A DNA stretch of 64,000 bases from assembly GCF_000384135.1 (NCBI RefSeq), contig NZ_KB913028.1, positions 1,081,351 to 1,145,350 of the forward strand, written 5' to 3'. Below the pieces are notes generated by a model. That model saw only the letters and a list, made by a program, of their open reading frames with translations. It had not been told where the DNA came from and made no database searches. This DNA is from Succinispira mobilis DSM 6222. Lineage in GTDB: Bacteria > Bacillota > Negativicutes > Acidaminococcales > Succinispiraceae. Below, piece after piece: positions 1-64,000 of this stretch. The position numbers were made by a program, and so were the translations under genes. The stretch's first letter is position 1; each line of letters starts with the position of its first letter.

Positions 1-339
1 GGAGCACCAAATTTGAAGGCAATGTATCTTAATGTAAAAGAAGAAGATATTGTATTAATAGATAGTCCTGTAGGGTATAAAGGCAGAGCGGTAAGAAATC
101 CGTTTGCACAATTATCTCTAGAGGGAAATACCCCGAGACCAACAGAATGCAGATCCTGTTTGAAACATTGCGAACAGAATTTTTGTATTATTAATGCTCT
201 GATTAGAGCGCAACAAGGTGATGTAGAAACAGGTTTAGTATTTAGTGGCGAAAGTATGACACGTATAAATGAAATTTTATCTGTAAAAGAAATTTTTGCC
301 AGAATTAAAAAAGAAGCCGAAGAATACAATAGGGAGTGA
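1..339 (+). CDS. FabK-like NAD(P)H-dependent flavin oxidoreductase, C-terminal end (5' partial)
   Basis: This is the last ~112 codons of a gene that enters from the left; the frame is open from base 1, so the TTG at 13 is not a real start. The segment reads DSPVGYKGRAVRNPF, followed by a cysteine cluster (CRSCLKHCEQNFC) and a helical tail. That pattern matches the C-terminus of the nitronate monooxygenase/FabK family (FMN enoyl-ACP reductase and relatives). The fabF start lies 5 nt downstream, which supports a role in type II fatty acid synthesis. Family is likely; substrate cannot be judged because the FMN-binding barrel is outside the window. Confidence 0.72.
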   Translation, partial: GAPNLKAMYLNVKEEDIVLIDSPVGYKGRAVRNPFAQLSLEGNTPRPTECRSCLKHCEQNFCIINALIRAQQGDVETGLVFSGESMTRINEILSVKEIFARIKKEAEEYNRE

Positions 340-344
340 TATAA

Positions 345-1586
345 GTGAGCAAGCGCGTAGTTATAACTGGAGTTGGAGCGGTAACTCCAATCGGAATAGG
401 TAAAGATGAGTTTTGGAATAATTTAATAGCAGGAAAATCCGGTATTGGATTGATTACTCGTTTCGATACGACTGATTTTACCAGTAAAATAGCTGGTGAA
501 GTTAAAGATTTTGATTACACTCAATATGTAGATAAAAAAGAAGGCAAGAGAATGGATCGCTTTGTTCATTATGCAATAGCTGCTAGTAAAATGGCCATTG
601 CAGATGCTGAGTTAGACTTAGACAAAGTAGATAGAGACCGCATTGGTACTTGTATAGGCACAGGTATTGGTGGTGTGGAAACTTTACATGATCAATATAA
701 GGCATTATTCGATAAAGGTCCTAATCGTGTTAGTCCGTTTTTTGTGCCAATGATGATTGCTAATATGGCTGCTGGACAAGCTTCTATAACATTAGGTTTG
801 AATGGACCAAGTACATCTATTGTCACAGCTTGTGCAAGTGGTACAAATTGCATTGGTGATGCTTTTAAAACAATTCAAAGAGGGGATGCGGAAGTAATGC
901 TTGCTGGAGGAACAGAAGCAGCTATTTCTCCGATTGCAGTTGCTGGATTTTGCTCTATGAAAGCTCTTTCTACTAGAAATGACGCACCAGAGCAGGCATC
1001 AAGACCATTTGATAAAGAACGTGACGGCTTTGTTATGGGTGAAGGATCCGGCATTGTTGTCTTAGAAAGTTTGGAACATGCACTTGCCCGCAATGCGACT
1101 ATTTATGCCGAAGTGGTTGGCTATGGTACTAATGCAGATGCTTATCACATGACAGCACCTGCTCCAGAAGGTGCTAAAGCTTCAGAGTGCATGAAATTAG
1201 CGTTGAAAGATGCAGGTGTAGCACCAGAAGCGGTGGATTATATTAATGCGCACGGGACATCAACGCCGATGAATGATAAGAACGAAACATTAGCTATCAA
1301 AAGTTTGTTTGGTGAACATGCTAAAAAACTAGCAATCAGTTCAATCAAATCAATGACAGGTCATTTGCTGGGGGCAGCAGGTGGAATAGAGGTTATAGCT
1401 ACTGCGTTGACAATAAAGAATTCTGTTATTCCGCCAACAATTAATTACACAACACCTGAAGATGGCATGGATCTAGATTATGTTCCAAATACATCAAGAA
1501 AAGCTGAAGTTAATATGGCACTATCTAACTCTTTTGGCTTTGGTGGGCATAATGCGGCTATCTTATTAAAGAAATACACTATCTAG
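345..1586 (+). CDS. fabF: 3-oxoacyl-[ACP] synthase II (FabF)
   Basis: Condensing enzyme that elongates acyl-ACP with malonyl-ACP in type II fatty acid synthesis (cytosolic). At 413 aa it is full length. The thiolase-fold Cys-His-His triad is visible: nucleophile Cys163 in TACASG, then His in NAHGTSTP and His in [11 protein letters not shown]. The glycine-rich end [11 protein letters not shown] is also typical. The start is GTG at 345, with AGGGAG upstream. It follows the FabK-like gene by 5 nt and precedes rnc by 11 nt, so all three are probably cotranscribed, as in many Firmicutes. No anomalies seen. Confidence 0.96.
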
Positions 1587-1597
1587 TAGGTGTTTGA

Positions 1598-2305
1598 ATG
1601 CACATTCAAAGAAAAAAAGAATTATTAAACTTGTGTGCCACATTAGGGGAAAAGATTAATAATTTGAGTTTGCTAAATACTGCACTTACACATTCCTCAT
1701 ATGCCTATGAAAATCGTAACCATGGGATGACTATGGATAACGAGAGAATTGAATTTCTAGGAGATTCTGTATTAGGCTTGATAGTGAGTACTTTCTTGTA
1801 TAAGAATTTTCCTGAAATGAACGAAGGGGAAATGACGAAGATAAGGGCGAGGTATGTCTGTGAACATGCGTTAGCTAATTATGCGCGCAAGATATATTTA
1901 GGTAAATATATCTTGTTAGGTAAAGGCGAGTTAATGAATGGCGGCAGAGATAGGAACTCTATTTTAGCAGATACATTTGAATCTGTTATAGGTGCCTACT
2001 ACCTTGATGTAGGCTTTGAATGTACAAGAAAAGTTGTTTTGGATTTAATTTCTGACGAAATGTTAAATTGTGACTTAGCAGATAGTTTTGTTGACTATAA
2101 AACTCAGTTACAGGAGCTTGTGCAACGTGATGCTGATAATGTTATTAAATATTATGTTGTTAATGAAATTGGCCCAGATCATAACAAACAGTATGATGTA
2201 GTTGTTAAAATAAATGATGCAACATATGGTGGGGGTTTGGGAAAAAACAAAAAAGAAGCTGAGCAATTAGCTGCAAAACAAGCTTTAGAAAAATTAAAAA
2301 AATAA
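1598..2305 (+). CDS. rnc: Ribonuclease III
   Basis: Endoribonuclease for double-stranded RNA, used in rRNA and mRNA processing. The 235 aa protein has the catalytic signature ERIEFLGDSVLGL near residues 50-62, a second acidic cluster around ADTFESVIGAYY, and a C-terminal double-stranded RNA-binding domain (about 160-233) ending GGGLGKNKKEAEQLAAKQAL. It is 11 nt after fabF. A hairpin with a T tract follows the stop, so the fabK-fabF-rnc unit probably ends here. The rnc-smc-ftsY neighbourhood is classic for Firmicutes. Confidence 0.96.
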   Translation: MHIQRKKELLNLCATLGEKINNLSLLNTALTHSSYAYENRNHGMTMDNERIEFLGDSVLGLIVSTFLYKNFPEMNEGEMTKIRARYVCEHALANYARKIYLGKYILLGKGELMNGGRDRNSILADTFESVIGAYYLDVGFECTRKVVLDLISDEMLNCDLADSFVDYKTQLQELVQRDADNVIKYYVVNEIGPDHNKQYDVVVKINDATYGGGLGKNKKEAEQLAAKQALEKLKK

Positions 2306-2309
2306 ATTA

Positions 2310-2383
2310 AAAACTATCTCGGAAATATGTGCTATATTAAAAACTTGTTTATAGCTTATATTAATTCGGGATAGTTTTTCTTA
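2310..2383 (+). terminator. Terminator after rnc
   Basis: The arms AAAACTATCTCG (2310-2321) and CGGGATAGTTTT (2367-2378) pair with one G-U. Inner arms GCTATA/TATAGC extend the structure, and TTTTTCTT follows. This is a long, AT-rich but convincing hairpin. Confidence 0.65.
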
Positions 2384-2398
2384 ATTAAAGGAGAAAAA

Positions 2399-3409
2399 AT
2401 GTATATTGTACCTGTTTTTATTCCTCATGCAGGGTGCCGACATGAATGCACTTTTTGTAATCAGAAAATAATTAGTGGTCAAAGTAGATTTGATTTTAAA
2501 AGTGTAGAATTGCAAATAGAAAGATTTATTTCATTATTGCCTCAAGGTAGTGATAAGCAAGTAGCTTTTTATGGTGGCTCTTTTACAGCTTTAGATCAGG
2601 AACTCCAAATTCGCTTGCTACAGCATGTGAAAAAACGCCAGGATAAAGATCATATAAAAAGTATTCGTGTGTCTACAAGGCCAGATTGCATAGATACTGA
2701 GGGATTGAAAACTCTAAAAGAATATGGAGTAGAAATTATTGAATTAGGAATTCAAGCTATGGATAACAAAGTTCTTGAATTGGCAAAACGTGGGCATGGT
2801 AAAGAAATTGTTTTAAATGCAGTCGAGTTAATAAAAAAAGCTGAAATAAAAGTTGGCGTGCAACTGATGGTGGGTATGCAAGGACAAGACTGGAAGAGTA
2901 TAATATCTAGCACTAACTTAGTTTTAACTTTGAAACCAGATATGGCCAGAATATATTCTTTAATGGTTTTAAAAGGTACAGAATTAGAAAAAATGTATAT
3001 TAAAAACGAATTCGCACCTAAATCTTTGCAAGAGACTATTGCTCAGGCAAGTTATATTTTGCAAAAACTAAAGGAAAACAATATTCCTGTGATTAGAATA
3101 GGCCTGCAAGCTGAAGAATGCTTGCAAGAAAATATTATTGCCGGAGAATATCACCCAGCTTTTGGGGAGATGGTTAGCCAACACTACTATCAAATGCTTG
3201 TTGCAAAATTTTGTGATGATTTGCCTGGGAAAATTAGAATAACAGTGAAAGCTGAATATCCAACTAAATTAACTTCAAAAATCATTGGAATACGACAATA
3301 TAACAAAAAATTTTTTGCAAAGGCCTACCCAAATATAACAATAAATTGGTGCGAAAATAACGAACTTGTAGATTTAAAATTAAGTTTTGAACAACCTAGG
3401 CAATTATAA
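2399..3409 (+). CDS. Radical SAM protein (Elp3/COG1243-like)
   Basis: The 336 aa protein opens with the radical SAM motif CRHECTFC (CX3CX2C type) about residues 13-20, which binds a 4Fe-4S cluster and S-adenosylmethionine. FYGGSFTALD and the STRPDCID and ELGIQAMD segments of the SAM barrel follow. It lacks the acetyltransferase domain of full Elp3. Proteins of this type are often found between rnc and smc in Clostridia and Negativicutes, but I know of no demonstrated reaction. The start ATG at 2399 has AAAGGAG at good spacing. Class is certain; substrate is unknown. Confidence 0.82.
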   Translation: MYIVPVFIPHAGCRHECTFCNQKIISGQSRFDFKSVELQIERFISLLPQGSDKQVAFYGGSFTALDQELQIRLLQHVKKRQDKDHIKSIRVSTRPDCIDTEGLKTLKEYGVEIIELGIQAMDNKVLELAKRGHGKEIVLNAVELIKKAEIKVGVQLMVGMQGQDWKSIISSTNLVLTLKPDMARIYSLMVLKGTELEKMYIKNEFAPKSLQETIAQASYILQKLKENNIPVIRIGLQAEECLQENIIAGEYHPAFGEMVSQHYYQMLVAKFCDDLPGKIRITVKAEYPTKLTSKIIGIRQYNKKFFAKAYPNITINWCENNELVDLKLSFEQPRQL

Positions 3410-3481
3410 AAAAATGTTATGTTTATGATATAATAAACAATAGTGCCGATTCGAAAAATCTCAAAATGGTTGGTGATACAT

Positions 3482-6400
3482 TTGTATTTAAAGTCTTTAG
3501 AAGCAGTAGGATTTAAATCATTTGCCGAGAAAGTAACTGTTAATTTTCAGAAAGGCGTTATTGCCGTTGTTGGACCTAACGGAAGCGGGAAAAGTAACAT
3601 TACCGATGCAATAAGATGGGTTTTAGGAGAACAGAGTACAAAATATTTACGTGCCTCGGCAATGCAAGATGTGATTTTTTCAGGAACACAACTTCGCAAA
3701 CCAGCAAATTTGGCTCAAGTTTCTTTGGTGTTTGACAATTCGGATCACAGTTTACCTATTGATTATCAAGAAGTTGAAATAACTAGACGACTTTATCGTA
3801 GTGGTGAAAGTGAATATTATATAAATAAAAAAGGCTGCAGATTAAAAGATGTCCATAATCTTTTTTTGGATACTGGTGTAGGCAAAGGGTCATTATTTGT
3901 CATTGGGCAAAATAAAGTTGATGAAATTCTTAATGGGCGAGCTGATGAAAAAAGAATTTTAATTGAAGATATTGCAGGGATAATAAAGTATAAGTTGAAA
4001 AAACAAGAAAGTATCCAAAGACTAGATAAAGTACAAGAAAATTTATTGAGAATTTGTGATATTAAGCTTGAAAATGAAAACAATATTGAAGTTTTAGCAA
4101 GAGAAGCCGAAAAAACAAGGCAGTATAATGATTTATATGTTAGTTTGAAGCATAATAGCATTCAAGAATATCTTTATAATTATGAAAGTTTGCAAAATTC
4201 CATTGGCGAGTTAGAAAAAAAATATCGAGAACAGGATATAAATAAAGAGCGAAATATTTTAGATATAAACAATTTAGAGGAAAATCAAGCTAAGAATAAT
4301 AAAACCTTAGAGGAGTTAGATAATTATTATTCTGAAATGCAAACCAAACTTACCAGTTTATCTACCACTTGTGAAAAAATATTAGGCAGTAGTTCGGTTT
4401 TGCGAGAACGACAAAATCAATTAAAAAATAAAATTGTTGAATTAGACTTACAACAAGAAAAATTAATAGCTGATTATAATCACCACAATAATATCAATTT
4501 GGTGAATTTGCAAAAAGATAAAAACGTCAAAGAACAAGATTTGATTGGTTTAAATAATACTTATGCCAATTATCGCAGCGAATATGAGCGAATTAATGAT
4601 ATATACAATGATAAGATGGTTGCTTATAAAAATTTTCAAGAGACACTAAGTAACAGTCTTAATGAATATCTAGATAAAAAAAATCATATATTGTATTTGC
4701 AAAAAAATATAGAACAAATACAGGCGCGTATTATCAGACAAGCACAGGAAGCTGATGACAGTGAAAAATTACAGCAAGCTGCAGAGTTAGAACTGGCAGA
4801 ACATACAAATAATTTAAGAAATACTGAATTGCAAAAAGTGAAATTAAATAAAGATATTGCTGAAAACCTAGAAAATAAGCAAAAACTACAAAATGAAATT
4901 GCAGTATTGCTTCAGAAAAAGGCAGATATTGAAGTGCAATTGCAAAAAATAAAAAACCAAAATACGGTGTTAGAGAGACTGCATGCTGCTTATCAAGGAT
5001 TTGCTGTTGGGGCCAGAAGTATTTTATCGGCACAAAAATCATGGCGGAGCGGAATAATTGGTGCTGTAGCAGAAATTTTAACAGTTCCGAAAGAATATAT
5101 TCTAGCAATTGAGACTGCTTTGGGAAGTAGTATGCAAAATATTATTACACAAGATGATAAAGTTGCAAAAGTAGCAGTTGAATATTTAAAAGAAAACAAA
5201 TTAGGGCGAGTAACCTTTTTACCATTAAATACTTTAAGTCCGCAAAAATTTATTGATTCTCAAGCTTTAACTGAAAAAGGTGTTCTTGGTACAGCAGAAA
5301 GTCTAGTAGCTTGTAAGCCAGAATTAAAGATAGTTGCTAATTTTTTATTGGGAAGAATTTTAGTAGTTGACAATATTGATAATGCTTTAAATATTGCGCG
5401 TAAATACAATTTTAAGCATCGTTTAGTTACAATAAGTGGCGAAGTAATAAATATTGGTGGCTCTTTAACAGGAGGAAGTTTTAAAAATAGTGAACCGAGT
5501 TTTTTAGCACGGGAAGAAGAAATAAAAACTAATAAAAATAATATACTTAAATTAGAAAAAGAGTATAAATTATTGGCTGGGGAATTTGAAAATAAAAATT
5601 CGCTTTTTAAAGAGCTAGAGATTAAAGTTCAATTTGCTACGGATGAAGCTCAACAAATGGCGGTTAAATCTTCTAAACAGCAAGCTCAAGTAGAATATTT
5701 AAAAGAAAAAGTAGAAAATTTAAAGCTAGAAGTAGCAAGTTGTAATAAAAATGTAGAGAGAGAAAAAATAGAACTACAAGAATTAGAAGCGCAACTAGTT
5801 CAAGTAGAGGTTCTACTTACGAACTTAGAAAACAGCAAAGATTTAGGTAGAGAAGACTTAACACAGCAGGAACTAGAAATAAATAGTTTGCAAGTAAAGC
5901 GGGAAAATTGTTTAAAAGCCATAAATGAATTGGAATTGCAAAAAAACAGTTTACAACAGGAAATTAAATATTTACAAGAAAAAATTTTATATACACAAGA
6001 AGATCTGGAAAAGATAACAACAGAACGAAGTGAAGTGGTAAGATTAATTCAAGAAAATCAGCTCGCAGAAGCGTCGCTCTTAAAGGAATTAACTGAAATT
6101 GATGAGCGACAAAAACAAGCGGAAATGGATATCGTAGAGCAGAAAAGAAAAAATTCAGCGATAGCTATACAACGCGAGAGTTTGCTGTCTAAGCAAATTG
6201 AAATACAGACAGCATTGCGGGAAAAGAATTTATTGCAAAGTAGTTTAGAACGGGCAGCAAGTAAAGCCGAAATGAATTTAAACGAAAAACGAATGCTTAT
6301 AGATAATTTGAATAATAATTTACAGGAAAAGTTTTCGCTTGATCTAGAGCAAGCAAAAATGCTACGTGAAGAAGGCATAAACATTAAAGTTTGCAAAAAA

Positions 6401-7045
6401 AATATTCAAAATATCCAAGAGGCTATTAAAGGTTTGGGATTAGTAAATCCTAAAGCCATTGAAGATTACCAGCTTGCTGCAGAAAAACTAGAATTTATGA
6501 ACAAGCAATATCAAGATTTACTAGAAAGCAAAGATAATTTAGAAATAATAATCCAAGACATTGATAAAGCGATGACGGAGAAATTTAAGGTGGCGTTCAA
6601 AGAACTTAATGAAGAATTTGGCAAAACCTATAAAAATTTATTTGCAGGTGGAAGCGCGCGTCTGGAATTATTAGAGGCAGATGATTGGCTGAATTCTGGC
6701 GTAGAGATTTTTGTCCAACCAGTTGGAAAAAAACAACAAGCTTTATCTTTATTATCAGGAGGAGAAAGGTCATTAACTGTAATAGCTCTTCTTTTTGCGA
6801 TACTTTCATTGAGAAAAACATCTTTTTGTGTTTTAGATGAAATAGATGCACCACTAGATGAAGCGAATTTACACAGATTCAATAGATATTTGCAAGAATA
6901 CGGTATTAACACTCAATTTATAATCGTAACTCATCGTAAACCTAGTATGCAAATAGCAAATACTATTTATGGAGTAACAATGCAAGAACCAGGAATATCA
7001 AAAGTTTTATCAGTCCAAATTAAAGATATGGAGGTAGGAGAATGA
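3482..7045 (+). CDS. smc: Chromosome partition protein SMC
   Basis: ATPase of the condensin complex (with ScpA and ScpB). The order is N-terminal ATPase head with Walker A GPNGSGKSN, a long coiled coil, a hinge (about residues 500-660), the returning coiled coil, and a C-terminal head with signature LSGGERSL and Walker B FCVLDEIDAP. I prefer TTG at 3482, which gives MYLKSLEAVGFKSFAEK, the family's usual beginning, with GGTG just upstream. An in-frame GTG at 3443 would add 13 atypical residues. The length of about 1187 aa is normal. The stop overlaps the ftsY start by 4 nt (ATGA). Confidence 0.95.
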   Translation: MYLKSLEAVGFKSFAEKVTVNFQKGVIAVVGPNGSGKSNITDAIRWVLGEQSTKYLRASAMQDVIFSGTQLRKPANLAQVSLVFDNSDHSLPIDYQEVEITRRLYRSGESEYYINKKGCRLKDVHNLFLDTGVGKGSLFVIGQNKVDEILNGRADEKRILIEDIAGIIKYKLKKQESIQRLDKVQENLLRICDIKLENENNIEVLAREAEKTRQYNDLYVSLKHNSIQEYLYNYESLQNSIGELEKKYREQDINKERNILDINNLEENQAKNNKTLEELDNYYSEMQTKLTSLSTTCEKILGSSSVLRERQNQLKNKIVELDLQQEKLIADYNHHNNINLVNLQKDKNVKEQDLIGLNNTYANYRSEYERINDIYNDKMVAYKNFQETLSNSLNEYLDKKNHILYLQKNIEQIQARIIRQAQEADDSEKLQQAAELELAEHTNNLRNTELQKVKLNKDIAENLENKQKLQNEIAVLLQKKADIEVQLQKIKNQNTVLERLHAAYQGFAVGARSILSAQKSWRSGIIGAVAEILTVPKEYILAIETALGSSMQNIITQDDKVAKVAVEYLKENKLGRVTFLPLNTLSPQKFIDSQALTEKGVLGTAESLVACKPELKIVANFLLGRILVVDNIDNALNIARKYNFKHRLVTISGEVINIGGSLTGGSFKNSEPSFLAREEEIKTNKNNILKLEKEYKLLAGEFENKNSLFKELEIKVQFATDEAQQMAVKSSKQQAQVEYLKEKVENLKLEVASCNKNVEREKIELQELEAQLVQVEVLLTNLENSKDLGREDLTQQELEINSLQVKRENCLKAINELELQKNSLQQEIKYLQEKILYTQEDLEKITTERSEVVRLIQENQLAEASLLKELTEIDERQKQAEMDIVEQKRKNSAIAIQRESLLSKQIEIQTALREKNLLQSSLERAASKAEMNLNEKRMLIDNLNNNLQEKFSLDLEQAKMLREEGINIKVCKKNIQNIQEAIKGLGLVNPKAIEDYQLAAEKLEFMNKQYQDLLESKDNLEIIIQDIDKAMTEKFKVAFKELNEEFGKTYKNLFAGGSARLELLEADDWLNSGVEIFVQPVGKKQQALSLLSGGERSLTVIALLFAILSLRKTSFCVLDEIDAPLDEANLHRFNRYLQEYGINTQFIIVTHRKPSMQIANTIYGVTMQEPGISKVLSVQIKDMEVGE

Positions 7046-7953
7046 GTTTTTTTGAAAGATTGAAAGATGGCTTAAGCAAGACAAGAAAAAATTTCACGGA
7101 AAAAATTGAAGCTCTTGTTAGTAGCTCTTTGAAAATTGATGAGGACTTTTTAGAAGAGTTAGAGGCGGTATTAATAACTGCTGATGTTGGTAATAAAGTA
7201 GTGCAAAAGCTGTTATTAGAAATAAAAATTGCAACTAAAGACAAGATAATAACGCAACCAGAACAAGTAATTCCATTTCTGCAAGAAAAAATTTCAGAAA
7301 TATTAGCTAAAGACTTGCAAGGGACACGTATATCTGGTAAACCAACTGTAATTTTGGTAGTAGGTGTAAATGGAGTAGGAAAAACCACTACGATTGGGAA
7401 ATTAGGTAATTATTATAATTTATTAGGATATAAAGTAATGTTTGCGGCGGCAGATACTTTTAGAGCGGCTGCAAGTGAACAATTAGAAATATGGGCAGAA
7501 CGAGCTAATGCAACCATAATAAAACAAGGTGAGGGAGCGGATCCAGCGGCAGTTGTGTTTGATGCTTTACAGGCTGCTAAAGCTCGAAATGTCGATGTGC
7601 TATTCATCGATACAGCTGGTAGATTACATAATAAAGATAACTTGATGAAAGAATTAGAAAAAATACACCGTGTAATAAAACGCGAACTTCCAGATGCTCC
7701 GCATGAAACATTTTTAGTTTTAGATGCTACAACAGGTCAAAATGCTTTGAATCAAGCAGATGTTTTTACTAAAGTAGCAAATGTCACGGGGATTGTTTTA
7801 ACAAAGTTAGATGGAACAGCAAAAGGTGGAATTGTTTTAGGCATAAAAGAACAGGCAAATATTCCCGTAAAATGGATTGGTGTGGGCGAAAAATTACATG
7901 ATTTTAGACCTTTTAGTCCAGAAGAATTTGCAAAAGCGCTCTTTGACAAGTGA
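7042..7953 (+). CDS. ftsY: Signal recognition particle receptor FtsY
   Basis: SRP receptor GTPase that docks ribosome-SRP complexes to the Sec translocon at the membrane. The 303 aa protein has a short N-terminal helical part, then the NG domain: P-loop GVNGVGKTTT, DTFRAAA insertion motif, DTAGRLHNKDNL and TKLDGTAKGG. The long acidic A domain of E. coli FtsY is absent, as usual in Firmicutes. Its ATG overlaps the smc stop, so the two are translationally coupled. Confidence 0.96.
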   Translation: MSFFERLKDGLSKTRKNFTEKIEALVSSSLKIDEDFLEELEAVLITADVGNKVVQKLLLEIKIATKDKIITQPEQVIPFLQEKISEILAKDLQGTRISGKPTVILVVGVNGVGKTTTIGKLGNYYNLLGYKVMFAAADTFRAAASEQLEIWAERANATIIKQGEGADPAAVVFDALQAAKARNVDVLFIDTAGRLHNKDNLMKELEKIHRVIKRELPDAPHETFLVLDATTGQNALNQADVFTKVANVTGIVLTKLDGTAKGGIVLGIKEQANIPVKWIGVGEKLHDFRPFSPEEFAKALFDK

Positions 7954-7959
7954 AAGGAC

Positions 7960-7988
7960 TTGACAAAAACAATGCAAGCAATTATAAT
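7960..7988 (+). promoter_or_regulatory. Consensus sigma-A promoter for ylxM-ffh
   Basis: TTGACA (7960-7965), a 17-nt spacer and TATAAT (7983-7988) make a perfect consensus. It starts 7 nt after the ftsY stop, so ylxM-ffh and perhaps the downstream ribosomal genes get their own strong promoter inside the block. Confidence 0.8.
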
Positions 7989-8023
7989 GTGTAAAGGCAT
8001 TATGCTTGACGGGTGGTGAACTA

Positions 8024-8368
8024 GTGTTAGAGGCAAGATTTAAAGTAATAATGTTATATGATTTTTATGGTGCTCTATTGACAAATCGTCAGCAAGAGTA
8101 TATACAGGCGCATTATTTAGAAGATTGTTCGATAACCGAGATAGCAGAAGAGCATAAAGTTTCAAGGCAAGCTGTACATGATGCAATTAAAAGAGCTGAA
8201 ACGGTAATGTCTGATTTTGATAAGAAATTAAATTTATTAGCACGCTGGGAAAAAGAACGTCAGCTCTTAAAAGAAGTATTAACTGAATTAGAAAAAAATA
8301 GAGAATTGATAAATATAGATGATTGTAGAAAAATTGTGCGAAAAATTTTAGCGGACGGAGGTGTGTGA
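8024..8368 (+). CDS. ylxM: YlxM-like helix-turn-helix protein (UPF0122)
   Basis: Small HTH protein that partners with the SRP operon. It resembles sigma factor region 4: the helix-turn-helix CSITEIAEEHKVSRQAVHDA sits at about residues 35-55, followed by a helical tail. The start is most likely GTG at 8024 (MLEARFKV), with GGGTGGTG just upstream; an in-frame TTG at 8006 is less well placed. It is 1 nt from ffh. In other Firmicutes YlxM associates with the SRP system; its exact role is not well settled. Confidence 0.88.
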   Translation: MLEARFKVIMLYDFYGALLTNRQQEYIQAHYLEDCSITEIAEEHKVSRQAVHDAIKRAETVMSDFDKKLNLLARWEKERQLLKEVLTELEKNRELINIDDCRKIVRKILADGGV

Positions 8369-8369
8369 G

Positions 8370-9713
8370 GTGTTATTTGAAGGATTAGCTGATAGATTGC
8401 AAGAAGCATTTAAAAAATTAAAAGGCAAAGGCAAGATAACGGAAGAACATGTAAATGAAGCGTTGCGTGAAGTGCGAATGGCTTTGCTAGAAGCAGACGT
8501 AAATTTTAAAGTTGTTAAAGACTTTATTGCCAAAGTAAAAGCTAAAGCTATTGGTCAAGAAGTACTAAATAGTTTAACACCAGCACAGCAAGTCGTAAAA
8601 ATTGTTAATGAAGAACTTACCGATTTGATGGGCGGAACACAAAGTAAATTGACAGTTGCGGCTAAACCGCCCACTATAATAATGCTTGTAGGCTTACAAG
8701 GGGCAGGGAAAACTACTACCGCAGGTAAGTTAGCCAATCATTTGAAAAAGCAAAACAAAAAACCTTTGATGGTAGCGGCAGATATTTATCGCCCCGCAGC
8801 GATCAAGCAATTGCAAGTTTTAGGCGAGCAACTAAGTATCCCGGTTTTTACAATGCCAGAGGGAAATAGTCCAATTGAAATTGCCCGCCAGGCTATTGAT
8901 AAAGCAGTTTCCTTGTTTTGTGATACAGTTATTATTGACACAGCTGGTCGATTACACATTAATCAAGAATTAATGGCGGAGTTGGACGGAATTAAAAATG
9001 TAGTTCAACCACAGGAAATATTGTTAGTTGTAGATGCTATGACTGGTCAAGATGCGGTTACTGTTGCGGAAAGCTTTAATGCAACACTAGATGTAACTGG
9101 TTTGATTTTAACTAAGTTAGATGGTGATGCTAGAGGTGGGGCGGCTTTATCTATTAAAGCAGTTACCGGAAAGCCGATAAAATTTGTAGGTATGGGTGAA
9201 AAACTAGATGCTTTGGAACCTTTTCATCCAGAACGCATGGCTTCTAGAATTTTAGGAATGGGCGATATCTTAAGTTTAATTGAAAAAGCCCAATCAACAA
9301 TTGATATGGATCAAGCCGCGGAAATGGAAAAAAAATTGCTAAAGGAAGAATTCACTTTAGAACAATTTTTAGACCAATTACAGATGATTAAGAAAATGGG
9401 TTCGATTGAGTCTATTTTGAACATGATTCCTGGCATGGGAAACATTAAAAAATTGCAAAATGTAGAGATAAATGATAAAGAAATTCTTCATGTCGAAGCT
9501 ATAATTCGTTCAATGACCAAAAAAGAACGGCGTAATCCGAATATCTTAAATGGAAGTAGACGAAAGAGAATAGCCTTAGGTAGTGGCACGCGTGTTCAAG
9601 ATGTAAATAAACTACTTAAACAATTTGAAGAAAGCAAAAAAATGATGAAACAAATGCAAGGAATGCAAAAATTAGCTAAAAAAGGTGGTTTCAAACTACC
9701 TTTCATGAAATAA
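8370..9713 (+). CDS. ffh: Signal recognition particle protein Ffh
   Basis: GTPase that binds signal peptides on nascent chains together with SRP RNA. The N domain is followed by the G domain (GLQGAGKTTT, DIYRPAAIKQL, DTAGRLHINQEL, TKLDGDARGG) and a methionine-rich M domain (from about residue 300, with MIPGMGNIKKL and MMKQMQGMQK). The start is GTG at 8370 with GGAGG 8 nt before it; the upstream in-frame GTG at 8361 lies inside that ribosome binding site. No SRP RNA gene was recognised in the window. Confidence 0.96.
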   Translation: MLFEGLADRLQEAFKKLKGKGKITEEHVNEALREVRMALLEADVNFKVVKDFIAKVKAKAIGQEVLNSLTPAQQVVKIVNEELTDLMGGTQSKLTVAAKPPTIIMLVGLQGAGKTTTAGKLANHLKKQNKKPLMVAADIYRPAAIKQLQVLGEQLSIPVFTMPEGNSPIEIARQAIDKAVSLFCDTVIIDTAGRLHINQELMAELDGIKNVVQPQEILLVVDAMTGQDAVTVAESFNATLDVTGLILTKLDGDARGGAALSIKAVTGKPIKFVGMGEKLDALEPFHPERMASRILGMGDILSLIEKAQSTIDMDQAAEMEKKLLKEEFTLEQFLDQLQMIKKMGSIESILNMIPGMGNIKKLQNVEINDKEILHVEAIIRSMTKKERRNPNILNGSRRKRIALGSGTRVQDVNKLLKQFEESKKMMKQMQGMQKLAKKGGFKLPFMK

Positions 9714-9755
9714 ATTATTGACTGAACAACCAATTTTTAAGGAGGTGAATTTAAA

Positions 9756-10037
9756 ATGGCAGTAAAAATTCGTTTAAATCGTATGGGGTCTAAGAAAAAT
9801 CCTTTTTACCGTGTAATCGTAGCTGATTCACGTTCTCCACGTGATGGTCGCTTTATCGAAAGCATTGGTTATTATGATGCTACAAAACAACCAGCTATCG
9901 TAAAAATTGATGAAGAGAAAGCGCTTGCTTGGTTAGCTAAAGGAGCTCAACCTACTGATACTGTGAAATCTTTATTTAGCAAAGATGGTATCATGAAAAA
10001 ATGGGATGAAGTAAAACGCTCAAAGAAAGAGGCTTAA
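9756..10037 (+). CDS. rpsP: 30S ribosomal protein S16
   Basis: Small-subunit ribosomal protein, 93 aa. It begins [31 protein letters not shown], the diagnostic S16 N-terminus. A strong AAGGAGGTG ribosome binding site precedes the ATG. It lies between ffh and a KH-domain gene, the standard Firmicutes order, and base composition shows the usual stronger codon bias of ribosomal genes. Confidence 0.97.
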
Positions 10038-10041
10038 AATC

Positions 10042-10269
10042 ATGAAGGAATTGGTAGAATTAATTGCCAAATCCCTTGTGAGTAATCCTGATGCGGTGAG
10101 CATTGAAGAGGAAGTGAATGGTACAACCACAACACTTCGTCTTCATGTTGCCCCAGAGGATATGGGTAAGGTGATTGGCAAACAAGGAAGAATTGCAAAA
10201 GCAATTCGCAGTGTTATGAAAGCAGCCGCAACTAGAAAGAATATAAAGGTGATTGTGGATATCATCTAA
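10042..10269 (+). CDS. khpA: KH-domain RNA-binding protein KhpA
   Basis: The 75 aa single KH domain contains the GXXG loop in VIGKQGRIAKAIRS, the RNA-contacting element. In other Firmicutes KhpA pairs with KhpB (Jag/EloR) to bind RNA and influence cell elongation. It starts 4 nt after rpsP in the conserved rpsP-khpA-ylqD-rimM-trmD order. Confidence 0.93.
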   Translation: MKELVELIAKSLVSNPDAVSIEEEVNGTTTTLRLHVAPEDMGKVIGKQGRIAKAIRSVMKAAATRKNIKVIVDII

Positions 10270-10282
10270 TTTAAGGATGGAT

Positions 10283-10696
10283 ATGACTATGCAAAGTATG
10301 ATGGTTAGATTGCCAATTAATATTAAGGCTAAAGTTACAGAAAAATTGAAACGTGAACTTACTAACGAGTTTACGGCAAATTTGAAAAATGTTGAATACG
10401 AGCTAGAGCAAATCGAATTTCATGGTAAGCGTATGTTAGCTGAACAAGCAAAGCAAGATGCCCAAGGATTGCCAGCGTTGCGTGAACAAATAGAAGCTGA
10501 ACGGGCAAAGCGCTTAGAAGCAAAAAATGAGTTAGAAACAAAGATTGCTGCAACGGAAAAGTTAGAGCTAGGTGCTGAAATTATGCGCGGCAATATGGAA
10601 AGAGTTTATGAATTAAAAGTTGGCGACGTTTTAGATGAGATAATTGGTGCAGAAATTTTACTAGAAGATGGTAAAGTTATTGCGTTTAGGGAATAA
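10283..10696 (+). CDS. ylqD: YlqD family coiled-coil protein
   Basis: YlqD-type protein of unknown function; position and sequence pattern fit the family. The N-terminus reads MVRLPINIKAKVTEKLK, the centre is a charged predicted coiled coil (about residues 30-100), and the end is a short beta-rich part (YELKVGDVLDEIIGAEI). In-frame ATGs occur at 10277, 10283 and 10289; AAGG at 10273-10276 best serves 10283. It sits between khpA and rimM and belongs to the same transcript. Confidence 0.75.
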   Translation: MTMQSMMVRLPINIKAKVTEKLKRELTNEFTANLKNVEYELEQIEFHGKRMLAEQAKQDAQGLPALREQIEAERAKRLEAKNELETKIAATEKLELGAEIMRGNMERVYELKVGDVLDEIIGAEILLEDGKVIAFRE

Positions 10697-10704
10697 GAAA
10701 ACCT

Positions 10705-11202
10705 ATGAATAAGAACAAAATTATTATAGGAAAGATATTAGCCCCGCACGGTGTGCGGGGTGAAGTTCGTATTAAGCCATTAACCGAGTTGCCAGAGAGA
10801 TTTTTGACTCTTTTGGAATTGAATATTGAAGAATATGGACAACTTAAAGTAGAGCAAGCCAGATTTCATAAACAATTTGTTTTAGTAAAATTAGCTGGGA
10901 TTGAAGATATGAATGCCGCTGAAAAACTACGTGGTCACAATATAGTAATGGATAAAGCTGATTTAGGTAATTTACCAGAAGGTAGGTACTATGCTTTTGA
11001 GATTGAAGGACTAGAAGTTTATGATACGGAAAATAATTTTTTGGGCAAAATAATTGAAGTATTGCAAACAGGAAGCAATGATGTTTATATTGTGAAAAAT
11101 AATGAAGGTAAAGAATTGTTGATCCCTGCTTTGAAAAAAGTTGTAAAAAATATTGATTTGTCAGAAGGGAAAATGTTAGTTTCTCTTTTAGCTTGGGAAT
11201 AA
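10705..11202 (+). CDS. rimM: Ribosome maturation factor RimM
   Basis: Binds S19 and assists late 30S subunit assembly. The 165 aa protein has a RimM N-terminal barrel starting IIIGKILAPHGVRGEVRIKPLT and a PRC-barrel C-terminal half with YYAFEIEGLEVYD and LLIPALKKVVKNID. It stands 8 nt after ylqD and ends 2 nt before the preferred trmD start. Length is normal. Confidence 0.95.
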   Translation: MNKNKIIIGKILAPHGVRGEVRIKPLTELPERFLTLLELNIEEYGQLKVEQARFHKQFVLVKLAGIEDMNAAEKLRGHNIVMDKADLGNLPEGRYYAFEIEGLEVYDTENNFLGKIIEVLQTGSNDVYIVKNNEGKELLIPALKKVVKNIDLSEGKMLVSLLAWE

Positions 11203-11204
11203 AA

Positions 11205-11954
11205 ATGAAAATAATTTTTTTAACATTATTTCCAGAGTTGATTTTGGCAAATACACAATATAGCATTTTGCAAAAAGCAATTGAGAAAAAAATGCTTACC
11301 ATAGAAACCGTAAATCCTCGGGAATATGCAGAGGATAAACATCGGCTAGTTGATGACACTCCTTTTGGTGGTGGCAGTGGAATGTTACTTAAACCAGAAC
11401 CGTGGATTAGAGCGATTTGTTTAGCTAAAGCAGCAAATCCTTCAGCTAAGGTAATTGCAATGGTTCCTGAAGGTGAAATTTTATCTACAAAACTAGCTAT
11501 TGACATGGCCACGTCTGGACAGGATTTAATTTTTGTTTGTGGACACTATGAAGGGTTTGACGCTCGAATTTATGAGTTTGTTGATGGATTTTTATCAATA
11601 GGAGACTATATTCTTACAGGTGGCGAATTGGCAGCGTTAGTAACACTAGATGCTTTGATGCGTTTTATTCCTGGGGTTTTAGGTAAACTTGATAGTGCCT
11701 ATCAAGATAGTTTTGCTAATGGTTTATTAGAACATCCTCATTATACAAGGCCAGTTGAATTTCAAGGGCTGATTGTACCCGAAGTTTTGCGTTCGGGTAA
11801 TCATAAACAAATTAATGTTTGGCGTCGCAAAAAATCTTTGGAAAAAACTTTTTTATTGCGTAAAGATTTATTGAAAAAGAGTGAATTGCAAAGAGATGAT
11901 GGCGTATTATTGTTAGAGATAATTGACGAGGTTATAAAAAAAGAAAATGACTAG
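11205..11954 (+). CDS. trmD: tRNA (guanine-37-N1)-methyltransferase TrmD
   Basis: SPOUT-class methyltransferase making m1G37 in tRNA, which prevents frameshifting. Family motifs are VDDTPFGGGSGMLL, VCGHYEGFDARI and the trefoil-knot SIGDYILTGGELAALV. The start at ATG 11205 gives MKIIFLTLFPELI, the usual N-terminus. It lies 2 nt after the rimM stop and has no strong ribosome binding site of its own, so translation is probably coupled. The end overlaps the next gene by 8 nt. Confidence 0.96.
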   Translation: MKIIFLTLFPELILANTQYSILQKAIEKKMLTIETVNPREYAEDKHRLVDDTPFGGGSGMLLKPEPWIRAICLAKAANPSAKVIAMVPEGEILSTKLAIDMATSGQDLIFVCGHYEGFDARIYEFVDGFLSIGDYILTGGELAALVTLDALMRFIPGVLGKLDSAYQDSFANGLLEHPHYTRPVEFQGLIVPEVLRSGNHKQINVWRRKKSLEKTFLLRKDLLKKSELQRDDGVLLLEIIDEVIKKEND

Positions 11955-12516
11955 TGTATATTTAGGCTTGGTGCATTATCCAGTTTATAATCGTAATATG
12001 GAAGTTGTTACAAGTTCTGTGACTAATTTTGATATTCATGATATAGCTAGAACATGTAATACCTATGCAATTAAAAATTATTTTATAATACATCCTTCTA
12101 CAAACCAACAAGAGATAATTAACGAAATTTTGAATTATTGGAATGTTGGTTATGGTAAAGAGTGCAATCCAGATAGAAATCAAGCACTTAGTATTGTCAA
12201 ACTTGTTAATGATATTACGGAGTGTGTGTCTAATATTCAAAAAGAGACAGGTCAGCTACCGATAATTATGACAACTGATGCTCGTACATATTCAAATACG
12301 ATATCTTATAAACTGGCTAGAGAAGAATTATTGGTTCAAGAACAGCCGATATTATTGCTTTTTGGCACAGGTTGGGGAATGCAGGATAGTGTTATGCAAG
12401 CGTTTGATTATATTTTGGAACCAATATATGGGGTTGGAGAATATAATCACCTTTGCGTTCGCTCAGCAGTAGCTATTATACTTGATAGGCTACTAGGCAG
12501 TCCTTGGTGGAAATGA
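11947..12516 (+). CDS. SPOUT-like RNA methyltransferase domain protein (COG4752 type)
   Basis: The 189 aa protein begins VYLGLVHYPVYNRNMEVVTSSVTNFDIHD and contains a C-terminal LLFGTGWGM knot-like segment. This matches the SAM-dependent RNA methyltransferase family often placed after trmD in Clostridia, Negativicutes and Thermotogae. The RNA target is not known to me. It overlaps trmD by 8 nt, so it is translationally coupled. A new promoter follows its stop, so this gene probably closes the transcript that starts upstream. Confidence 0.8.
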   Translation: MTSVYLGLVHYPVYNRNMEVVTSSVTNFDIHDIARTCNTYAIKNYFIIHPSTNQQEIINEILNYWNVGYGKECNPDRNQALSIVKLVNDITECVSNIQKETGQLPIIMTTDARTYSNTISYKLAREELLVQEQPILLLFGTGWGMQDSVMQAFDYILEPIYGVGEYNHLCVRSAVAIILDRLLGSPWWK

Positions 12517-12528
12517 TAAAAATAAATC

Positions 12529-12557
12529 TTGAAAAAAGAAAAAGCATATGCTATAAT
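12529..12557 (+). promoter_or_regulatory. Sigma-A promoter of rplS
   Basis: TTGAAA (12529-12534), a 17-nt spacer and TATAAT (12552-12557) give a strong housekeeping promoter. It leaves a leader of about 57 nt before rplS. Confidence 0.75.
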
Positions 12558-12564
12558 GCTTAAG

Positions 12565-12620
12565 TGTATAACTAGTGGTCCGCTATTAATTTATGAACGC
12601 TAGATGATTAGGAGGAAAAT
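12565..12620 (+). promoter_or_regulatory. Possible structured 5' leader of rplS
   Basis: The leader contains CTAG and GCTAG arms around a G/C-containing core, just before AGGAGG at 12611-12616. L19 leaders in other Firmicutes are autoregulatory, but I could not match this one to that motif by eye. Tentative. Confidence 0.3.
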
Positions 12621-12962
12621 ATGAATATTATTGAAGTTTTAGAAAAAGAACAATTGAGAACAGATGTTCCAGATTTCCGTGCAGGCGATACTGTTAAAGT
12701 TTTCGTTAAAGTTGTAGAGGGAACTCGTGAACGTATTCAGTTGTTTGAAGGTGTAGTTATTGCTCGTACTGGTGGCGGTGTACGTGAAACATTTACTGTT
12801 AGACGTATTGCTTCAGGTGTTGGCGTAGAAAGAGTGTTCCCACTACATTCCCCACGTTTAGATAAGATAGTTGTTTCTCGTCGTGGTATTGTTCGTCGTG
12901 CGAAGCTTTATTATTTGCGCAATCTTACTGGTAAAGCAGCTAGAATTAGAGAAAGACGCTAA
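12621..12962 (+). CDS. rplS: 50S ribosomal protein L19
   Basis: Large-subunit protein at the 30S-50S interface. The 113 aa sequence begins [23 protein letters not shown] and contains [16 protein letters not shown] and [14 protein letters not shown], all characteristic. It has its own consensus promoter and an AGGAGG ribosome binding site, and a strong terminator follows, so it can be a single-gene transcript. Confidence 0.97.
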
Positions 12963-12980
12963 TTTTAAAAAAAATTTGCA

Positions 12981-13010
12981 AGAGACTGCTTAGCAGTCTC
13001 TTTATTTTTT
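12981..13010 (+). terminator. Terminator after rplS
   Basis: AGAGACTGC (12981-12989) pairs with GCAGTCTCT (12993-13001) across a 3-nt loop, followed by TTATTTTTT. This is a typical intrinsic terminator. Confidence 0.88.
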
Positions 13011-13023
13011 GGGAGGAATGGTT

Positions 13024-13566
13024 ATGAAAACTAAAAATTCTAGCAGTTTAACTTGGCAAGAAGAGTTAAAAGACTGGATTATATCTATTATAATTGCTGT
13101 TATTTTAGCATTTTTTATTAGAACGTTTGTGGTAGAGCCATATTTAGTTGATGGTTCTTCAATGAATCCTACTTTGCAAAACAGTGAACGTTTGTTGGTT
13201 AATAAAGCGGCCTACCTTTTTTCGGAACCAACAAAAGATGATATCGTGATTTTTAAATTTCCTTTTGATCAATCACGCGACTTTATTAAAAGAGTAATAG
13301 CAGTTCCCGGTGATACTATAGAAATTAAATCTGGAAATGTATATTTGAATGGTCAATTGCTGAAGGAAAATTATATTTTGGAAAAAACTAAGGGTGACTA
13401 TAAAAAAGTAATAGTACCGCAAAAGCATGTATTTGTTATGGGTGATAATAGAAATAATTCAGAGGATAGTAGATTTTCACGAGTAGGTTTTGTTCCCTAC
13501 GAGCTAATAAAAGGAAAAGGGATGCTTGTTTTTTGGCCATTTGAAGTTTTTAGAAAATTACCGTAA
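13024..13566 (+). CDS. lepB: Signal peptidase I
   Basis: Membrane serine protease that removes signal peptides. One N-terminal membrane segment (about residues 16-36) precedes the catalytic Ser in DGSSMNPTL and Lys in DFIKRVIAVPGD. The C-terminal box GDNRNNSEDSRF is present. GGGAGG at 13011-13016 fits ATG 13024, while the ATG at 13018 is too close. At 180 aa it is of the compact Gram-positive type. rbgA follows at 15 nt. Confidence 0.95.
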   Translation: MKTKNSSSLTWQEELKDWIISIIIAVILAFFIRTFVVEPYLVDGSSMNPTLQNSERLLVNKAAYLFSEPTKDDIVIFKFPFDQSRDFIKRVIAVPGDTIEIKSGNVYLNGQLLKENYILEKTKGDYKKVIVPQKHVFVMGDNRNNSEDSRFSRVGFVPYELIKGKGMLVFWPFEVFRKLP

Positions 13567-13581
13567 GCAGGTGAGGTGAAT

Positions 13582-14433
13582 ATGGAATTTAAAATACAAT
13601 GGTTTCCCGGTCATATGACTAAAGCAAAGCGTATGATGGAAAAACAAATAAAATTAGTAGATATAGTTATTGAAATGTTAGATGCACGAATACCATATTC
13701 GAGCTCTAATCCGATTTTAATGGATATTATTGGTAATAAACCGAAAATAATTGTTTTTAACAAAGTTGACTTAGCTGATATCGGCAGATTAGACGCATAT
13801 GCTCAAAAGTTAAAAAATAAAGGTATTCCACTAGTTTATCTCAATAGTGTAATTGGCGGTGACTATAAGAAGCTCTTAACTACCATTAGAACTGTTGCGC
13901 AACCAATGCTAGAAAAATGGCTAAAAAAAGGTGTTAAAAATAAAGCTGTTCGAGTGATGATTGTGGGTATTCCTAATGTGGGAAAATCATCCTTAATTAA
14001 TCGCTTATTGGGAAAATCAAAAGTTAAAACTGGTGATAAACCTGGAGTAACTAGAGGAGAACAATGGATTAATATTGGAAATAACATTGAATTGTTAGAT
14101 ACACCAGGGATTTTGTGGCCCAAATTTGAGGAACCGGAAATTGGATTTTCCTTAGCAGTTACGGGCGCAATAAAAGATGAAGTGTTCGATAATCAACAAG
14201 CAGTAGAAATATTATTGAGTAGATTGTTGGAAAATTATCCTGAAGCACTTAAAGAACGTTATGATATAGAAATAGACAGCGAATTATCGATAGCAGAAAT
14301 ATTATTGGTTATTGCTCAAAAAAGAGGTTGCCTAAGGAGTGGTGGTGTTCCGGATATCAGCAAGGTTATTAACATAGTTTTGCGTGAGTATCGGGATGGG
14401 AAAATTGGGAGATTCGTTATAGATAATGTATAA
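13582..14433 (+). CDS. rbgA: Ribosome biogenesis GTPase RbgA/YlqF
   Basis: Circularly permuted GTPase needed for late 50S assembly. It starts MEFKIQWFPGHMTKAKRMM. The G4 motif NKVD comes before the P-loop GIPNVGKSSLIN, and LLDTPG follows, which is the permuted order. The C-terminal helical domain is complete. The ATG at 13582 follows GAGGTG; an in-frame GTG at 13576 is possible. The usual downstream neighbour rnhB is absent; a terminator and then hydF follow instead. Confidence 0.94.
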   Translation: MEFKIQWFPGHMTKAKRMMEKQIKLVDIVIEMLDARIPYSSSNPILMDIIGNKPKIIVFNKVDLADIGRLDAYAQKLKNKGIPLVYLNSVIGGDYKKLLTTIRTVAQPMLEKWLKKGVKNKAVRVMIVGIPNVGKSSLINRLLGKSKVKTGDKPGVTRGEQWINIGNNIELLDTPGILWPKFEEPEIGFSLAVTGAIKDEVFDNQQAVEILLSRLLENYPEALKERYDIEIDSELSIAEILLVIAQKRGCLRSGGVPDISKVINIVLREYRDGKIGRFVIDNV

Positions 14434-14485
14434 TTCGTAAAAAAATTTTTTAGCGTAACAATTGGTATAATAAATTACACAAATA

Positions 14486-14530
14486 AACTGGAATTAGATT
14501 CTAAAAGATCTAATTCCAGTTTTGCTTTTA
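14486..14530 (+). terminator. Terminator after rbgA
   Basis: AACTGGAATTAGAT (14486-14499) and ATCTAATTCCAGTT (14508-14521) form a 14-bp stem followed by TTGCTTTT. Confidence 0.85.
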
Positions 14531-14566
14531 TAATGATTAGTAACAAAATTTAATTTAAATAAGTTT

Positions 14567-14594
14567 TTGCGAATTTCTAACATTTATATATAAT
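14567..14594 (+). promoter_or_regulatory. Probable promoter of hydF
   Basis: TTGCGA (14567-14572), 16 nt, TATAAT (14589-14594). This leaves a leader of about 70 nt before the hydF ATG. Confidence 0.55.
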
Positions 14595-14670
14595 ACAAAT
14601 TGATTTTTAGCAATTTATGTTGTAACATTAGTTCAAGTGAATATTTATTAGAAAAATAGGAAGTGATAAA

Positions 14671-15891
14671 ATGCTAGATACTCCAAAAGGAAATAGATTA
14701 CATATTGCTATTTTTGGGAAGACAAATTCAGGTAAATCAAGCTTGATAAACTCCATAACTGGACAAGAAATTGCAATAGTTTCAGATATTGCTGGGACAA
14801 CTACGGATCCAGTGAGTAAGGCTATGGAAATTTTACCAATCGGCCCAGTTTTAATAATTGACACAGCTGGATTAGATGATAATACAGAACTAGGCTCCTT
14901 GCGAGTAAAGAAGTCATATGAAGTTCTAGCAAAAGCAGACATTGTCCTTTTGGTTGTAGATGCACATTATAATAAATTATCAAAAGCAGAAGAACAGTTA
15001 ATAAAAGAATTAAAAGCAAAAAAAATTCCTTATCTGATTGTTCTAAATAAAATAGATGCGCAACAACAATTAGATTTTGAAAATTTTATTCAAGCAGTCG
15101 GGGTAGATCGAGTAGTATTTGTCAGTGCAAAAGAAAATGTTGGAATCGAAGGTCTGAAAGAAGTTATTGTAAATATTGCTCAAGAAAAAGAAGAGGATAT
15201 TGGTTTATTAGAAGAACTTGTAAAAGCAAAGGATTTAGTTGTATTGGTTACACCAATAGACTCAGCAGCACCTCAAGGGCGGTTAATATTGCCGCAAGTA
15301 CAGGTTTTGCGGGATATTCTTGATCGTGATGCGATGGCGGTTGTAGTTAAGGAACAGCAATTAGAGCAGGTTTTGAAAACTATCGTAGAACCGCCTAAAT
15401 TAGTAATTACGGATTCACAGGTTTTTAATTATGTTGATTCGATATTACCAAAAGATTGGCCTTTGACCTCTTTTTCAATTTTGTTTGCTAGGCAAAAAGG
15501 AAACTTAGATGTGTTGATAAAGGGCGCAGAAGCGATAGAAGCGTTAAAAGAAGGTGATAGAATTTTAATTGCCGAAGCTTGTACGCACTATCGAACACAC
15601 GAGGATATCGGGACAATTAAAATTCCACATATGTTGGAGAAACATTGCCAAAAGAATTTTAATTTTGAACATGTTATTGGCTATAACTTTAATGAAAATT
15701 TGAACAACTACGCACTAATAATTCATTGTGGCGCTTGCATGTTAAATAGAGCAAATATGTTAACGAGATTAAAAAGAGCTCAATTAGCAGGAGTACCGAT
15801 GGTAAACTATGGCCTGTTAATCGCTTATTTAAACGGGATTTTAGCACGGAGCATAGAACCTTTCATGAAGACAACTAAGAGAGGTGTGTAA
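14671..15891 (+). CDS. hydF: [FeFe]-hydrogenase H-cluster maturation GTPase HydF
   Basis: Scaffold GTPase on which the 2Fe subcluster is assembled before transfer to HydA. N-terminal GTPase domain: GKTNSGKSSLIN, DTAGLDD and NKID. The C-terminal cluster-binding domain has the CTHYRTH and HCGAC motifs that supply Cys/His ligands. At 406 aa it is normal. HydE, HydG and the hydrogenase are not in this window. The stop overlaps the next start by one base (TAATG), so the DUF4392 gene is translationally coupled to it. The gene implies H2 metabolism. Confidence 0.95.
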   Translation: MLDTPKGNRLHIAIFGKTNSGKSSLINSITGQEIAIVSDIAGTTTDPVSKAMEILPIGPVLIIDTAGLDDNTELGSLRVKKSYEVLAKADIVLLVVDAHYNKLSKAEEQLIKELKAKKIPYLIVLNKIDAQQQLDFENFIQAVGVDRVVFVSAKENVGIEGLKEVIVNIAQEKEEDIGLLEELVKAKDLVVLVTPIDSAAPQGRLILPQVQVLRDILDRDAMAVVVKEQQLEQVLKTIVEPPKLVITDSQVFNYVDSILPKDWPLTSFSILFARQKGNLDVLIKGAEAIEALKEGDRILIAEACTHYRTHEDIGTIKIPHMLEKHCQKNFNFEHVIGYNFNENLNNYALIIHCGACMLNRANMLTRLKRAQLAGVPMVNYGLLIAYLNGILARSIEPFMKTTKRGV

Positions 15892-16910
15892 TGTCAAAAA
15901 AAATTTGCTTAGGAAGAACAATCGATACCATTACTAATTTAGATATTTCAGGGCGTGGTAGTATTGGAGATTTATATGAACTAGCATTAGCTGAAAATAA
16001 AAATGAACCTTTAAGTTTTAGTGCGGCAGAAAAAATTTTAGCTACAATTAAGCCTAAAGATAAAGTATTTTTGACTACTGGCTGGATTGATCAACCTCAA
16101 GTAGCACCGGGTTACGGTGAAACAGATGGTCCTTTAGGTACATTGGTTTTAGCAAGAGCCATAAGGAAAGCTTGCAAAGCCTGTATTATAATTTTTACAG
16201 ATGAACAGCTAGTGGCTGGTTTAAAAATATTGGCTCAAGCAGCAGGTTTTCATTGTGTAGAGCCAGATATTTTAGAAGCTTCGATTGTTACAGATAAATT
16301 AATGACCTTGAGTATTTTACCGTTTCCTGTTGAAGAGAAGCTGGCTCGAACTCAAGCCCAAGAATTATTAGATAAATATAAGCCCACTTGTCTGATTGCG
16401 ATAGAGCGGGGCGGGATGAACGAGGCAGGTAAAATTCACAATATGCTAGGTTGTGATACTAGTGTTACACAAGCAAAACTAGACTATTTATTTATTGAAG
16501 CTGGAGCAAAAGAAATATTAACCATAGCTGTGGGTGATGGTGGCAATGAAATAGGTATGGGCAATATTAAAGCTGGAATTAAACAAAAGATAAAAAATGG
16601 CGATTGTTGTCAATGCTTTTGTGGTTTAGGAATATCACCTAGTACTCGTGTTGACTTATTAGTGACTGCTACAATTTCAAATTGGGGATGCTATGGGATT
16701 GTAGCCAACTTAGCAGCTCAAACAGGTAGAGTTGAGTTATTACATCAAGTACAACTAGAAAAACAACTTTTACAAACTGCGATGTTGGCAGGCTTTCATG
16801 ATGCGATGTTTGGTTCTTTGGCATTGAGTGTCGACAATTGTGATGAACGAGTCCATTATTCCTTAATAACTCTCTTAAATGAAGCCGTAAAAAAATATCT
16901 TAATATTTAA
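15891..16910 (+). CDS. DUF4392 / D-glutamate cyclase-like protein
   Basis: The 339 aa protein contains FLTTGWIDQPQVAPGYGETDGPLG in its N-terminal half and TIAVGDGGNEIGMGN near the middle. I recognise these as hallmarks of the DUF4392 domain, related to D-glutamate cyclase (D-glutamate to 5-oxo-D-proline) of vertebrates. A bacterial role is not established to my knowledge. The one-base overlap with hydF ties its expression to hydrogenase maturation. A terminator follows. The glutamate fermentation genes 12 kb away give a possible but unproven metabolic link. Confidence 0.72.
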   Translation: MSKKICLGRTIDTITNLDISGRGSIGDLYELALAENKNEPLSFSAAEKILATIKPKDKVFLTTGWIDQPQVAPGYGETDGPLGTLVLARAIRKACKACIIIFTDEQLVAGLKILAQAAGFHCVEPDILEASIVTDKLMTLSILPFPVEEKLARTQAQELLDKYKPTCLIAIERGGMNEAGKIHNMLGCDTSVTQAKLDYLFIEAGAKEILTIAVGDGGNEIGMGNIKAGIKQKIKNGDCCQCFCGLGISPSTRVDLLVTATISNWGCYGIVANLAAQTGRVELLHQVQLEKQLLQTAMLAGFHDAMFGSLALSVDNCDERVHYSLITLLNEAVKKYLNI

Positions 16911-16957
16911 AAAACACCTAAAACAGCACAAATATGTGTATGTTTTAGGTGTTTTTT
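16911..16957. terminator. Bidirectional terminator
   Basis: AAAACACCTAAAAC (16911-16924) and GTTTTAGGTGTTTT (16942-16955) form a perfect 14-bp stem. T-rich ends lie on both strands, between the convergent DUF4392 gene and the alkA-like gene. Confidence 0.88.
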
Positions 16958-16974
16958 CTGGGAGATATTTGATG

Positions 16975-17595
16975 TTATTTATTTTCTGCGTAAAATTGCC
17001 ATAAATACCAACAAGCTAGAGAGCGCCAAGGTTCCCATAATTTAGCTATTTCATTATAAGCACTTTTTTTAGCTTTAGGATCAATTTTATATAATATTTG
17101 CATTGCTTTTTTTAGACCGAAATCATCTAGCGGCAGAAGATTGGGACGATTCAAAGCTAAAATTAGAAACATTTCAGCAGTCCAACGCCCGAACCCTTTT
17201 ACAGAAATTAGTTTATTGATTATTTCAGAATCTTTAAGTTCAGAAAATTTATCTAACTCGATAGTTTTGTTTTCAATGTTTGTAGCTAGTTCAAGAATAT
17301 ATTCGGCTTTAGGCAAGGAAATCCCTAAGGAAATAAATACGTCAATAGGAGTTGCCAAAACTTCCTTTGGATTTAGGTGGGATGTTTTGTAGTGATTTTT
17401 AACGTTAGTAAATAGTGTATTGGCAACATCAGGGGATAACTGTTGTGAAATAATTCCTTTAATTAGCATTGCAAAGTATAAATTGCTGTCAATAGGTTTT
17501 AAAGTACAAGCCCCATATTTATTAATTAAATTTTTTAAAATTGGATCTGTTTCTTTTAAAAAATCTTCTCCAATTTGCCATTCTTTGTTTTGCAT
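16975..17595 (-). CDS. DNA-3-methyladenine glycosylase II-like (HhH-GPD)
   Basis: Base-excision repair glycosylase of the AlkA class. The helix-hairpin-helix SVKGFGRWTAEMFLI is followed by the catalytic Asp in LLPLDDFG, about 18 residues on. The 206 aa protein corresponds to the catalytic core and lacks the N-terminal AlkA domain. No FeS cysteines are seen at the C-terminus, which argues against MutY/Nth. The ATG at 17595 has GGAGG at good spacing; the in-frame TTG at 17607 overlaps that site. It stands alone, divergent from the efflux operon. Confidence 0.85.
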   Translation of the reverse strand: MQNKEWQIGEDFLKETDPILKNLINKYGACTLKPIDSNLYFAMLIKGIISQQLSPDVANTLFTNVKNHYKTSHLNPKEVLATPIDVFISLGISLPKAEYILELATNIENKTIELDKFSELKDSEIINKLISVKGFGRWTAEMFLILALNRPNLLPLDDFGLKKAMQILYKIDPKAKKSAYNEIAKLWEPWRSLACWYLWQFYAENK

Positions 17596-17780
17596 AAATA
17601 CCTCCAATTAATATCTTTAGACATTTATTATTATAACTTGCATATATATATTAAATCAAGTTTATAAATTAAGTTACAAAGAGTTCACCGAATTGTCACT
17701 ATTATTTTTCTGAAAAAGAGGTAATTATAACGGCATTATGATATAATTTATGCAGTAATTCAAGAAAAGGTGTGATGTAT

Positions 17781-18863
17781 ATGCAATATATAGCTAAGTA
17801 TAAGTGGATAATTATTTGTTTAGGACTGTTAATACTAGTAGGGGGCGGTGGCTATAAATATTGGCAAAGTAAAGCTGCTAAAGAGCCATTGCAAAATTTA
17901 AGGACTGCAAAAGTCGAAGTTGGCAGTGTCCGCTCTTTAATTTCAGCTACAGGAACAATAAATCCCGTGAATACTGTAGATATAAGTTCTAAAATAACTG
18001 GTCGGATTGTTGATGTTAAAGTTAAGGAAAATGATATAGTTCAGGCTGGTCAAACATTAGTTTTATTAGATGATGCTCAAGCAAAAAGTGATTTAAGTCA
18101 AACTCAAACCAAATTGAATAATTTGCAATTGAATTATGAAAGAAATTTGCAACTATATCGAGATGGAGCTATTGCTAAATCAACTTTAGATACTGTTGAA
18201 ACAGAGTATTTAGTTGCCCTAGCCGCTTATGAGAAAAATTTAGACAATTTAGCCGATACTGTAATAAAGGCTCCAATTACAGGTGAAGTTATTGGCAAGC
18301 CTATCCCGGCAGGTCAAACTGTAGCGCCAGGGATTTCTACACCGATGGTATTAATGACAATTGCAGATATGTCCAAGATGCAAATTGAAACTTTAGTGGA
18401 TGAATCTGATATTGGCAAGGTGAAGATAGGTCAGGCGGTTGAATTTACAGTTGATTCCTATGATCAAACTATTTTTAAGGGACAGGTAAGATTAATATCA
18501 AAGAAAGCAGTTACACAGCAAAATGTCATCTACTATACAGTCTATGTTGAAGTTGAAAATACAAAAAATAAGTTAATTCCAGGGATGACTGCCAGAACAA
18601 ATATTTTGCTAGCAGAAAGTAAAAATGCGTTGATTGTGCCATTAAATGCTATAAAGGATTATAAAGGCGAAAAATATGTTCAAGTTTATAAGAAAGAAAA
18701 TGGTGTAGAACGTGTAGAGGAAGTAAAAGTAGTAGTTGGTTTGACAGGTGAAAATGGTGTAGAGATAAAATCAGGCTTAAAAAAAGAAGATGTAGTTGTA
18801 ATTCGTTCTTCCAAAAATAAAGATTCGAGTAATATCCAAGCAAGACCACCAGTAAGATTTTAG
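17781..18863 (+). CDS. MacA/HlyD-like periplasmic adaptor subunit
   Basis: Membrane-fusion/adaptor protein of a tripartite-type ABC exporter. One N-terminal membrane anchor (about residues 8-26) is followed by a biotinyl-lipoyl half (VDISSKITGRIVDVKVKENDIVQAG), a coiled-coil hairpin (about 85-150), a barrel domain (MTIADMSKMQIETLVDESDIG) and a membrane-proximal domain. AAGGTG precedes ATG 17781; upstream in-frame GTG 17772 and ATG 17775 are less well spaced. The MacAB-type ATPase and permease follow directly. The cargo cannot be read from the sequence. Confidence 0.88.
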   Translation: MQYIAKYKWIIICLGLLILVGGGGYKYWQSKAAKEPLQNLRTAKVEVGSVRSLISATGTINPVNTVDISSKITGRIVDVKVKENDIVQAGQTLVLLDDAQAKSDLSQTQTKLNNLQLNYERNLQLYRDGAIAKSTLDTVETEYLVALAAYEKNLDNLADTVIKAPITGEVIGKPIPAGQTVAPGISTPMVLMTIADMSKMQIETLVDESDIGKVKIGQAVEFTVDSYDQTIFKGQVRLISKKAVTQQNVIYYTVYVEVENTKNKLIPGMTARTNILLAESKNALIVPLNAIKDYKGEKYVQVYKKENGVERVEEVKVVVGLTGENGVEIKSGLKKEDVVVIRSSKNKDSSNIQARPPVRF

Positions 18864-18874
18864 GTGGTGTTAAT

Positions 18875-19549
18875 ATGAAAAATAAAAGAGTTATTAATTT
18901 AAAGAACATTAACAAACAGTACGTCTTGCCAACGATGGTATTAAACACTTTAATAGATATAAACTTAGAAATTTACGAAGGCGAGTTTGCTGCTATCATG
19001 GGCCCTTCTGGCTCGGGCAAATCTACTTTGATGAATATTTTAGGATGTTTAGATCGACCAACAACAGGAGAGTATTACTTATATGATCGAGAAGTTGCGC
19101 AACTATCAGATGATGAGTTAGCGGAAGTTCGTAATAAAAAAATAGGATTTGTGTTCCAAAGCTTTAATCTTTTGCCGAGAATGTCTGCTTTAGAAAATGT
19201 AGCTTTACCCTTGGTTTATGCGAATATCTCATCAAAAGAAAGACGAGAAAAAGCGATAAGTATGCTAGATAAAGTTGGCTTGCAAGATAGGATGCAACAT
19301 AAGCCTAATGAATTGTCTGGTGGTCAAAGGCAAAGAGTTGCCATAGCTAGAGCTTTGATAAACAATCCCGCGATTATAATGGCCGATGAACCTACAGGTA
19401 ATTTGGATAGTAAATCTAGTGAAGATATTATGGAAATTTTTGCGCAACTCAATGAACAAGGAAAAACTATTATTGTGGTAACACACGAACAAGAAATTGC
19501 ACTGAAAACTAAAAGAATAATTACAGTGCGCGATGGTCGAATTGTATGA
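18875..19549 (+). CDS. MacB-type ABC transporter ATPase
   Basis: The 224 aa ATPase has Walker A GPSGSGKSTL, Q-loop FVFQSFNLLPRMSALENV, signature LSGGQRQRVAIARAL, Walker B IIMADEPTGNLD and H-loop VTHE. The PTGNLD extension is typical of the LolD/MacB group. It lies 11 nt after the adaptor and 15 nt before the permease, so it is the motor of the same exporter. Confidence 0.94.
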   Translation: MKNKRVINLKNINKQYVLPTMVLNTLIDINLEIYEGEFAAIMGPSGSGKSTLMNILGCLDRPTTGEYYLYDREVAQLSDDELAEVRNKKIGFVFQSFNLLPRMSALENVALPLVYANISSKERREKAISMLDKVGLQDRMQHKPNELSGGQRQRVAIARALINNPAIIMADEPTGNLDSKSSEDIMEIFAQLNEQGKTIIVVTHEQEIALKTKRIITVRDGRIV

Positions 19550-19564
19550 AGAAGGTGATGGTAA

Positions 19565-20779
19565 ATGTTTTTAGCTAGTGTGAAAATAGCAATAGACGGA
19601 TTAAAAGCTAATAAACTAAGATCCTTTTTAACGATGCTAGGAATAATAATAGGTGTTGGTGCAGTTATTGCTATGGTGTCAATTGGGTTTGGGGTGCGAG
19701 ATAAAATACAGAAATCTATTGCGAGTTTAGGTAGTAACTTAATAATTGTTTTGCCAGGTGGTGTTACTCAATCGGGAGCTCGAATATATAGCGGTTCAGG
19801 AACCAAACTTACTTTAGAAGATTCACAAGCAATTGCGAAATATATAGATAATGTTAGCTATGTAGCGCCTTCAGTTAGTAAACAATATCAGCTGGTTTAC
19901 AATAATCAAAATTGGATTTCGAATGTAGAAGGAACAACGCCAGAATTTTTGTCAGTAAGAAATTTTGAGTTACAGTCGGGTAATTTTTTTAGCAGTAAAG
20001 ATATCGATAGTAAAGCAAAAGTTGCAGTTTTAGGAAAAACAGTAGCAGATAACTTGTTTATTGAGAGCGATCCTATTGGGGCAACAATTAGAATCAACAA
20101 AGCTCAGTTTAAAGTCATTGGAGTTTTAGAATCCAAAGGGCAATCGTCAGTTGGTTCAGACCAAGATGACTTGGTAGTTATTCCAATTACAACAGCACAA
20201 CAAAGAATGATGGGGATAAATTACATATCGCGAATAAACATTCAAGCCAAAACAGAAGATGTAGTTGATTTTGTCCAAGAAGATGTAACCTCACTACTAC
20301 GAGCTAGACATCGGATACAGGGTAATGCAGAAAACGATTTTACCGTTCGCAGCCTAGCTTCTGTTATGCAGACAGCCACGGAAACAACTAATAATATAAC
20401 TTTGCTCCTTGGAAATATTGCGGGAATCAGTTTATTGGTGGGCGGAATTGGAATTATGAACATAATGCTGGTCTCGGTAACAGAACGAACTAGAGAAATA
20501 GGCATAAGAAAAGCCTTAGGAGCAACATATAACAATATTTTATTGCAGTTTTTAATTGAAGCTATGGTTATAAGCCTTATAGGCGGCTCGATTGGAATTG
20601 CTCTAGGGGTTATGATTTCCGGTGTAATATCTAATTACTTAGGTTTTGAAATGTTAATTTCTTGGATGGCGGTTATTATAGCTTTTTGTTTTTCGGTATT
20701 CATAGGTTTGTTTTTCGGAATATATCCAGCTAGAAAAGCGGCACTTTTGAATCCAATCGAGGCATTAAGGTATGAATAG
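19565..20779 (+). CDS. MacB-type ABC transporter permease
   Basis: The 404 aa permease has one N-terminal membrane helix (about 21-43), a large extracytoplasmic MacB_PCD domain (about 45-270) and three C-terminal helices of the FtsX fold. LVGGIGIMNIMLVSVTERTREIGIRKALGA is the diagnostic stretch, quoted here only in part by family position near residues 293-320. The stop is overlapped by 8 nt by a small membrane ORF. Confidence 0.92.
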   Translation: MFLASVKIAIDGLKANKLRSFLTMLGIIIGVGAVIAMVSIGFGVRDKIQKSIASLGSNLIIVLPGGVTQSGARIYSGSGTKLTLEDSQAIAKYIDNVSYVAPSVSKQYQLVYNNQNWISNVEGTTPEFLSVRNFELQSGNFFSSKDIDSKAKVAVLGKTVADNLFIESDPIGATIRINKAQFKVIGVLESKGQSSVGSDQDDLVVIPITTAQQRMMGINYISRINIQAKTEDVVDFVQEDVTSLLRARHRIQGNAENDFTVRSLASVMQTATETTNNITLLLGNIAGISLLVGGIGIMNIMLVSVTERTREIGIRKALGATYNNILLQFLIEAMVISLIGGSIGIALGVMISGVISNYLGFEMLISWMAVIIAFCFSVFIGLFFGIYPARKAALLNPIEALRYE

Positions 20780-20918
20780 TGATTTTTGGACTGCTTTTAT
20801 TAAATATTGCCGTGAAGCTAAAAATATTTGGGATTTTTTTGATTTGTGCTTTACAATAATTTTTATTACATTTACGATATTTGTTTGCTGGTATATAATG
20901 AAAAATATATTAATTTAA
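20772..20918 (+). CDS. Small single-span membrane protein, overlapping the permease
   Basis: A 48-codon frame starts ATGAATAG across the permease stop (8-nt overlap). It begins MNSDFWTAFIKYCREAKNIW and then has one strongly hydrophobic segment (about residues 22-43, FDLCFTIIFITFTIF and onward), ending MKNILI. Its own ribosome binding site would be AAGG at 20768-20771, very close, so coupling is the likely initiation mode. I do not recognise the protein. The amphipathic start plus single helix is what an accessory small protein of an ABC exporter could look like; this is inference. Confidence 0.5.
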   Translation: MNSDFWTAFIKYCREAKNIWDFFDLCFTIIFITFTIFVCWYIMKNILI

Positions 20919-20930
20919 GGAATTTGCGAT

Positions 20931-21539
20931 ATGAAAAAAAGAAGAATTGGTTTGTTGGGTGGAACATTTGATCCAATTCACTTAGGGCATTTGCTTACAG
21001 CAGATTTTGTTCTAAAAGCATTGGATTTAGAACAAATAATTTTTATTCCGGCGAATCATCCTCCACATAAAACTAACTTGCAAGTTACACCAGCACAAGA
21101 CCGATATATAATGACAATATTAGCTACAACGCATAATCCTAGATTTAGAGTATCAGATATGGAAATAAAAAGAGAAGGGCTATCGTATACGATTGATACA
21201 ATAAAAGAATTTGTCAAAGAGTATGGAGAGCAGGTTGAATTCTATTTTATTTTAGGGGCCGATGCAATCGCTGATTTAGAAAAGTGGGAGAAATTTGAAG
21301 ACTTGTTGAAACTATGTTTTTTCGTGGCGGCTACTAGACCAGGATTCATGGATAAAGTATTAGAAGCAAAAAAAAGATTTGGCAATCTAGGTGAAAATAA
21401 AATTATTTGGTTAGACACTCCAGAATTGAATATCTCTTCTACAGATATCAGAGAAAGGGTTAAACAAAATTTGCCAATAAAATATATTGTACCTGATGTT
21501 GTAGAAAACTACATATATAAGGAGGGTCTATATAAATGA
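20931..21539 (+). CDS. nadD: Nicotinate-nucleotide adenylyltransferase
   Basis: Makes nicotinate adenine dinucleotide from NaMN and ATP in NAD synthesis. Motifs are GGTFDPIHLGHL (nucleotide-binding HxGH) and the ISSTDIRERV signature near the C-terminus. The 202 aa length is typical. AAGGA precedes the ATG. It overlaps yqeK by 4 nt, the common nadD-yqeK arrangement. Confidence 0.95.
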   Translation: MKKRRIGLLGGTFDPIHLGHLLTADFVLKALDLEQIIFIPANHPPHKTNLQVTPAQDRYIMTILATTHNPRFRVSDMEIKREGLSYTIDTIKEFVKEYGEQVEFYFILGADAIADLEKWEKFEDLLKLCFFVAATRPGFMDKVLEAKKRFGNLGENKIIWLDTPELNISSTDIRERVKQNLPIKYIVPDVVENYIYKEGLYK

Positions 21540-22123
21540 GCGAACAAGATTTTGCCACAAAATTTAAAATAAGCAAAAATATTTTAAAAAATAGTATTGC
21601 GCCAAAACGGTACGAACACAGTTTGAAAGTTGTAGAGCTTGCCGAACAACTTGCTAAGCATTATGAATTACGTTTAGAAAGCTGTTTGATAGCGGCATTA
21701 CTGCATGACTGTGGTCGAGAAATTTTGATAGAAAATAGCATTGATTTTGCAAATAAAAATAATATAAAAATAGATAGAGTTGAAAGGTTGCAACCAGTGC
21801 TGTTACATGCTAAAATAGGAAGGCTACTAGCTAATAAAAAGTATGCAGTTTCAGATAATGAAATTTTACTAGCTATTAAACAACATACTACAGCTGCTAA
21901 GAATATGAGCAGACTGGCGATGGCTATTTATATTGCCGACATGTTGGAAGAAACACGGGATTTTTCTGGAGTTAAGCAGTTGCGTGAACAAATTGGGCAG
22001 ATTTCTCTAGAACAATTGATGTTAGAATGCTTGAAAGTTAATTTTAATTATTTGTTTAAAACAAAATTGCTTATTCATCCGAAAAGTGTTAAAGCATATA
22101 ATTCAATACGAGCTACCTTGTAG
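21536..22123 (+). CDS. yqeK: YqeK-type HD hydrolase (diadenosine tetraphosphatase)
   Basis: HD-superfamily hydrolase. The 195 aa protein has KRYEHSLKVVELAEQLAKHY, LIAALLHDCGRE with the HD pair, HAKIGRLLA and ADMLEE metal-binding positions. YqeK proteins cleave Ap4A symmetrically to ADP. Overlap with nadD and the following lcp-rsfS genes match the Firmicutes nadD-yqeK-lcp-rsfS cluster. Confidence 0.93.
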   Translation: MSEQDFATKFKISKNILKNSIAPKRYEHSLKVVELAEQLAKHYELRLESCLIAALLHDCGREILIENSIDFANKNNIKIDRVERLQPVLLHAKIGRLLANKKYAVSDNEILLAIKQHTTAAKNMSRLAMAIYIADMLEETRDFSGVKQLREQIGQISLEQLMLECLKVNFNYLFKTKLLIHPKSVKAYNSIRATL

Positions 22124-22140
22124 AAAGGATTTTTAGCCAA

Positions 22141-23127
22141 ATGAATGAAGATAATCAAGAAAATTGTAAAGTGAAACGAAAAAAAAAGAAGATTCGGTGG
22201 GGCAGAGTTATAACCTTCTTGTTGCTATTTATTTTTGTTATTGGCGTGGGTGGTTATGCGGGAATGTTTCTATATAATTTTTTTGTGGTTAATAATCAAC
22301 CAGTGCCGATTACAACTCCAGACAAATTAGATATTTCGCAAGAGCTGTTGGCTGAAAGAACAAATATTTTGCTTTTAGGGATTGATGACGGCGACAATGA
22401 ATTTCCTGATGCGCCGAAAAGAACGGATGCTATGCTGGTGGCAAGCATAAACCCAGAGAAAAAACAAATAAGCATTTTATCCATTCCACGGGATACTATG
22501 GTTAAAATACCTAATCGCGCAGGTTTTGATAAAGCTAATCATGCTTACGCATATGGAGGAGCTACATTAGCAAGAAAGACTATTGCTAATGTATTAGGCA
22601 TTCCAATTCATTATTATGTGAAAATCGACTGGCTAGCATTTATAAAAATCATTGATGTTTTGGGTGGGGTTGATTTATATGTTGAAAAAAACATGTACTA
22701 TAAAGACCCTTATGCTGATTTAGAGATTGATTTGAAGGAAGGTTATCAATTTTTAAATGGGGAACAGGCTGGAAAATATGTTAGATTTCGCACTGATGAA
22801 TTAGGGGATATAGGTAGGGTGCAAAGACAACAACGGTTTTTGAAAGCTCTAGCAGAACAACATTTGAATATAGAAACAATAAGTAAAATTCCTGATATAG
22901 TACAGATTTTAGATAAGTATATTGAAACTGACATGTCATTGGTCGTTTTGGCAAAAGTTATCAACAATGTAAAAAGCATCGATAAAGCGGCAATGAAAAC
23001 CGAAATGCTTCCAGGTGATTTCGCAACTATTAATGGACATAGTTACTGGAAAATAGATGAGAAAACTTTGAACAGTTCTTTAAAAAATTTAGAATTGGAT
23101 TATAATAAAGCAGGATTAAAAAAATAA
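22141..23127 (+). CDS. LytR-CpsA-Psr (LCP) family cell wall protein
   Basis: Membrane-anchored phosphotransferase family that attaches glycopolymers to the cell envelope. A lysine-rich cytoplasmic start is followed by one membrane helix (about residues 24-48). The LCP domain then shows NILLLGIDDG, PKRTDAMLVASI, ILSIPRDTMVKIP and GRVQRQQRFLKAL with the conserved Arg and Asp residues. The 328 aa protein sits between yqeK and rsfS, the usual position. The acceptor polymer is not evident. Confidence 0.92.
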   Translation: MNEDNQENCKVKRKKKKIRWGRVITFLLLFIFVIGVGGYAGMFLYNFFVVNNQPVPITTPDKLDISQELLAERTNILLLGIDDGDNEFPDAPKRTDAMLVASINPEKKQISILSIPRDTMVKIPNRAGFDKANHAYAYGGATLARKTIANVLGIPIHYYVKIDWLAFIKIIDVLGGVDLYVEKNMYYKDPYADLEIDLKEGYQFLNGEQAGKYVRFRTDELGDIGRVQRQQRFLKALAEQHLNIETISKIPDIVQILDKYIETDMSLVVLAKVINNVKSIDKAAMKTEMLPGDFATINGHSYWKIDEKTLNSSLKNLELDYNKAGLKK

Positions 23128-23150
23128 TAAAAGTGTAAAGGAGAAAATAT

Positions 23151-23501
23151 ATGATCGCAAAAGAAATAGCTGCAAAAATTTTTAAGGCAGCTGAAGATAA
23201 AAAAGCAAAAGATATTTTGGTATTAGATATGGCTGGAATTAATGAGGTGACAGATTACTTTATTATTTGTAGTGCTAACAGCAATACACAAGTTCGAGCA
23301 ATTGCCGATAATATTGATGAAGAATTATCTAAAAATGGCTATTTCCCTAAAACAAAAGAAGGTTATGCAGATGCAAGTTGGGTATTAATGGATTTTGGTT
23401 ATTGTGTAGTCCATATATTTTTAGATGAAGAAAGAACTTATTATAATTTAGAAAAGTTATGGGCAAATGCGTCAGTAGTAGAGTTTGAGGTTGGGAAATA
23501 A
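23151..23501 (+). CDS. rsfS: Ribosomal silencing factor RsfS
   Basis: Binds L14 and blocks subunit joining when nutrients run low. The 116 aa protein contains DILVLDMAGINEVTDYFIICSANSNTQVRAIAD (residues 21-53) and the YADASWVLMDFGYCVVHIF core. AAAGGAG precedes the ATG. Confidence 0.95.
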   Translation: MIAKEIAAKIFKAAEDKKAKDILVLDMAGINEVTDYFIICSANSNTQVRAIADNIDEELSKNGYFPKTKEGYADASWVLMDFGYCVVHIFLDEERTYYNLEKLWANASVVEFEVGK

Positions 23502-23503
23502 CT

Positions 23504-24370
23504 ATGGACACAGAAGTTAAATTTCAAGCCGGCGAGGTGTATGAGCTTAAAGCTGTAAGGGAAAGTGAGCTAGGATTGTTTCTAGATGCACAAACCGGCA
23601 ATACCAGTGACGATATATTGTTGCATAAAGCTCAACAAACGGCACCAGTTAAAATCGGTGACCTTATAAAAGTTTATTTATATATTGACCCTCGAAAAAG
23701 ATTGACAGCCAGTATGAAATTACCGAAAGTTAAGCAAGGTCAAGTAGCAAGAGTGGAAGTAATTAATAAAAGCAAAGATGGAGCTTTTGTGGACATTGGC
23801 GCTGAGCGTGGTGTTTTTTTACCTTTTTCACAGATGTATGGCCGAGTAGAAGTGGGACAAAAAATATGGATAAAATTATATCGCGATAAAACTGGACGTC
23901 AAGCAGTTACTATGAAAGTAGAAGAAGATTTAAAACGTTTGTCCAAACCAGTTGCACCAACAGTAAAAAAAGGTGATATCATCGTAGGTAGTATTTATAA
24001 TATGCTCGATGATGGCTATTTGTTGTTTACACCTGAACAGTATATTGCCTATCTGCATAAAGAAGAGACTAATGGACAAGTTTTGAATTATGGACAAGAA
24101 ATCCAAGCGAGAATTACCTTTATTCGCGAGGATGGTAGGGTAAATGTTTCTTTAAAAGCATTAAAACAAGTAGCAATGAACGAAGATTCTGAGAGAATAT
24201 TAGAATTTTTAAATTCCAGAAATGGTAGTATGCCTTATTCTGATGTTACTGATGCGGAAATTATTAAAGAGAAATTCGGAATTAGTAAAGGCGCTTTTAA
24301 GCGAGCTTTAGGTAAATTATTAAAAGAAGGTAAAATCAAACAAGAAGATGGTTGGACACTATTGCAATAA
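23504..24370 (+). CDS. CvfB-like S1 RNA-binding protein
   Basis: The 288 aa protein has consecutive S1-like OB domains followed by a winged-helix end, the arrangement of the CvfB (virulence factor B/YitL) family. An S1 core is visible as GQVARVEVINKSKDGAFVDIG, and the winged helix contains the SKGAFKRALGKLLKEGKI segment. It starts 2 nt after rsfS. Function in the cell is poorly defined; binding to RNA is the family expectation. Confidence 0.85.
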   Translation: MDTEVKFQAGEVYELKAVRESELGLFLDAQTGNTSDDILLHKAQQTAPVKIGDLIKVYLYIDPRKRLTASMKLPKVKQGQVARVEVINKSKDGAFVDIGAERGVFLPFSQMYGRVEVGQKIWIKLYRDKTGRQAVTMKVEEDLKRLSKPVAPTVKKGDIIVGSIYNMLDDGYLLFTPEQYIAYLHKEETNGQVLNYGQEIQARITFIREDGRVNVSLKALKQVAMNEDSERILEFLNSRNGSMPYSDVTDAEIIKEKFGISKGAFKRALGKLLKEGKIKQEDGWTLLQ

Positions 24371-24391
24371 ATGATCAATATAGTGTATAAT
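24362..24391 (+). promoter_or_regulatory. Candidate promoter of tRNA-Ala
   Basis: TTGCAA (24362-24367), 18 nt and TATAAT (24386-24391) stand 9 nt before the tRNA. The -35 box overlaps the end of the cvfB-like gene. Confidence 0.45.
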
Positions 24392-24400
24392 GTATCTTAT

Positions 24401-24476
<76 letters not shown>

Positions 24477-24488
24477 AACATAACTAGT

Positions 24489-24528
24489 AATCACACAGTT
24501 CTATGAAGAATTGTGTGATTTTATTTTT
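24489..24528 (+). terminator. Terminator after tRNA-Ala
   Basis: AATCACACA (24489-24497) pairs with TGTGTGATT (24512-24520), with further TTCT/AGAA pairing inside, followed by TTATTTTT. Confidence 0.85.
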
Positions 24529-24539
24529 CGTAAAAATTA

Positions 24540-24568
24540 TTGAAATAATATGACAATTGAACTATAAT
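24540..24568 (+). promoter_or_regulatory. Sigma-A promoter of the first chemoreceptor gene
   Basis: TTGAAA (24540-24545), 17 nt, TATAAT (24563-24568). It gives a leader of about 80 nt. No sigma-28-type motif was seen. Confidence 0.65.
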
Positions 24569-24654
24569 AAAACTAATAAAATATCAGAAGGGTTGTTCTT
24601 TATAAAGGTGCCCCTGGGTTCAAAATATTAGCAATTTTAGGGAGGCGTAAACGA

Positions 24655-26361
24655 ATGTTTACTAGGCTAAAAGTAGCTCAAAAAATAGTTATTTATGGAT
24701 TTTTAATGTTGTTAGTGATTATTATCGTCGGTGGAACTAGTATATTTTATATGAAAAATATAGCTGATAGTTCAAGCAAAATGTATGGTAAAAATTTAGT
24801 TTCCGTAGATGTTTTGCATGATATTCGAACAAATTCTAGAGCAATTCAATCAAGAACAGTCCAACTTCTGCTAGTTCAAGATAATAGTTCTAAGCAGGCA
24901 CTTATTACTGATATTAAACGTCGAGCCGAAATAATAAAAAAAGATATTGAAAAATTTGAAGCAACAGGTTTGGATAGTTTTGAAAAAACAAATCTAGAAA
25001 AATTTTTAAAACAAGAACAGGTATATGCCCCGATTCGTCAACAAATTATCCAACTTTCTAGTGATAATAAATATAATGAAGCCTATGGGTTGTTTTTGCA
25101 AAAAAATTCTGAATGGGAAGAAATGCAAACAGCAATTAGAGATTTGGTAGAGTATAATATAAATAAGGCTAAGTCGCAAAAAGAAACAGACGATAAAAAT
25201 ACTCAACAAGCGTTGTATATAATAATTACACTAATATTATTTGCTGCAGTTGTAGCTATTTTGTTAGGAACTTACATTGCCAAATTAATTACTAATCCCC
25301 TAAAGCAAGTTTTAACAAGTGTAAACAAGATTGCTAAAGGTGATTTATCAGTTGATAGATTGCAGTTAACTGGGAAAGATGAAATTGTTGAATTAGCTCA
25401 AGCCTTTAATGTAATGACAGATAATTTGCGAAACTTGATAACACAAGTTTCGCATTCGGCAGAACAACTAGCAGCTTCCTCAGAGGAATTAACTGCTAGT
25501 GCAGAGCAATCTGCTTTGGCAGCAAATCAAGTTGCTACTTCTATAACCGATGTTGCTGAAGGAGCCCAGGAACAGATGAAGGCTACTAAAAATACGGCTC
25601 ATGTTGTAGATGAACTATTTAGTAAAATTCAAACTACGGCAAAAGCCTCGGAACTTATCTCGCAGCAAGCTGAGAATGCGGCTAATGAGGCAAGTAATGG
25701 TTCTAAAGCTGTTACCGGTGCGATTAAGCAGATGGATAGCATTGCCAAGACGGTTAATTCTTCTGCGGAAGTAGTAGGACTATTGGGGGAAAGATCACAT
25801 GAAATAGGGCAAATTGTGGAAACAATAGCTTCGATCGCAGCACAAACTAATTTGCTTGCTTTAAATGCCGCAATTGAAGCAGCAAGAGCAGGTGAACAAG
25901 GAAGAGGCTTTGCGGTGGTAGCTGAGGAAGTTCGTAAATTAGCAGAGCAATCTCAAACTGCGGCAAAGCAAATTGCTGATTTAATAAAGGATATTCAAAT
26001 GGAGACTCAAAGAGCTGTGGATGCTATGCAATTAGGTACAACGGAAGTAAAAGAAGGTTCGGATGTAATAAATAGTACGGGGGTAGTTTTTGAGGAAATA
26101 GTATCAATTGTGGAGAAACTTTTTAAACAGGTAAAAGGGGTATCGGCGGCAACCGAAGAAATGGCAGTTTTCAGTAAAAAAATTGTGGAAGCTTTTGGAT
26201 CAATAGACAAATTAAGCCAAAAAACTTCTAGTGAAGCAGAAAATGTTTCGGCCGCAACTCAAGAGCAAAGTGCTTCTATGGAAGAAATAGCTTCTTCGAG
26301 CAATGCTTTAGCCAAATTAGCAGAGGAGTTGCAACAGGCTACCAATACTTTTAAATTATGA
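24655..26361 (+). CDS. Methyl-accepting chemotaxis protein (4HB sensor)
   Basis: Transmembrane chemoreceptor, 568 aa. Membrane helix 1 (about 10-32) is followed by an extracellular four-helix-bundle domain (about 35-180), helix 2 (about 187-207), HAMP (about 208-260) and a cytoplasmic signalling domain. The hairpin tip reads [37 protein letters not shown] in family terms (residues about 392-427). Methylation helices carry Glu/Gln pairs. The end is [21 protein letters not shown], without a CheB/CheR pentapeptide. The ligand is unknown. AGGGAGG precedes the ATG. Confidence 0.94.
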
Positions 26362-26401
26362 ATTAAAAATAAAGAAAAATAATAAAAAAAATGGTTATTT
26401 T

Positions 26402-26524
26402 TGATCTGACCCCAAAAAAGTTAGACAAATAATAACTAGGCAACATTTAAGGAATGTGTTCTGTATTGGGCAGAGCTCATTCCTTTTAAATTGTCCTTAA
26501 TTTTTTTGTTATTTGAAAATCATA
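26402..26524 (-). mobile_element. IS3-family remnant (transposase 3' end plus terminal repeat)
   Basis: On the minus strand the stretch from about 26522 down to 26443 translates as FSNNKKIKDNLKGMSSAQYR then THSLNVA and stop, the typical C-terminus of an IS3-family OrfB integrase (compare the YNNKRI...LKGLSPVQYRTHS pattern). It is followed by a terminal-repeat-like TTGTCTAACTTTTTTGGGGT (26429-26410, minus strand). Upstream of the fragment the frame closes, and no OrfA or catalytic DDE part is present. Only this scar remains, 0.1 kb before pdxS. Confidence 0.75.
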
Positions 26525-26631
26525 TAAAACTGTACACTTTGGTTTAGGTGAAACTGTATATTGTAAAAATGACAAGAAAACAATAGAATTAATTCATGGT
26601 CGACCGAATATATAAAAGCGAGGTAAAGATA

Positions 26632-27507
26632 ATGAATAGTGAGCAAGTACAATTAAATAGAAATTTAGCGCAGATGCTTAAAGGTGGGGTTATCATGGAT
26701 GTAACCACGCCTGAGCAAGCTAAAATTGCTGAAGCCGCTGGTGCGTGTGCTGTTATGGCTTTGGAGAGAATTCCGGCTGATATACGTGCGGTAGGTGGAG
26801 TGTCACGCATGAGTGACCCGAAAATGATTAAGGGCATTCAAGAGGCTGTTAGCATACCGGTAATGGCTAAATGCAGAATAGGACATTTTGTTGAAGCACA
26901 AATATTACAAGCATTAGATATTGATTATATTGACGAAAGTGAAGTACTTAGTCCGGCAGATGATAAGTACCACATTAATAAAGCTGAATTTAAAGTACCT
27001 TTTGTGTGTGGTGCTAAAAATCTAGGTGAAGCACTTAGGCGAATTCAAGAAGGTGCAACAATGATTCGAACTAAAGGTGAACCAGGCACGGGGGATATTA
27101 TCCAAGCAGTTAGACATATGCGGAGTATTAATAATGAAATTAGCATACTAAAAGGTTTAAGGACGGACGAGTTGTATGATGCTGCGAAAAATTTGCAAGT
27201 TCCATTTGAGTTAGTAAAATATGTACACCAAGAAGGCCGATTACCAGTAGTAAATTTTGCAGCAGGTGGAGTAGCTACGCCGGCCGATGCAGCTTTAATG
27301 GTGCAATTAGGAGCAGACGGAGTATTTGTTGGCAGTGGAATTTTTAAATCGGGTGATCCAATTAAAAGAGCGCAAGCTATAGTCAAAGCTGTAACCAACT
27401 ATCAAGATGCTACATTACTTGCAGAATTATCTACTGATTTAGGAGAAGCTATGGTAGGTATTAATGAAAATGAAATTACTTTATTAATGGCTGAAAGAGG
27501 AAAATAA
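26632..27507 (+). CDS. pdxS: Pyridoxal 5'-phosphate synthase subunit PdxS
   Basis: Forms PLP from ribose 5-phosphate, glyceraldehyde 3-phosphate and ammonia supplied by PdxT. Motifs are [21 protein letters not shown], the catalytic Lys in [11 protein letters not shown] and the phosphate-binding [17 protein letters not shown]-like stretch (here [17 protein letters not shown]). The ATG at 26632 has GAGGT 7 nt upstream; the in-frame ATG at 26596 has none. It stands 1 nt before pdxT. An IS3 scar lies immediately upstream. Confidence 0.96.
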
Positions 27508-27508
27508 A

Positions 27509-28114
27509 GTGCCTATCAAGATAGCAGTTCTAGCCGTGCAAGGAGCGTTTATCGAACATGTTCAAGTTTTAAAAGCCCTTGGCGCAGAAACAGTAGAAAT
27601 TAGGAGTGCGAAAGATGCGCAACAAGAATTTGATGGTTTAATTTTACCTGGGGGCGAGAGTACTGCCCAAGCTAAATTGTTGCATGATTTAAATATTTAC
27701 AGAATCCTTGATCAAAAAATTAAAATGGGCTTGCCAGTCTATGGAACTTGTGCGGGTATGATTTTGCTCGCCGAAAAATTAGAAAACGATACTCGCAAAC
27801 ACTTTGGTGCCATTAAAATTATAGTAAAGCGAAATGCCTTTGGCAGACAATCAGGCAGTTTTGTAGCAAAAGCAGATTTTGCCACAAAAGGGCAGATTAC
27901 CATGCCATTCATTAGAGCTCCATATATTGTTAGCTGGGGCTCTGGAGTAGAGGTTTTAGCCAAAGTGAAAAATTTAGTGGTAGCGGCGCGCGAAAATAAT
28001 GTTTTAGTAACAGCTTTTCATCCTGAAGTAACAAAAGAACTAGTTGTTCATGATTATTTCCTACAAATGATAAGAAATAAGATCGAAATTAATAAATTCT
28101 GTAAAGAAGCATGA
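27509..28114 (+). CDS. pdxT: Pyridoxal 5'-phosphate synthase glutaminase PdxT
   Basis: Class I glutaminase that feeds ammonia to PdxS. The 201 aa protein has GLILPGGEST, the nucleophile Cys in PVYGTCAGMILLA and the His-Glu pair in VTAFHPEVT. The start is GTG at 27509, one base after pdxS. It consumes glutamine, and the PLP product serves the MocR regulator at 43 kb among others. Confidence 0.95.
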   Translation: MPIKIAVLAVQGAFIEHVQVLKALGAETVEIRSAKDAQQEFDGLILPGGESTAQAKLLHDLNIYRILDQKIKMGLPVYGTCAGMILLAEKLENDTRKHFGAIKIIVKRNAFGRQSGSFVAKADFATKGQITMPFIRAPYIVSWGSGVEVLAKVKNLVVAARENNVLVTAFHPEVTKELVVHDYFLQMIRNKIEINKFCKEA

Positions 28115-28121
28115 TTATACT

Positions 28122-28182
28122 TTCCCTTAATTTATAGACAAGAAAGATTTACTTGTAGTCTATGATTAAGGGAATTTTTTTG
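28122..28182 (+). terminator. Terminator after pdxST
   Basis: TTCCCTTAAT (28122-28131) pairs with ATTAAGGGAA (28165-28174); inner ATAGAC/GTCTAT arms extend the stem, and TTTTTTTG follows. Confidence 0.87.
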
Positions 28183-28194
28183 TGGTGTTTACTC

Positions 28195-28223
28195 TTGCCA
28201 AAATAGTTAGTATGTGTGATAAT
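28195..28223 (+). promoter_or_regulatory. Promoter of the glutamate-fermentation operon
   Basis: TTGCCA (28195-28200), 17 nt, GATAAT (28218-28223). It lies just upstream of the palindrome at 28239, which would place the operator at about +9 to +30. Confidence 0.65.
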
Positions 28224-28238
28224 ATTTATATAAGTTAT

Positions 28239-28260
28239 TTGGATTAATGGATTAGTCCAA
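28239..28260 (+). promoter_or_regulatory. 22-bp palindromic operator candidate
   Basis: Half-sites TTGGATTAAT and ATTAGTCCAA are separated by GG; 9 of 10 positions are symmetric. The site sits between the -10 box and the GntR start codon, the place expected for an autoregulatory operator that blocks transcription of the whole glm operon. Confidence 0.6.
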
Positions 28261-28273
28261 TCGAGGATGGTTG

Positions 28274-29203
28274 ATGATAATGCTTATAAAAGATATAAAT
28301 TTGCCATTGTACCTTCAAGTTAAAAACTATATTGAAACTAAAATTTCAGAAAAAGAGTTTTTGCCAGGACAAAAATTGCCAACCGAAAGAGCTCTTGCGA
28401 AACAATTAGCGGTTAGTCGCAATACTGTAAGTGAAGCATATAAAGAATTGGCATTAGAAGGGATTTTAGTATGTAAAACGGGTCGGGGAACTTTTTTAGC
28501 AGGTGAAAATGCTCCTATAAGCGCAGGAAAAACGCGCATGGATAGACTTGGTAATGTAATAGCTGCGGCTCTAGATCGATCTTTAAAGATGGGTTTTACA
28601 ACGCAGGATTTTATGAGTTTAACTCAAATAAAGATTCGAGAAATTGAGCTGATTAATAGTAGAAAGCGAATTTTAGTATTAGATCAAATGTCAGATTTAG
28701 CCTATGCTTATTCCAAACAACTGGAGCAGTTTTTAGGCTGTTTAGTTGAGTATAATACCCTTGAAGGATTAAATAATATGTCAGAGAATTTGTTAAAAAA
28801 TTATACTAATATTATTGTGCCGCGAAATATTTTTAAAGAGTTTAAAACACAATATCCACGAATTGCCAACAAAAACAATGTTAAAATTGTGGATTGTCAA
28901 TTAAATTTAAAGGATATTTTAGCGATAGCTAAAATAGATATAGATAAAAGCATTATGGTGGTAGCAGAGGATAATAATTTCCAAAGGTTAGTAGAAGAAG
29001 TATTTACAAGTATTGGTATTAATAGCAGATTAATCGCATTTCAAAATATTAATACTTTAAATAATATAAATAATTATGATGTTTACGTAACTTCAAGTCG
29101 CTTAGAAGAACAGGCGCACAGAAAGTTACAAGGTAAACGTGTAATTGTTTTAAACAAAGAAATTGATCAAGGGTCTTTACAAACAATAGTAAATAATTTC
29201 TAA
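28274..29203 (+). CDS. GntR-family regulator with unusual C-terminal domain
   Basis: The 309 aa protein opens with a GntR winged helix: PLYLQVKNYIETKIS, LPTERALAKQLAVSRNTVSEAYKELALEG and GRGTFLAG (about residues 8-80). The remaining 220 aa (RILVLDQMSDLAYAYSKQLE, IIVPRNIFKEFK, SIMVVAEDNNFQRLV) look like alternating alpha/beta folding and match none of the usual FadR, HutC, MocR or YtrA effector domains that I can recognise. ATG 28274 has GAGG 7 nt upstream; ATG 28280 is an alternative. glmS follows at 18 nt. I infer that it controls the methylaspartate pathway. Confidence 0.82.
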   Translation: MIMLIKDINLPLYLQVKNYIETKISEKEFLPGQKLPTERALAKQLAVSRNTVSEAYKELALEGILVCKTGRGTFLAGENAPISAGKTRMDRLGNVIAAALDRSLKMGFTTQDFMSLTQIKIREIELINSRKRILVLDQMSDLAYAYSKQLEQFLGCLVEYNTLEGLNNMSENLLKNYTNIIVPRNIFKEFKTQYPRIANKNNVKIVDCQLNLKDILAIAKIDIDKSIMVVAEDNNFQRLVEEVFTSIGINSRLIAFQNINTLNNINNYDVYVTSSRLEEQAHRKLQGKRVIVLNKEIDQGSLQTIVNNF

Positions 29204-29221
29204 AAGGAGAGTAATTTAAGA

Positions 29222-29656
29222 ATGAACACAAACAAACCAAAAATCATCCTAGGAGTAATTGGGGCAGACTGTCATGCCGTAGGGAACAAAATCTTAAATT
29301 ATGCATTTAACAATGCAGGTTTTGAAGTTGTTAATTTAGGGGTATTGGTTCCACAACAAGATTTTGTTAATGCGGCTGTAGAAACAAATGCAGTAGCAAT
29401 TTTAGTAGCTTCTTTGTATGGACATGGCGAGATTGATTGTCGCGGTTTGAGAAATAAATGTATAGAAGCAGGTATTGGTGAAATTTTATTATATGTAGGG
29501 GGCAATCTTGTTGTTGGGAAGACTGACTTGAATGCAACTAATGAAAAATTCTTAAATATGGGTTATGATAGAGTCTATGCTCCAGGAACTTTGCCAGATG
29601 AGGTTGTTAATGATTTGAAAAATGATCTTAGAGAGAAGGGAATAAACGTTGAGTAA
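29222..29656 (+). CDS. glmS: Methylaspartate mutase subunit S (B12-binding)
   Basis: Small cobalamin-binding component of glutamate mutase, which converts L-glutamate to threo-3-methylaspartate. The base-off B12 motif is visible: [11 protein letters not shown] (DxHxxG), then [12 protein letters not shown] and [11 protein letters not shown] (GG loop). The 144 aa length is typical. AAGGAGAG precedes the ATG at 29222. The gene overlaps glmL by 8 nt. The name glmS here means the mutase subunit, not glucosamine-6-phosphate synthase. Confidence 0.95.
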
Positions 29657-31037
29657 TTTAAACAACGTTCTTTTGATCGATTTCGGTAGTACCTATACTA
29701 AAATTACTGCGGTAGATATGCAAGAACGCTGTTTATTGGGAACAGCTACAGGATATACTACGGTTAGCACAGATATTATGCAGGGTCTAAATCAGGCTTT
29801 GCACGACTTAGAAAACAATATTGGCAAAGTAGAATTTGATCAAGTTTTAGGTTGTTCTAGTGCTGCAGGCGGTTTAAAAATGGTTGCTATCGGATTAATT
29901 GAAGAGTTAACTGCAGAGGCAGCAAAAAGAGCTGCTCTGGGGGCTGGTGCAAAAGTTCTAGGGGTGTTTTGTGGTGAACTAAGTTCTTTAGAAGTGAAAA
30001 AAATTGCAGAACTACAGCCAGATATTATTTTGTTGGCTGGTGGGACTGATGGTGGTAATAAAGCAGTAATTTTGCATAATGCGCAACTTTTAACCAAGCT
30101 TACAGCGGATATTCCTTTTGTAGTTGCTGGCAATAAATCAGTGGTAGATCAAGTTGCGGAAATATTAGCAGTAAATAAAAGCGAAGTAATTATTAGTGAA
30201 AATGTAATGCCGAAGGTTAATGTTTTAAATATTAATCCAGCGAGAGAAGCAATAAGAAGTATTTTTTTAAAGCGAATTATTCATGCTAAAGGAATTGATA
30301 AAGCCAACGTATTTGTCAATAAATTATTGATGCCTACGCCAGAAGCAGTATTAGTTGCGGCAGAATTATTAAGTGCTGGAACTAATGAGCAAGCTGGCAT
30401 CGGTGAACTACTACTAGTTGATATAGGTGGCGCAACTACAGATGTGTATTCAATGGCAGTTGGAAATCCAACAGGGTCGAATGTAGTTATGCGTGGTTTA
30501 CCAGAACCTTATGCGAAACGCACTGTAGAAGGCGATTTAGGGATGCGCTATAGTGCACAAGCAGTTGTTGATGCAGTGGGGCTGGAAAAAATAGCTAATA
30601 GTGCTAAAGTTAGCATTGCGGAATTGCAAAACTATATTGAGTATATTAGCAAAGAAATTCATGTTTTACCAAAAACAGCGGCAGAAAAAAGAATGGAAAT
30701 AGCCTTAGCTTTCGCTTGTACGCGTGAAGCTGTAAATCGCCATGTAGGGCAATTAGAGCAAGTATTTATGTTAACTGGCAAAGGCTATGTGCAAGTTGGT
30801 AAGGATTTAAGTAAAATTCAGACGGTAATTGGCACTGGTGGAGTTTTGCTGAAAAATTCAGAACCGAAAGAAATACTTAAAGGCGCGCTATATACAGAAC
30901 AAGAAAGTATGTTATTAAAACCTCAGCACGCAAAGTTATTGTTAGATAATGAGTATATTTTAGCTTCAATGGGTTTGCTAGCTCAACTTGATAAAAATAT
31001 AGCTCTAGAAATTATGAAAAATACAATAGTAAAATAA
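29649..31037 (+). CDS. glmL: Methylaspartate mutase accessory protein MutL/GlmL
   Basis: Actin-fold ATPase-like protein thought to act as reactivating factor for glutamate mutase. [16 protein letters not shown] and [15 protein letters not shown] are the two phosphate-binding loops, and [17 protein letters not shown] is family-specific. The 462 aa start at TTG 29649 with GAGAGAAGGG upstream, overlapping glmS by 8 nt. The glmS-glmL-glmE order is that of Clostridium tetanomorphum type clusters. Confidence 0.94.
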
Positions 31038-31069
31038 GTTGAATTGAAAAATATGAGGAGATGTGTATC

Positions 31070-32521
31070 ATGGAATTAAAAAACAAAAAGTTAACAAACG
31101 ATGAGTTTTATACGATACGAAAAGAAATTTTAAATCATTGGCCAACAGGTGCAGAAGTTGATTTTGAGGAAGCTGTTGCTTACCACAAACAAATTCCGGA
31201 TAGTCGTCAATTTGCTAAAGTGTTGCTAAAAGCTAAAAAAGATAAAGTTACTTTGACACAACCACGTGCGGGAGTAGCACTTATCGAAGAACACATTACT
31301 TTGTTAAACTTTTTGAAAACGGAAGGCGAGGCAGATCTTTTACCAACAACTATTGATAGTTATACTCGCCAAAATCAATATGCAGAAGCAGAAAATGGTA
31401 TAAAAGAAAGCAAGGAAGCTGGACGCTCGCTTTTAAATGGTTTTCCAGCAGTAAATCATGGTGTAAAAGGTGTACGTCAAGTTGTTGAAAATGTTAAAGC
31501 ACCATTGCAAGTTCGTCACGGCACACCAGATGCAAGACTACTAACTGAAATAGCCTTAGCTGGCGGATTTACTTCGTATGAAGGTGGCGGTATTAGTTAT
31601 AATATTCCTTATGCTAAAAGTGTTTCTTTGGAAAAAACTATTACTGACTGGCAATACTGTGACCGGGTAATCGGGATGTATGCTGAAGCAGGTATTGAAA
31701 TAAATCGCGAACCATACGGTCCATTAACAGGAACTCTAGTGCCTCCTTGTGTATCGCATGCAGTGGCTATTATTGAAGCTATTTTAGCAGCAGAACAAGG
31801 GGTTAAAAGTTTAACTCTTGGCTATGGTCAATGTGGTAATTTAATTCAAGACATTGCTGCAATAAAATCCTTAGAAGAGCTAGCTGAAGAGTATCTACAA
31901 GCAAATGGATATAATGATTGTACAATTACAACAGTTTTCCATCAATGGATGGGTGGTTTCCCACAAGACGAAGCGAAAGCATTTGCCGTAATTTCTTGGG
32001 GCGCAGCAGCGGCAGCTTTATCTCAAGCAACTAAAGTAATTGTAAAAACTCCACATGAAGCATTAGGCATTCCAACTAAAGAAGCAAACGCAGCAGGGTT
32101 GCGTGCGACAAAACAATTAATCAATATGCTAAGTGACCAACCATTTGGAATGACTCGCGAAGTTGCAGCAGAAGTTGAAATAATTAAAGCCGAAACAAGA
32201 TGTATTTTAAATCGTGTAAAAGAATTAGGCAAAGGTGATTTTGTAGTTGGAACAGTAGCTGCTTTCCAAACGGGCGTATTAGATATTCCATTTGCCCCTA
32301 GTGAAAGAACACTTAATAAAATGTTACCAGCGCGCGATAATAATGGCGCAGTACGGTTCTTTGATGTAGGTAATTTACCATTTAATAAAGATTTACTCGA
32401 TTTCCACAATCAAAAAATTCAAGAACGTGGTCAAGCTGAAGGGCGTACACCAAGTTTCCAAATGGTAATTGATGATATATATGCAGTATCAAAAGGTCGT
32501 TTAGTAGGTAGACCTAACTAG
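31070..32521 (+). CDS. glmE: Methylaspartate mutase subunit E
   Basis: Catalytic TIM-barrel subunit of adenosylcobalamin-dependent glutamate mutase. At 483 aa it is full length and contains [42 protein letters not shown] and [15 protein letters not shown], which line the substrate and cofactor pocket. ATG 31070 has GAGGAG 10 nt upstream; an ATG at 31061 is too close to it. The enzyme commits glutamate to the methylaspartate route. Confidence 0.95.
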
Positions 32522-32594
32522 TTTTCTCATTAAGCTGTCGATGGATTATTAATAAATTATTAACAAAGACAATTATGAAAGAAGGAATAGGAAA

Positions 32595-33836
32595 ATGAAA
32601 ATTAAAGACATAGTATGCGCAAAAGGAATGACAGGGTTTTACTTTGATGATCAAAGAGCAATTAAACAAGGAGCTCAACACGACGGCTTCAATTATGTGG
32701 GCGAAAGTGTAACTCCAGGTTTTACAGCTATCCGTCAACCAGGCGAATGTGTTTCTGTGATGTTTGTATTAGAAGATGGACAAGTAGCTTATGGTGATTG
32801 TGCAGCAGTTCAATACAGCGGAGCGGGTGGACGCGATCCTTTGTTTTTAGCGGAAGAATTTATTCCTGTGATTAATGAAAGCATTAAACCATTATTAGTA
32901 GGTCAAGAATTAGATTCTTTTAAACGTTTAGCGAATATTATAGATACTTTAACTGTAGCGGGTAGTGATAAACTTATTCATACCGCATTAAGATATGGGA
33001 TAACTCAAGGTATTTTAGATGCAGTAGCTAAAGCACAAGGAAAATTAATGTGTGAAGTTGTAGCTAGTGAATACGGTACAGAAGTAAGCACTAAAGAAAT
33101 CGCGATTTTTACACAATCTGGTGATGACCGTTATAATAATGTTGATAAAATGATAATTAAACAAGCTGCAGTTTTGCCACATGCTCTAATTAACAATGTA
33201 AAAGAAAAATTAGGCGAAAACGGCGAGTTGTTACTTGAATATGTAACTTGGTTGAAAAATAGAATTGTTAGTATGAGCAAACGTGCCGAATATCCAGTGT
33301 TGCATATTGATGTTTATGGAACAATTGGTTTAGCATTTAATAATGATGTTGAAAAAATGGCGAATTATTTAGCGCAACTAGAAAAAGCTGCTAGTCCTTT
33401 GAAACTTAGAATTGAAGGACCGATGGATGTAGAAGATCGTGAATTGCAAATTGAAGCTTTGGCGACATTAACCAAAAAACTTCATGCAGATAATATCAAA
33501 GTAGAACTAGTAGCAGACGAGTGGTGCAACACTTTAGAAGATATTAAACTATTTGCGGATGCTGGTGCTGGAGATATGATTCAAATAAAAACTCCAGACT
33601 TAGGCGGCATCAATAATATCGTAGAAGCAGTGTTATATTGTAAAGCTAAAGGGGTAGGTGCTTACCAAGGTGGGACTTGTAATGAAACAGATCGCTCAGC
33701 ACAAGTATGTGTACATTTAGCCATGGCGACTAGTCCAGACCAAATTTTAGCGAAACCAGGTATGGGTGTAGATGAAGGTTATATGATCGTTTATAATGAA
33801 ATGCAAAGAATTTTAGCTTTAAGAGCGAGCAAATAA
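32595..33836 (+). CDS. mal: Methylaspartate ammonia-lyase
   Basis: Enolase-superfamily enzyme converting threo-3-methylaspartate to mesaconate and ammonia. The 413 aa protein shows GVTPGFTAIRQPGE near residue 40, the metal-ligand region YPVLHIDVYGTIGLAF, IEGPMD, VELVADEWCNTLEDI and catalytic Lys in MIQIKTPDLGGINN, then GAYQGGTCNETDRS. It is 73 nt after glmE with a good AAGGAATAGG site, and 1 nt before the P-loop gene. Confidence 0.95.
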   Translation: MKIKDIVCAKGMTGFYFDDQRAIKQGAQHDGFNYVGESVTPGFTAIRQPGECVSVMFVLEDGQVAYGDCAAVQYSGAGGRDPLFLAEEFIPVINESIKPLLVGQELDSFKRLANIIDTLTVAGSDKLIHTALRYGITQGILDAVAKAQGKLMCEVVASEYGTEVSTKEIAIFTQSGDDRYNNVDKMIIKQAAVLPHALINNVKEKLGENGELLLEYVTWLKNRIVSMSKRAEYPVLHIDVYGTIGLAFNNDVEKMANYLAQLEKAASPLKLRIEGPMDVEDRELQIEALATLTKKLHADNIKVELVADEWCNTLEDIKLFADAGAGDMIQIKTPDLGGINNIVEAVLYCKAKGVGAYQGGTCNETDRSAQVCVHLAMATSPDQILAKPGMGVDEGYMIVYNEMQRILALRASK

Positions 33837-33837
33837 A

Positions 33838-34755
33838 ATGGGACTGTATCTAACCGACCAACTTATGTATGCCAGTTATTTTGCCCCGCGCGGAAGACAA
33901 AGGATGTTTTTACTAGGTCAACAACTTAGCCAAAGATATCTATCGCCTAATGATTTACTAATTGGAATAATTGGCGAATCTGGAGCCGGGAAATCTTCAA
34001 TGATTAAAGGAATGTTTCCTGGATTAGAATTAACTAACGATGATGACGGCGTAAATATTCGCCCCTTACCACTTCTGAAAGATGAAAAAAGCAGTTTTTT
34101 TAATCCGCATACTTATCATGTTGATATGCGTTTTGAGCTTGCTTTTACACAAATTTATGAACTGGCAGAAGCGATAAAGCGGAAAATCAAACAGGGTAAA
34201 AGAGTAATAGTGGAACATTTTGAGTTGCTTTATCCAGCGCTATTTAGAAATGCGGATATTTTAATTGGGGTTGGTGCAGAAGTAATGTTGGTTAAACCAA
34301 CATTGTTTGGTCCGGATCCTAATTTGCTGGCGAGTCTAGTTAAAAAGAATTTGAAATACCGCAAAATGGCACATTCTGCTGAAGATGTTACAGAGGAAGT
34401 GCTCCGCATCGAATATAATATTGATTTAGAATATGGACATCGTGATGTGCGCAAGGGATTTGTGTTAGAGTTAAAAGAAAAGCCTGAGATAAATTTGCGG
34501 GAACTAGAAGAAAAGGTTAAAAAATATATGCAAGAAGGTTTAGGAATTTCTTATGTAGATGATTCACATATAAAAATAGGGAATAATGTTAGTATTTGTA
34601 CTGGTCCCAGATTACATGTGAAAAATACTAGTGAGATTGAAAACTTTAGACTTTCTAAGGACTTTATTTATGATGACAAGAGCAAGACTTATTTATTGGT
34701 TGGATTAGTTGGAAGTGAAGATGAACCTCTATACGGATTGAGTTACACAATTTAA
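33838..34755 (+). CDS. P-loop protein with alanyl-tRNA-synthetase-like (SAD) C-terminal part
   Basis: The 305 aa protein carries Walker A GIIGESGAGKSSMIKG at about residues 43-58. The rest of the nucleoside-kinase-like half includes KRVIVEHFELLYPALF. The C-terminal part has a His pattern (MAHSAEDVTEEVL, then YGHRD) that recalls the second additional domain of alanyl-tRNA synthetase. Proteins with this make-up occur in methylaspartate clusters of Fusobacterium and Clostridium as I remember. Its start is 1 nt from mal, so coexpression is near certain. No reaction is known to me. A role in mutase maintenance, or in handling an aminoacyl or nucleotide derivative, is only a guess. Confidence 0.68.
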   Translation: MGLYLTDQLMYASYFAPRGRQRMFLLGQQLSQRYLSPNDLLIGIIGESGAGKSSMIKGMFPGLELTNDDDGVNIRPLPLLKDEKSSFFNPHTYHVDMRFELAFTQIYELAEAIKRKIKQGKRVIVEHFELLYPALFRNADILIGVGAEVMLVKPTLFGPDPNLLASLVKKNLKYRKMAHSAEDVTEEVLRIEYNIDLEYGHRDVRKGFVLELKEKPEINLRELEEKVKKYMQEGLGISYVDDSHIKIGNNVSICTGPRLHVKNTSEIENFRLSKDFIYDDKSKTYLLVGLVGSEDEPLYGLSYTI

Positions 34756-34757
34756 TA

Positions 34758-34787
34758 AATGACGGACGGATAATTCCGTCCGTCATT
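34758..34787 (+). terminator. Strong intercistronic hairpin
   Basis: AATGACGGACGGA (34758-34770) and TCCGTCCGTCATT (34775-34787) make a perfect 13-bp stem with a TAAT loop. No U tract follows (GTTATAAAGG, which holds the citC ribosome binding site). It may attenuate, protect mRNA ends or only weakly terminate. Confidence 0.6.
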
Positions 34788-34807
34788 GTTATAAAGGTGG
34801 AGATATT

Positions 34808-35812
34808 ATGCTAAACTGTCAATTGATTACACTTAATACTAAAAAAAACTATGAAAAAAAAGCAGTTGAAAATTTTTTGCAAAAATTTTCTTTGAGTTTT
34901 GACGAAACCGTCGATTATACGGTAGGACTATATTTAGAAGAAAAATTAATTGGGGTAGGCTCCACAAAAGAAAATATTATTAGAAATTTGGCAATAGAAG
35001 ATCAGTATCAAGGCGAAGGATTATTAGCTAAATTGGTGCAACACTTGTTAGATTATTTATTTGCTCAAAAAATATATTCAGTAAGTGTTTTTACGAAAAC
35101 CAGTAATATACAACTTTTTGAAAATCTGGGGTTTAAATTGTTAGCAAGAGTAGAACAAGCAAGTATGCTTGAATATAGTATTGACGAAAATAATCTAACT
35201 AATTTTTTGGTGAAAATGACTGAATTTGCACAAATATTACCTAAAGGATCAAGAGCAGGTATTGTGATGAATGCTAATCCTTTTACTTTAGGGCATCTGT
35301 ATTTAGTAGAATTGGCAAGTCGCGAAAATGACGTAGTAATAGTAATGGTTGTAGAAGAGGACAAGGCTAAATTTTCTTTTAGTGAAAGAATTGAATTGGT
35401 AAGACAAGGAACTGCTCACTTAAATAATGTATGGGTAATTCCAAGTGGTAAATATGTTGTGTCTTCCAAAACTTTTCCAGCATATTTTACTAAAGGCATG
35501 GAAACTATTGAGGCTCAAACGAGACTAGATGCGACATTGTTCGCAGAGAAAATTGCACCTTGTCTAAAGATAAACATTAGATATGTTGGCGAAGAACCAT
35601 ATTGCCCGATTACAAATCATTACAATAAGGTTTTACAGGAAATTTTACCTAAAAATAATGTCGTGGTAAAAATCGTTTCTCGCAAAGAAGTCGAAACGCT
35701 TGGATATATTAGTGCTTCAAAAGTGCGTGATTTTTTAGAAAAAAAAGAATTTGCTAAATTAAAAACATTAGTGCCGAAAAGCACTTGGGAATATTTACAA
35801 AAATATAAATAA
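34808..35812 (+). CDS. citC: [Citrate/citramalate lyase] ligase
   Basis: Acetylates the phosphoribosyl-dephospho-CoA group of the lyase acyl carrier protein, switching the lyase on. The 334 aa protein has an N-terminal GNAT-like part (NLAIEDQYQGEGLLAKLVQH) and a nucleotidyltransferase part with NANPFTLGHLYLVE and ISASKVRDFLEKK. No citDEF genes are present. In a methylaspartate pathway the natural partner is citramalate lyase, a citrate lyase homologue, so that is the likelier target. This is inference from context. Confidence 0.9.
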   Translation: MLNCQLITLNTKKNYEKKAVENFLQKFSLSFDETVDYTVGLYLEEKLIGVGSTKENIIRNLAIEDQYQGEGLLAKLVQHLLDYLFAQKIYSVSVFTKTSNIQLFENLGFKLLARVEQASMLEYSIDENNLTNFLVKMTEFAQILPKGSRAGIVMNANPFTLGHLYLVELASRENDVVIVMVVEEDKAKFSFSERIELVRQGTAHLNNVWVIPSGKYVVSSKTFPAYFTKGMETIEAQTRLDATLFAEKIAPCLKINIRYVGEEPYCPITNHYNKVLQEILPKNNVVVKIVSRKEVETLGYISASKVRDFLEKKEFAKLKTLVPKSTWEYLQKYK

Positions 35813-35879
35813 AAAATATTAATTGACAAAATGTATACAAAATAAATTGAGAAATACCTCTTTGAAGCAATTTAGCCTC

Positions 35880-35908
35880 TTGCAATTATTCTATTTTTTC
35901 AATACAAT
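35880..35908 (+). promoter_or_regulatory. Promoter of the malic enzyme gene
   Basis: TTGCAA (35880-35885), 17 nt, TACAAT (35903-35908), about 40 nt before the ATG. Confidence 0.55.
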
Positions 35909-35949
35909 GATAAGGTAGTAAATATATATAGTATTGGGGGAATTTAAGA

Positions 35950-37176
35950 ATGACTTTAAGAGAAGAAACATTAAAAATGCACAAAGATAATAATGGTAAA
36001 TTAGCCGTATGTAGTAAGGTTCCAATGAATAATAGATATGATTTAAGTCTTGCCTACACTCCAGGTGTAGCCGAACCATGTAAAGATATCAAAGAAGATA
36101 AAAATCTTTCTTTTGACTATACTTGCCGTGGGAACATGATTGCAGTAGTAACTGATGGTACTCGCGTACTTGGATTAGGTGATATAGGCCCAGAAGCAGC
36201 GATGCCAGTAATGGAAGGAAAAGCAGTTCTATTTAAAACTTTTGGCGATGTTGATGCTGTGCCAATTTGCTTAGACACTAAAGACCCTGATGAATTTATT
36301 CGTACCGTAAGATTATTGCAACCAAACTATTCTGGAATTAACTTAGAGGATATATCTTCACCTAAGTGTTATGATATTGAAGATAAATTAAAAGAAATTA
36401 TGGACATTCCTGTTTTTCATGATGACCAACATGGTACGGCAATAGCAGTATTAGCTGGAGTCATGGGTGGTTTAAGATTAGTTAAAAAAGATATTAAAAC
36501 AGCAAAAATAGTTGTAAATGGTTGTGGAGCTGCTGGAACAGCAATCGGTAAGCTTTTTGTAAATATGGGTGCGGAAAATGTAACGATGGTTGATATGTTC
36601 GGAACCTTATATGAAGGAATTGATGTTCAATTAAATCGTGTACAGCAAGAGTTGGCTAAAACTACAAATAAAGCTAAATTCAAAGGCAATCTAGCGGATG
36701 CTGCTAAAGGGGCAGATGTATTGGTAGGCGTATCTGCACCTAATGTATTCACTAAAGAAATTTTAGAAACAATGAATACTGATGCAATTGTATTTGCGTG
36801 TGCTAATCCTGTGCCAGAAGTAAGCTATGAACTTGCTAAAGAAGCAGGAATCAGAGTTGCTGGAACTGGCCGTTCTGATGCACCAAATCAAATAAACAAT
36901 GTAATTGTATTCCCAGGCGTATTCCGGGGGGCAATTGATGTGCGGGCAACTAGAATTACTGAAGAAATGAAAGTTGCGGCAGTAATGGCAATTACCAACT
37001 TGATAGCAGATGAAGATTTAAAAGAAGACTTTGTGTTGCCAGATGCCTTTGATCCTCGTGTTGCTCCAGCTGTAGCGGCTGCAGTAGCAAAAGTTGCTAT
37101 TGAAACAGGTTATGCGCGCGTAAATGTAGATCCAGAAGTAGTAAGAGCAAACGCTGCAAAAAGAATCGGCAGATAA
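35950..37176 (+). CDS. NAD-dependent malic enzyme (short form)
   Basis: Oxidative decarboxylation of malate to pyruvate. At 408 aa this is the compact bacterial type without a phosphotransacetylase domain. Motifs: [54 protein letters not shown] and the NAD-binding [15 protein letters not shown]. Tyr and Lys catalytic residues are in place (AYTPG and EGKAV). It has its own promoter and a strong GGGGG-containing leader. It links the class I fumarase downstream to pyruvate. Confidence 0.94.
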
Positions 37177-37191
37177 GATAATAGAAACAAG

Positions 37192-37220
37192 CGCAAAGAC
37201 GGCTTAGGCCGTCTTGTGCG
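37192..37220 (+). terminator. Hairpin between malic enzyme and fumarase genes
   Basis: CGCAAAGACGGC and GCCGTCTTGTGCG pair around TTAG with one bulge; a weak TTAATTT follows. It probably reduces rather than stops read-through to the fumarase genes. Confidence 0.5.
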
Positions 37221-37254
37221 TTAATTTAGAAGATAAAATATGAGGTGAAAAGAT

Positions 37255-38100
37255 ATGCGTGAAATTTTAGCAAGTGAAATAACTAAAGCGGTAGAAAAAT
37301 TATCGATAGATGCAAGTTATTATTTAACTGAAGATGTTTTATGTGGTCTTAAAAAAGCAGCGGTGACGGAAGAATCTCCTCTAGGAAAAGAAATTATTGA
37401 AACAATTGTAGAAAATGCAGTTTTAGCAAAGGAAAATGATGTGCCAATCTGTCAAGATACTGGAATGGCCGTAATTTTTGTTAAACTTGGACAAGATGTT
37501 CATGTTATTGGTGGCGATATTTATCAGGCAATTAATGCTGGAGTTGCTAGTGGTTATACGAAAGGTTATTTGCGTAAATCAGTAGTAAATGATCCAGTAT
37601 TTGCAAGAATTAATACAAAAGACAATACTCCAGCAGTGGTACATTTGCAAATTGTGCCAGGAGATAAAATTGATATAACTTTAGCCCCAAAAGGTTTTGG
37701 CAGTGAAAATATGGGGGCACTAAAAATGTGCAAACCATCTGAAGGCGTCGAAGGGGTTATAGATTTTGTAGTGGAAACAGTTAAAAAAGCTGGACCTAAT
37801 CCCTGTCCGCCGATTGTAGTTGGCGTAGGTATTGGCGGTACTATGGAAAAAGCGACAATGTTGGCGAAAGAGTCTTTGATAAGACCATTAGGGAAAAGTA
37901 ATTCCGATGAAAAATATGCGCAGTTAGAAAAAGAAATTTTGGCAAAAGTTAATGCTAGTGGTATTGGTCCTCAAGGTTTAGGGGGGAGAAATACAGCTTT
38001 AGCAGTACATATAGAATACTACCCAACACATATTGCGGGCATGCCTGTAGCAGTGAACATCAACTGTCATGCATCTAGACATGCACATGTAGAGATATAG
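37255..38100 (+). CDS. Class I fumarase/mesaconase alpha subunit
   Basis: Iron-sulfur hydro-lyase alpha subunit (FumA N-terminal/TtdA type), 281 aa. Cluster-ligand cysteines are in VPICQDTGMAVIF, in LKMCKPSEG and in NPCPPIVVGVGIGGT. LRKSVVNDPVFARINTKDNTPAVVH is the usual substrate-binding region (about residues 107-131). The beta subunit follows at 14 nt. Two-subunit members hydrate fumarate, tartrate or mesaconate. Beside malic enzyme, fumarate hydration makes sense; beside glm-mal, mesaconate to citramalate is equally sensible. Confidence 0.9.
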   Translation: MREILASEITKAVEKLSIDASYYLTEDVLCGLKKAAVTEESPLGKEIIETIVENAVLAKENDVPICQDTGMAVIFVKLGQDVHVIGGDIYQAINAGVASGYTKGYLRKSVVNDPVFARINTKDNTPAVVHLQIVPGDKIDITLAPKGFGSENMGALKMCKPSEGVEGVIDFVVETVKKAGPNPCPPIVVGVGIGGTMEKATMLAKESLIRPLGKSNSDEKYAQLEKEILAKVNASGIGPQGLGGRNTALAVHIEYYPTHIAGMPVAVNINCHASRHAHVEI

Positions 38101-38114
38101 GAGGGTTAATAATT

Positions 38115-38675
38115 ATGGAAAATACAATTAAAAAAATTACAGCCCCAATGGACAAAGAAACAGTACGTTCCTTAAAAGCTGGTGATAGTGTGAGAATTAC
38201 TGGCACTATCTATACTTCACGTGATGCTGCTCACAAACGTATGGTAGAAGCCCTAGAAGCTGGGCAAGGGTTGCCTATAGACGTAACTGGTCAAATTATT
38301 TATTATGTAGGGCCTACACCAGCGAAGCCAGGTCAAGTTATTGGTTCGGCTGGACCAACAACAAGTGGCAGAATGGATAAATATGCGCCAGTTTTGATTG
38401 AGCAAGGCTTGGCGGGGATGATAGGTAAGGGCCTACGTTCTGCGGAAGTTGTTGAGGCAATGAAAAAACATGGTGCTGTATATTTTGCTGCAATTGGTGG
38501 TGCAGCAGCTGTTATTGCAAAAACGATAAAATCATATGAGGTATTGGCTTATGATGATTTAGGGGCAGAAGCTTTAGCTAAATTGACGGTGGAAGATTTT
38601 CCTGCGATTGTCGTAATAGATTCTCAAGGAAATGATTTTTATAAACAAGGTATTGAAAAATACAAACAAGATTAG
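38115..38675 (+). CDS. Class I fumarase/mesaconase beta subunit
   Basis: The 186 aa beta subunit has AGDSVRITGTIYTSRDAAHKRM, the conserved GPTPAKPGQVIGSAGPTTSGRMD (residues about 62-84) and the IGKGLRS segment. It completes the active site formed with the alpha subunit. GGAGGG precedes it. A strong terminator closes the unit. Nothing in the sequence separates fumarate from mesaconate specificity by eye. Confidence 0.9.
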   Translation: MENTIKKITAPMDKETVRSLKAGDSVRITGTIYTSRDAAHKRMVEALEAGQGLPIDVTGQIIYYVGPTPAKPGQVIGSAGPTTSGRMDKYAPVLIEQGLAGMIGKGLRSAEVVEAMKKHGAVYFAAIGGAAAVIAKTIKSYEVLAYDDLGAEALAKLTVEDFPAIVVIDSQGNDFYKQGIEKYKQD

Positions 38676-38682
38676 TTAACTT

Positions 38683-38727
38683 AAACGTAGAATACAATTA
38701 TAAAATAATTGCATTCTACGTTTTTAT
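38683..38727 (+). terminator. Terminator after the fumarase genes
   Basis: AAACGTAGAATACAATTA (38683-38700) pairs with TAATTGCATTCTACGTTT (38706-38723) with one mismatch; TTTAT follows. Confidence 0.88.
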
Positions 38728-38821
38728 AGTTTTAAAATTAAAGTAAATAAAGCTCAGATTTAATATCTTGTTAGTTGAGAAATAAAGTGTATAAAATAAA
38801 TAGTGTCTGCATAAAAAAGTA

Positions 38822-38850
38822 TTGACAAAGTTTAACTAAAGATATATAAT
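38822..38850 (+). promoter_or_regulatory. Consensus promoter of the tRNA cluster
   Basis: TTGACA (38822-38827), 17 nt, TATAAT (38845-38850): a perfect consensus, 13 nt before tRNA-Pro. One transcript probably carries all three tRNAs. Confidence 0.85.
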
Positions 38851-38863
38851 TACATATGTGATT

Positions 38864-38940
38864 CGGGGCGTGGCTCAGCTTGGTAGAGCACCTGTCTTGG
38901 GAACAGGGGGTCGCAGGTTCAAATCCTGCCGCTCCGACCA
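38864..38940 (+). tRNA. tRNA-Pro (anticodon TGG)
   Basis: A 77-nt cloverleaf: acceptor CGGGGCG/CGCTCCG, anticodon stem CCTGT/ACAGG with loop CTTGGGA, T arm GCAGG/CCTGC with TTCAAAT. CCA is encoded. Confidence 0.96.
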
Positions 38941-38952
38941 GTAATTACATAA

Positions 38953-39026
38953 GCGGGTGTAGCTCAATGGTAGAGTTCTAGCCTTCCAAGCTAGCTGCGT
39001 GGGTTCGATCCCCATCACCCGCTCCA
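38953..39026 (+). tRNA. tRNA-Gly (anticodon TCC)
   Basis: A 74-nt cloverleaf: acceptor GCGGGTG/CACCCGC, anticodon stem CTAGC/GCTAG with loop CTTCCAA, T loop TTCGATC. CCA is encoded. It is 12 nt after tRNA-Pro. Confidence 0.96.
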
Positions 39027-39040
39027 TTTTTTTTCTTCGA

Positions 39041-39117
<77 letters not shown>

Positions 39118-39126
39118 TGATATTAC

Positions 39127-39157
39127 AGCCTGTACTGCGAATGTACAGGCTTTTTTT
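39127..39157 (+). terminator. Terminator of the tRNA cluster
   Basis: AGCCTGTAC (39127-39135) and GTACAGGCT (39143-39151) followed by TTTTTT. Confidence 0.9.
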
Positions 39158-39163
39158 ATTGGG

Positions 39164-39206
39164 TGGGTGCAAAAAGCCGTGTATCATTGGGTGCAGAGTG
39201 GGTGCA
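39164..39206 (+). repeat. Three direct copies of TGGGTGCA
   Basis: TGGGTGCA occurs at 39164-39171, 39188-39195 and 39199-39206, directly after the tRNA-Arg terminator. The stretch 39158-39287 holds no gene that I can see. Clustered short repeats behind a tRNA could be the trace of an integrated element, but no integrase or repeated tRNA end was found. Confidence 0.5.
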
Positions 39207-39287
39207 GACGAGGGTAAAAATAAATCTCAAAGATATTTTGTTCTATGTCAGATGTTTTTGTGTGAATAATAAAGAAGCATATTTAGA

Positions 39288-39331
39288 CTGGATTGAGAAT
39301 GAAAAAGTTCTTAATCCAGTTTTAACTTTTT
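39288..39331 (+). terminator. Hairpin at the left edge of the ISL3 remnant
   Basis: CTGGATTGAGAA (39288-39299) pairs with TTCTTAATCCAG (39308-39319) with one mismatch, followed by TTTTAACTTTTT. As a terminator it works best left to right, preventing entry into the transposase antisense strand. Confidence 0.55.
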
Positions 39332-40280
39332 GAAGAAGCAATGAATAATAATCTATTGCGGAAACGATTGAAATTTTTAAGACTAAAAGAAACACGTGTT
39401 AGTACTTTAGCACTATTGTTACAACCTTCAGTATAACCATTAGTGAAGCTAGTATTTAAAGCAGCAATAATTTCGTTTTTCCAAGAATAAATGGTATCGA
39501 CAAGTTTACTAAATTTATCAATTCCTGACTGTTTAGCTTTTTCGTACCAGATTAAAAGGTTTTTTAAAATATCTTTGCTACTAATAGCATTATGAAACAA
39601 TTCTTATTAGGAAAACAAGTTTTAGCTAAACGTCTAAATAAAGTGCTCATATCCATGACAATATAAGCAACTTTATCTCGCTCTGCTTTTGAGAAACTCA
39701 TAAAATATTGATATAAATCTTCAACTTTTCTATTGTGCAAAATATCAAGAGTTTGTTTTTTGGCAACGTCCGTAATAATACACTGATATTTTTCATGATC
39801 TGTATTTCCTTTGAATTCGTCAATAGCAAGGACTTTAGGTAGTTGGGCTTTAGGATAACTAATTAAATTTGCCTTACGTATAACAGTAGTATTTGAGCAA
39901 CCTAATTCAGAAGCAATACTTGTATAAGAGCGCATTTCGGCTAACTTAGATATGATGTGTTGTGTGAATCTATCAGTCATGCGCTGATATTTTGTTATAA
40001 AATTATTGTTTTCATAAAAAGCTTTATTGCAAGAAGAACAAAAATAGCGACGTTTTCTTAAAAGCAGATAGGTTTTTTGCATAAATGCAGGCAAATCCTT
40101 AATTTTTTGGAATCTATAATTGTTAATTCTAGTAGTTATTGAAGCACAATAAGGGCAGATATGTGGCTTTTTAGGCAATTCTATGAAAATTAAAGTTTCA
40201 TTTAAATTTCTTTGAACTTTTGTTATAATGACATCTTCCAGTCCGAGTAATTTTTGTGTATAATTATCTGTACTGAGCAT
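39322..40280 (-). pseudogene. ISL3-family transposase, internally deleted
   Basis: From ATG 40280 the frame reads MLSTDNYTQKLLGLEDVIIT, a zinc-finger part (CPYCASITTRINNY, then RYFCSSCNKAFYE), an HTH (YTSIASELGCSNTTVIRKA) and the first catalytic block VLAIDEFKG with VAYIVMDMSTLFRRLAKTCF. It then breaks near 39600. A second frame (39600-39322) supplies the C-terminal end DILKNLLIWYEKAKQSGI and GYTEGCNNSAKVL. Roughly 100 aa of the catalytic middle is missing relative to the usual ~400 aa, plus a frame change. GGAGG lies 11 nt before the ATG. Confidence 0.82.
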
Positions 40281-40416
40281 GATTTGAAAATCCTCCTTTG
40301 ATTTGTTTCGCAACTTTATCATAAAGGATTTTTCAATATCACAACATATTTTTTTATAAAAAATATGTTGTGATATGCAGAAATTTTCCACACACCACAA
40401 CATATATTATAGAGCC
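39322..40416 (-). mobile_element. Deleted ISL3-family insertion sequence
   Basis: The right end reads, on the minus strand from 40416, GGCTCTATAATATATGTTGT, a typical ISL3-type terminal repeat beginning GGCTCT. It is followed by a transposase gene running left. No matching GGCTCT end is found to the left of 39322, so the left repeat is lost. Inside the right end, ACAACATAT occurs at 40341 and 40397, with its inverse at 40363. The first two form a hairpin of about 16 bp (40337-40375). The element is immobile on its own. Confidence 0.8.
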
Positions 40417-42193
40417 TTTTTTGGATATCACTGATGCAAAAGGAGTTTTTATAACTAATTTGGCTCAAGAAAGTATTAATCAGCGTAAAAAGTCTAGTGT
40501 TTTCTCTGACTTACAAGATAAATCAGAAGCTTTTCAAAAGGAATATATAGCTGAAGTTTCCGGAAAACGCTATATAGCTAATATGAAAAGAGTTCCGGAA
40601 ACAAAATGGGCAATTATTGTTTCTCAAGATTATGACGTAGCTTTTGCAATCCTTTATAAAATCCAGCTTTTATTTTTAATTATTACAACCATGATTGTTG
40701 TAGGTGTTTTTATCTTTACTCGTAAAAAAATGGATCAAATTGTAAGTGCTTTTCTTAGTCTTAACCAGCGTTTTTCCGAAATTGCAAATGGAAGGTTTCA
40801 AATTAGAGCAGAGAAAAGTAGCTTTTTGGAATTAAACCAAATGGCGGATTCCTTTAACTATATGGCAGCCTGTTTACAGGAACGTGATGCTAGGCTTAAT
40901 GAAATGGTTCGTTTGGATACATTAACAGGTTTGGCCAATCGATTTTGCTTTATTCAGTGGCTCAATGAAGCTACTAGTACAAAAAATACAGAACAATTTG
41001 CTTTAGTTTTTTTAGATTTGGATAACTTTAAAGGTATAAATGATACCTATGGACATTGGATAGGCGATCAGGTTCTTAGAGAATTAGCCGTCAAACTACA
41101 AAAGGTAACCACTGAAAAGATTTGTTTGGCTCGTTTTGGTGGTGATGAATTTGTTTTTTTATGTAAAGATTGGAACAAGACTAAGGGCATAACTTGGTTA
41201 GAAAATTTAAAGGGGCTATTAGCAGAACCGACTAAAGTTGAAGAGTATAATTTTTCTTTTGAGGCAAGCATTGGCGTAGCAATATTTCCTGATGATAGTA
41301 AAAGTGTTGATGAATTGTTGAAATATGCAGATTTAGCTATGTATCAAGCAAAATATCAAGGGAAAAATAATTTTAAATTTTATCACCATAATATGATGGC
41401 TAAGTTACGTCGCAAAAATGAGCTAGAAGAGGCATTAAAAAATCCGCAACTGTTTAATGAGTTGTTTTTGAACTATCAGCCGTTATATTTGAGGGAGACG
41501 AAAGAATTACGAGGATTTGAAGCTTTGTTACGTTGGCAGTCTGCTAAACTAGGGCTGGTTTCACCAGCAGAATTTATCCCGATTGCTGAGGAAACAGGGC
41601 GGATTTTAGAAATTGGTAGTTGGGTTTTAAAAACAGCTATTGCAAAACTTGCAGAAATAAATCTTGAAAAATCTGATAAATCTTTGATTATGTCCGTTAA
41701 TATTTCGGCCTTGCAACTAAAAGAATTTAATTTTGCTAAGTTTGTAGCCAAGGAGCTAGAAAGTTGTATTGTACAGCCAGCGCAGTTAGAACTCGAAATA
41801 ACGGAAAGTGCGGTTATTGATTCTTACGGAGAAGCTATAGCTGTATTAAATGAAATTAGAGCTTTGGGTATTAGGGTTGCGCTGGATGATTTTGGTACGG
41901 GGTATTCTTCTTTATCATATTTACATCATTTACCAATAGATACGATTAAAATTGATCGTTCCTTAGTTGCAGATATTGCAAATAATAACAGAACACAGGA
42001 TATGTTTGAAGGAATAGTGAGTTTATCTAAAAAACTGGGTTTGGATATTGTCGCAGAAGGCATAGAAACTCAAGAACAGATAGAAATTTTAAATAAATTG
42101 CGAATTGACTTTTTCCAAGGATATTTTTTGAAAAAACCAATCCATGAAAAGGAGATTCGTGAATTTTACTTAAATTTATTTGCTGATGAATAA
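40370..42193 (+). CDS. GGDEF-EAL protein, 5'-truncated by the ISL3 element
   Basis: Bifunctional c-di-GMP enzyme, 607 codons. The first ~15 codons (MICRNFPHTTTYIIE) lie inside the IS terminal repeat; host sequence begins at about 40417. What follows is the end of a Cache sensor domain (to about residue 85), one membrane helix (about 97-117), HAMP, GGDEF (DLDNFKGINDTYGH, ARFGGDEF intact, no RxxD inhibitory site) and EAL (FEALLRW, DDFGTGYSSLSYL, EGIET all intact). The first membrane helix and most of the sensor are gone. The GTG at 40370 has no convincing ribosome binding site, so expression is doubtful. Confidence 0.85.
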   Translation: MICRNFPHTTTYIIEPFLDITDAKGVFITNLAQESINQRKKSSVFSDLQDKSEAFQKEYIAEVSGKRYIANMKRVPETKWAIIVSQDYDVAFAILYKIQLLFLIITTMIVVGVFIFTRKKMDQIVSAFLSLNQRFSEIANGRFQIRAEKSSFLELNQMADSFNYMAACLQERDARLNEMVRLDTLTGLANRFCFIQWLNEATSTKNTEQFALVFLDLDNFKGINDTYGHWIGDQVLRELAVKLQKVTTEKICLARFGGDEFVFLCKDWNKTKGITWLENLKGLLAEPTKVEEYNFSFEASIGVAIFPDDSKSVDELLKYADLAMYQAKYQGKNNFKFYHHNMMAKLRRKNELEEALKNPQLFNELFLNYQPLYLRETKELRGFEALLRWQSAKLGLVSPAEFIPIAEETGRILEIGSWVLKTAIAKLAEINLEKSDKSLIMSVNISALQLKEFNFAKFVAKELESCIVQPAQLELEITESAVIDSYGEAIAVLNEIRALGIRVALDDFGTGYSSLSYLHHLPIDTIKIDRSLVADIANNNRTQDMFEGIVSLSKKLGLDIVAEGIETQEQIEILNKLRIDFFQGYFLKKPIHEKEIREFYLNLFADE

Positions 42194-42240
42194 AAACTGG
42201 AACTTATCTCCAATTAGAGATAAGTTCCAGTTTTAACTTT
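42193..42240. terminator. Bidirectional terminator
   Basis: AAAACTGGAACTTATCTC (42193-42210) and GAGATAAGTTCCAGTTTT (42217-42234) form a perfect 18-bp stem with T-rich flanks on both strands, between the convergent GGDEF-EAL and azlD genes. Confidence 0.9.
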
Positions 42241-42569
42241 TAGAATATAAATTTATTTTGGACTAAGATATAAAAGATAGTGCCAGTAGCTATTGAAAAT
42301 AGCATATGTCTAAATTTTAAATGAATTAGAATTATAATTATTGTAGAAGATATTTCTGGTAAGGCGTGGTTAGAGCTAGTAAAGTTTAAATCTTTCAGGC
42401 AATAAATAACCAACATTCCCAAAACAGCTGCCGGCAATTGATGACCCAGATATTGTAGATAACCAGGAATTTGTTTGCCCGCGGGGAAAAATAAAAAAGG
42501 TAAAAATCTAGTTAACATTGTGCCTGAAATCACTGCAACTATGGTGAAAAGTTCTTCAATAAAAGTCAT
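42240..42569 (-). CDS. azlD: Branched-chain amino acid exporter small subunit AzlD
   Basis: The 109 aa protein has three to four hydrophobic helices and the family pattern LTRFLPFLFFPAGKQIPGYLQYLGHQLPAAVLGMLVIYCL (residues about 20-59, quoted as pattern only). AzlD pairs with AzlC to export branched-chain amino acids. It overlaps azlC by 14 nt and must be cotranscribed. Confidence 0.9.
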   Translation of the reverse strand: MTFIEELFTIVAVISGTMLTRFLPFLFFPAGKQIPGYLQYLGHQLPAAVLGMLVIYCLKDLNFTSSNHALPEISSTIIIILIHLKFRHMLFSIATGTIFYILVQNKFIF

Positions 42570-43296
42570 TGCAAATCACCTCTTTAGGGGGAATTTTATT
42601 TTTAATAAGAGTAAGAACAAGCACCATTATAAGCATTGCTGGAAGCATAAAATTATTTACTCCCCAAAAGATTATACAAATTATGGGAAAGATAATGCCG
42701 ATCATTGAACTAAGATATTTTTTTTCGGTTAAGAGTTGTTCAATAAAAATAACTATAAAAAGTGCAGTCATAACAAAAGAAAGTCCAGGAATTTGAAGTG
42801 TGAAAAATGAGCCCAGAAAACCGCCTAATGCAGAGCCTAGAAACCAATAAAAGTGATTTAAAATAGTAACATAAAGCATATAAGAATTTTTATCCGTTTT
42901 GCTAGAAATATTTGATGTATAGTTAATAGAAAAAGACTCATCACACATTCCAAAAATAAGATAAGATTTTCGCCAACCGTTAAGTCTGTTATAGGGTTCA
43001 AGCATTGCTAGTCCGTAAAATAAATGGCGAGCATTAACCATTAGGGTAAGTAAAAAAGCCCCAAGAGGATCAAAGGTGCTTAACAAAAGGTTGACAGTTA
43101 AAAATTCCATTGAACCAGCAAAAATCAAAGTTGACATTAAAGCAGGATATAGCGGGTTGAAACCTGCTGAAGTCATGTAAATACCATAGGCCATTCCAAG
43201 AAATAAGAAGCCTGCAAAAATAGGAACTGTGTTGATAAAAGCTAATTTAAAGGCGGCTTTCTCAGAAGTAGAAAAATTTCTAAATAAAATATTCAT
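42556..43296 (-). CDS. azlC: Branched-chain amino acid exporter large subunit AzlC
   Basis: The 246 aa integral membrane protein begins with a short basic region, followed by about five to seven helices. Family motifs are FLGMAYGIYMTSAGFNPLYP, AGSMEFLTVNLL and NARHLFYGLAMLEPYN. It is transcribed away from the MocR regulator gene across a 125-bp region containing an inverted repeat. AGGAGTG precedes the start. Confidence 0.92.
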   Translation of the reverse strand: MNILFRNFSTSEKAAFKLAFINTVPIFAGFLFLGMAYGIYMTSAGFNPLYPALMSTLIFAGSMEFLTVNLLLSTFDPLGAFLLTLMVNARHLFYGLAMLEPYNRLNGWRKSYLIFGMCDESFSINYTSNISSKTDKNSYMLYVTILNHFYWFLGSALGGFLGSFFTLQIPGLSFVMTALFIVIFIEQLLTEKKYLSSMIGIIFPIICIIFWGVNNFMLPAMLIMVLVLTLIKNKIPPKEVICNDFY

Positions 43297-43352
43297 TTGC
43301 GCATAATCACTCCTATATATTTATAAAAAATCGACAATGCTTAATTTGATGA

Positions 43353-43394
43353 CAATTTTACCATTGCGAATACATATAATCAATGATAAAATTG
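43353..43394. promoter_or_regulatory. Inverted-repeat operator between azlC and mocR-type gene
   Basis: CAATTTTACCATTG (43353-43366) and CAATGATAAAATTG (43381-43394) are inverted copies matching at 13 of 14 positions. The 14-nt spacer contains TATAAT (43375-43380), a likely -10 box for the regulator gene. A second pair, AATACATA/TATGTATT, overlaps it. The arrangement fits a site bound by the MocR protein to control itself and azlCD. Confidence 0.6.
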
Positions 43395-43421
43395 TATGTA
43401 TTACAATTTAGAAGGTGAATT

Positions 43422-44819
43422 ATGCCAATAAACTCTTTTGAAAATTACCCAATGTCTTGGAAACCAGAAAAATCTCGGTTAAAAAAACCCTACTATTTAG
43501 CGATTGCAGAAGCCCTAAGCCACGATATTGCATTAGGAATATTATTACCAAATACTAAATTACCGCCCCAAAGAGAATTGGCAGATTTTTTAGATTTGAA
43601 TTTTACGACAATAACACGTGCCTATAAAAATTGTGAGTTAAGAGGTGTTATTTATACTATTCGAGGAAGTGGGACTTTTGTTTCGCCAAATGCAGCTCGT
43701 ACAGTAACAATTTCTGCGGACAATTACACTGGAAATAGTATAGATTTAGCCTTTGTTGCGTCTTTTGAAGAGTGTAATGAACTTATAGCGTCACAACTGC
43801 CTAATTTGCTTAAAAATCGCTATTTGCCTGAGCTACTAAACTATAATGAACCAACGGGTATGCGACATCAAAAATTAGCAGGAATTTCTTGGATGCGAGA
43901 ATTTGGTATAGAAGCTACAATTGATACTATGGCAATAGTATCGGGGGCTCAAAATGCGTTGTTGATCACGCTGTTGGCCTTATTTGAACCAGGCAGCAAG
44001 ATTGCAGTTGATATCTACACATATCCTAATTTTATTGAATTGGCCAAACTACTACATATTCAATTAGTTGCTATTCCAGGTGATGATGAGGGAATGTTAG
44101 CAGAACAGCTGGATAATCAATGTGAATTGCAAAACATAAAAGGGGCATTTTTTATGCCTTCATGCGCAAACCCCACGACTATAGTAATAAGTAATCAGCG
44201 TAGAAAAGATTTGTGTGCGGTTATAAAAAAAAACAATTTAGTAGTTATTGAAGATGATAGTTACTCTTTTCTTTTTGAACGGCGAGAACACCTGGAGAAT
44301 CCAGCGTTTTTCACAAGATTACCAGAAACTACTGTATATATATGTGGCACTTCCAAGTCAATTTGTTCAGGGCTTAGGGTTGCATATATTGTTTTTCCAA
44401 AAAAAATAGCAGATAAAATTTTTCAAGCTATCTTCAACTCAAATGTGAAAACGTCTTCATTTACAGCAGAAATAATAACACAGTTAATTTTAACAGGTGA
44501 AGCTGGAAAAATAGTTTTAGCGAAAAAAAACTTAGCTAGAGAAGCGAATTGCTTGTTTTTTAAGTATTTTTCATTGCCAAATGAACAGCAAGCTCAACTT
44601 AGTTTTTTTAGATGGTTACCAATTGCAAATTATGATAATATAGGTGAGCTGGAAAATTTGTTTTTACGAAATGGTATTCGTGTTTTTCATTCGAGCATAT
44701 TTTTATCATCAAGAAAAAGTGAGCAACAATTTTTACGGGTAGCTTTATCTGGAACTAGTTCATTGTTACAACTTGAAAAAGGGTTGAAAATATTGCAGCA
44801 AATAGTTCAATTGCGATAA
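43422..44819 (+). CDS. MocR-family regulator (GntR HTH plus aminotransferase-like domain)
   Basis: The 465 aa protein has an N-terminal winged helix (LPPQRELADFLDLNFTTITRAYKN, about residues 46-70, and RGSGTFVSP) joined to a fold-type I aminotransferase domain. PLP-binding positions are visible: SGAQNALLI, SCANPTT, EDDSYSFLF and the Schiff-base Lys in CGTSKSICSGLRVAYI. MocR proteins sense PLP or amino compounds. Divergent azlCD is the obvious target; a PLP link to pdxST is only suggestive. AAGGTG precedes the ATG. Confidence 0.92.
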   Translation: MPINSFENYPMSWKPEKSRLKKPYYLAIAEALSHDIALGILLPNTKLPPQRELADFLDLNFTTITRAYKNCELRGVIYTIRGSGTFVSPNAARTVTISADNYTGNSIDLAFVASFEECNELIASQLPNLLKNRYLPELLNYNEPTGMRHQKLAGISWMREFGIEATIDTMAIVSGAQNALLITLLALFEPGSKIAVDIYTYPNFIELAKLLHIQLVAIPGDDEGMLAEQLDNQCELQNIKGAFFMPSCANPTTIVISNQRRKDLCAVIKKNNLVVIEDDSYSFLFERREHLENPAFFTRLPETTVYICGTSKSICSGLRVAYIVFPKKIADKIFQAIFNSNVKTSSFTAEIITQLILTGEAGKIVLAKKNLAREANCLFFKYFSLPNEQQAQLSFFRWLPIANYDNIGELENLFLRNGIRVFHSSIFLSSRKSEQQFLRVALSGTSSLLQLEKGLKILQQIVQLR

Positions 44820-44840
44820 AAAATCTAAAAAATAATAAAG

Positions 44841-44896
44841 AAAACACTCTAATTGTTTTCAAAATGAGATAATGCAAAACAATTAGAGTGTTTTTT
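44841..44896. terminator. Bidirectional terminator
   Basis: AAAACACTCTAATTGTTTT (44841-44859) and its inverse (44876-44894) form a perfect 19-bp stem between the convergent regulator and topB genes. Confidence 0.9.
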
Positions 44897-44900
44897 CATA

Positions 44901-47057
44901 CTAACTTTCAATAAATTCGATTTTCCAATTGTAGCGGTTATTTGTTTGATCTTTAACATAATAAAAATAGGCTGAGAAAATATGCCCTTTTTTACTTTTT
45001 AAGCCACGAAAACCAACTCGCCCATTTTCTAAAAGTAATTTAATCATTTCTGGAGATATTTGCTTACCAAATCCATTTATATATTTGTCATTTTTCCAAA
45101 TAGTAAACTTACAACCATTTTTCCAATTGCTGCAACTAAAACTCTGAGCAGTTTCAATAATTGGGTTGTTGCATTCTGGGCATAACCCTAGAACTATCGA
45201 ATCAGGACTAATATTGATTATAGCACCAAAAGTAGGGGTGGTTTTAATTTTTTCTACCGACATTTGAACAAAATTAGTAATCATTGTAATAAAATTGATT
45301 TTTGAAAATTTTTGTCTTTCAATATCTGCAAGTGTTTTTTCTAATTTACCAGTATATTCTAAATCGAAGAGCTCGGGAACTGGAAATTTTTCCACTAGCA
45401 TTGTTCCGAGTTCAGTACAAACTAAGTTTTTACCTTTGGCTTTAATATAACCGACGTCTTTAAGTTTTTTGATTGTTTCTGCTCGAGTTGCTGGTGTACC
45501 GATACTGAACCCACTTAAAATAGAGAGCATCATTTCTTCGGCTTCATCCTGTTCATAACTTTTACCACAAGTTTCCATAACTCTTAGCAAAGTCTTTTCA
45601 GTGTGTGCCTTGGGAGCCTTCCTCTTGACTTCAGTGATTCTGGTATTTTCTACTTCAACTATTTCATTTTCCATTACTTGCGGCAATAAAACTTCTTTTG
45701 CGGTTATTTTTTCAATCTTTTTCCAACCTTCTACCAATTGAACCTTGCCTTTGCTGGTCAAAATTCCAGGTAGCGGGTTATCTAATAGCTGGATAGTTAA
45801 GATAGTTTCTTCGTTTTCTGCAAGAGGCATAAATTGTGCAAGAAAACGATTTTTTATTTCCTGATACACAATAATTTCATCTTTACTTAGGTTGTTAGGC
45901 GAAATATAAGTAGGAATAATAGCAGAGTGACTTTCAACTTTGCTACTATCGAAAACTCTTTTATGGGTGTGAAAAACAATTTCTGTGGCTAGGGGATGAT
46001 TTTTTTTATGCGTTTCTAAAACTTTTTTAGTTTTTTCAATTAAACTATCATCTAAAACTTGACTAGCAGTACGTGGGTAAGTTATAGCTTTTTTTTCATA
46101 TAAATCCTGAGCAACCTTGAGAACTTTATCAGAAGTCCAATCCTTATATTTACTAGTTATGGTACCCTGCAAATTAGAAAGGTTAAAAAGGTAGGGCGGG
46201 TATTCTTTTTTTCGCTCAACCGATTTCGTGATTATAGTTGCTCTTTGGTTTATAATTTTAGAACATAAATCTTCCAAGAATTCTTTAGTTTCAAATTTTT
46301 CACTATTATTTTCATAGTAAACAGCTTCAAAGCTTGTATTATTGGAAGTTTGCAAATCAACTAATAACTTGTAGTATCTAGATTCCTTAAAATTGACAAT
46401 TTCTTTATCTCGATCATAAATAATTTTCAAAGTGGGCAATAAAACTCGCCCAATATTGAGCATTTTTATATTTTTATCTGCTTGATATTTAACTGTAGCT
46501 ACTGCTGTAAGATTTATCCCGATTAACCAATCAGCCCATTGACGGCCTAAGCCAGCATCTTGCAAATTTTGCATTTCGCTATTAGGTTTTAAACAATTTA
46601 GACCACGTAGAACTTCATTACTGGTCCATTCCGTTAGAAGTAGTCTTTCTACAGGTTTATCTGTTTTTAAATATAAAATTAGTTCGTCAAAAATTATTTG
46701 CCCCTCTCTGTCATCATCAGTTGCGGCAATAATACTAATAATATCTTTTCGGGCAATCAAATTATTAATAATCATTAGCTGTTTTTGTGCACCACTATCA
46801 CATTGGTCTTTATTATTATTAGAGCTTTTAATTTTATATTTAAAAACCTCTGGAATATAGGGGAAGTATTCTAAACGCCAACTAGTTAAGTTTGGCTCAT
46901 AATCTTTAACATCATACAATTGCAACAGATGTCCAAAAGCCCAACTTATTACATAATTATTGCCCTCTATATACCCATCTTTACGAAGAGTTGCGCCCAC
47001 AGCTTCTGCAATATTACGTGCAACAGAAGGTTTTTCGGCTATAATTAGTTTTTTCAA
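44901..47057 (-). CDS. topB: DNA topoisomerase III
   Basis: Type IA topoisomerase. The 718 aa protein has TOPRIM (LIIAEKPSVARNIAEA, and AATDDDREGQIIFDEL with the metal-binding acids), the catalytic Tyr in KAITYPRTASQVL, and TPATRAETIKKL. The C-terminal zinc-ribbon-like region has cysteines in LCPECNNP and FSCSNWKNGC. Firmicutes often carry topB copies both in the core and on mobile elements; here no conjugation genes accompany it. The region upstream (47058-47259) has no gene. Confidence 0.95.
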   Translation of the reverse strand: MKKLIIAEKPSVARNIAEAVGATLRKDGYIEGNNYVISWAFGHLLQLYDVKDYEPNLTSWRLEYFPYIPEVFKYKIKSSNNNKDQCDSGAQKQLMIINNLIARKDIISIIAATDDDREGQIIFDELILYLKTDKPVERLLLTEWTSNEVLRGLNCLKPNSEMQNLQDAGLGRQWADWLIGINLTAVATVKYQADKNIKMLNIGRVLLPTLKIIYDRDKEIVNFKESRYYKLLVDLQTSNNTSFEAVYYENNSEKFETKEFLEDLCSKIINQRATIITKSVERKKEYPPYLFNLSNLQGTITSKYKDWTSDKVLKVAQDLYEKKAITYPRTASQVLDDSLIEKTKKVLETHKKNHPLATEIVFHTHKRVFDSSKVESHSAIIPTYISPNNLSKDEIIVYQEIKNRFLAQFMPLAENEETILTIQLLDNPLPGILTSKGKVQLVEGWKKIEKITAKEVLLPQVMENEIVEVENTRITEVKRKAPKAHTEKTLLRVMETCGKSYEQDEAEEMMLSILSGFSIGTPATRAETIKKLKDVGYIKAKGKNLVCTELGTMLVEKFPVPELFDLEYTGKLEKTLADIERQKFSKINFITMITNFVQMSVEKIKTTPTFGAIINISPDSIVLGLCPECNNPIIETAQSFSCSNWKNGCKFTIWKNDKYINGFGKQISPEMIKLLLENGRVGFRGLKSKKGHIFSAYFYYVKDQTNNRYNWKIEFIES

Positions 47058-47256
47058 AATACGACCTCTTTTCAGTGTTTATTATGTTTTTAATTATAAC
47101 ATTAAATTTTGGATTGGATAAGTTTTACTCAAGTTTAAATATAAGAAAGATTTATTTATGGTGGTCTATTAAAACCTAATTGTTAAGAGACTAAGCTTAG
47201 ATTTTTAAAGAATTTAATAAAAAATCACAAAAAAGATATATTAATAATATTAGTTG

Positions 47257-47265
47257 TGGTATAAT
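47257..47265 (+). promoter_or_regulatory. Extended -10 promoter of the second chemoreceptor
   Basis: TGGTATAAT is an extended -10 box (TGn before TATAAT at 47260-47265). No good -35 is present at 17 nt, as often for extended -10 promoters. Confidence 0.5.
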
Positions 47266-47731
47266 TCAAACATTGATAGGTAATTAGTCATAGCTAATTA
47301 GGATTTTAGCCTGTTTAATTAAAATTTAAATTTTAAAAGAATAATAAGGAACAGGGTAACATTTTGCGGTATAGTTTAGATATAGGCAGGCTTTTGTTTG
47401 CGTATATCTTTTTATTGTGCCCACAATATATAGTATATAGATTAGCGGCTGAATTTTTTATGCTATATAGGTAAAAAAGACCTTGGTTTTTTGAAAAGTA
47501 AATAATAAGAAGTTTTATTAAACAGCAGGCATCATTCCTGATCTTTGGCTAAAAGCCTAAGGCCGCTTACTAATTCTAATAGATGTGGCACAAAACTGGA
47601 AATTTAATTAAAGTGATGTGCAAAAATATTTAGGCAAATTATTAGGCAAAACTGCTATAAATTATAGCAATTTTTGTTCAGAAAAAAGTGGTTCTGAGCG
47701 CAATTTAAAAAGAAATGAGGGAAATGATGCA
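47266..47731 (+). other. Long structured leader or noncoding RNA region
   Basis: About 465 nt separate the promoter from the chemoreceptor start, without a convincing gene. Several stems are seen: TAATTAG/CTAATTA near 47282, GATATA/TATATC near 47382-47410, TATTGT/ACAATA near 47416, a CTTTGGCT/AGCCTAAG hairpin near 47541, and TGCTATA/TATAGCA (47653-47669) followed by ATTTTTG, which looks like a terminator. I looked for c-di-GMP, cobalamin and SAM riboswitch cores and did not recognise any. Confidence 0.4.
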
Positions 47732-49423
47732 ATGAAAATGACAGTTGGGAAAAAAATTATGGGTGGATTTATTTTTGTTATTTTAGTTACAGCTATAATG
47801 AGTGCGTATACTTATTTAAAGACGGATGACATTAGTAAAGATTATCAAAACGTAATGAATCTAAATATTGAAAAAATTGTTCTATCAGAAGAATTGGCCA
47901 CAGAGATTGCCGAAGAGGCTGCTACTGTAAGACGCTTTAATTTAACTAAAGATCTGGCAGCTAAGGATAAGTTTGAAAAGTTAAAAATAACTTCAGATCA
48001 AAAAATAACTAAAATGGAAAAAATGTTTGTAACAGAGAAAGCCCAAACTTTAATTAAAAAGATAAAAGATAACAAAGCTACTTATGAAGATTTTGCAGTA
48101 AAAGCTATGGCTGCACAAGTGGCAGGAGATCAAGTGCAACTAAATAGCTTTATTGTACAAGGGGCTAAACCTTACGATATTGCAGCTGATGGGACAAAAG
48201 AATTAGTAGAAATGATTAAAGTTTTTGTTGCCAATGAACAAAAGAAAATTGCAGATGAAGTTTCAAGTGTGCAAAACACAATATTAACTATAAACTTACT
48301 TATTTTTGCAATTGCAATTGCTGTGAGTTTTGTAATTAGCCGTGGCATCTCAACTATTGCACAACAACTGGTTAAAGCAGCACATCAAATTGCTAATGGG
48401 GAAATAACTAGTGAAGATGTAACAACAACAGCTACTGATGAAATGGGGCAGATGGCTAGAGCTTTTTCGCAAATGAAAGATAATTTAAGAAATTTAATTA
48501 AAGAAGTTGCTAAATCTGCAGAGTATGTTAGCGCTTCGTCTGAAGAATTGACTGCCAGTGCAAATCAGTCTGCTTTAGCAGCTAACCAAATTGCTGGTGC
48601 TATTGATAATATTGCCCAAGGGACAGCTACGCAAATGGAGGCGATAGATAATACTTCTGTTGTTGTAGAACAATTGTCCGCAAGTGTGCAACAAGTTGCT
48701 GCAAATGCCAATGAAGTAGCAGTTTTATCTAACAAAACTGCAGATGCAGCACATAATGGTGGCGGTGCGATTGAAAATGCAGTTAAGCAAATGCATCAAA
48801 TAGAAGTTGCGGTGGGTATTTCAGCGCAAATGGTAAGTACCTTGGGTGAACGTTCAAAAGAAATAGGCCAAATTGTGGATACTATTGCAGGAATAGCTGG
48901 TCAAACTAATTTACTGGCGCTTAATGCGGCAATCGAAGCTGCTCGAGCTGGTGAACAGGGACGAGGATTTGCAGTGGTTGCCGAAGAAGTTCGAAAATTA
49001 GCGGAACAATCACAAGAAGCGGCGAAACAAATAGCAGAATTAATTGGTGGTATTCAAAATGATACTAAACAAGCGGTATTAGCTATGGACGATGGGACTA
49101 GAGAAGTCCAAGTAGGTTCGGAAGTGGTCATTAATGCCGGTGCAGCTTTTAAAGAAATTGAAAAAAATATTCAGCTAGTGTCGAAACAAGTTCAAGAAAT
49201 ATCAGCGGTAATGCAACAGATGGCTGGTGGTAGTGAACAAATTGTAGGCGCAGTCAATGATATAGATGAAACGAGTAAAAAATCTGTAAGTGCTACACAA
49301 AATGTTTCGGCAGCTACTGAAGAACAATCAGCTTCAGTTGAAGAGATTGCGGCAGCGAGTCAAGCGTTGGCTAAATTAGCAGAAGACTTACGTATGGCTG
49401 TGAGTGTTTTTAAAATTTCTTAA
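47732..49423 (+). CDS. Methyl-accepting chemotaxis protein
   Basis: Chemoreceptor of about 563 aa. Membrane helix 1 (about 8-28), four-helix-bundle type sensor (about 30-185), helix 2 (about 190-212), HAMP, and a signalling domain whose tip reads [20 protein letters not shown] and onward. The cytoplasmic half closely resembles the receptor at 24.7 kb, with [26 protein letters not shown] near the end. I chose ATG 47732 because GAGGG lies upstream and [16 protein letters not shown] is a normal receptor start; the open frame extends back to 47618 with atypical sequence. Confidence 0.92.
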
Positions 49424-49615
49424 ATGAAAAATTTGATATTTTAACATTAGTAATGAGTGTGTGAAATATAAAAAAATTAAAAATATTTGCACATAAAGGT
49501 AGTGAATATAGTACAATTGTTATGTAATATATTTCTTGTGAAATTAAGCAGCGCCTTTCCAATTTGGATTTAGGCAAAATGTAGCCAGACAGTCAATTAA
49601 AATGGAGTGATGTAA

Positions 49616-51435
49616 ATGAAGTTATTATTAACAGAAACATCAATAATGAACAGAATCCGCATTCAGTTTACCATTTCTACATTGCTTACTATTATCTGTA
49701 TTGGAATAGTTGTTTTTTATAATTGGCGAATGTCGATAAATGAAACAATTTATAAGTTGCAGGAAGAATCTAGCAAGAATATTGAATTTGCTGTAGAGTA
49801 CTATATTCAAAAACCTATGTCAATTAATCGAATTAGTCAAAGTTTAATTGAAAATAATCTTATTCAAATTAATGATAAATTGGAGCGACAGAAATTTTTC
49901 CCGAATATCTTGCTTGCCGCGGATACCAATATATACAGCGTTAGCTATGGGACAGGAACTGGAGAATATTTTGGTGCTAGACGTGTTGCTGAAAACAAAA
50001 TTCAGTATATACTTGTAGACGCTAGTACCCAGGGGCATTCACAATATTTTAATTTAGATGATAAACTGGAGGTTCAGAAATTAAGTTTTACCTTAGGTAA
50101 ATTTGATCCGCGGAGTCGAGATTGGTATCAGAAAGCTAAACTAAAAAAGATGACAACTTTTTCTAATATTTACAAACACTTTGTATTAGAAGACTTAGCA
50201 TTGACTGCTGCTTATCCGGTTTATTCCCCCGCGGGGCAATTACAAGGTGTTTTTGGTGCACACATAGCTTTGTCAAAAATTAGTGAATATCTAGAGAAAA
50301 TTTCTCAAGATATAGGTGCAATAGCTTATATCGTAGAAAGTGATTCTGATGAACTAGTTGCTAATTCTGTAAAAAAAGTTAATTTTTCAAAAAATGAACA
50401 AGGTAACTTTAGAAGAATAAATATTTCTCAGATTTTAGTATTAGGGCCTACCGTGACTATAAGGAACAAGGGATACAATATTCTTTGCTCGACATAGCTG
50501 GAGATAAGTTAAACTTTAAAATAATGCCTTTTTCTTATCAAGGTCTAAACTGGTTAATAATAACTTTAATTCCCGAATCGCCTTATATTAAATACATTTA
50601 TTCAAGCATGTTTTACGCTAGTATACTTACGGCTTTGATTGTTTTTGTAGCAATTAGCATTTGGACTCGAAGTATCAAGCACTCACTACAACCAGTATAC
50701 TATTTGATGGATATTTCTGAAAATTTTTCTCATTGTGATCTTACGCAAAGAGCAAAAATTCGCAAAACAGATGAAGTTGGTAAATTAGCATGTGCGTTTA
50801 ATAATATGGCTGAAGAAATCTGTTTGTTGATTAATAATCTAGAATCTAAGGTGCGGGAACGGACTTTAGAACTAGAAAAAGCCAATACAGAGCTTAATAC
50901 AGCAAAAGCGGAAATAGAAATCGCGGCACAATTAGACTTTTTAACAGGTTTATATAATAGACGATTTATGTTGGCAAAATTAGAAGAGTATGTTTCAAAT
51001 GAAAAATTCAAAGATAACAGTTTAGCGGTATTATTAATAGATGTAGATTTTTTTAAAAAAGTAAATGACACCTATGGCCATGATGTAGGTGATATGGGTT
51101 TGAAAGTAATATCTCAAAAACTTCAAGAAACAATTAGAGTAGGGGATATAGTGGCACGCTGGGGCGGCGAAGAATTTTTGATTTTCGCTAATAATTCTAA
51201 TCGTGTCGGCGCTGAAAAATTAGCGGAACGCTTAAGAAGTGAAATTCAAGGAACAAAAATAGAGTATCAGAACAAGGAAATATTTGTGACAATTTCTTTA
51301 GGTATAGCACTAAATAGTTTTGATATACAAAATAATGTAACTCTATTAATAAGAAGAGCAGATGAAGCTTTGTACTTAGCTAAAAGTAAAGGTCGAAATC
51401 GCTTTGAGATGTGGACAAATACAATAGAAAAATAA
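49616..51435 (+). pseudogene. dCache-HAMP-GGDEF diguanylate cyclase with one frameshift
   Basis: Frame A (49616-50497) encodes an N-terminal membrane helix (about 16-34) and a dCache sensor containing PRSRDWYQKAK and AAYPVYSPAGQLQGVFGAHI. Frame B supplies the rest: SIRAYRDYKEQGIQYSLLDI, a second helix, HAMP, a coiled coil, and an intact GGDEF domain (DVDFFKKVNDTYGHDVGD, RVGD inhibitory site, ARWGGEEF). The frames join if one T is added to TTTT at 50433-50436. The full protein would be about 606 aa. It is either a sequencing slip, phase variation or a fresh pseudogene; frame B alone starts without a sensor. Confidence 0.85.
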
Positions 51436-51441
51436 TAAAAA

Positions 51442-51484
51442 ACAAAACCTTCGAGTTGCATCTAGCAATTAGAAGGTTTTGTTT
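51442..51484. terminator. Bidirectional terminator
   Basis: ACAAAACCTTC (51442-51452) pairs with GAAGGTTTTGT (51472-51482) between the two convergent GGDEF genes; T runs lie on both sides. Confidence 0.85.
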
Positions 51485-51485
51485 C

Positions 51486-53063
51486 TTATTTGTTATTTTC
51501 ACCATAAATTGCATAGCAATTTTTACCTTGTTTTTTAGCTTTATAAAGGGCTTGGTCGCTTTTTTTCAAAACTACATCAATACAGTAATTATTAGAATTA
51601 CTAAAAGCAATCCCTATACTAGCTGATAAGCACCTTGTTGGTTCAAAAGGCGCAAAGATTTTTGTTACTTCATGGAGAAAAAAATCAGCACGAGCCTTAA
51701 TTGTTTCTTGAGTGAATGTTTCATCTAAAATTACGACAAACTCATCCCCGCCTATTCGGACTAGCGTTTCTGTAGGAAAGAATGTTTTTAACAGATCGCT
51801 GAATTGACAAAGAATTTTATCGCCGAATAAATGCCCGTAGGTGTCATTAACATTTTTAAAATTGTCCAAGTCGATATATAGTAAATTTAATTTTCGAGTA
51901 TCTGTTGTATTAGTTATTTCATGTAGATAATGACGAACATAGAGCCCAGTAAGCTGATCAGTATAAGCTAGTTGACGCAATTGATTTTCAAAACTTTTCT
52001 CTAAAGTTACATCACGATAGATATGTATATTACCGATATTATCTTTAAAAAAATTAAAAAGAGGATGAGTTTGTAAATCAAGAATAATTTCTGTATTATC
52101 TTTATAAAGATGAATATTTTTATGGGCATCAAAAAAGAGACTTTCGAAATTAGAATCTTGGATAAGGGCATTAAAGTCGTATATTTTCCCTAAAAAAGTT
52201 TTATGATCAATACCGAATATTTCTCGAAATTTTTTGTTGACACTAAGTACGTGGTGCTCATTGTCCTCAATCAAAACAGCAAAAGGCATGCTATTTAAAA
52301 TCAATTCTAATTCTGTATTGATGTTTTTCAATTCAGTTATATCATAGGCGCAGCCTAGAGTCCCTACCAAGTTGTCTTTTTCATCAAATATAGGAGCCTT
52401 ATACGTAGTAAATTGGCGCATTCCTTTTTTACTAAAAACTTTTTCATCAAATGCTTGAGGTTTTTTAGAGTCAATAATGACTAAATCAGTATCTAAACAA
52501 ACGTAATCACTTCTCTCATATACTTCTTTGGGAATATCCCAGATATAATAGTGGTTTTTACCTTCAATATCAGTTTTTGCCTTACCTACTAAATCACAAA
52601 AAGCATCGTTGACTTTCAAATGAATTCCAGCGAGATTTTTAAACCAGACAAGACTAGGTATATTATTTATTAAAGTATCTAAGTAAGTATTTGTTTGATG
52701 TAACTCTCTGTTGGTTTTAAGAGAATCAAGGAAAGTCTTAAATTGAGGTTTAAATAGCTTGGAATTAGCAAAATTGAACCAAATATTATAGATATGCGAA
52801 GTGCAAAATTCTAACTTTTGAGGCAAAGCCCCTTGCTTAATGAGGAAAATAGTAGGAATTGTAGTTACAGAAAAATCTAAAGTTAATTCTTCAGCAAAAT
52901 TAGTATCTAAGATAAGGTAGTCTATTGAGCAGGAAGTTTCATACGTTCTTGCGGTATTGAATTTTATGGGAATTGAAGAAAATTCAATAGCCAATTTAGT
53001 AAGTGTTTGTTCGATTTCGGAGTCGGAACTTAATATAAGAATGTTAATTTGGTAATTATACAA
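51486..53063 (-). CDS. PAS-PAS-GGDEF diguanylate cyclase
   Basis: Cytosolic c-di-GMP synthase, 525 aa, and the only undamaged c-di-GMP gene in the window. The N-terminal ~120 aa resembles a degenerate receiver domain (one Asp in LILDTNF, no acidic pair). A PAS domain follows (LINNIPSLVWFKN to CAYDITELK), then a second (LILNSMPFAVLIEDN to IHIYRDVTLEKSFE), and a GGDEF domain with DLDNFKNVNDTYGHLFGD and VRIGGDEFVVIL. The inhibitory RxxD motif is absent. No transmembrane helix is present. It converges on the frameshifted cyclase. Confidence 0.92.
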   Translation of the reverse strand: MYNYQINILILSSDSEIEQTLTKLAIEFSSIPIKFNTARTYETSCSIDYLILDTNFAEELTLDFSVTTIPTIFLIKQGALPQKLEFCTSHIYNIWFNFANSKLFKPQFKTFLDSLKTNRELHQTNTYLDTLINNIPSLVWFKNLAGIHLKVNDAFCDLVGKAKTDIEGKNHYYIWDIPKEVYERSDYVCLDTDLVIIDSKKPQAFDEKVFSKKGMRQFTTYKAPIFDEKDNLVGTLGCAYDITELKNINTELELILNSMPFAVLIEDNEHHVLSVNKKFREIFGIDHKTFLGKIYDFNALIQDSNFESLFFDAHKNIHLYKDNTEIILDLQTHPLFNFFKDNIGNIHIYRDVTLEKSFENQLRQLAYTDQLTGLYVRHYLHEITNTTDTRKLNLLYIDLDNFKNVNDTYGHLFGDKILCQFSDLLKTFFPTETLVRIGGDEFVVILDETFTQETIKARADFFLHEVTKIFAPFEPTRCLSASIGIAFSNSNNYCIDVVLKKSDQALYKAKKQGKNCYAIYGENNK

Positions 53064-53169
53064 AAAGAACTCCCCTCCTTAAGAAAATCTATATTCTTTT
53101 ATTATATCAATAAATATAGAAATGTAAAATATGTTATAATAACTTAGAAAGAAATTAACGGAGGTTAAT

Positions 53170-54336
53170 ATGCAAAATTTTATTTATGACATTGATACTA
53201 AAATATATTTCGGTAAAAATCAACTGGATAATCTAATAATTGAGTTAAATAATCTAGGTGCAAAAAAACCGCTTATAGTATATGGTGGAGGTAGCATCAA
53301 AGCAAATGGTATTTATAAAAAAATAATTATGCTTTTGAAATCAGCAGGATTATTATGGGAGGAATTAGCTGGTGTTCAGCCGAATCCTAGAGTTGAAACC
53401 GTTGAAGAAGGAATAAAAATTTGTCGTGAAAAAAACTGTGATATTATTTTAGCTGTTGGCGGGGGTTCGAGCATTGATACAGCTAAATTAATTGCAACGG
53501 CAGTTTTTTATCCAGCTGAAGCATGGGATATTGTCAAGGCGCCGAATAAAATAGTTGACGCCTTACCAATTATCACAGTTGTAACAATGGCGGCAACTGG
53601 TAGTGAGATGAATACTATTGCAGTTATTTCCAATATGAAAACGAAAGAAAAAATCGGTACTCGACATCCATTAATGCGGCCTAAAGTATCTTTTTTAGAT
53701 CCAACCTATACTTTTACAGTCTCAAGATATCAAACTGCTGCTGGAGTTGTAGATATCATGTCGCATGTTTTAGAAAATTATTTTAGTAGGTATCGAGCTA
53801 GTTTTATTCAAGATAAGATGTGTGAAGGATTATTACAAGCTTGTATAAAATATGGACCGATTGCCTTACAAACTCCTAATAATTATGAAGCACGAGCTAA
53901 TTTGATGTGGGCGGCTAGTTGGGCAATAAACGGTTCTTTATCACTTGGCAAAGCAGATCCATGGTCATGTCATAGCATTGAACATCAATTATCAGCTTAT
54001 TATGATATAACACATGGTGTAGGGTTAGCGATTATTATTCCACATTGGATGGAATATGTTCTTAAAGAAGAAACATTGGATAAATTTTATGAGTACGGCA
54101 CCAATGTTTGGAATATTGATGCTGGCTTAGATAAGGAAAGCGTTGCTAGATTGGCAATAGCAAAAACTCGACAGTTTTTTTCAGCGTTAGGAATGCCTGA
54201 GAAACTGCACGAGCTAGATGTTTCTGAAACTTACTTCGAAGAAATGTCGGAAAAAGCTGCAACTTTGGCTTTGAAAACTGCATATGTTGCTTTAAGCAGC
54301 GAGGATATAAATAAAATATACAGAGCTGCATTATAA
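53170..54336 (+). CDS. Iron-containing alcohol dehydrogenase (BDH/YqhD type)
   Basis: NAD(P)H-dependent group III alcohol dehydrogenase, 388 aa. The N-terminal MQNFIYDIDTKIYFGKNQ is typical of butanol dehydrogenases. The NAD-binding GGGSSIDTAKLIA and metal-site HSIEHQLSAYYDITHGVGLAIIIPHW (residues about 257-282) are intact. The probable role is aldehyde reduction in fermentation; the substrate is not readable. CGGAGG precedes the ATG, and a terminator follows, so it is likely monocistronic. A TATAAT lies at 53135. Confidence 0.93.
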   Translation: MQNFIYDIDTKIYFGKNQLDNLIIELNNLGAKKPLIVYGGGSIKANGIYKKIIMLLKSAGLLWEELAGVQPNPRVETVEEGIKICREKNCDIILAVGGGSSIDTAKLIATAVFYPAEAWDIVKAPNKIVDALPIITVVTMAATGSEMNTIAVISNMKTKEKIGTRHPLMRPKVSFLDPTYTFTVSRYQTAAGVVDIMSHVLENYFSRYRASFIQDKMCEGLLQACIKYGPIALQTPNNYEARANLMWAASWAINGSLSLGKADPWSCHSIEHQLSAYYDITHGVGLAIIIPHWMEYVLKEETLDKFYEYGTNVWNIDAGLDKESVARLAIAKTRQFFSALGMPEKLHELDVSETYFEEMSEKAATLALKTAYVALSSEDINKIYRAAL

Positions 54337-54353
54337 TATTTATCTTTTACAGC

Positions 54354-54391
54354 AAAGAAATCTTTAACAGGAATGTTAAGGATTTCTTTTG
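54354..54391 (+). terminator. Terminator after the alcohol dehydrogenase
   Basis: AAAGAAATCTTTAAC (54354-54368) and GTTAAGGATTTCTTT (54375-54389) pair with one mismatch, ending in T's. Confidence 0.8.
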
Positions 54392-54432
54392 ATTTGGGGT
54401 TGAAAAATTACAAGTCAATTGTTGCATAAATG

Positions 54433-54441
54433 TGTTATAAT
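54433..54441 (+). promoter_or_regulatory. Extended -10 promoter of the abgT-like gene
   Basis: TGTTATAAT contains TATAAT (54436-54441) with the TGn extension, 37 nt before the ATG; no clear -35 box. Confidence 0.45.
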
Positions 54442-54477
54442 TATACTTGCTTTAAAAAAATATTAGGAGGCCAAATA

Positions 54478-56013
54478 ATGATCAAAGAAAAAGAAAAAAA
54501 GCAACAGGCGGAATACTGGGATTTATTGAACGCGTAGGCAATAAAATACCAGATATTACGATTTTATTTATTATTGCTTTTTTAGTGGTATGCGTAGTAT
54601 CTGCAATCTTGTCATGTGTTCAATTCGCATATATTCATCCAGCTACAGGGAAAACCATTCAAATAACAAATATGCTTAGTGGGGCAGCAATGGTTGATTT
54701 GTTAAGTAAAATGGTAAATAATTATGCCAGTTTTCCACCTTTAGGAATGGTGATAGTTGCAACATTAGGTATTGGTGTTGCAGAAGGATCAGGTTATATT
54801 AATACAGGCTTAAAAAAACTATTATCTATAACACCAAAGTTCTTAATAACACCGACAGTAATCTTTGTGGGGATGTTGAGTCATTTAGCCCCAGATTCAG
54901 GTTATGTAATTATTATTCCGATTGCGGCAGCAATGTTTTATGCAGCCGGGAAACACCCCTTAGCAGGGATAGGAGCTTCTTTTGCGGGAATAGCAGGAGC
55001 ATTTGCAGCAAACTATACTCCTTCAGCAATTGACCCTGTTATTCAAGGTTTTACTCAAAGTGCGGCACGTATCATTGATCCTAGTTATGAAGTAAATGTT
55101 TTGTGCAATTATTTCTACTCATTTGGGGCAACGTTTTTTGTTATAGCTAGCTGTTGGTATACAACAGAAAAAATTGTTGAGCCATGGTTGAAAAAAGCTT
55201 GTCCGCTAGACAAAGATATTATTGAGGAAAATGATGCTCGCGCTGAAATTAGTTCACAAGAAAATAAAGCATTTATTATTGCCACAGGATTTATTTTTTT
55301 GATGCTTTTAGGTTTAGGGTTAGCACTTATACCAGAAAACTCGCTATTAAGAGATCCGTCTGGTAACATTGCTAGTTTTAAAGCACCAATAATGCAATCT
55401 ATAGTATCAATTATTTTTGTCTTAGCAGCAGGTACGGTGATTGTTTACGGAATTGTTTCGGGAAATTTTAAATCGCCACGTGATTTTACCAAGGCTATGG
55501 AAGATATTGCTAAAACGTTAGTTCAACTAATTGTATTTTATTTCTTTGCGGCGCAATTTTTATATGCTTTTGGCAAGTCTAATATAGGCGCGTTAATTGC
55601 TGTTTCGGGAGCAGAATTTCTTAAAGCTCTTGCGTTACCACCACAAGTTACAATTTTCGGAATAATAATGCTAGTTGCGTTTTTAAATTTGATTATAACT
55701 TCTGCTTCAGCTAAATGGGCGATTTTAGCTCCGATCTTTGTACCAATGCTTATGGCTGTAGGTATTGCCCCAGAGCTTACTCAAGTTGCTTTTAGAGTTA
55801 GTGACTCGGCCGTAAACGTTGTAACGCCAATGTTTGCCTTTTATCCTTTATTGTCAAAAATATGTTAAATCAGCAGGTATCGGGACACTAAGTTCGATGA
55901 TGTTACCTTACACAATAACACTAATGATTGTGCTGACAGTTATGCTATACTTATTTTGGTGGTTTGATATTCCATTAGGTTTTCAAGCGGATTATTTATA
56001 CCCACGTCGCTAA
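54478..56013 (+). pseudogene. AbgT-family transporter with two frameshifts
   Basis: p-Aminobenzoyl-glutamate/peptide-type transporter. AGGAGG stands 7 nt before ATG 54478, but that frame stops after 19 codons. Adding one A to the A7 run at 54494-54500 gives MIKEKEKKATGGILGFIERV, the family start, and continues through multi-helix body (LSHLAPDSGYVIIIPIAAAM, SASAKWAILAPIFVPMLM, SDSAVNVVTPMFAFYPL). At the A5 run 55856-55860 a second shift is needed to reach KSAGIGTLSSMMLPYTI and the stop at 56013. Full length would be about 511 aa. Both breaks are in homopolymers. Confidence 0.87.
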
Positions 56014-56070
56014 AAATCTTTAAAAAGTTATGTTCCTAAATTTAATATCATTATAAAGGAAGTGTTTTTT

Positions 56071-57327
56071 ATGAGACAAAGATTAGTTGACAGATTCTTC
56101 CGTTATGTAGCTGTTAGTAGTCAAAGTAAGACAGGAGTATTAGAAGTTCCTAGTACACCAGGGCAACGCGAACTTGCTGAAGTTTTAAAAAAAGATTTAG
56201 CAGAATTAGGCTTAGTAGACTTATCTTTAAGTGACACATCAGTATTAATTGGCAGACTACCAGCAAATTTACCAGAAGAGTTTAAAGGGGAATTACCCAA
56301 GGTTGGTTTTATAGCTCATCTTGATACAGTTGATGTTAATTTAAGTCCCAATATAAAACCTCAGATAATTAAAAATTATGCTGGAGAAGATATTTGCTTA
56401 AATAAAGATCAGGCAATATTCATAAGAGTAGCAGAACATCCTGAATTAAAAAAATACATTGGACAAGATATTATTTGCAGTGATGGTACTAGTGTTTTAG
56501 GAGCAGATAATAAGGCAGCGATAGCTACCATGCTTACGACCTTAGAGATCTTACAAGCAGACAAAACGCTTTATCATGGTGAGCTGTATTTTGTATTTGT
56601 TCCAGATGAGGAAGTTGGTTTAAAGGGCGCAAAAACTATTGATTTTTCAAAACTTCCTATTGATTTTGCCTATACAATTGATTGTTGTGAACTTGGAGAA
56701 GTTGTTTATGAAACTTTTAATGCTGGAAGTGCAATTATTAATATAAAGGGGATAAGTGCACATCCGATGTCAGCAAAGGGGGTACTTCTAAATCCAACTT
56801 TAGTAGCAGTTGACTTGATAAATTGTTTCAATCGATTAGAAACACCTGAAAATACTGATGGAACTGATGGATATATTTGGGTACAAGCAATGGAGTCCAA
56901 TCAAAGCTTAGCCAAAGTTACTTTAAATATTCGTGATCATAATAAATTACGTTATGAAAATAGAAAAAAATACATACAAGAAGTAATAGAATTTATTAAA
57001 TTAAGGTATCCTCGAGCTAAAATTGAATATACTTTAACTGATGTATATGGTAATATTCGCGATGCAATTACGGATGAAAATAAAAATTGTGTTGATTATA
57101 TTTACCAAGCGATGAAAAATTTGCAAATTGAACCAAAAACAATTGCAATGCGCGGTGGAACAGATGGTTCATACATTTCAACTCAAGGGATACCTACACC
57201 TAATTTTTTCACCGGTGCTCATAATTTTCATTCTAATAGTGAGTTTTTGCCAATAGATTCTTTTGAAAAATCTTGTGCAATGATGTTAGAAATTGTTAAA
57301 TTGATTTATACTAATAAAAACAAATGA
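56071..57327 (+). CDS. pepT: Peptidase T (tripeptidase)
   Basis: Cytosolic M20 zinc aminotripeptidase, 418 aa from ATG 56071. Metal ligands are visible in VGFIAHLDTVD, GADNKAAIA, PDEEVGLKGA and the final FFTGAHNFHSNSEF; RGGTDGSYISTQGIPTPN is PepT-specific. AAAGGA lies 10 nt before the ATG. It follows the AbgT-like transporter by 57 nt. Transporter plus peptidase suggests a peptide-use unit feeding amino acids, including glutamate, to fermentation. Confidence 0.94.
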   Translation: MRQRLVDRFFRYVAVSSQSKTGVLEVPSTPGQRELAEVLKKDLAELGLVDLSLSDTSVLIGRLPANLPEEFKGELPKVGFIAHLDTVDVNLSPNIKPQIIKNYAGEDICLNKDQAIFIRVAEHPELKKYIGQDIICSDGTSVLGADNKAAIATMLTTLEILQADKTLYHGELYFVFVPDEEVGLKGAKTIDFSKLPIDFAYTIDCCELGEVVYETFNAGSAIINIKGISAHPMSAKGVLLNPTLVAVDLINCFNRLETPENTDGTDGYIWVQAMESNQSLAKVTLNIRDHNKLRYENRKKYIQEVIEFIKLRYPRAKIEYTLTDVYGNIRDAITDENKNCVDYIYQAMKNLQIEPKTIAMRGGTDGSYISTQGIPTPNFFTGAHNFHSNSEFLPIDSFEKSCAMMLEIVKLIYTNKNK

Positions 57328-57423
57328 AGTTGATTTTAAAATAAAAATTTCATCGAATATAAACCATTATGATATAATTACTTTAAAAACCAGCTTAATA
57401 CAATGTAAAGGAGAATATTAACT

Positions 57424-57624
57424 ATGAAAAAAGTTACGTTTACCTTTGTTGGGCAAGATTCGGAGATTATGGCAGAAAAGTTATATAACTGGTATGTGGA
57501 CGGTGGCTTAGAAGATTTATTAGTAGATACTTTGACTGAAGAAGGTCCGGCAAGCGTAGAAACCTTAGAAATTGATAATGCAGAACGAGAAATTATATTA
57601 AGTTGTACCTATAAAAATATGTAA
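57424..57624 (+). CDS. Small conserved-looking protein, unknown function
   Basis: The 66 aa protein begins MKKVTFTFVGQDSEIMAEKLYNW, is acidic (GGLEDLLVDTLTEEG) and ends IILSCTYKNM. There are no membrane segments; alternating strands and helices are predicted by eye. AAAGGAG precedes the ATG at ideal spacing and TATAAT occurs at 57372. A terminator follows, so it can be a one-gene unit. I do not recognise the family. Confidence 0.65.
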   Translation: MKKVTFTFVGQDSEIMAEKLYNWYVDGGLEDLLVDTLTEEGPASVETLEIDNAEREIILSCTYKNM

Positions 57625-57684
57625 TGGCTAAAACCAAAAGGTAATTCTAGAAAAAAATAGCAGGAATATGAATAAAAAACTAAG

Positions 57685-57727
57685 AAGGTAATAGGATTAA
57701 AAGCTTATTACCTTTTTAGTTTTTGTT
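57685..57727 (+). terminator. Terminator after the small protein
   Basis: AAGGTAATA (57685-57693) and TATTACCTT (57706-57714), followed by TTTAGTTTTT. Confidence 0.8.
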
Positions 57728-58230
57728 TTTGTAGTAGACAAATATTGTACATTACAATTGTTATAATAAAAAAATATGGACTTTTTGTAAAAGAATATGG
57801 CAGTTTTTTTATATCTTTATTTGTAAAAATATTTAATTATTGCTCTTATAGGACAACATAACCAATAAAATTATTTATACAATATAAGTATTAATAGTTA
57901 AATGATTTTTCGATAAAAAAAATGCTTAATAATGGGATGGTAATAAATATTAATAATAAAGCAAGAATAATTTTTTCTGAACTAAATTCCGAAGTTTCTA
58001 GATTTAATTCTCGATATAAAACACAACAGCAGCATAGTAAAAATAAGTAAATTATACATAAGATAGTCTCTATTTTTATCACATCCTTGAGGTTTAGTGA
58101 GATACAAGTACATTCTAAAGGATAAGAAGGAAAAAAGGTTGTTCTAATAGGAGAAAGCTAAGAAGTTTTGGAATTTTAACAGAATGAATTATTTGAAAAG
58201 TTTATTTGAATATTAAATGGGAGTAACAAT
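57728..58230. other. AT-rich intergenic stretch
   Basis: About 500 bp of very AT-rich sequence between a terminator and the XRE gene. The only coding candidate is a 63-codon minus-strand frame (57891-58082). No tRNA, clear riboswitch or repeat was seen. Confidence 0.4.
57891..58082 (-). CDS. Possible small two-span membrane protein
   Basis: The 63-codon frame starts at GTG 58082. It has two hydrophobic segments, TILCIIYLFLLCCCCVLY and KIILALLLIFITIPLLSIFF, separated by a short acidic loop, a plausible hairpin membrane protein. AAGGA lies only 2 nt before the GTG, which is too close for good initiation, and AT-rich DNA yields such frames by chance. No homologue recognised. Confidence 0.35.
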   Translation of the reverse strand: MIKIETILCIIYLFLLCCCCVLYRELNLETSEFSSEKIILALLLIFITIPLLSIFFIEKSFNY

Positions 58231-58659
58231 ATGAAAAATAAAGATAGGTATAAATTAATTCAAGAGTTGAAAAACACTTCCTGCATAAAACATTTTATTG
58301 CTAAAAATAACAAAGAGTTTAAAAAAGAAAATTTCTCGGAATACTTAGATAGAATTTTAAAGGAAAAAAATCTAACTAAAGCACATGTTATCAGAAAGTC
58401 GGGTTTAGAACAAAGTTATGCGTATCATATTTTTTCAGGGGACAGAAATCCATCTAGAAAGAAAGTTCTAGCATTAGCTATTGCTTTAGAATTAGATATA
58501 GCTAAAACACAATATTTGCTAAAATTAGCTAATGTAGGCGAGTTATATATTCGTAGTCAGTGGGATTGTGTTATTTTACATGCATTGAACAAAAATTTAA
58601 ATGTTATAGAAACAAATCAATTACTGGAAGAGTTAGAGGAGACGGAATTTTTGGAATAA
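58231..58659 (+). CDS. XRE-family helix-turn-helix protein
   Basis: The 142 aa protein has a helical N-terminal extension (about 1-35), then an XRE HTH: FSEYLDRILKEKNLTKAHVI, RKSGLEQSYAYHIFSGDRNP and SRKKVLALAIALELDIAKTQ (about 36-95). A C-terminal helical part with DCVILHALNKNLN follows. This is the domain order of small HTH regulators often found alone or beside mobile DNA. GGGAG precedes the ATG. Targets are unknown; the Rep_3 gene 190 bp downstream is a candidate. Confidence 0.8.
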   Translation: MKNKDRYKLIQELKNTSCIKHFIAKNNKEFKKENFSEYLDRILKEKNLTKAHVIRKSGLEQSYAYHIFSGDRNPSRKKVLALAIALELDIAKTQYLLKLANVGELYIRSQWDCVILHALNKNLNVIETNQLLEELEETEFLE

Positions 58660-58694
58660 ACAATAGGTGCTTAATTGAATAAATATTATAAATA

Positions 58695-58745
58695 CAAATA
58701 ACAGAACTGCTATTTAATATAATGGTTCTGTTATTTGTGTTTAAG
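58695..58745 (+). terminator. Hairpin between XRE and Rep_3 genes
   Basis: CAAATAACAGAAC (58695-58707) and GTTCTGTTATTTG (58725-58737) form a perfect 13-bp stem; TGTTTAAG follows, a weak T tract. Confidence 0.65.
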
Positions 58746-58777
58746 ATAACTATAATGATAAAATAAAAAAAAAAAAT

Positions 58778-58804
58778 AAAAAACTAGGATTTACAAAAAA
58801 CTAG
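58778..58804 (+). repeat. Two iteron-like repeats overlapping the Rep_3 promoter
   Basis: AAAAAACTAG occurs at 58778-58787 and 58795-58804, a 17-bp period, next to an A12 tract. The copies flank and overlap the -35 box, the position where initiator proteins autorepress their own genes. Confidence 0.5.
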
Positions 58805-58819
58805 TTTTCGTGTTATATT
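58790..58819 (+). promoter_or_regulatory. Promoter of the Rep_3-like gene
   Basis: TTTACA (58790-58795), 18 nt, TATATT (58814-58819), 30 nt before the TTG start. Confidence 0.5.
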
Positions 58820-58849
58820 TTAATTAGTATATTATGAGGACGTGATTTT

Positions 58850-59536
58850 TTGGCTGTTAAAAGTAATTTATTTCTGGATTTTTTTAATAAAGCTTATTTT
58901 GCTCAATCTTTAAAATTAATAGAAGCTAAATATAAATTAGATTTGCTTGAACAAAAAATTATTGAACAAATAATTTTAAAAATGGAAAGCAATGATGAGA
59001 AATTTGTAAAATTTGAAAATCATAATTTATTGCAAATTTGTGGACTGGAAGAAATTAAAGGTCAACAAAAAATAAAGGATGCCTGTAGACGTTTATTGAG
59101 TAGAGTTTTAAGTCTTAAAGATAAAAATAATGAAACAAGACAAACACACTGGGTGCAGTCAATAGTTTATCAAGAAAAACATATTATTATCGAATTGAAT
59201 TGCTATTTAAAACCATTTTTACTTCAATTGAAAAGTATTTTGATATATCTTAATAGTAAAGAATTAATGAAAATGAAAAGCCAATATTCGGGTGGGATTT
59301 ATATCTTTTTAAAATATTATTATGAAATAAATCGGGCGAATAAAATACGTTTTACTTTAATAGAGCTTATAGAATTATTAGGTTGTAGCTATAAAAAATA
59401 TTTTGATTTTAGAGTTAATGTTTTAGATATGCTGGAAAGGGATATAAATAAAAATACTGATATGCAAATAAGATATTTTCCTGAAAAAATAGGACGTAAG
59501 GTAGAATATATAAATTTCGAATTCAGTATAAACTAA
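58850..59536 (+). CDS. Rep_3-like replication initiator protein
   Basis: The 228 aa protein resembles plasmid initiators of the Rep_3 superfamily. The first winged helix begins KLDLLEQKIIEQIILKM, and the second contains SGGIYIFLKYYYEINR, FTLIELIELLGCSYKKYFDFR and VLDMLERDINKNTDMQIRYF followed by KIGRKVEYINFEF. This is the usual two-winged-helix Rep pattern in order. The start is TTG 58850, with GAGG upstream. No partition or mobilisation genes are near. It may be a plasmid relic or a domesticated regulator. The antiporter gene follows at 26 nt without a terminator. Confidence 0.72.
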   Translation: MAVKSNLFLDFFNKAYFAQSLKLIEAKYKLDLLEQKIIEQIILKMESNDEKFVKFENHNLLQICGLEEIKGQQKIKDACRRLLSRVLSLKDKNNETRQTHWVQSIVYQEKHIIIELNCYLKPFLLQLKSILIYLNSKELMKMKSQYSGGIYIFLKYYYEINRANKIRFTLIELIELLGCSYKKYFDFRVNVLDMLERDINKNTDMQIRYFPEKIGRKVEYINFEFSIN

Positions 59537-59562
59537 AAAATTAAATAAGTGGAGGATGAAAA

Positions 59563-61092
59563 ATGGAGAAATTTTCTAAAAAAGTTGTTAAAGACAGGAT
59601 TTTAAAGGTATTAGGCATATTAAGTATTATTTTTTTTATACCTAGTATCTCGTTCGCAGCTGGTGATATTCAAAGTGTTTCCTTCCCTTTGTGGAGTATA
59701 ATTCCTTTTGTCGGTATTTTGCTATCAATAGCAATTTGTCCAATTGTAAATATGCATTGGTGGGAAGACAATATGGGGAAGATTAGTTTATTTTGGACGT
59801 TGCTGTTTGTAATTCCTTCAGGCCTGCTGTTTGGGTTAGAACAAGCTTGGTATGAATTTCTGCATATTATGATAGTTGACTACATTCCGTTTATTATTTT
59901 AGTTGCGGGACTTTTTGTTGTAGCTGGAGGGATAAATGTTGCAGGAACATTGCCAAATACTCCTTTATCGAATTCTTTGATAATTTTTTTAGGGACTTGT
60001 TTATCAAGCATTGTCGGTACAACAGGAGCTACAATGCTTGTAATTCGTCCTTTGATAAGTGCAAATATTAATAGAAAAATGAAAGTTCACACGATAATTT
60101 TTCTGCTTTTTTTAGTTAGTAATATTGGCGGTTCGTTGACACCAGTAGGAGATCCACCCTTGTTTTTAGGATTTCTCCATGGCGTACCTTTTTTTTGGAC
60201 TTTAAATTTGTTTAAACCTTGGATTTTTAATGTTACTCTTTTATTAATAACTTATTTTATGTTAGACAGTTTTTTTTATCGCAGAGAAAACAAAGAGTTA
60301 TACTATAAAAGAAAAAAAATGTCGAGTTTAAATTTCTTCAAAGGATTTTTTAGCTTAGAAAGTCCAAGTGAGAGCGTGGGCGAAAAAATAAAGATTCACG
60401 GCCTTCATAATTTAGTGTTTTTGGGTGGTATTTTATTAGCGGTCATTCTTAGTGGAGCATTAGCTCATAATCCGTTATTTTTTGATGTAGCGGCAAATAG
60501 TGCTAAGGGAATAAGTTTAATGAACTATCAAGGGCATGAATTTAAACTTGGTTATTTAAATTTGTTGCGTGATGTTGTTATTATTTTTATGGCTGTATTG
60601 TCTTTAAAATTTACTAGTAAAGAAATAAGAGCCGCGAATAAATTTAATTGGCATCCAGTTCAAGAGGTAGCCTTATTGTTTGCAGGGATATTTGCCACAA
60701 TAGTTCCAGCTTTAAAAATTCTCCAGGAGCGAGGTGGAGAACTCGGTGTAAGTTCGCCTGCACAGTTTTTCTGGATTACGGGAATTTTATCGAGTTTCCT
60801 TGACAATGCTCCTACATACCTTGTTTTTGTAAGCATTGCCGGACAAATGGGGGAGACTATAGGTATCATAACAGACTTAGGTATAATAAATGAACACGTT
60901 CTTTTAGCAATTTCTTGTGGGGCTGTTTTTATGGGCGCCAATACTTATATTGGCAATGCGCCTAATTTCATGACTAAATCGATTGCTGAAGAAAATGGAA
61001 TAAAAATGCCCAGCTTTTTTGGATACATGCTTTGGTCAGGAGTAGTGCTAATCCCATTATTTTTGCTTAATACGGTGTTGTTTTTCAGTTGA
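59563..61092 (+). CDS. Sodium:proton antiporter, NhaD/ion-transporter superfamily
   Basis: The 509 aa integral membrane protein has about 12 hydrophobic segments. The N-terminus resembles a signal peptide (ILSIIFFIPSISFAAGD). Motifs include GTTGATMLVIRPLI, SNIGGSLTPVGDPPLFLGFL and, in the second half, SSFLDNAPTYLVFVSI and CGAVFMGANTYIGNAPN, matching the antiparallel repeats of the NhaD/CitT-type superfamily. Na+/H+ exchange is the family expectation; organic acid transport is possible. GGAGG precedes the ATG. It may be cotranscribed with the Rep_3-like gene. Confidence 0.85.
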   Translation: MEKFSKKVVKDRILKVLGILSIIFFIPSISFAAGDIQSVSFPLWSIIPFVGILLSIAICPIVNMHWWEDNMGKISLFWTLLFVIPSGLLFGLEQAWYEFLHIMIVDYIPFIILVAGLFVVAGGINVAGTLPNTPLSNSLIIFLGTCLSSIVGTTGATMLVIRPLISANINRKMKVHTIIFLLFLVSNIGGSLTPVGDPPLFLGFLHGVPFFWTLNLFKPWIFNVTLLLITYFMLDSFFYRRENKELYYKRKKMSSLNFFKGFFSLESPSESVGEKIKIHGLHNLVFLGGILLAVILSGALAHNPLFFDVAANSAKGISLMNYQGHEFKLGYLNLLRDVVIIFMAVLSLKFTSKEIRAANKFNWHPVQEVALLFAGIFATIVPALKILQERGGELGVSSPAQFFWITGILSSFLDNAPTYLVFVSIAGQMGETIGIITDLGIINEHVLLAISCGAVFMGANTYIGNAPNFMTKSIAEENGIKMPSFFGYMLWSGVVLIPLFLLNTVLFFS

Positions 61093-61112
61093 TACATTTT
61101 AGTAAAAATAAT

Positions 61113-61157
61113 TAAGATGCTCGCCATAAATCTGTTTAGATCTATGGCGGGCATCTT
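61113..61157. terminator. Bidirectional terminator
   Basis: AAGATGCTCGCCATA (61113-61127) and TATGGCGGGCATCTT (61143-61157) pair with one G-U. T-rich sequence follows on the minus strand; it separates the antiporter and EAL genes. Confidence 0.8.
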
Positions 61158-61169
61158 GCGTAAAAGCTG

Positions 61170-63306
61170 TTATTGATATTTTTTGAGAAAATCTAATAAG
61201 CTATCAGATTTTAGGGGTTTAGAGAACATAAACCCTTGAGCTTCAAAACAATTATTTACTTTTAAGAAGTCTAGTTGTGCGTCAGTTTCAATGCCTTCGG
61301 CAATTACCTTAATTCTAAGGTTATTAGCTAAGTCGATAATTACTTTAGCTATTACACCACTGTCTTTTTCAGGAATGTCTTTTATAAAGGAACGATCTAT
61401 CTTAATTTTATCAACAGCAAAGCGCTTCAGATAAGAAAGAGAAGAGTAACCCGTACCAAAGTCATCAATAGCAATTTTTACACCCATTCCTTTAAGTTCG
61501 TCAAGAATTAACTCACATTCTTGGTGATTATCCATTAAAATTCCTTCAGTGATTTCTAGTTCTAGAAGGTTTGCGGGTAATTTAGTTTCCTCTAGCACTG
61601 AGTTAATGAGGGTAATAATATAGGGATTTTTAAATTGCAAACGAGAGATATTTACTGCGACAGGAGTTTCAAAACCTTGCTCTAAAAGAAACATTGCAAA
61701 TTTGCAAGCAGTAATTAATACCCATTCGCCGATAGGTATAATTAAGTTTGATTTTTCAATTAGTGGGATAAAAAGATTTGGTGGAATTACAACATTAGAA
61801 TTACTAGGTTGCCAACGAATTAGCGCTTCTAAACCAATTATTTTATTTTACAATCTATCAAATAAACAAATAATTATCCCATTATTATTTTGAAAAGAAA
61901 CTTCTTTTACAATTTGTCCGGTTTTTAAAAGTTCTTGCAGTAAGTGAGCTTTGCTAGATAAAATTTTATCAATAATGTTGACTTTATCGAAGTCATCTTT
62001 GGGAGTAATATTTAATTCTTCAAAAGCATTGTTCTTGTATAAACAAGTATAGCTTTCATCTAAAATAAATATTGCTTCACGAGTTCCTGAAAGTAATTTC
62101 AAAATCATTTCCAAGCGTATTTGGATCATCGTTCTAATACTTATTTCTTCTGATAAAGCTAAGTTGCGCTCATCAATTTCTAAAACATGATTAGAAATTT
62201 TCTGCGACATGAACTTTAAACTGCGAGCAAGATTTCCTATCTCATCTTGACGCAAGAGCAATTCATTTGGCAAAGTTATCGATAAATCATTTTTGGTAAA
62301 ATTTTCTAAGGCATTAGAAATAATAACAATAGGTTTAGCAATGGTTTTTTCTAAGTAAACTAGGAGGATAGAAATAAGGATTAATACTAAAAATAAAACC
62401 AGGATATTTGTAAAAAGGAAACTTTTTAAAGGCGCATAGACTTGGGATTCGGGAATAATGGCGGCTACAATTAAATCTGAATTTTCGATAGGAAGATAAG
62501 CTAGATACTTATCCTCACCTTGATAAGTATACTCAATTAAGCCGCTTTTTCCTGAAAGAATAGTGGAAGAATTTTTTTCCAGTAAATCAGAAATGTTTAC
62601 CTCATTCCAATTTTGAGAAAAATCATATTGGGGATGATAGATAATTGAACCGTCCTTTCTAAGTAAAACAGCGTAACCCTTATCGCCAATTTTATAATTT
62701 GACATTATCTTATAAATATCATCGAGCATTAAGTCTAAGCCTGCAACACCAACTTGGATACCATCTTTAAGTAATGGAATAGAAATTGTAAGTACTACTT
62801 TTTTGGTTACAATGTCGATATAAGGACTGGTAATTGTAGCACGATTGAGGTTTTTACTCTGTTTATACCAATTTCTTTCGCTAAGGACATAATCAGCAGG
62901 GGGAGCATATTCGTAGATATTAGTAATTAAATCATTGCTTTTTAGGACACCAATATAAACTAAAGCAATATTATTGTCGTTTTGTCTTATTTGTTGGAGG
63001 CGATTGTTGATTTTAGGATAAAGTGGGTCGGTGAATTTGGCAGTTCTATCATTTAATCGAGACGCAATTGTCGCAAAATCAGGGCTTTTCTGCATTTGCT
63101 CTACAATGATTTGGTAAGTGTTCATGAATAATTGAACTTCTGTAGCGATTTGTTTGGCATCCTTTAAAAGGGAGTCTTTATTAGTTTGTTCAAAATACTG
63201 TTTATTTTTAAGGTTGAAAAAACTGGCATAAATTATGAAAATTAATATAATTTATGCCAGCAACGAAAAATATTTTTCGAATAATACTTGTCTTAAATAA
63301 ATGCAT
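61170..63306 (-). pseudogene. Degenerate dCache-HAMP-PAS-EAL gene (GGDEF lost, frameshift, nonsense codon)
   Basis: ATG 63306 with GGAGG begins MHLFKTSIIRKIFFVAGI. An extra base in AAA at 63251-63253 shifts the frame; beyond it come the rest of the membrane helix and KNKQYFEQTNKDSLLKDAKQ, then dCache (GVAGLDLMLDDI, GYAVLLRKDGSIIYHP), helix 2, HAMP and PAS (EAIFILDESYTCLYKNNAFE). At 61848-61850 an in-frame TAA interrupts ICLFDRL/NKIIGLEALIRW. The following EAL domain is complete in motifs (EALIRW, VNISRL, DDFGTGYSS, AEGIET), but no GGDEF lies between PAS and EAL. An inactivated gene, at least as one polypeptide. Confidence 0.87.
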
Positions 63307-63327
63307 TATCTTGACCTCCAATAGAAA

Positions 63328-64000
63328 TTAAAGGTTCCAATAACGATAGCCTTTTTGGGATATCGCGTACTTATCTAATATACTCTTTACATCGATAATA
63401 ATTTTTTCTTCTTGCGGTAATTGAGAATTAAAATATGAAGCAATCTTATCTAACGATAAATTTTTGAATTCTTGATGGGCAACTGCAAAAATCAGACAAT
63501 CGGCGTCATGAATATCTTCAAGGGTATCAAGTTTTAGACCATATTCAGAAGCTGTTTCATCAACATCAGCCCAAGGGTCAATAATAATTGGGTTGATACC
63601 ATATTCTTGTAAGCGGGTGATTACGTCAGTTACTTTTGAATTACGAATATCGGGACAATTTTCTTTAAAGGTTATTCCCAAAATATATACTTTACTTTGA
63701 ATAACTTTCTTATTGGCAAGGACTAGTTCTTTAATTACAGCATCAGCAATGAATTGCCCCATCCCGTCATTTATTTTTCTGCCAGCTAGAATTATTTGGG
63801 AATGATAGCCTAGTTTTGCTGCTTGATAGATAAAATAATAAGGGTCAATTCCGATACAATGACCACCAACTAGGCCAGGATAGAATTTCAAAGCATTCCA
63901 TTTGGTATTCATAGCTTTTATAACTTCATTTGTGTCAATTTTCATTTTATCAAAAACCATTGCTAATTCATTCATAAAGGCAATATTAATATCTCGCTGA
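63328..64000 (-). CDS. Nucleotide-sugar dehydrogenase (UDP-GlcNAc/UDP-glucose type), C-terminal part
   Basis: The gene runs off the right edge; the frame is open to base 64000, so the upstream NAD domain is missing. Visible are the central helix EVIKAMNTKWNALKFYPGLVGG, substrate-domain GGHCIGIDPYYFIYQA and the C-terminal Rossmann domain (YILGITFKENCPDIRNSKVTDVI, IIDPWAD, ADCLIFAVAHQEF). GHCIGIDPYYF resembles WbpA/TviB-type UDP-N-acetylhexosamine 6-dehydrogenases more than UDP-glucose enzymes. It points to surface polysaccharide synthesis beyond the window. The pseudogene starts 22 nt downstream. Confidence 0.9.
   Translation of the reverse strand, partial: QRDINIAFMNELAMVFDKMKIDTNEVIKAMNTKWNALKFYPGLVGGHCIGIDPYYFIYQAAKLGYHSQIILAGRKINDGMGQFIADAVIKELVLANKKVIQSKVYILGITFKENCPDIRNSKVTDVITRLQEYGINPIIIDPWADVDETASEYGLKLDTLEDIHDADCLIFAVAHQEFKNLSLDKIASYFNSQLPQEEKIIIDVKSILDKYAISQKGYRYWNL

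Follow-up and report, generated by a model that had tools for sequence, protein, structure and literature searches.

A gene at the end of the glutamate mutase operon of Succinispira mobilis encodes a protein in which a TsaE-type ATPase is fused to a ThrRS/AlaX-type deacylase-like domain

Gene organization of the locus

The stretch of DNA analyzed in the present study, hereafter the window, comprises 64,000 nucleotides of Succinispira mobilis DSM 6222 (contig NZ_KB913028.1, positions 1,081,351 to 1,145,350) and carries a glutamate mutase (glm) operon on its plus strand, on which the genes from the GntR regulator to X, the parts of X, and the hairpin located below are also situated. A gene for a GntR-family regulator (28271..29203; Pfam GntR, 3.8e-20) lies 5' of glmS (mutS), which encodes the B12-binding subunit of glutamate mutase (29222..29656; NCBIfam NF002612, 3.4e-64). 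It is followed by glmL (mutL) for the mutase accessory protein (29649..31037; NF040745, 1.3e-188), glmE (mutE) for the catalytic barrel subunit of the mutase (31061..32521; TIGR01503, 4.5e-237), and mal for methylaspartate ammonia-lyase (32595..33836; TIGR01502, 1.4e-177). The next gene, designated X in the present study (33838..34755), starts with an ATG codon and encodes a protein of 305 aa, and was delineated from its open reading frame, an alignment of 59 sequences, and an AlphaFold model. The stop codon of mal occupies 33834-33836 and, thus, only 1 nt separates the two genes, as an earlier sequence-only reading of this DNA had stated.

A terminator scan placed a terminator-like hairpin at the end of X (34753..34791; MFE -23.8 kcal/mol, z -6.4), with a core stem of 11 bp (34760-34785) ahead of a citC-like gene. 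Since this strong hairpin immediately follows X, the glm transcript is probably glmS-glmL-glmE-mal-X, with X as its final gene. A search with Rfam revealed no riboswitch near the glm operon, only tRNAs.

The citC-like gene for a citrate-lyase ligase (34808-35812) has no adjoining citD, citE, or citF, whereas in Sporomusa and Pelosinus, X and citC are separated by three genes with sizes matching those of citD, citE, and citF; it is possible that these genes were lost or relocated in the genome of the window. Further downstream, three tRNA genes are clustered at 38864-39114, after which an apparently truncated transposase-like open reading frame is found on the minus strand (39564-40403).

Protein family and domain architecture

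No family in Pfam or NCBIfam covers the X protein, either for the window protein or for the 59-sequence set, and two relatives, WP_004367803.1 from Prevotella nigrescens and WP_025436946.1 from Peptoclostridium acidaminophilum, are both annotated as 'hypothetical protein', which agrees with the previous description of X as uncharacterized. The 58 relatives share 50-64% identity with the window protein, and the full-length alignment of the 59 sequences contains approximately 50 invariant residues, both motifs among them. A confident AlphaFold model built on these sequences (pLDDT 88.2, pTM 0.83) was compared with PDB structures using Foldseek, and the best matches were TsaE/YjeE for the first half and the editing domains of AlaX and ThrRS for the second. 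Sequence searches of the PDB with X only returned P-loop noise, and a search of the viral structures in BFVD yielded no match at E<0.001. Comparisons of sequences and structures demonstrate that X joins a TsaE-type ATPase to a ThrRS/AlaX-type deacylase-like domain. The protein seems to unite two parts, neither of which is in its strict or canonical form. We found no earlier description of a fusion between TsaE and an editing domain in a search of mainly open-access literature, and literature on TsaE with glutamate mutase or with AlaX yielded nothing relevant.

Regarding variants of the gene, X is tandemly duplicated in two genomes of the family f41 (L190:17994-19810 and L191:8177-10089), with most motifs being kept in both copies; one copy in L191 has CGGPKIH in place of CTGPRIH. 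The X locus of L198 is apparently frame-shifted, and a translation of L143 in a wrong frame was disregarded.

The TsaE-like ATPase half

TsaE (YjeE) is the ATPase of bacterial tRNA t6A synthesis. The domain resembling it in X spans approximately residues 14-160 (33877..34317) and was recognized with both hhalign and Foldseek. The clear Walker A motif noted in the sequence-only reading is GESGAGKS at residues 46-53 (33973..33996), in which G46, G49, G51, K52, and S53 are invariant among the 59 sequences and fit the TsaE pattern GxxGxGK[ST]. The segment H94-x-D96-x-R98-F-E100 (34117..34137), with H94, D96, R98, F99, and E100 all invariant, aligns with the HFDxYR region of TsaE, and E126-H127-F128 (34213..34221) aligns with its IEW. 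When the first half of X was compared with 20 TsaE sequences by hhalign, an E-value of 1.7e-7 was obtained (probability 93.9, 106 columns), whereas the controls gave 0.0011 for this half against the uridine kinase part of the nucleoside kinase L135 (see below) and 0.29 for the second half against TsaE. The isolated domain was modeled with a pLDDT of 87.5, and its six Foldseek matches in the PDB at E<1e-3 were all TsaE/YjeE (TM 0.53-0.58). We had by eye matched DDDG and EHF in the P-loop half to uridine kinase, and dropped this kinase reading because of the difference between the two hhalign values and because the structure search returned only TsaE at this threshold. The comparison with kinases and with AlaX/AlaRS that had been proposed for X recovered the AlaX/ThrRS editing fold in one half and a TsaE-like, not kinase-like, P-loop in the other.

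The likeness to TsaE/YjeE (PF02367, TIGR00150) extends over the profile of the whole domain, the fold, and the Walker A and H-x-D motifs, but the X family differs in a number of respects. Matches to TsaE at E<0.01 were obtained for 7 of the 59 X sequences with Pfam and 9 with NCBIfam, and even the best homologue remained below the curated cut-off (24.7 versus 26.6 bits). In TsaE, E108 binds Mg and W109 is a switch residue (PMC4330362); E126, which is invariant, occupies the position of the former in X, while an invariant H127 is found at that of the latter. Another switch residue of TsaE, Y82, is not retained, and a second domain is fused to the ATPase. With the Walker A motif and a Glu at the Mg-binding position retained and Y82 and W109 lost, the conserved residues suggest that X likely binds ATP, and that the partner to which its ATPase half is coupled is probably different from that of TsaE. 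A canonical TsaE is separately encoded in the genome of the window (111 bits) and, thus, X is not the TsaE of t6A synthesis. These three features, namely, the score below the cut-off, the loss of the switch residues, and the separate TsaE, set X apart from a strict TsaE.

The editing-like half

The second half of X contains a SAD-type editing-like domain at approximately residues 161-292 (34318..34713), identified by hhalign and Foldseek. The C-terminal resemblance to the second additional domain of AlaRS, which had been suggested from the sequence alone, is real and survived profile searches: over approximately 95 columns, hhalign gave an E-value of 1.9e-6 against ThrRS (probability 90) and 7e-6 against AlaRS (probability 84), and the first half, used as a negative control, gave 0.04 and 0.015, respectively. 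Foldseek matched X to the AlaX-like structures 3kew (3.8e-4) and 2e1b (4e-4) and to ThrRS 1tje (8.8e-3), the fold of which is shared by this half, and also to 1nyq. On its own, the window protein scored below the threshold against Pfam tRNA_SAD (18.8 bits versus a cut-off of 24), a family that was matched by 21 of the 59 relatives; one relative exceeded the cut-off (24.9 bits).

The profile similarity to the ThrRS N2, AlaX, and AlaRS SAD domains (PF07973) runs across the His-motif helix, the GFxxxF hairpin, and the Cys-His loop. H179-S-A-E-D183 (34372..34386) aligns with HSTAH of ThrRS/AlaRS, and C254-T-G-P-R-L-H260 (34597..34617) with CxGPHV of ThrRS, with an insertion of two residues; in the X family, these motifs have become HTAED, the form present in most relatives (HSAED in the window protein), and CTGPRxHV. 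H179, E182, C254, G256, R258, and H260 are invariant among the 59 sequences, and D183 is conserved in at least 90%. The canonical HxxxH zinc half-site is replaced by HxxxD, and the spacing of C254 and H260 is Cx5H instead of CxxxH. Because of this altered metal motif, the domain cannot be regarded as a canonical editing domain. It also differs from its relatives in that it lacks the middle insertion of ThrRS and in its position behind an ATPase, with no synthetase or known tRNA-binding part. A nucleoside kinase of the TGS-SAD-uridine-kinase type (L135, G203) similarly combines a SAD-like segment and a P-loop in one chain, but has the opposite domain order, a TGS-like start, and a P-loop of another family (hhalign approximately 0.001).

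Distribution and association with GlmE

Among 398 genomes drawn evenly from the phylum, X was detected in 72 genomes from 33 families and a strong match to the GlmE family in 86, and 71 genomes had both (Fisher p 2.5e-62, with genomes being treated as unrelated). X and GlmE were less than 20 kb apart on the same strand in 66 of the 72 carriers, and the sole carrier with no GlmE match, G260, is a genome that is 63% complete. In a second set of 27 genomes, which were mostly selected for X being away from glm, GlmE was encoded elsewhere in 26, including all seven Desulfosporosinus records. A MAG named Elusimicrobia (L104), considered as a possible exception with X but not GlmE, was uninformative, with X starting 280 nt from the contig end. 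The homologues are not scattered, and X tracks the GlmE family across genomes.

X also occurs outside the phylum; in Prevotella nigrescens (Bacteroidota), the gene order is glmS-glmL-glmE-mal-atuA-DUF4387-X-fumA-fumB, and X is present in MAGs named Leptolinea, Firestonebacteria, and Elusimicrobia. Both X and GlmE were absent from the 13 other genomes of the window's class in the draw; the closest relatives of the window protein are found in Negativicutes such as Sporomusa and Pelosinus, which are outside the class listing of the draw. GlmE was found without X in 15 genomes of the draw, 10 of which have mal, and chromosome-sized Escherichia coli records with glmE contained no X, indicating that the pathway does not require X.

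Conversely, mal was missing from 10 X carriers of the even draw, and a strict dependence of X on mal or methylaspartate was rejected on this basis. One family, f24, represented by six genomes, lacks mal, glmS, and glmL, and its GlmE-like protein is degenerate, as the RHGTx[14 protein letters not shown] and KTPHE motifs have disappeared from it. The production of methylaspartate by the mutase route is not expected in this lineage, and the sequence of its GlmE homologue suggests a non-mutase role; however, every motif of X is retained in the four sequences that were inspected, and the GlmE-like gene adjoins X. Taken together, the mal-less carriers and f24 indicate that X is partnered with the GlmE family and not with methylaspartate as such. 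Accordingly, the previously proposed tie to methylaspartate metabolism holds for GlmE (71 of 72 carriers), but not strictly for methylaspartate.

This pattern raises the possibility, which we consider to be real though clearly short of even, that X is an ATP-driven accessory factor that resets, loads, or regulates a GlmE-type barrel enzyme or GlmL, with the SAD domain as a ligand-binding or docking module. GlmE, and not mal, glmS, or glmL, is the only near-constant partner of X, and adjoins it in f24 even after the loss of its catalytic motifs, while L145 (G091) retains only the TsaE-like half of X beside a GlmE-like gene. The distance matrix of X correlated best with that of GlmE (0.930), with GlmL being nearly equal (0.927). 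The actin/Hsp70-like ATPase fold class includes TsaD as well as GlmL, which is another point in favor of such a factor. Moreover, TsaE reactivates the TsaD-TsaB complex through ATP hydrolysis (PMC11648230), and this resetting makes the possibility credible. On the other hand, GlmL is already known as the accessory protein of the mutase, many glm operons have no X, and the f24 carriers have no GlmL; moreover, an accessory role leaves unexplained the invariant residues of the HxxxD and Cx5H motifs and the adjacency of X to rph described below.

Adjacency to rph

RNase PH, a tRNA 3'-end nuclease, is encoded by rph. X is located directly 5' of this gene at 25 of the 29 loci with the best hits in the even sample, at 13 of 80 loci from a set of genome contigs, and in the majority of the regions examined for f24, f35, and f41, but not in Sporomusa, Pelosinus, or Prevotella. 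In four f24 regions (L138-L141), the degenerate GlmE-like gene is beside X, a GntR regulator, and rph. The truncated X of L145 (11493-11987), which has 165 aa, also adjoins rph.

Since TsaE is a tRNA-modification protein, this arrangement may suggest that X works with RNase PH in the maturation or modification of tRNA and that it is connected to glm solely through an inherited neighborhood. We regard this as improbable, more so than any other explanation considered here, because X accompanies glm away from rph in numerous genomes, including those of Negativicutes and Prevotella, and because X and rph without GlmE would be expected in many genomes if nothing but the neighborhood had been inherited, whereas the only carrier among the 72 with no GlmE is the incomplete genome.

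Neighboring metabolic genes

The genes around X include those of the branch downstream of the mutase in some genomes. The order is citC-X-citX in Peptoclostridium acidaminophilum and X-fumA-fumB in Prevotella and many gut genomes, while X precedes the cit-sized genes in Sporomusa and Pelosinus. These positions are in line with a small-molecule hydrolase or regulator, in which the SAD domain acts on or senses compounds of the mesaconate-citramalate branch (free amino acids, esters, or thioesters) and the ATPase signals. Such a role appears unlikely to us. X is shared by genomes with citramalate lyase and those with the AtuA-DUF4387 pair, leaving no common downstream enzyme, and known SAD-fold proteins act on aminoacyl-tRNA.

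As separate observations on these neighborhoods, genes for AtuA-family (PF07287) and DUF4387 (PF14330) proteins are located directly 3' of mal in many glm operons (for example, L052:6618-8293, L190:3414-5100, and L188:7122-8843). The pair is often found where genes for class I fumarase/mesaconase are not adjacent, although Prevotella and G321 carry both sets, and the two proteins may be an alternative enzyme for mesaconate. In several Clostridia, genes for an HgdD-like protein (D-component of 2-hydroxyglutaryl-CoA dehydratase) and a BadF-type ATPase, often accompanied by metallo-beta-lactamase-fold genes, are inserted between glmE/mal and X/rph (L081:2876-5417, L100, L059, L073, L149, and L150).

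Possible function of X

Among the three roles suggested in the sequence-only reading, namely, the maintenance of the B12 enzyme, a regulatory nucleotide, and aminoacyl editing, we provisionally place the editing of aminoacyl-tRNA first and the maintenance of the mutase second. Our leading, albeit tentative, proposal is that X is an ATP-regulated quality-control hydrolase for aminoacyl-tRNA, which would protect translation from 3-methylaspartate or an amino acid resembling it. The more specific version, in which X is an ATP-coupled trans-editing enzyme of new architecture that keeps the product of the B12 mutase, 3-methylaspartate or a relative, out of the proteins of anaerobic glutamate fermenters, is conceivable but less probable. 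The SAD half would probably bind a metal through H179, D183, C254, and H260, and hydrolyze tRNA mischarged with (2S,3S)-3-methylaspartate, the non-protein product of glutamate mutase. AspRS is not known to have an editing domain and, thus, tRNA-Asp would be the most plausible mischarged tRNA. By binding and hydrolyzing ATP, the TsaE-like half may gate how the charged tRNA is bound or released. In a lineage that lacks the pathway, the substrate would be another amino acid.

The proposal of editing draws on several lines of evidence. The nearest relatives of both domains are tRNA enzymes (TsaE for one, and ThrRS, AlaRS, and AlaX for the other), and the residues with a putative role in catalysis or metal binding vary little or not at all among the 59 sequences and are retained in f24. 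GlmE is present in all but one of the 72 carriers, including Desulfosporosinus in which X is away from glm, and X lies immediately 5' of rph at most of the best-hit loci of the even sample. A functional analogy is provided by CtdA, a stand-alone canavanyl-tRNA-Arg deacylase encoded beside canavanine-degradation genes (PMC10018355), that is, a tRNA-editing protein next to genes for the degradation of a toxic amino acid. However, CtdA is a B3/4 editing-domain protein for which no ATPase domain has been reported (PMC10018355), and the two proteins are, as far as is known, unrelated in sequence. The genome of the window encodes its own TsaE, ThrRS, and AlaRS, and the idea that X replaces a lost copy of one of them was rejected.

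Several points argue against editing. X is intact in f24, which should make no methylaspartate by the mutase route, and, thus, either the substrate is not methylaspartate everywhere or X serves the GlmE protein itself. Another point is the occurrence of GlmE without X in 15 genomes, 10 of them with mal, and in the E. coli records. The metal motif, as read from the alignment, departs from the canonical HxxxH…CxxxH, and the adjacency to rph may be an inherited chromosomal arrangement. We found no report in the literature of methylaspartate being charged to a tRNA or of methylaspartate with aspartyl-tRNA synthetase.

As taught, the classic B12 pathway for the fermentation of glutamate via methylaspartate needs no protein such as X, and the present results add to it an extra, strongly conserved gene, found in 33 families of one phylum as well as in other phyla, both halves of which point to tRNA. 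If X serves GlmE instead of tRNA, it would represent a helper ATPase of a new type for B12 enzymes. If X edits methylaspartyl-tRNA, non-protein amino acids from catabolism would threaten translation more often than is recognized, with ATP being spent to counter them, and ATP-coupled editing by this protein, if true, would provide an unusual example of trans-editing driven by ATP.
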